A stretch of 10,672 nucleotides of DNA from Haloarcula sp. (lineage in GTDB: Archaea; Halobacteriota; Halobacteria; Halobacteriales; Haloarculaceae). Below, piece after piece: positions 1 through 10,672 of this stretch; within the stretch, counting starts at the first letter, position 1; each line of letters starts with the position of its first letter. Location: the NCBI GenBank assembly GCA_028275075.1, contig JAQCNK010000232.1, positions 1-10,672 of the forward strand, in the 5' to 3' direction. Under the pieces are notes generated by a model, which worked only from the letters and a program-made list of their open reading frames with translations, had not been told where the DNA came from and ran no database searches. The position numbers and the translations under genes are program-made.

Positions 1-551
1 CCGTAGGTCTGCATCAGCGCGTACTCCACGCCGTTGTGGACCATCTTCACGTAGTGGCCCGAGCCAGCCGGCCCCATGCGATCATGGCCCGCTGGCCCGG
101 TTGCGACGGCGTCGAACACCGGGACCAGTTCGTCGTATGCCCACTGCTCTCCGCCGACCATCAGCGAGAACCCGTGCTCGGCGCCCGCCGGACCACCGGA
201 GGTGCCACAGTCGAGATACGCCGCCGCTGTCGCCGCTGCCCGCCGAGTCGAATCCTCGAAGTGAGAGTTGCCACCGTCGACGATGACATCCTCATGATCG
301 ACATGTGGTTCGAGTTCGTCCAGTGCCGCGTCGACGGGATCACCGGCGGGGACCATCAACCAGATTCGCTTCTCGTCCGACAGCGACTCCGCGAGGTCCT
401 GAATCGACGACGCCGGCCGTGCACCGGCGTCAGCGGCGTCGGCGACCGCTTCCTCGTCGATATCGAAGACGACCACGTCGTGGCCCGCCTCCAGTACGCG
501 GTCGACGACGATTCGTCCCATGCGTCCGAGTCCGATGACGCCTAGTTCCAT
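1..551 (-). CDS. gnd: 6-phosphogluconate dehydrogenase, decarboxylating (5' part, runs off window)
   Basis: Oxidises and decarboxylates 6-phosphogluconate to ribulose 5-phosphate in the cytoplasmic oxidative pentose phosphate pathway. This is a known route to pentoses in haloarchaea. The 183 visible codons start at the ATG at 551 and the frame stays open to the window edge. The N-terminus has a Rossmann fold with the dinucleotide motif GLGRMG at residues 8-13. The family substrate motif DGGNS is at 92-96. GPAGSGHYVKMVHNG covers 159-173, with the expected catalytic Lys168 and Asn172. An acidic residue (D30) ends the second strand of the Rossmann fold, which would favour NAD+ over NADP+; that is an inference. 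An unknown gene on the same strand ends 75 nt before this start. The missing part is the C-terminal helical domain. Confidence 0.95.
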   Translation of the reverse strand, partial: MELGVIGLGRMGRIVVDRVLEAGHDVVVFDIDEEAVADAADAGARPASSIQDLAESLSDEKRIWLMVPAGDPVDAALDELEPHVDHEDVIVDGGNSHFEDSTRRAAATAAAYLDCGTSGGPAGAEHGFSLMVGGEQWAYDELVPVFDAVATGPAGHDRMGPAGSGHYVKMVHNGVEYALMQTY

Positions 552-626
552 ACTCGGGGGTCAGCGACCGTGCAAGTAGGGGTTGCGGTTTGAGCTTTCC
601 CGCTGGGGCGAACGATCGTGTCCCGC

Positions 627-1163
627 TCACATCCGCGAGAAGTTCTCTCCGGGGTACACGTCTCCGGTTTCGACCGCGAATATCTTGAGCGTCGCCAGCC
701 GGTCGAGCCGGGACGCGGCGTCATCTTCGTCGACGCCGAGTTCACTCGCGCGGGTCAGCACGCGCTCGCGGGTTAGCACTGATTCGATGAACCCGTCGTC
801 GTTGACGTGGCTGACGACGAACCCGCCCGGCAACCGCTCGGTGATAGCCGCCACCAGGGCCGCTCTGTCGAGTCGGGCCTCGAACCGATACCGGTGACCG
901 TCCTCCGGTCGGTCGACCGCCGTGACGTTCGCGCCTTCTGCTGTGACCGCCTCGGTCAGCGTCTTGCTGAGGCGGTCGCCGACCGCTGTAGCGACCGATT
1001 CCCGTTCGCGAGTCAGTTCTCGTATACGGGTCGACAGAACGATTGATAGAATTCGGCTCGCCAGACCCCGGCGAATATCTATCAGGGCTTCTGTCGACCC
1101 GTATATCTCCGCGGAACGGTGTTCGTAGCTGTCGATCTGTTCGTGGAGCGGTTCGTCGTCCAC
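627..1163 (-). CDS. Uncharacterised acidic coiled-coil-like protein with an in-frame mobile-element insertion
   Basis: I do not recognise the family. I place the start at the GTG at 1163 and not at any codon inside the antisense aminopeptidase. It is preceded by the purine-rich stretch GGGGGAAGG and by an AATTT box about 25 nt upstream, and gives 178 residues. Residues 1-20 (VDDEPLHEQIDSYEHRSAEI) are a charged helix. Residues 21-47 are encoded by a palindromic 83-bp element. From residue 48 (RELTRERESVATAV) the charged helix resumes. Removing 81 bp joins the two flanks in frame as SAEI-RELTRE, giving a 151-residue protein with a continuous helical N-terminus. The C-terminal part (about 90-178) looks globular. 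It contains a stretch ending GGFVVSHVNDDGF, and the protein ends VYPGENFSRM. It lies in tandem with gnd and divergent from the aminopeptidase. Whether the protein is still functional is unknown. With no in-frame ATG, GTG is the only good start. Confidence 0.7.
   Translation of the reverse strand: MDDEPLHEQIDSYEHRSAEIYGSTEALIDIRRGLASRILSIVLSTRIRELTRERESVATAVGDRLSKTLTEAVTAEGANVTAVDRPEDGHRYRFEARLDRAALVAAITERLPGGFVVSHVNDDGFIESVLTRERVLTRASELGVDEDDAASRLDRLATLKIFAVETGDVYPGENFSRM
1023..1105 (-). mobile_element. 83-bp foldback (MITE-like) element, family A, copy 1, inside a coding region
   Basis: Perfect 17-bp terminal inverted repeats, TATACGGGTCGACAGAA at 1023-1039 and its complement at 1089-1105. 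A second, imperfect inverted repeat lies inside (GATAGAATTCGG pairing with the region ending ATTCGCC), so the whole element can fold into one long hairpin. It encodes no transposase. It is 80/83 identical to an inverted copy at 5392-5474. Both ends are bounded by TA, as expected of elements moved by IS630/Tc1-type transposases that duplicate TA. On that reading the net gain is 79 + 2 = 81 bp, exactly 27 codons. Four of its six frames have no stop codon, including the one used by the host gene. The mobilising transposase is not in this window. Confidence 0.85.
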
Positions 1164-1184
1164 ACGCCTTCCCCCGAGGCCGAG

Positions 1185-1190
1185 GAAATT
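1185..1190 (-). promoter_or_regulatory. TATA-like box for the gene starting at 1163
   Basis: On the minus strand the sequence GTAATTTCC is centred about 25 nt before the GTG at 1163, the usual spacing for a leaderless or near-leaderless haloarchaeal transcript. It lies outside the inserted element, so the promoter and start codon would have survived the insertion. Sequence evidence only. Confidence 0.4.
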
Positions 1191-1247
1191 ACGACTTCCG
1201 GCGACACGCAGCGGTACCCTTTCGATGCCGGGCAGTTTGTGTCCGGT

Positions 1248-2330
1248 ATGGACGATCGCATACGGGAGCATGCACGCACGCTCGTCGAGTGGAGTGCCCG
1301 CATCGAGGCCGGTGACGACGTCGTCGTCGAGGTCGGTGAGGGGGCCCACGATCTGGGCGTCGCCGTCGCGGAGCAACTGGGCGAGAAAGGCGCGAACCTC
1401 CTCGCCACCTACCGCTCGTCGGAGCTCCAGCGGGCCTACCTCCGGGCCCACGACAGCGAGTTTACGCCCGACCCCGACTACGAGCGAGCGCTGTACGAGC
1501 GAGCCGACAGCGTCCTCATACTGAAGGGGTCGAACAACACCGCCGGGAGCGCCGACGTGCCCGGCGACGTTCGACAGGCTCACTCGAAGGCCCGCCAGCA
1601 GATACGCGAGGCCCGCCTCGACACTGACTGGGTCTCGACCCAGCATCCGACGCGGGCGATGGCTCAGCAGGCCGGGATGGCTGCTGCCGAGTACCGGGAG
1701 TTCGTCTACGACGCGACGCTTCGCGACTGGGCAGCTCTGGCTGATGAACAGGCCCGGCTCAAGGATATCCTCGACGACGGCGAAACTGTTCGCATCCGCA
1801 ACGAGGGGACAGACCTCACGCTAGACATTACGGACCGAATCGCCGTCAACTCCGCCGCTAGCGTCGCCTACGACTCCCACAATCTCCCGTCGGGCGAGGT
1901 GTTTACGGCCCCCACTGACACCGCCGGCGTCGTCACCTTCGACGTACCGATGACCGTTCAGGGCCAGCGGGTTCGGGAGGTGAAACTAACCTTCAAAGAC
2001 GGTGTCGTCGTCGATTTCGAAGCCAAACAGGGCGAGGGTGTCATCGAGGGCGTGCTGGAGACCGACGCCGGGTCGCGCCGGCTTGGCGAGTTGGGTATCG
2101 GGATGAACCGGGGTGTCGACCGAGTGACGAACAACATCCTCTTCGATGAGAAGATGGGCGGGACCGTCCACCTGGCGCTGGGGAGCGCCTACGACGCCTG
2201 TCTGCTGGAAGCTGAGATCGGCACCGACAGCGCAGTTCACGAGGATCTCATCACCACTATGGGCGAGGGGTCCCGGCTGACAGTCGACGGGGAGACGGTA
2301 CAGGAAGACGGCCAGTTCGTGTGGGAGTGA
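1248..2330 (+). CDS. Aminopeptidase, peptidase family M29 (AmpS/AmpT-like)
   Basis: A cytoplasmic metallo-exopeptidase that removes N-terminal amino acids from peptides. The predicted protein has 360 residues, slightly short for M29 (about 400). The family's two-metal ligand set is all visible in order: Glu217 (NLPSGEVFTAP), Glu281 (RRLGELGIGMN), His308 (GGTVHLALG), Tyr315, and His331 with Asp333 (AVHEDL). The spacings match those of characterised M29 enzymes. I chose the ATG at 1248 (MDDRIREHARTLVEWSARI), where family similarity begins. The frame is open further upstream, but that extension is poor protein sequence and overlaps the divergent gene. The stop at 2330 is followed after 20 nt by a hairpin element. 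The exact substrate preference cannot be read from sequence. Confidence 0.92.
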   Translation: MDDRIREHARTLVEWSARIEAGDDVVVEVGEGAHDLGVAVAEQLGEKGANLLATYRSSELQRAYLRAHDSEFTPDPDYERALYERADSVLILKGSNNTAGSADVPGDVRQAHSKARQQIREARLDTDWVSTQHPTRAMAQQAGMAAAEYREFVYDATLRDWAALADEQARLKDILDDGETVRIRNEGTDLTLDITDRIAVNSAASVAYDSHNLPSGEVFTAPTDTAGVVTFDVPMTVQGQRVREVKLTFKDGVVVDFEAKQGEGVIEGVLETDAGSRRLGELGIGMNRGVDRVTNNILFDEKMGGTVHLALGSAYDACLLEAEIGTDSAVHEDLITTMGEGSRLTVDGETVQEDGQFVWE

Positions 2331-2350
2331 GTGGGGGCTGTACGTTCCTA

Positions 2351-2430
2351 ATACTGGTGGCTGTAAGTTCGTAAAGATATTCGCCACCCCGGGGTGGCGA
2401 ATCACTTCAGTTTGTTACAGCCACCAGTAT
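2351..2430. mobile_element. 80-bp foldback element, family B, intergenic
   Basis: Perfect 16-bp terminal inverted repeats, ATACTGGTGGCTGTAA at 2351-2366 and its complement at 2415-2430. The centre is a perfect 24-bp palindrome, ATTCGCCACCCC at 2379-2390 followed by GGGGTGGCGAAT at 2391-2402. The middle of each arm pairs only partly. It has no coding capacity. The string AGATATTCGCC sits 24 nt from the left ATAC end, exactly as in the family A elements, and TGGCGA recurs in the right arm. The two families therefore look related, with diverged termini. It lies 20 nt past the aminopeptidase stop and 63 nt before rimI, so its hairpin could act as a transcript end or boundary; that role is inferred. 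Confidence 0.85.
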
Positions 2431-2493
2431 AACTACGACGAGGGGCACCCCGAGGCGATAACACCTATGTAGCGCCACCACGTACCAGTCCCT

Positions 2494-2982
2494 GTGACAA
2501 CGGTTTCGTCGGACGGCGCGGAAGGTGCCGCCGACATCCGGATCCGCACGGCCGAACGGGCTGACCTGCTCGAGGTCCATCGCCTCGAGCAGGCAGTGTT
2601 CCCCCAGCCCTGGCCGTTCGCAGCACTGGAGAGCTATCTGGAGGAGCCAGGATTTCTCGTCGCCGACACCGACACCAACGACGCCCGTGTGGCCGGCTAC
2701 ATCATCGCCGACGCCGTCCCGAACCACGGGACACCGCTGGGCCACGTCAAGGATCTCGCGGTTCGGGCGGAGTACCGCCGTGAGGGTATCGCAACGACAC
2801 TCCTGGAACGGGCCCTCTCCGTGCTCGAATCCGTCGACGCAGCCTCGGCCAAACTCGAAGTCCGGGCCGAAAACGAAGGCGCGATGGATCTCTACCGCAG
2901 TTTTGATTTCGAACACCAGAAGACGATTCCGAACTACTACAGCAACGGCGAAGATGCCCTCGTAATGGTTCGGTTGCTCTGA
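2494..2982 (+). CDS. rimI: Ribosomal-protein-alanine N-acetyltransferase (RimI-type GNAT)
   Basis: Transfers an acetyl group from acetyl-CoA to protein N-termini; archaeal RimI/Ard1 homologues act on many proteins. The protein has 162 residues with one GNAT domain (about 15-162). The acetyl-CoA-binding segment is DLAVRAEYRREGIATTLLE (87-105, core R-R-E-G-I-A). The family signature LEVRAENEGAMDLYRSFDF is at 121-139. A C-terminal YYSNGEDALVM motif (148-158) is typical of RimI. The first 14 residues precede the domain and may be a haloarchaeal extension. The start is GTG at 2494 (CCTGTGACAACG) with no Shine-Dalgarno sequence, so the mRNA is probably leaderless. The nearest gene upstream is 163 nt away, with the family B hairpin between. 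The gene symbol rests on domain and motif match only. Confidence 0.88.
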   Translation: MTTVSSDGAEGAADIRIRTAERADLLEVHRLEQAVFPQPWPFAALESYLEEPGFLVADTDTNDARVAGYIIADAVPNHGTPLGHVKDLAVRAEYRREGIATTLLERALSVLESVDAASAKLEVRAENEGAMDLYRSFDFEHQKTIPNYYSNGEDALVMVRLL

Positions 2983-2994
2983 ACCCCGACCCGA

Positions 2995-3000
2995 TTTATG
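2995..3000 (+). promoter_or_regulatory. TATA-like box for the DUF5810 gene
   Basis: GATTTATGG ends 26 nt before the ATG at 3026, the spacing expected for a leaderless haloarchaeal transcript. It lies in the 43-nt gap after rimI, so the next gene probably has its own promoter. Confidence 0.5.
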
Positions 3001-3025
3001 GCTCCGGGACCTTCGTTCAGTCACA

Positions 3026-3445
3026 ATGGGATACGCCTGTCCAGTGTGTTCGGACCCACAGGCCGACGCCACACACCTCGCGAACCACCTCGCGTTCACC
3101 GCGATGACCGGCGGCGATGACCACGAGGCGTGGCTGGAGGAGTTCGCCCCCGAGTGGGGTCAACTGGGCGAGACAGAGCTGGCCGAGCGCGTTGTCAACC
3201 ACGCCGAACAGCGGGAGTTCCCGCAGGTGTTCGAGGAGAACGGGACGGGCGACCACGACCACACAGCGGACCTGCCATCGGGGGCCGACAGCCACCGCGG
3301 CGCGGCGTCGATGAGCGACGACGACGCCGCCGTGCTGGCCGAGGCCCGCGAGTTGACAAAGGCGATGCTCGACGAGCGTGACGACGGTGCGGGAACGGGT
3401 GATGAAGAACCCGACGACGGGCCGGCCGAAGACGAAACCCAGTAA
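3026..3445 (+). CDS. DUF5810 family small zinc-finger protein
   Basis: A haloarchaeal conserved protein of unknown function, 139 residues. The start MGYACPVCSDPQADATHLANHLAFTAM matches the family as I remember it. It has a C2H2-type metal site: Cys5 and Cys8 (CPVC), then His17 and His21. A helical middle part (about 33-72) follows. The tail (about 75-139) is very rich in Asp, Glu and Gly with little predicted structure, and ends EDETQ. The ATG at 3026 has a TATA-like box at the right distance. DUF5809 begins 24 nt after the stop, so the two are likely co-transcribed. The zinc finger suggests nucleic-acid or protein binding, but no function is known to me. Confidence 0.85.
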   Translation: MGYACPVCSDPQADATHLANHLAFTAMTGGDDHEAWLEEFAPEWGQLGETELAERVVNHAEQREFPQVFEENGTGDHDHTADLPSGADSHRGAASMSDDDAAVLAEARELTKAMLDERDDGAGTGDEEPDDGPAEDETQ

Positions 3446-3469
3446 TCCGGCGAGTGTCTACGATGAGGT

Positions 3470-3883
3470 ATGGAGACCGAGGGGCAGTTCTCGCCACCGA
3501 CAGTCGCCGCGGCGCGTGACCGCTACGAGTCGCTGGGCTCGACTGCACAGGTCGTCGTCAAGGAGGTCGCCAAGGCGATGGGACTCGACGCTGAGGAGTA
3601 TCGCGAGCGCGTCACCGGCGAAGTCGTCGAGACGGCTCGGGACGTGCTGTTCGCGGAGTCCCTGTCGGTGACCGTCGGCAGTCGCGCGGCGTTCGACGAG
3701 TGGTGCGCCGACACCGACTACGAGGTCGAAGTCATCGGCGCGGACAATGTCGAAAACGTCGTCTGGCACGCCCCCGAGTTCGCGGAGACGGCCGTCGCCG
3801 CAACGTACGAGTCCGAACGGGACGCCGCCATCGGCACCCTCCGACGGCAGGCGTTCGGTCGCATCTACCGCGAGGTCGTCTGA
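3470..3883 (+). CDS. DUF5809 family protein
   Basis: A haloarchaeal conserved protein of unknown function, 137 residues (METEGQFSPPTVAAARDRYES...). It is soluble, acidic and mainly helical, with no signal peptide, membrane segment or metal motif. The family name is from memory of the N-terminal pattern and of its usual place next to DUF5810. The ATG at 3470 lies 24 nt after the DUF5810 stop. The stop TGA (3881-3883) overlaps the ATG of the next gene in the arrangement TGATG, which indicates translational coupling. Confidence 0.8.
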   Translation: METEGQFSPPTVAAARDRYESLGSTAQVVVKEVAKAMGLDAEEYRERVTGEVVETARDVLFAESLSVTVGSRAAFDEWCADTDYEVEVIGADNVENVVWHAPEFAETAVAATYESERDAAIGTLRRQAFGRIYREVV

Positions 3884-4296
3884 TGCGACGGGTCACCCGT
3901 AACTTCCTGCTGGCGATGGGCATCATCGTCATCGTACTGTTGGCGCTGGGTGCACTGCCGAGTTACCTCCGGAGCGGCGACCCCTACTATATCACAGCGA
4001 CACCTATCGGCGAGGCCGAGAACGGCACCACGAACGGAAGCGTCGTTGCCGCCAATCTCTCCGAACGGCGCTACCCCTACACAACGGCGGCACTGACCGA
4101 CGCGACGACAGAGAGCGTGGGCCAGTCGGCACCGTACTACCGTGGACCGATCGGAATCAAGGGCGCCTTTACCCATTCGCCGTTCGACGAGTACGACGCG
4201 CTCGTCCAACAGTACGACGCGGCGGTCGACGGGGAGGGGGTTCGCGTACAGCAGGACGGAACCGTTTACCGGCTGGCGGTGACACAGACCCCATGA
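3883..4296 (+). CDS. Membrane-anchored uncharacterised protein, probably glycosylated
   Basis: A 137-residue protein that I cannot assign to a family. The N-terminus MRRVTRN is positively charged and is followed by one hydrophobic segment (about 8-27, FLLAMGIIVIVLLALGALP), consistent with an uncleaved anchor and an exterior C-terminal domain. Three N-glycosylation sequons lie just outside the membrane: N47-G-T, N51-G-S and N58-L-S. AglB-type glycosylation is usual on haloarchaeal surface proteins. The frame is open further upstream inside DUF5809, but the ATG at 3883 gives the membrane anchor and the TGATG overlap, so I chose it. The stop TGA overlaps the ATG of the NUDIX gene (ATGA). The C-terminus (about 100-135) resembles a small mixed alpha/beta domain. 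Confidence 0.75.
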   Translation: MRRVTRNFLLAMGIIVIVLLALGALPSYLRSGDPYYITATPIGEAENGTTNGSVVAANLSERRYPYTTAALTDATTESVGQSAPYYRGPIGIKGAFTHSPFDEYDALVQQYDAAVDGEGVRVQQDGTVYRLAVTQTP

Positions 4297-4835
4297 GCCG
4301 CGATCCGACCCACGAGTGGCCAGTCATCGATACCGTTGCCGAGTACGAGACTGGCTGGTACACCGGCGGCTACGACCGCGTGCGCCAGCCCGATGGCTCC
4401 GAGAAGAACTACTACTGGGCCGAGTTGCCCGACGCCGTTGTCGTTGTCGCCCGCACCGACGACGAACTGATTTTCGTCGACCAGTATCGCCCCACCATCC
4501 GCGAGCAGTGTCTGGAACTCCCCGCCGGTATCGTTGAGGACGGCGAGTCCTACACGACTGCCGGCGCTCGGGAACTCCGCGAAGAGACCGGATTCGAACC
4601 CTCGGGCGTCTCCCTGCTGGAGTCGTTCGACTGTGCGACCGGCGTCCTGCGCCATCGCCGGGGCATCGTCTTCGCCGAGGGGTTGACACCCACCGAGCAG
4701 AAACTCGACGACAACGAGTTCCTCTCGGTGACAACGGTCCCCATTGCAGATGCCCTTGACGTCGCTCGGCGCGAGCCAGCCAACGACGCCACTATCGAGG
4801 GGATTCTGCTTTCTCAGGCGGAAGACCTGCTGTGA
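4293..4835 (+). CDS. NUDIX hydrolase, ADP-ribose pyrophosphatase-like
   Basis: A cytoplasmic Mg-dependent hydrolase that cleaves nucleoside diphosphates linked to another moiety. The 180-residue protein has a complete Nudix box at 79-101: Gly79, Glu85, Arg93-Glu94-Leu95, Glu97-Glu98 and Gly100-Phe101. The preceding VDQYRPTIREQCLELPAG (62-79) is the pattern seen in ADP-ribose pyrophosphatases and related nucleoside diphosphate sugar hydrolases. The start ATG at 4293 overlaps the upstream stop (ATGA), so translation is probably coupled to the membrane protein. The exact substrate is not certain; ADP-ribose is the best guess. Confidence 0.9.
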   Translation: MSRDPTHEWPVIDTVAEYETGWYTGGYDRVRQPDGSEKNYYWAELPDAVVVVARTDDELIFVDQYRPTIREQCLELPAGIVEDGESYTTAGARELREETGFEPSGVSLLESFDCATGVLRHRRGIVFAEGLTPTEQKLDDNEFLSVTTVPIADALDVARREPANDATIEGILLSQAEDLL

Positions 4836-5000
4836 CCGGGCCAGTGGAGGATAGGACTAGTTATTTCGGGATAGCGCCGACCTCGGTGTGGGTCCAGACC
4901 GGGGAAATCCCTACGACGCGCTGACGCCGGTGGGTCTCGCACAGGCCGACGATCCACTGTAGTCCGGTGAGAATTTACTTCCTCACGTGCTACCTTCTGT
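4836..5000. other. Intergenic spacer with rhodanese promoter and a possible gene scrap
   Basis: A 165-nt gap. Its right end holds the promoter of the rhodanese gene. On the plus strand 4861-4962 reads open, without a start codon, as a 33-residue stretch containing NPYDALTPVGLAQAD before TAG. It faintly resembles the region after the RHG motif in histidine phosphatases. No RHG motif is present, so at best this is a worn-down fragment. Confidence 0.25.
4974..4980 (+). promoter_or_regulatory. TATA-like box for the rhodanese gene
   Basis: GAATTTACTT is centred about 24 nt before the ATG at 5001, fitting a leaderless haloarchaeal transcript. There is no Shine-Dalgarno sequence before the ATG. Confidence 0.45.
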
Positions 5001-5372
5001 ATGGACGGCGAAATCGGAAACGATGAGATGCACACGCTACTGGACGCCGAGGACGCGACGATAGTCGACATCCGCTCGCCGGCAGCGTTCCGGCGGGGCC
5101 ACATTCCCGGGAGCGAGAACCTCCCGCTCCCATCGCTGGTTGATAACGTCGAGCGCTTCGAGAACGCCGAACGAGTGGTCACAGTCTGTCCGAAGGGGAA
5201 ATCCAGTCAGCAGGCCGCCCGGCTCATCGCCTCCTACGAGGGCTTTGACGGCCGTGTCGAGAGCTTCAAACCCGGATTATCGGGCTGGGACGGCGGGTTC
5301 GAGGATGGGGTAGCAGGTGACGGCGGCACCGACGCCGGGGCAGGAGACGAGGGGCCGGACGCGCCGTTTTAG
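5001..5372 (+). CDS. Single-domain rhodanese-like protein
   Basis: A probable cytoplasmic sulfur carrier or sulfurtransferase. The 123-residue protein holds one rhodanese domain (about 3-100). The first signature is VDIRSPAAFRRGHIPGSENL (22-41). The active-site loop starts at Cys63 with CPKGKS (63-68). The six-residue loop fits sulfurtransferases and not Cdc25-like phosphatases, which have seven. GLSGW (92-96) is the usual C-terminal landmark. A tail of about 25 residues rich in Gly, Asp and Ala follows. The ATG at 5001 is supported by a TATA-like box. The stop at 5372 lies 19 nt before the family A hairpin element. Confidence 0.9.
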   Translation: MDGEIGNDEMHTLLDAEDATIVDIRSPAAFRRGHIPGSENLPLPSLVDNVERFENAERVVTVCPKGKSSQQAARLIASYEGFDGRVESFKPGLSGWDGGFEDGVAGDGGTDAGAGDEGPDAPF

Positions 5373-5572
5373 CCGCTGCAGGGTTCGATAGTATACGGGT
5401 CGATAGAAGCCCTGATAGATATTCGCCGGGGTCTGGCGAGCCGAATTCTAGCAATCGTTCTGTCGATCCGTATAAGACAGCGCTCGGTCCGAAAAAACTG
5501 GGCCAGCGCGACGGCCTCATCTAGGGACTCTACGTCGTGACACTCTGTCGGCAGTGTCTCGGTATAACTCAC
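5369..5572 (-). CDS. Doubtful small ORF with element-derived C-terminus
   Basis: A 67-residue frame starting at the GTG at 5572. Residues 1-33 (MSYTETLPTECHDVESLDEA... ending RTERCL) have the acidic composition and codon pattern of a haloarchaeal protein. Residues 34-60 are read through the family A element and are very basic (IRIDRTIARIRL...), unlike anything else here. The frame then ends IEPCSG and stops. Taking out 81 bp leaves a 40-residue ORF in the same frame. No Shine-Dalgarno sequence and no convincing TATA box precede the GTG, and I recognise no family. It could be a small protein, the remnant of a longer gene, or chance. Confidence 0.3.
   Translation of the reverse strand: MSYTETLPTECHDVESLDEAVALAQFFRTERCLIRIDRTIARIRLARPRRISIRASIDPYTIEPCSG
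5392..5474 (+). mobile_element. 83-bp foldback (MITE-like) element, family A, copy 2
   Basis: This is the reverse complement of the element at 1023-1105, with only three differences in 83 positions and no length change. Its terminal inverted repeats are TATACGGGTCGATAGAA (5392-5408) and the complement of TATACGGATCGACAGAA (5458-5474), so two of the three changes fall in the termini and slightly spoil the pairing. TA bounds both ends. It sits 19 nt after the rhodanese stop. On the minus strand it forms the 3' part of a doubtful small ORF. Confidence 0.85.
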
Positions 5573-5667
5573 TTTCGAGACCCAGTTGAGCTAGAGTGCA
5601 GATTTTCGTTGACACCGATTCTTTAGAGCCGTGGTCAAGATGAAATAATATCACGAGACACACATCC

Positions 5668-6633
5668 TTACGACGTGGTCTCCGCGGTGAGACGGTTGCG
5701 ACCATGCGGCTTCGACCAGTCCATTTCGGGCCCGACGGGAACGAATCCAGTCGGGTTGATATCCTCGTGACTCCGGTAGTAGTGGGCCTTCACGTGGTCC
5801 ATGTTGCAGGTCGCCTGGACACCGGGATGCTGATAGATATCTCGGGCGTAGTCCCAGAGGTTATCGAAGTCCACGAGTCGGCGGACGTTACACTTGAAGT
5901 GCGTATGGTAGACTGCGTCGAACCGGTACAGCGTCGGGAAGAGGAACACGTCCGCAATGGTCAGGTCGTCCCCGGCGAGGAACCGTCGTTCCGCTAGCGT
6001 ATCGTCCCACTGGTCAAGTGCCTCGAAGAGGTCGTCCACGGCTTGCTCGTACTCGGCTTGGGTCGGTGCGAACCCGACTTTGTACACGCCCGAGTTGATG
6101 TCCGTGTGAATCGACTCGATGATCGTGTCGATCTCGTCCTGTTTTGTCTCGGGGTACAGGTCGGCGTCACGGGTAGCCTGCGTGTCGAACGCCCGGGCCA
6201 GCATACGCGCGATGTCTGCCGACTCGTTGTTGACAATCGTGTCCTGTTCGGTGTCATAGAGGACAGGGACGGTCACGCGCCCGGTATATTCGGGGTCGGC
6301 TGCCGTGTAGACCTCCCGGAGGTACTCGAATCCGTTGACCGAGTCGGGCGTACAGTGTTGTTTCGATGGCGTGAACTCCCACCCATCATCGTGTCGTACC
6401 GGATCCACGATATCCAGCGAGATGGCGTCTGTAAGTCCCATGAGCCGACGGGTCAGTGCGGCTCGATGAGCCCACGGACAGGCCCGCGAAATATACAAGT
6501 GGTATCTGCCCGACTCTGCCGGATACTCCGGTGCTTGTGTTCCCTCCGAGTCGCCGACCCAATCGTCGAATCCTTGCGTGTCATGACCGCGTTCGGGTTC
6601 GGTGACCCAGGCTCCGTCAACGAGTTTCCCCAT
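5668..6633 (-). CDS. Glutathionyl-hydroquinone reductase / Xi-class glutathione S-transferase family
   Basis: Enzymes of this family (YqjG/PcpF type) use a catalytic cysteine to strip the thiol from glutathionyl-hydroquinones, repairing quinone adducts in the cytoplasm. The protein has 321 residues, normal for the family. The thioredoxin-fold domain has the active site Cys52-Pro-Trp-Ala, the cis-proline motif VP at 122-123 and the thiol-ligand pair Glu137-Ser138. The helical domain has KVGFA (185-189) and the family C-terminal signature YYRSHEDINPTGFVPVGP (285-302). I chose the ATG at 6633 over the GTG three codons upstream because GGAGGTG lies 6 nt before it, a textbook Shine-Dalgarno site. 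Haloarchaea are known for gamma-glutamylcysteine rather than glutathione, so the natural thiol is probably different; that is an inference. Confidence 0.92.
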   Translation of the reverse strand: MGKLVDGAWVTEPERGHDTQGFDDWVGDSEGTQAPEYPAESGRYHLYISRACPWAHRAALTRRLMGLTDAISLDIVDPVRHDDGWEFTPSKQHCTPDSVNGFEYLREVYTAADPEYTGRVTVPVLYDTEQDTIVNNESADIARMLARAFDTQATRDADLYPETKQDEIDTIIESIHTDINSGVYKVGFAPTQAEYEQAVDDLFEALDQWDDTLAERRFLAGDDLTIADVFLFPTLYRFDAVYHTHFKCNVRRLVDFDNLWDYARDIYQHPGVQATCNMDHVKAHYYRSHEDINPTGFVPVGPEMDWSKPHGRNRLTAETTS

Positions 6634-6639
6634 CGTCGT

Positions 6640-6646
6640 CACCTCC
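6640..6646 (-). promoter_or_regulatory. Shine-Dalgarno site of the GST gene
   Basis: GGAGGTG on the minus strand, 6 nt before the ATG at 6633. It matches the 3' end of 16S rRNA and decides this start. It stands out because most genes in the window look leaderless. Confidence 0.75.
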
Positions 6647-6737
6647 GTGGATCAGCAATGCGCCGTGGGTAACTCTCCATTCCACTCTTGCCGTGGATGG
6701 TCTCTCGTACATTACATGTGGACGATCAGACTGTAGC

Positions 6738-6745
6738 GTATAAAA
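6738..6745 (-). promoter_or_regulatory. TATA box and palindromic region upstream of the GST gene
   Basis: The 230-nt gap between the GST start and the regulator stop is clearly AT-richer than the genes. On the minus strand TTTTATAC (6738-6745) is the best TATA box in the window. Transcription from about 6712-6715 would give a leader of about 80 nt ending in the Shine-Dalgarno site. Just upstream of the box are two perfect short inverted repeats: GTATATTATAC (6752-6762) and TATAG-CGCA-CTATA (6772-6785). ACATTACATGT (6709-6719) lies near the expected transcription start. These are candidate regulator sites; which protein binds them is not shown. Confidence 0.5.
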
Positions 6746-6863
6746 TGTAAGGTATATTATACTAAACCAGGTATAGCGCACTATATTGGGGTTCAGAAAT
6801 TATGCCTTTCGGCGGTCAAAAGAACAACAGTTAATTTCAGCAACCCGACGCCGTTTTAGCGTT

Positions 6864-7772
6864 TTACAGTGATTCAGTGATCGAGGTGATATCTGCGTCG
6901 TCACCGAGTGTAACCGCGATCGTCCCAGTTGGCGTTGGTGCGTCAACCTGAACACGCCATGGATCCGTCTCCTCGACAGCCACGCAGTCGGCGTCGGTAA
7001 CGAATGGGAGTTCCCACAGGAACTGGTCGGTCACGTCGATTCCACGCCTCGCGAGACTCCCGACGACTTTGGGACTGCCCAGTAACCGTACGCCGACGGG
7101 GATGTAGCTGAAGAAACTGCAGTTCTGACAGCTCACATGGAACACGGCCGGCTGGTCGTCGGCGAAAAAATCCGTATAGCGGTCGTGTCTATCCAGTTCT
7201 GTGGGTGAGCGAACGTACTTGACGCTAATGCGACCGGCACAGACGAGACAGATGCCACCAGAGGCCATTTGCCACTTGTATTTCGTCCGTTCGTCGAACG
7301 CCTCGATAGCCGCAGCCAGTGTCCGGTCTTGGAACCCACCGGGATCGAACGGGTATTCGATGAGTTTCGTCTCACACTCCGTACACGAAACTGTTGCAAG
7401 GTGGTTAGCGTATTCGAACGTCGGTGTCGTCCCACAGTGTGGACACGCCCCGGGGGCGTCGGTCGGGCTGACTGTCGGTGCCGTGTGGAAGACACCACTT
7501 TGAATCGCGTCGATCACGCGATGGCCGGCGTACTGGAGGACGTACTGGCCATCGATTTCGGTGACGAAATGATCGGTCAGTTTGCCGAGGTGGTAGGTGA
7601 ACTTGCCCGAGTCCCGTTCGTCGACCGCCGCCTGTATCTCAGAGAACGGCAAGGCGTAGTCCGGGGCGTTCCAGAGAGCGAACAGGATTTCCAGACGCAA
7701 CTCGTGGCTAAACAGTTGGAAGGCGTCCTGTGGGTCGATATCGGCCGGGAAGTCGTCGTCCGCTCCGGTCAC
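6864..7772 (-). CDS. Winged-helix transcriptional regulator with two zinc ribbons
   Basis: A predicted DNA-binding regulator of 302 residues from the GTG at 7772. The N-terminal part (about 14-90) is an ArsR-like winged helix: DAFQLFSHELRLEILFALW (16-34) is its first helices and SGKFTYHLGKLTDHFV (55-70) includes the recognition helix. Two four-cysteine zinc sites follow: Cys110/Cys113 with Cys130/Cys133, and Cys175/Cys178 with Cys215/Cys218. Haloarchaea have many HTH proteins of this layout, but I know no function for this one. The frame is open upstream into the HxlR gene; I chose 7772 because similarity to HTH proteins begins there and a TATA-like box is 27 nt upstream. It lies between the HxlR operon and the GST gene and could control either. 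Confidence 0.8.
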   Translation of the reverse strand: MTGADDDFPADIDPQDAFQLFSHELRLEILFALWNAPDYALPFSEIQAAVDERDSGKFTYHLGKLTDHFVTEIDGQYVLQYAGHRVIDAIQSGVFHTAPTVSPTDAPGACPHCGTTPTFEYANHLATVSCTECETKLIEYPFDPGGFQDRTLAAAIEAFDERTKYKWQMASGGICLVCAGRISVKYVRSPTELDRHDRYTDFFADDQPAVFHVSCQNCSFFSYIPVGVRLLGSPKVVGSLARRGIDVTDQFLWELPFVTDADCVAVEETDPWRVQVDAPTPTGTIAVTLGDDADITSITESL

Positions 7773-7795
7773 AGTTGGCCGTTGACGGGCTGGGT

Positions 7796-7803
7796 AGATA
7801 ATT
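7796..7803 (-). promoter_or_regulatory. TATA-like box for the zinc-ribbon regulator
   Basis: AATTATCT on the minus strand is centred 27 nt before the GTG at 7772, supporting that start as leaderless and suggesting transcription separate from the HxlR operon. Confidence 0.45.
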
Positions 7804-7858
7804 CCCCAGTTCAGCGCAGAAATTGGATAGTCGACCTCAATGAACGGTGACACGGACG

Positions 7859-8239
7859 CTACCGGAGTCGGCGCGACGTCTCGGCTGGGTCGTCTACATC
7901 GTCCATCCACTTGACGGCCCACTGACTCACATTATCCAGACGATCAACCAACGTTTGTCCTTTCTCCGAGAGGCCGTAATAAACGGCGATCGGGGCGGCT
8001 TCCTCCGTGCGACGCGTAATTAAGCCGGCGTCGGTGAGTACCTCCAGTGCGTCCGAGAGGGTTTTCGACCGCCCACCGGTCGCCCGTTTGAGTTCGTTGA
8101 ACCGGAGCTCTGAGTTCCTAAGCGCGTACAGTACCTGCAACCGCCACTGGGTACCGACAGTCTCCAGTGTCTGAACCACGGGACACGCGGCGCTGTTTTT
8201 CGTGTGAACTTCCTGTTGGCGAGTCTCTGACGTTGCCAT
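7859..8239 (-). CDS. HxlR-family winged-helix regulator with N-terminal cysteine
   Basis: A predicted dimeric DNA-binding regulator of 126 residues with one HxlR-type winged helix (about 19-115). The family landmarks are present: CPVVQTLETVGTQWRLQVLYAL (starting at Cys19), LRFNELKRATGGRSKTLSDAL (45-65, recognition helix) and the wing with VYYGLSEKGQTL (86-97). Cys19 is the only cysteine and sits where the redox-sensing cysteine of the YodB, HypR and QorR type lies. Those proteins respond to quinones, disulfide stress or aldehydes. The ATG at 8239 follows the FMN reductase stop with a 2-nt gap, so the two are co-transcribed and the regulator probably controls that operon. The effector is inferred. 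Confidence 0.9.
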   Translation of the reverse strand: MATSETRQQEVHTKNSAACPVVQTLETVGTQWRLQVLYALRNSELRFNELKRATGGRSKTLSDALEVLTDAGLITRRTEEAAPIAVYYGLSEKGQTLVDRLDNVSQWAVKWMDDVDDPAETSRRLR

Positions 8240-8241
8240 AG

Positions 8242-8826
8242 TTACTCTGCCTCGATCTTGGGTGCTGCCACCTGTTCGGAGTACTGTGCGATACCGGCGT
8301 TCTGGACGAGTTCCGTCCCGAGACGGTGCGTTCGATCCCGGAGCGAATCGTCGACGAGTTCACTGTCGACCACCTGCTCATGTGAATTTGGAATCGCCAC
8401 ATCGAGTGGGAGCGTCCACGCGTCGAGCGCTCGCATCGTGGTCCGGAGGTGATCGAGTGCCGCCCGGGGGAACGCCCCGCCCGCGACACCGAGCAACCCA
8501 ACGGTCGTGTCCTCGAACTCGTCGAACCCGCTGTAGTCGAGGACCGTCTTCAGCGGCGAACTGAACGTACCGTGGTACATCGGGGTGCCGAGGACGACAG
8601 CATCCGCCGCTCGGAGCTGGCGGCGCAGTGCCGGGGCGTCTCCGGCGTCTTGCTTGTCGGCGTCGAACGTCGGGAGGTCGTACTCTCGGAGGTCGAGGAG
8701 CGTCGTCTGTGCGTTTGCAGTCGCCGCAGCCGTCAGAGTCTCGTTGAGCGCGACCCGCGTCACGCTGTCTTCAGCAAGACTCCCACAGACGGCCACGACG
8801 TGGGTGGTTCGTTCCATTGTGGACAC
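8242..8826 (-). CDS. NAD(P)H-dependent FMN/quinone reductase (flavodoxin-like fold)
   Basis: A predicted cytoplasmic flavoenzyme that reduces FMN, quinones, azo compounds or similar acceptors. The protein has 194 residues from the GTG at 8826; an ATG three codons later (8817) is an alternative. The flavodoxin-like fold begins VVAVCGSLAEDSVTR (10-24), where the GSL loop binds FMN phosphate. The family signature TPMYHGTFSSPLKTVLDY (81-98) is complete, and GLLGVAGGAF (110-119) is the next FMN-contacting loop. It heads an operon with the HxlR regulator. The substrate cannot be told from sequence: azoreductase, chromate reductase and quinone reductase members share these motifs. Confidence 0.9.
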   Translation of the reverse strand: MSTMERTTHVVAVCGSLAEDSVTRVALNETLTAAATANAQTTLLDLREYDLPTFDADKQDAGDAPALRRQLRAADAVVLGTPMYHGTFSSPLKTVLDYSGFDEFEDTTVGLLGVAGGAFPRAALDHLRTTMRALDAWTLPLDVAIPNSHEQVVDSELVDDSLRDRTHRLGTELVQNAGIAQYSEQVAAPKIEAE

Positions 8827-8847
8827 TCATATGCACGCTGCAGTCCC

Positions 8848-8855
8848 ACTTATTG
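8848..8855 (-). promoter_or_regulatory. TATA-like box for the FMN reductase-HxlR operon
   Basis: CAATAAGT on the minus strand is centred about 25 nt before the GTG at 8826, consistent with a leaderless transcript and favouring the GTG over the ATG at 8817. The rest of the 235-nt gap to the MFS stop (8827-9061) shows no gene; I see no clear terminator or operator in it. Confidence 0.4.
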
Positions 8856-9061
8856 TCTCTGTGAACTGACATTCATCTGCGAAGGCCGACCAGTACACGT
8901 CAACCACTGCGAGGCCGGTTTTGTCGGTACCGCCGTCCCCAGTACTACTGTGGAGCGGTGAAATTCGTTTCAGTTACCCCAATCTCGGCGTCGTGAGACG
9001 ACCCCTGGCTTCGTCGCATTGGGAACGAAAGGGACCGATCCAACGGAAGTCGACACCAGAA

Positions 9062-10264
9062 TCAGGAGCCGACCCGAAGAAGCCCAAGCAGCGCGGTCCC
9101 GAGCGCGGCACCGCCACTAGCACAGAGCAACGTCGCTTGGTACCCGACAGCACCACCAAGGAAGGTGAACAGGGCCGGGCCAACGGCTTGACTGGCGCCG
9201 ATAGTCGTCGTCTGCAGACTCATCACACCGCCACGGACGTGGTCCGGGGCCAAGCTACTGAGCGTTGCAAACAACGTCGGCGTGACCAGTCCACTCCCGA
9301 CACCAAACACGAGTAATGCCACGACCAGCATCGACAGCGACCCCGTAAGGGCGACGCCGAGAAAGCCGACCGAGTACAACGCGAAGCCACTGACGAGGAG
9401 CGTCTGCGTCGCCCATCGAGAAGCAAGCCGTCCGTTCTGCGTTGAGACGATACCGGTGACTACCAGCACGGTACTTGTGAGCACACCGACCGTCGCTGGC
9501 GTCACGCCGAACCCCTCGCTGAGGTAGAACGGCAGGGCCGTGTAAATCCCGCCGAAAAGGAGTGTGAACGAGACGAACATGACGCCGTACACCACGATTG
9601 CTCGTCGGGTTGGAATCGCCCGGAGGGCTTCACGGACGTACCCATCGGCGGTCGCTTTCGAGTCAACCGGTGGATCCTCAAGTGCTACCAGAACGAGACC
9701 TGCGACAGGGAGCGTGAGGCCATACAGTAGAAACGGCGCGTTCCAACTCCGAGCTGCCAGATACCCGCCGATAATCGGGTAGACAGCCGTCCCCAGCGAG
9801 AGCATTGCCGACGTGACGCCCATGACTGCGTCATGGCGTCGACCGGTGTATCGGTCGCCGACGACAGTCATCGCCAGCGACGAGAGGATACTCCCCGCAG
9901 CAAACCCCTGTACGACGCGCAACGTCAACGCGAGGGCGAAGTCGTCGGTGAACGCAATGGCACTTCCAGCGATCCCGAAAACCCCCAGACAGCCCGTCAG
10001 AACATAGCGGCGGCTGTACCGATCTGCAAGCGCACCGATGGCCGGTGCCAGCAAAATGCCCGGGAGTGCGTACGCGGTGATGAACAGTCCAGCCCGGGAT
10101 TGGGAGATACCGAACGCGGCCTGAATCTCCGTGAGAGTGGGACTGATGAGCGGGACATCCATCGGCGTCATCAGCGTGGCCGCGAGGATGGCGACCAGTG
10201 CCGGCGACCGCCACGGGACGCCGACCGACTGCTCGCCAGCCGTCGCAGTGGTAGTCGCCGGCAT
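9062..10264 (-). CDS. MFS transporter, drug/metabolite efflux type
   Basis: A 400-residue membrane protein of the major facilitator superfamily. It has about 12 hydrophobic segments with a short cytoplasmic N-terminus and a longer polar loop in the middle (about 195-215), as usual for 12-TM carriers. Motif A between segments 2 and 3 is GALADRYSRR (77-86). LRVVQGFAAG (115-124) is the fourth-segment motif with its arginine (Arg116), which points to proton-driven antiport. The substrate is unknown; efflux of small organic compounds is the common role. The ATG at 10264 lies 6 nt after the DoxX stop, so the two genes form an operon. Confidence 0.9.
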   Translation of the reverse strand: MPATTTATAGEQSVGVPWRSPALVAILAATLMTPMDVPLISPTLTEIQAAFGISQSRAGLFITAYALPGILLAPAIGALADRYSRRYVLTGCLGVFGIAGSAIAFTDDFALALTLRVVQGFAAGSILSSLAMTVVGDRYTGRRHDAVMGVTSAMLSLGTAVYPIIGGYLAARSWNAPFLLYGLTLPVAGLVLVALEDPPVDSKATADGYVREALRAIPTRRAIVVYGVMFVSFTLLFGGIYTALPFYLSEGFGVTPATVGVLTSTVLVVTGIVSTQNGRLASRWATQTLLVSGFALYSVGFLGVALTGSLSMLVVALLVFGVGSGLVTPTLFATLSSLAPDHVRGGVMSLQTTTIGASQAVGPALFTFLGGAVGYQATLLCASGGAALGTALLGLLRVGS

Positions 10265-10270
10265 CGCTGG

Positions 10271-10672
10271 TTAGACCCCGATTCCGAGCGCCAGCGGCCA
10301 GGGGGTGGTCGACAGCGCGGCGAAGACCAGCGCACCACCGATGAGGCCGACGTTCTTCAGGAAGTGGATCTGTTCGTTCTGGCGGTCTTGGCCCTCCATG
10401 GCCCAGAAGTCGTGCATGACGACCGTGATTGGCAGGAGGAACGCGACGACCCCGAGCGCACCGACAGCCGGATAGACACCAGCTAGAACGGCCAGCGCGC
10501 CAGCGACGAGGCCGACACTCCCCAGCGGGACCGTAACTGATGCCATCGGTGCGCCCTTACTTTGGGCGTATCCGACCGCTGAGTCGAGGTCCAGGAGGTT
10601 CCCGAAGGCGAGGTATCCGACGACGAGTGCGAACAGTGCCCGCCCGAGGAGAAACGCCACACCGGCGACAGT
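10271..10672 (-). CDS. DoxX family membrane protein (5' end beyond window)
   Basis: An integral membrane protein with four hydrophobic segments, related to the DoxD/DoxX quinol oxidase subunit family. The visible part ends GIGV at 10271 and carries the family pattern: LLGRALFALVVGYLAFGNL in the first segment, YAQSKGAP in the following loop, and HDFWAMEGQDRQNEQIHFLKN before the last segment. A GTG at 10660 could be a start, but the frame stays open to the edge and DoxX proteins usually have a few more N-terminal residues, so I call it partial. The bacterial relative CatD belongs to a quinone/catechol-stress operon; whether this one has a similar role is inferred from its neighbours. Confidence 0.85.
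   Translation of the reverse strand, partial: TVAGVAFLLGRALFALVVGYLAFGNLLDLDSAVGYAQSKGAPMASVTVPLGSVGLVAGALAVLAGVYPAVGALGVVAFLLPITVVMHDFWAMEGQDRQNEQIHFLKNVGLIGGALVFAALSTTPWPLALGIGV

Follow-up and report, generated by a model that had tools for sequence, protein, structure and literature searches.

The DNA analysed here, a stretch of 10,672 nucleotides that we call the window, belongs to a haloarchaeal MAG of 2,059,687 bp in 373 contigs, which is 72% complete. Near its beginning lies a gene of unassigned function, and an 83-bp near-palindrome at 1023-1105 is lodged within its reading frame (Table 1). Folded together with a few flanking bases, this palindrome reaches a minimum free energy of -47.5 kcal/mol (z -6.0), a stability equalled by none of 200 shuffled sequences, and an Rfam scan of the window returned no match.

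Table 1. Features of the window that are considered in the text, with their positions and the evidence for each.
Feature	Position	Strand	Evidence
Deletion junction (VNDDG repeat) in host gene	within about 789-806	minus	DNA alignment with 6 relatives; 112 homologues
Host gene, uncharacterised haloarchaeal protein, 178 aa	627-1163	minus	homologue alignment, profile search, structure models
Target duplication (TA, 2 bp), first copy	1023-1024		flank comparison; empty site of relatives
Core of MITE-like element, TACGGG...CCCGTA, 79 bp	1025-1103	minus	fold, family scan, flank comparison
Target duplication (TA, 2 bp), other copy	1104-1105		flank comparison; empty site of relatives
GTAATT motif 5' of host start	1187-1192	minus	alignment with relatives
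Divergent neighbour, M29 aminopeptidase	1248-2330	plus	PF02073, E 1.2e-56
Member of a different palindromic family (ATACTGGTGGCTGTAA ends), 80 bp	2351-2430		scan
Second copy of the element, intergenic	5392-5474	plus	95% identical over matched stretch

Read from a GTG at 1163, the host gene encodes 178 residues, in which SAEI is followed by 27 residues and then by RELT. The host protein matched 113 proteins, and 112 were kept as homologues, P0113 being dropped because it is no homologue and shares the element. The nearest homologue, P0001, is uninterrupted across the site (MDDEPLHEQIDSYEHLSAEI-RELTRERE), and none of the 112 has five or more residues in the columns of the insert. At the DNA level, six relatives of the genus display a gap of exactly 81 bp where the element lies, that is, the empty site, and the insertion point is a TA within an Ile codon (ATA). 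The original prediction had described a mobile palindromic element, inserted at a duplicated TA with a net gain of 81 bp and the frame kept, and had expected homologues to be continuous from SAEI to RELT and to lack residues 21-47. It is borne out on each of these points by the fold, the many dispersed copies, the target duplication, the exact gap and the homologues.

A start codon 3' of the element, which would leave the latter in a 5' untranslated region, can be ruled out. There is no ATG, GTG or TTG in frame between codon 1 and codon 104, so that such a start would lose a conserved block, and the GTG coincides with the ATG at which the six aligned relatives start. Upstream of it, GTAAT occurs in all six relatives and the full GTAATT in four of them, and this motif is possibly a promoter element. 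As the frame, the start and the upstream motif are all retained, it is conceivable from the sequence that the 27-residue insert is translated. A search of other proteins with the insert peptide gave no match and was uninformative, since it also missed P0113, a known sharer of the element.

The family was counted in the window and 78 further stretches of the MAG (79 in all, 653,117 bp), chosen among those listed for holding matches. They contain 110 complete copies, the 28 single ends being excluded from all counts, and their density of about 1.7 copies per 10 kb applies to stretches that were picked for matches. Over the MAG, the 14-base end motif was found with at most two mismatches at 137 places per strand (0 and 5 for the control) and the 17-base end at 119 and 125 places by strand (0 and 0 for the control). 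Copies measure 68-84 bp with both target copies included, have long inverted, TACGGGTCGACAGAA-like ends and bear no transposase gene. By length, they number 33 at 83 bp, 28 at 77 bp, 24 at 84 bp and six each at 74, 78 and 82 bp, followed by the rarer 76 bp (three), 68 bp (two), 70 bp and 73 bp (one each). The 77-bp class and its kin, about 40 of the 110 by eye and length, share a 6-bp deletion in one arm. Seven complete copies, that at 1023-1105 among them, are identical in sequence.

Identical dinucleotides flank both ends in 103 of the 110 copies, namely TA in 96, GA in four, TC in two and AA in one, and differ in the other seven; the scan pattern included TATA ends with up to four mismatches, which may have inflated the share of TA somewhat. 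Because GA/GA, TC/TC and AA/AA pairs occur among them, the duplication is of 2 bp and the core runs from TACGGG to CCCGTA. Moreover, copies nested in other palindromic families, intact members of which also exist, reveal the empty site directly, as in L056:2174-2337 compared with the intact L099:5434-5514; further nested elements lie at L081:3202-3363, L036:13166-13328 and L098:7948-8095. The family thus displays the traits of a MITE: short length, no transposase gene, terminal inverted repeats, a fixed 2-bp duplication, near-identical dispersed copies and empty sites. The ATACTGGTGGCTGTAA-ended family is distinct; its flanks fit a 3-bp TNA target duplication, the scan paired its ends at 31 places in the fetched stretches, some of them nested, and similar sequence is present on plasmids of Haloarcula and other haloarchaea.

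Duplication of TA is a trait of the IS630/Tc1-mariner family and fits the TA target of the element. No autonomous transposon with the element's ends was found in the searched part of the genome, and mobilisation in trans is presumed. Searches of the MAG for DDE_3 and DDE_Tnp_1 yielded one DDE_3 match (IS630-type), split over three frames, and four DDE_Tnp_1 matches, and none of these loci carries element-like ends within three mismatches. At L189, a perfect 16-bp inverted repeat (1100-1115 and 2027-2042) surrounds a DDE_Tnp_1 gene; its sequence is unlike that of the element and it probably forms the ends of an unrelated insertion sequence. The half-element at L054:11122 was considered as a parent transposon and rejected, the ORF that follows being no transposase and, by its look, presumably Dps-like. 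Other single ends that were inspected mostly look like half-elements too.

Beyond this genome, none of the 31 other genomes of the genus gave a whole-element match at E <= 0.001. The 17-base end, with at most two mismatches, occurs in at least one place in 46 of 146 genomes of the family, mostly in one to three places that may be due to chance, and copies were confirmed in G081, G096, G102, G106, G108, G136 and G138. The 38 loci in other genomes correspond to 34 copies, or 30 after removal of duplicates, of which 28 have TA on both sides. Diverged relatives are found in the MAGs Halobacteriaceae archaeon Tc-Br11_E2g27, Halovenus sp. B1Sed10_238R1 and Halobacteriales archaeon SW_7_65_23. A contig scan of other genomes returned nothing with strict ends and 18 stretches in three MAGs with looser ones, and plasmid, phage and viral collections searched by blastn or exact patterns gave no match to the family. 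A 77-bp copy that matches those of the window's MAG in type lies on a contig of 4,610 bases in G081, possibly as contamination. Across 20 copies (two own and 18 of the 30 foreign ones), the hairpin positions pair in 94.8% of cells and six pairs are changed on both sides. Of five pairing measures, four surpass almost every shuffle, the exception being the number of further pair types. Such symmetric changes are no proof of a role for the RNA, since a single transposase binding both ends predicts the same.

The distribution of the copies was compared with that of all TA dinucleotides, using a home-made codon-score gene caller on contigs from which the elements had been removed. The 15,845 TA sites divide into 11,312 coding, 310 stop-codon, 1,851 tandem, 1,285 divergent, 552 convergent and 535 contig-end sites, and the 110 insertions into 15, 13, 31, 21, 18 and 12, respectively. 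Uniform use of TA would have placed 78.5 insertions in coding sequence (p = 1.9e-36). Even the 15 called ones dwindle on inspection: seven (E005, E006, E022, E071, E080, E094 and E109) are read-ins in the stop-codon phase that lie close to the end of a gene or joined ORF, of which 3 to 34 codons remain, and seven more (E001, E024, E026, E035, E039, E072 and E076) were judged to lie in ORFs that are tiny, doubtful or mis-started, the least clear case being E026. As in-gene candidates, E022, E026 and E076, with coding scores on both sides, and E001, E024, E035, E039 and E072, in called ORFs, were rejected on their neighbours, frames and readings, which indicate gaps, gene ends and mis-called starts; these judgements were made by eye and codon score rather than homology, and for E026 by neighbours and reading. 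The one that remains is the copy at 1023-1105 (E000), which has homology on both sides; the caller had put it in an antisense ORF, and its placement inside a real gene rests on homology. Among the foreign copies, one of 30 (L193, phase 0) scored coding on both sides and four lie on stop codons. Landing within a gene therefore looks like a rare exception for this family.

Unexpectedly, 20 of the 110 copies supply the stop on which a called gene ends, 13 at stop codons and seven read-ins, the antisense ORF over the copy at 1023-1105 having been subtracted from a raw count of 21. The tails so written (n = 22, with that ORF included and one copy bearing two) read YTGRQND in nine cases, YTGRQKP, YTGRQNE and YTGRH in two each, and are single in seven. 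In the stop-capturing phase, all 220 ends reach a stop by codon 9, which is a TGA at codon 8 or 6 in 195 of them; in the two remaining phases, 206 and 212 of the 220 ends are open. The same holds in 15 foreign copies, all 30 ends of which stop at codon 8 or 6, with the other phases open in 26 and 21 of 30. The subfamily with the 6-bp deletion keeps its TGA in the same phase, giving the YTGRH tail. Among the four non-coding classes, TAs of stop codons received 13 insertions compared with 6.4 expected (p = 0.013, uncorrected for four classes). One copy, at L087:4645-4727, lies on the stops of two convergent called genes, both of which now end within the element.

The host protein itself gave only sub-threshold matches in a Pfam/NCBIfam search, including one to DUF5817_CT under the Pfam cut-off; PF22798 is carried by four of the 113 protein matches. 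Relative to the 187 residues of most homologues, it has gained 27 and lost 36. The loss is a second event, overlooked by the original prediction and separate from the insertion, namely an in-frame deletion of 108 bp after VNDDG, and all 112 homologues retain at least 20 of the 36 positions concerned. Short direct repeats flank the deleted stretch (VNDDG and, in P0001, VDDDG), a situation that resembles the repeat-mediated deletions of Haloquadratum as excerpts of PMC3119063 describe them. Over 151 aligned residues, seven differences from P0001 were listed. Those at 18 and 19 are effects of gap placement, the correct placement yielding L16R in a nearly invariant column; P139L replaces a proline found in every other homologue compared, S59P falls in a column that is 93% serine and in which no other homologue compared has proline, and V79A brings the residue to the family consensus. 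Mean conservation is 0.73 in the changed columns and 0.72 in all columns, compared with 0.44-0.53 for changed columns in pairs of intact relatives, these column comparisons being based on 62 of the 112 homologues.

From the core deletion and the changes at conserved positions, we infer that the gene is under relaxed constraint. The GTG start, where the aligned relatives have ATG, and the lower pTM of the modelled protein likewise give it a decayed look. The argument rests on few changes, since two of the seven are gap-placement effects and one moves toward the consensus, and it is opposed by features of a functional gene: neither indel shifts the frame, the sequence has gained no stop and the promoter-like motif persists. 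A match to the gene is present in 22 of 32 genomes of the genus, the window's MAG included, and in 21 of the 28 high-quality ones; the seven high-quality genomes in which none was found suggest that the gene is dispensable. No second copy was detected in the window's MAG, which is about 28% incomplete.

AlphaFold2 models were obtained for P0001 and for the window protein, the latter with insert and deletion together. A long N-terminal helix is predicted in both, spanning residues 6-49 in P0001 (pLDDT 89.8, pTM 0.79) and 6-76 in the window protein (pLDDT 83.4, pTM 0.45), exactly 27 residues longer. Mean confidence in the window protein exceeds 90 in the blocks covering the insert (21-50) and lies between 58 and 77 in the blocks 81-130 near the deletion; in the P0001 model, the stretch deleted here forms a strand (E99-103) and a helix (H111-126). 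Of the two changes, the deletion is probably the more damaging, and the insert by itself would probably be tolerated; the drop in pTM belongs to both jointly and is not apportioned between them. A fold search with the P0001 model returned no match at E <= 0.001 and 938 at E <= 10, and some winged-helix regulators are present among the best 50 of these 938.

We consider it probable that we are dealing with a miniature inverted-repeat element that is non-autonomous, targets TA and is mobilised in trans, and that survives here as a passenger in a dispensable gene under relaxed constraint. A transposase, presumably of DDE type, would have moved it to the TA of the Ile codon, probably recently. Since copies of this length add 81 bp and the element, in this phase and orientation, contains no stop, the frame stayed open, and the transcript would specify 27 additional residues by which the N-terminal helix is extended. 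The insertion would then have persisted because the host gene is under relaxed constraint, the order of insertion and deletion being presumed, and elsewhere the family would survive chiefly between genes and at gene ends.

Other explanations of the host gene fare less well. The protein could still work in a remodelled form, with a lengthened helix and a trimmed domain, both indels being tolerated or even selected; the stop-free frame, the kept start and upstream motif and the continuous modelled helix would agree with this. It is nevertheless an unlikely account, given that every homologue keeps most of the deleted stretch with its strand and helix, that pTM falls so markedly and that P139L and S59P introduce residues unseen in the other homologues compared. 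That the repeat caused two unrelated contig pieces to be fused in assembly comes to mind with so fragmented a MAG and a repeat of 83 bp, but the flanks rejoin into one homologous protein, the target duplication is perfect and the gap measures exactly 81 bp, all of which makes such an artefact scarcely credible. The host case is most likely that of a passenger in a decaying gene.

As to the family, the original prediction had seen in the insertion the pattern of the Rickettsia palindromic elements (RPE), and this analogy is not supported by the census. An element built for an in-frame, translated life in coding genes might be expected to add multiples of three, as the 83-bp and 77-bp classes do (81 and 75 bp) and as holds for the net length of 69 of 110 copies, and the 83-bp form is indeed open in four of six frames. 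We regard it as very improbable: a single copy was shown to be internal to a gene, compared with about 78 expected under uniform TA use, and that gene looks decayed; the net lengths of 41 copies would shift the frame; and many foreign relatives measure 82 bp (net 80) or 85 bp (net 83) and are not divisible by three, unlike those of 83 and 86 bp. Adaptation for read-through is not supported either, four open frames being reached by 9.8% of shuffled palindromes (P = 0.098). If phases are equally likely, roughly 0.63 x 2/3 = 0.4 of in-gene copies would stay open, the first factor being the share of net lengths divisible by three and the second that of open phases, so that one in-frame survivor needs no special adaptation. 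A second idea is that a function at gene ends maintains the family, which would there capture stops, add a short tail with its own stop and provide a hairpin 3' end for termination or mRNA processing. The fifth or so of copies that supply a gene's stop, the foreign copies on stops, the excess at stop TAs and the universal early stop in that phase speak for it; yet the enrichment is modest and most copies lie elsewhere, divergent regions are hardly avoided (21 compared with 26.7 expected, p = 0.2), identical copies suit a spreading parasite, and the stop arises from a motif that forms part of a palindrome, so that the two ends are not independent tests. Such a function seems to us quite doubtful. 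Somewhat less so, though still rather unlikely, is the view that gene ends are the niche of this MITE, which would insert in the TA of stop and nearby Tyr codons in the single phase in which both arms offer an in-phase stop, mostly TGA after 5-7 residues, and write in about one fifth of copies a common C-terminal tail of YTGRQ type on unrelated proteins together with a hairpin 3' end, internal in-frame inserts being a rare alternative. Returning to the passenger reading, the data suggest that the element is here tolerated in frame by a decaying gene and does not habitually live in this manner.

The locus offers a clear haloarchaeal case of a mobile palindrome in frame in a gene, for which both the empty site and the target duplication are available, and through its capture of stop codons the family offers archaea new C-terminal tails and 3' hairpins that can be counted and tested. 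In form, the TA target, the near-palindrome spanning the whole element and the mostly intergenic location recall repeats of the ERIC, Correia and RUP type. RUP and Correia (NEMIS) palindromes also use a TA target. Likewise, ERIC and RU-1 repeats of bacteria are short, non-autonomous stem-loops with TA duplications, high copy numbers, a mostly intergenic location and some gene-end fusions, a likeness of form and not of descent; in the enterobacterial units covered by the relevant part of PMC2759123, one RU-1 copy removed a stop codon and extended an amidase. These units are of 103-168 bp, whereas the haloarchaeal element is of 83 bp and has a fixed short tail on its own stop. RPEs share the palindromic form, the mobility and the in-frame insertion in a protein gene, but sections of PMC10969869 give them a length of about 150 bp and place nearly half of those of R. 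conorii in ORFs, in frame, unlike the 83-bp element, for which one copy of 110 was shown to be in a gene, and that gene looks decayed. At gene ends, QMITE1 and QMITE2 of Coxiella overlap genes at their 3' ends, to which they contribute stops or C-terminal residues, and have in-frame copies in hypothetical ORFs, according to extracts of PMC5896051; they are larger (150-400 bp), have different target duplications and belong to an unrelated host. In the open-licence literature, as represented by such extracts, we found no haloarchaeal MITE in frame or at a gene end, both situations being known in bacteria. Among haloarchaea, Haloquadratum walsbyi harbors MITEs and small mobile repeats (SMRs) that lack a transposase, have inverted ends and insert into each other, some MITEs being without a functional partner transposase; its A-type SMRs are of about 110 bp and, as far as portions of PMC3119063 describe them, without target duplication, in contrast to the 2-bp duplication observed here. 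We regard the element as a new haloarchaeal family of a known kind.
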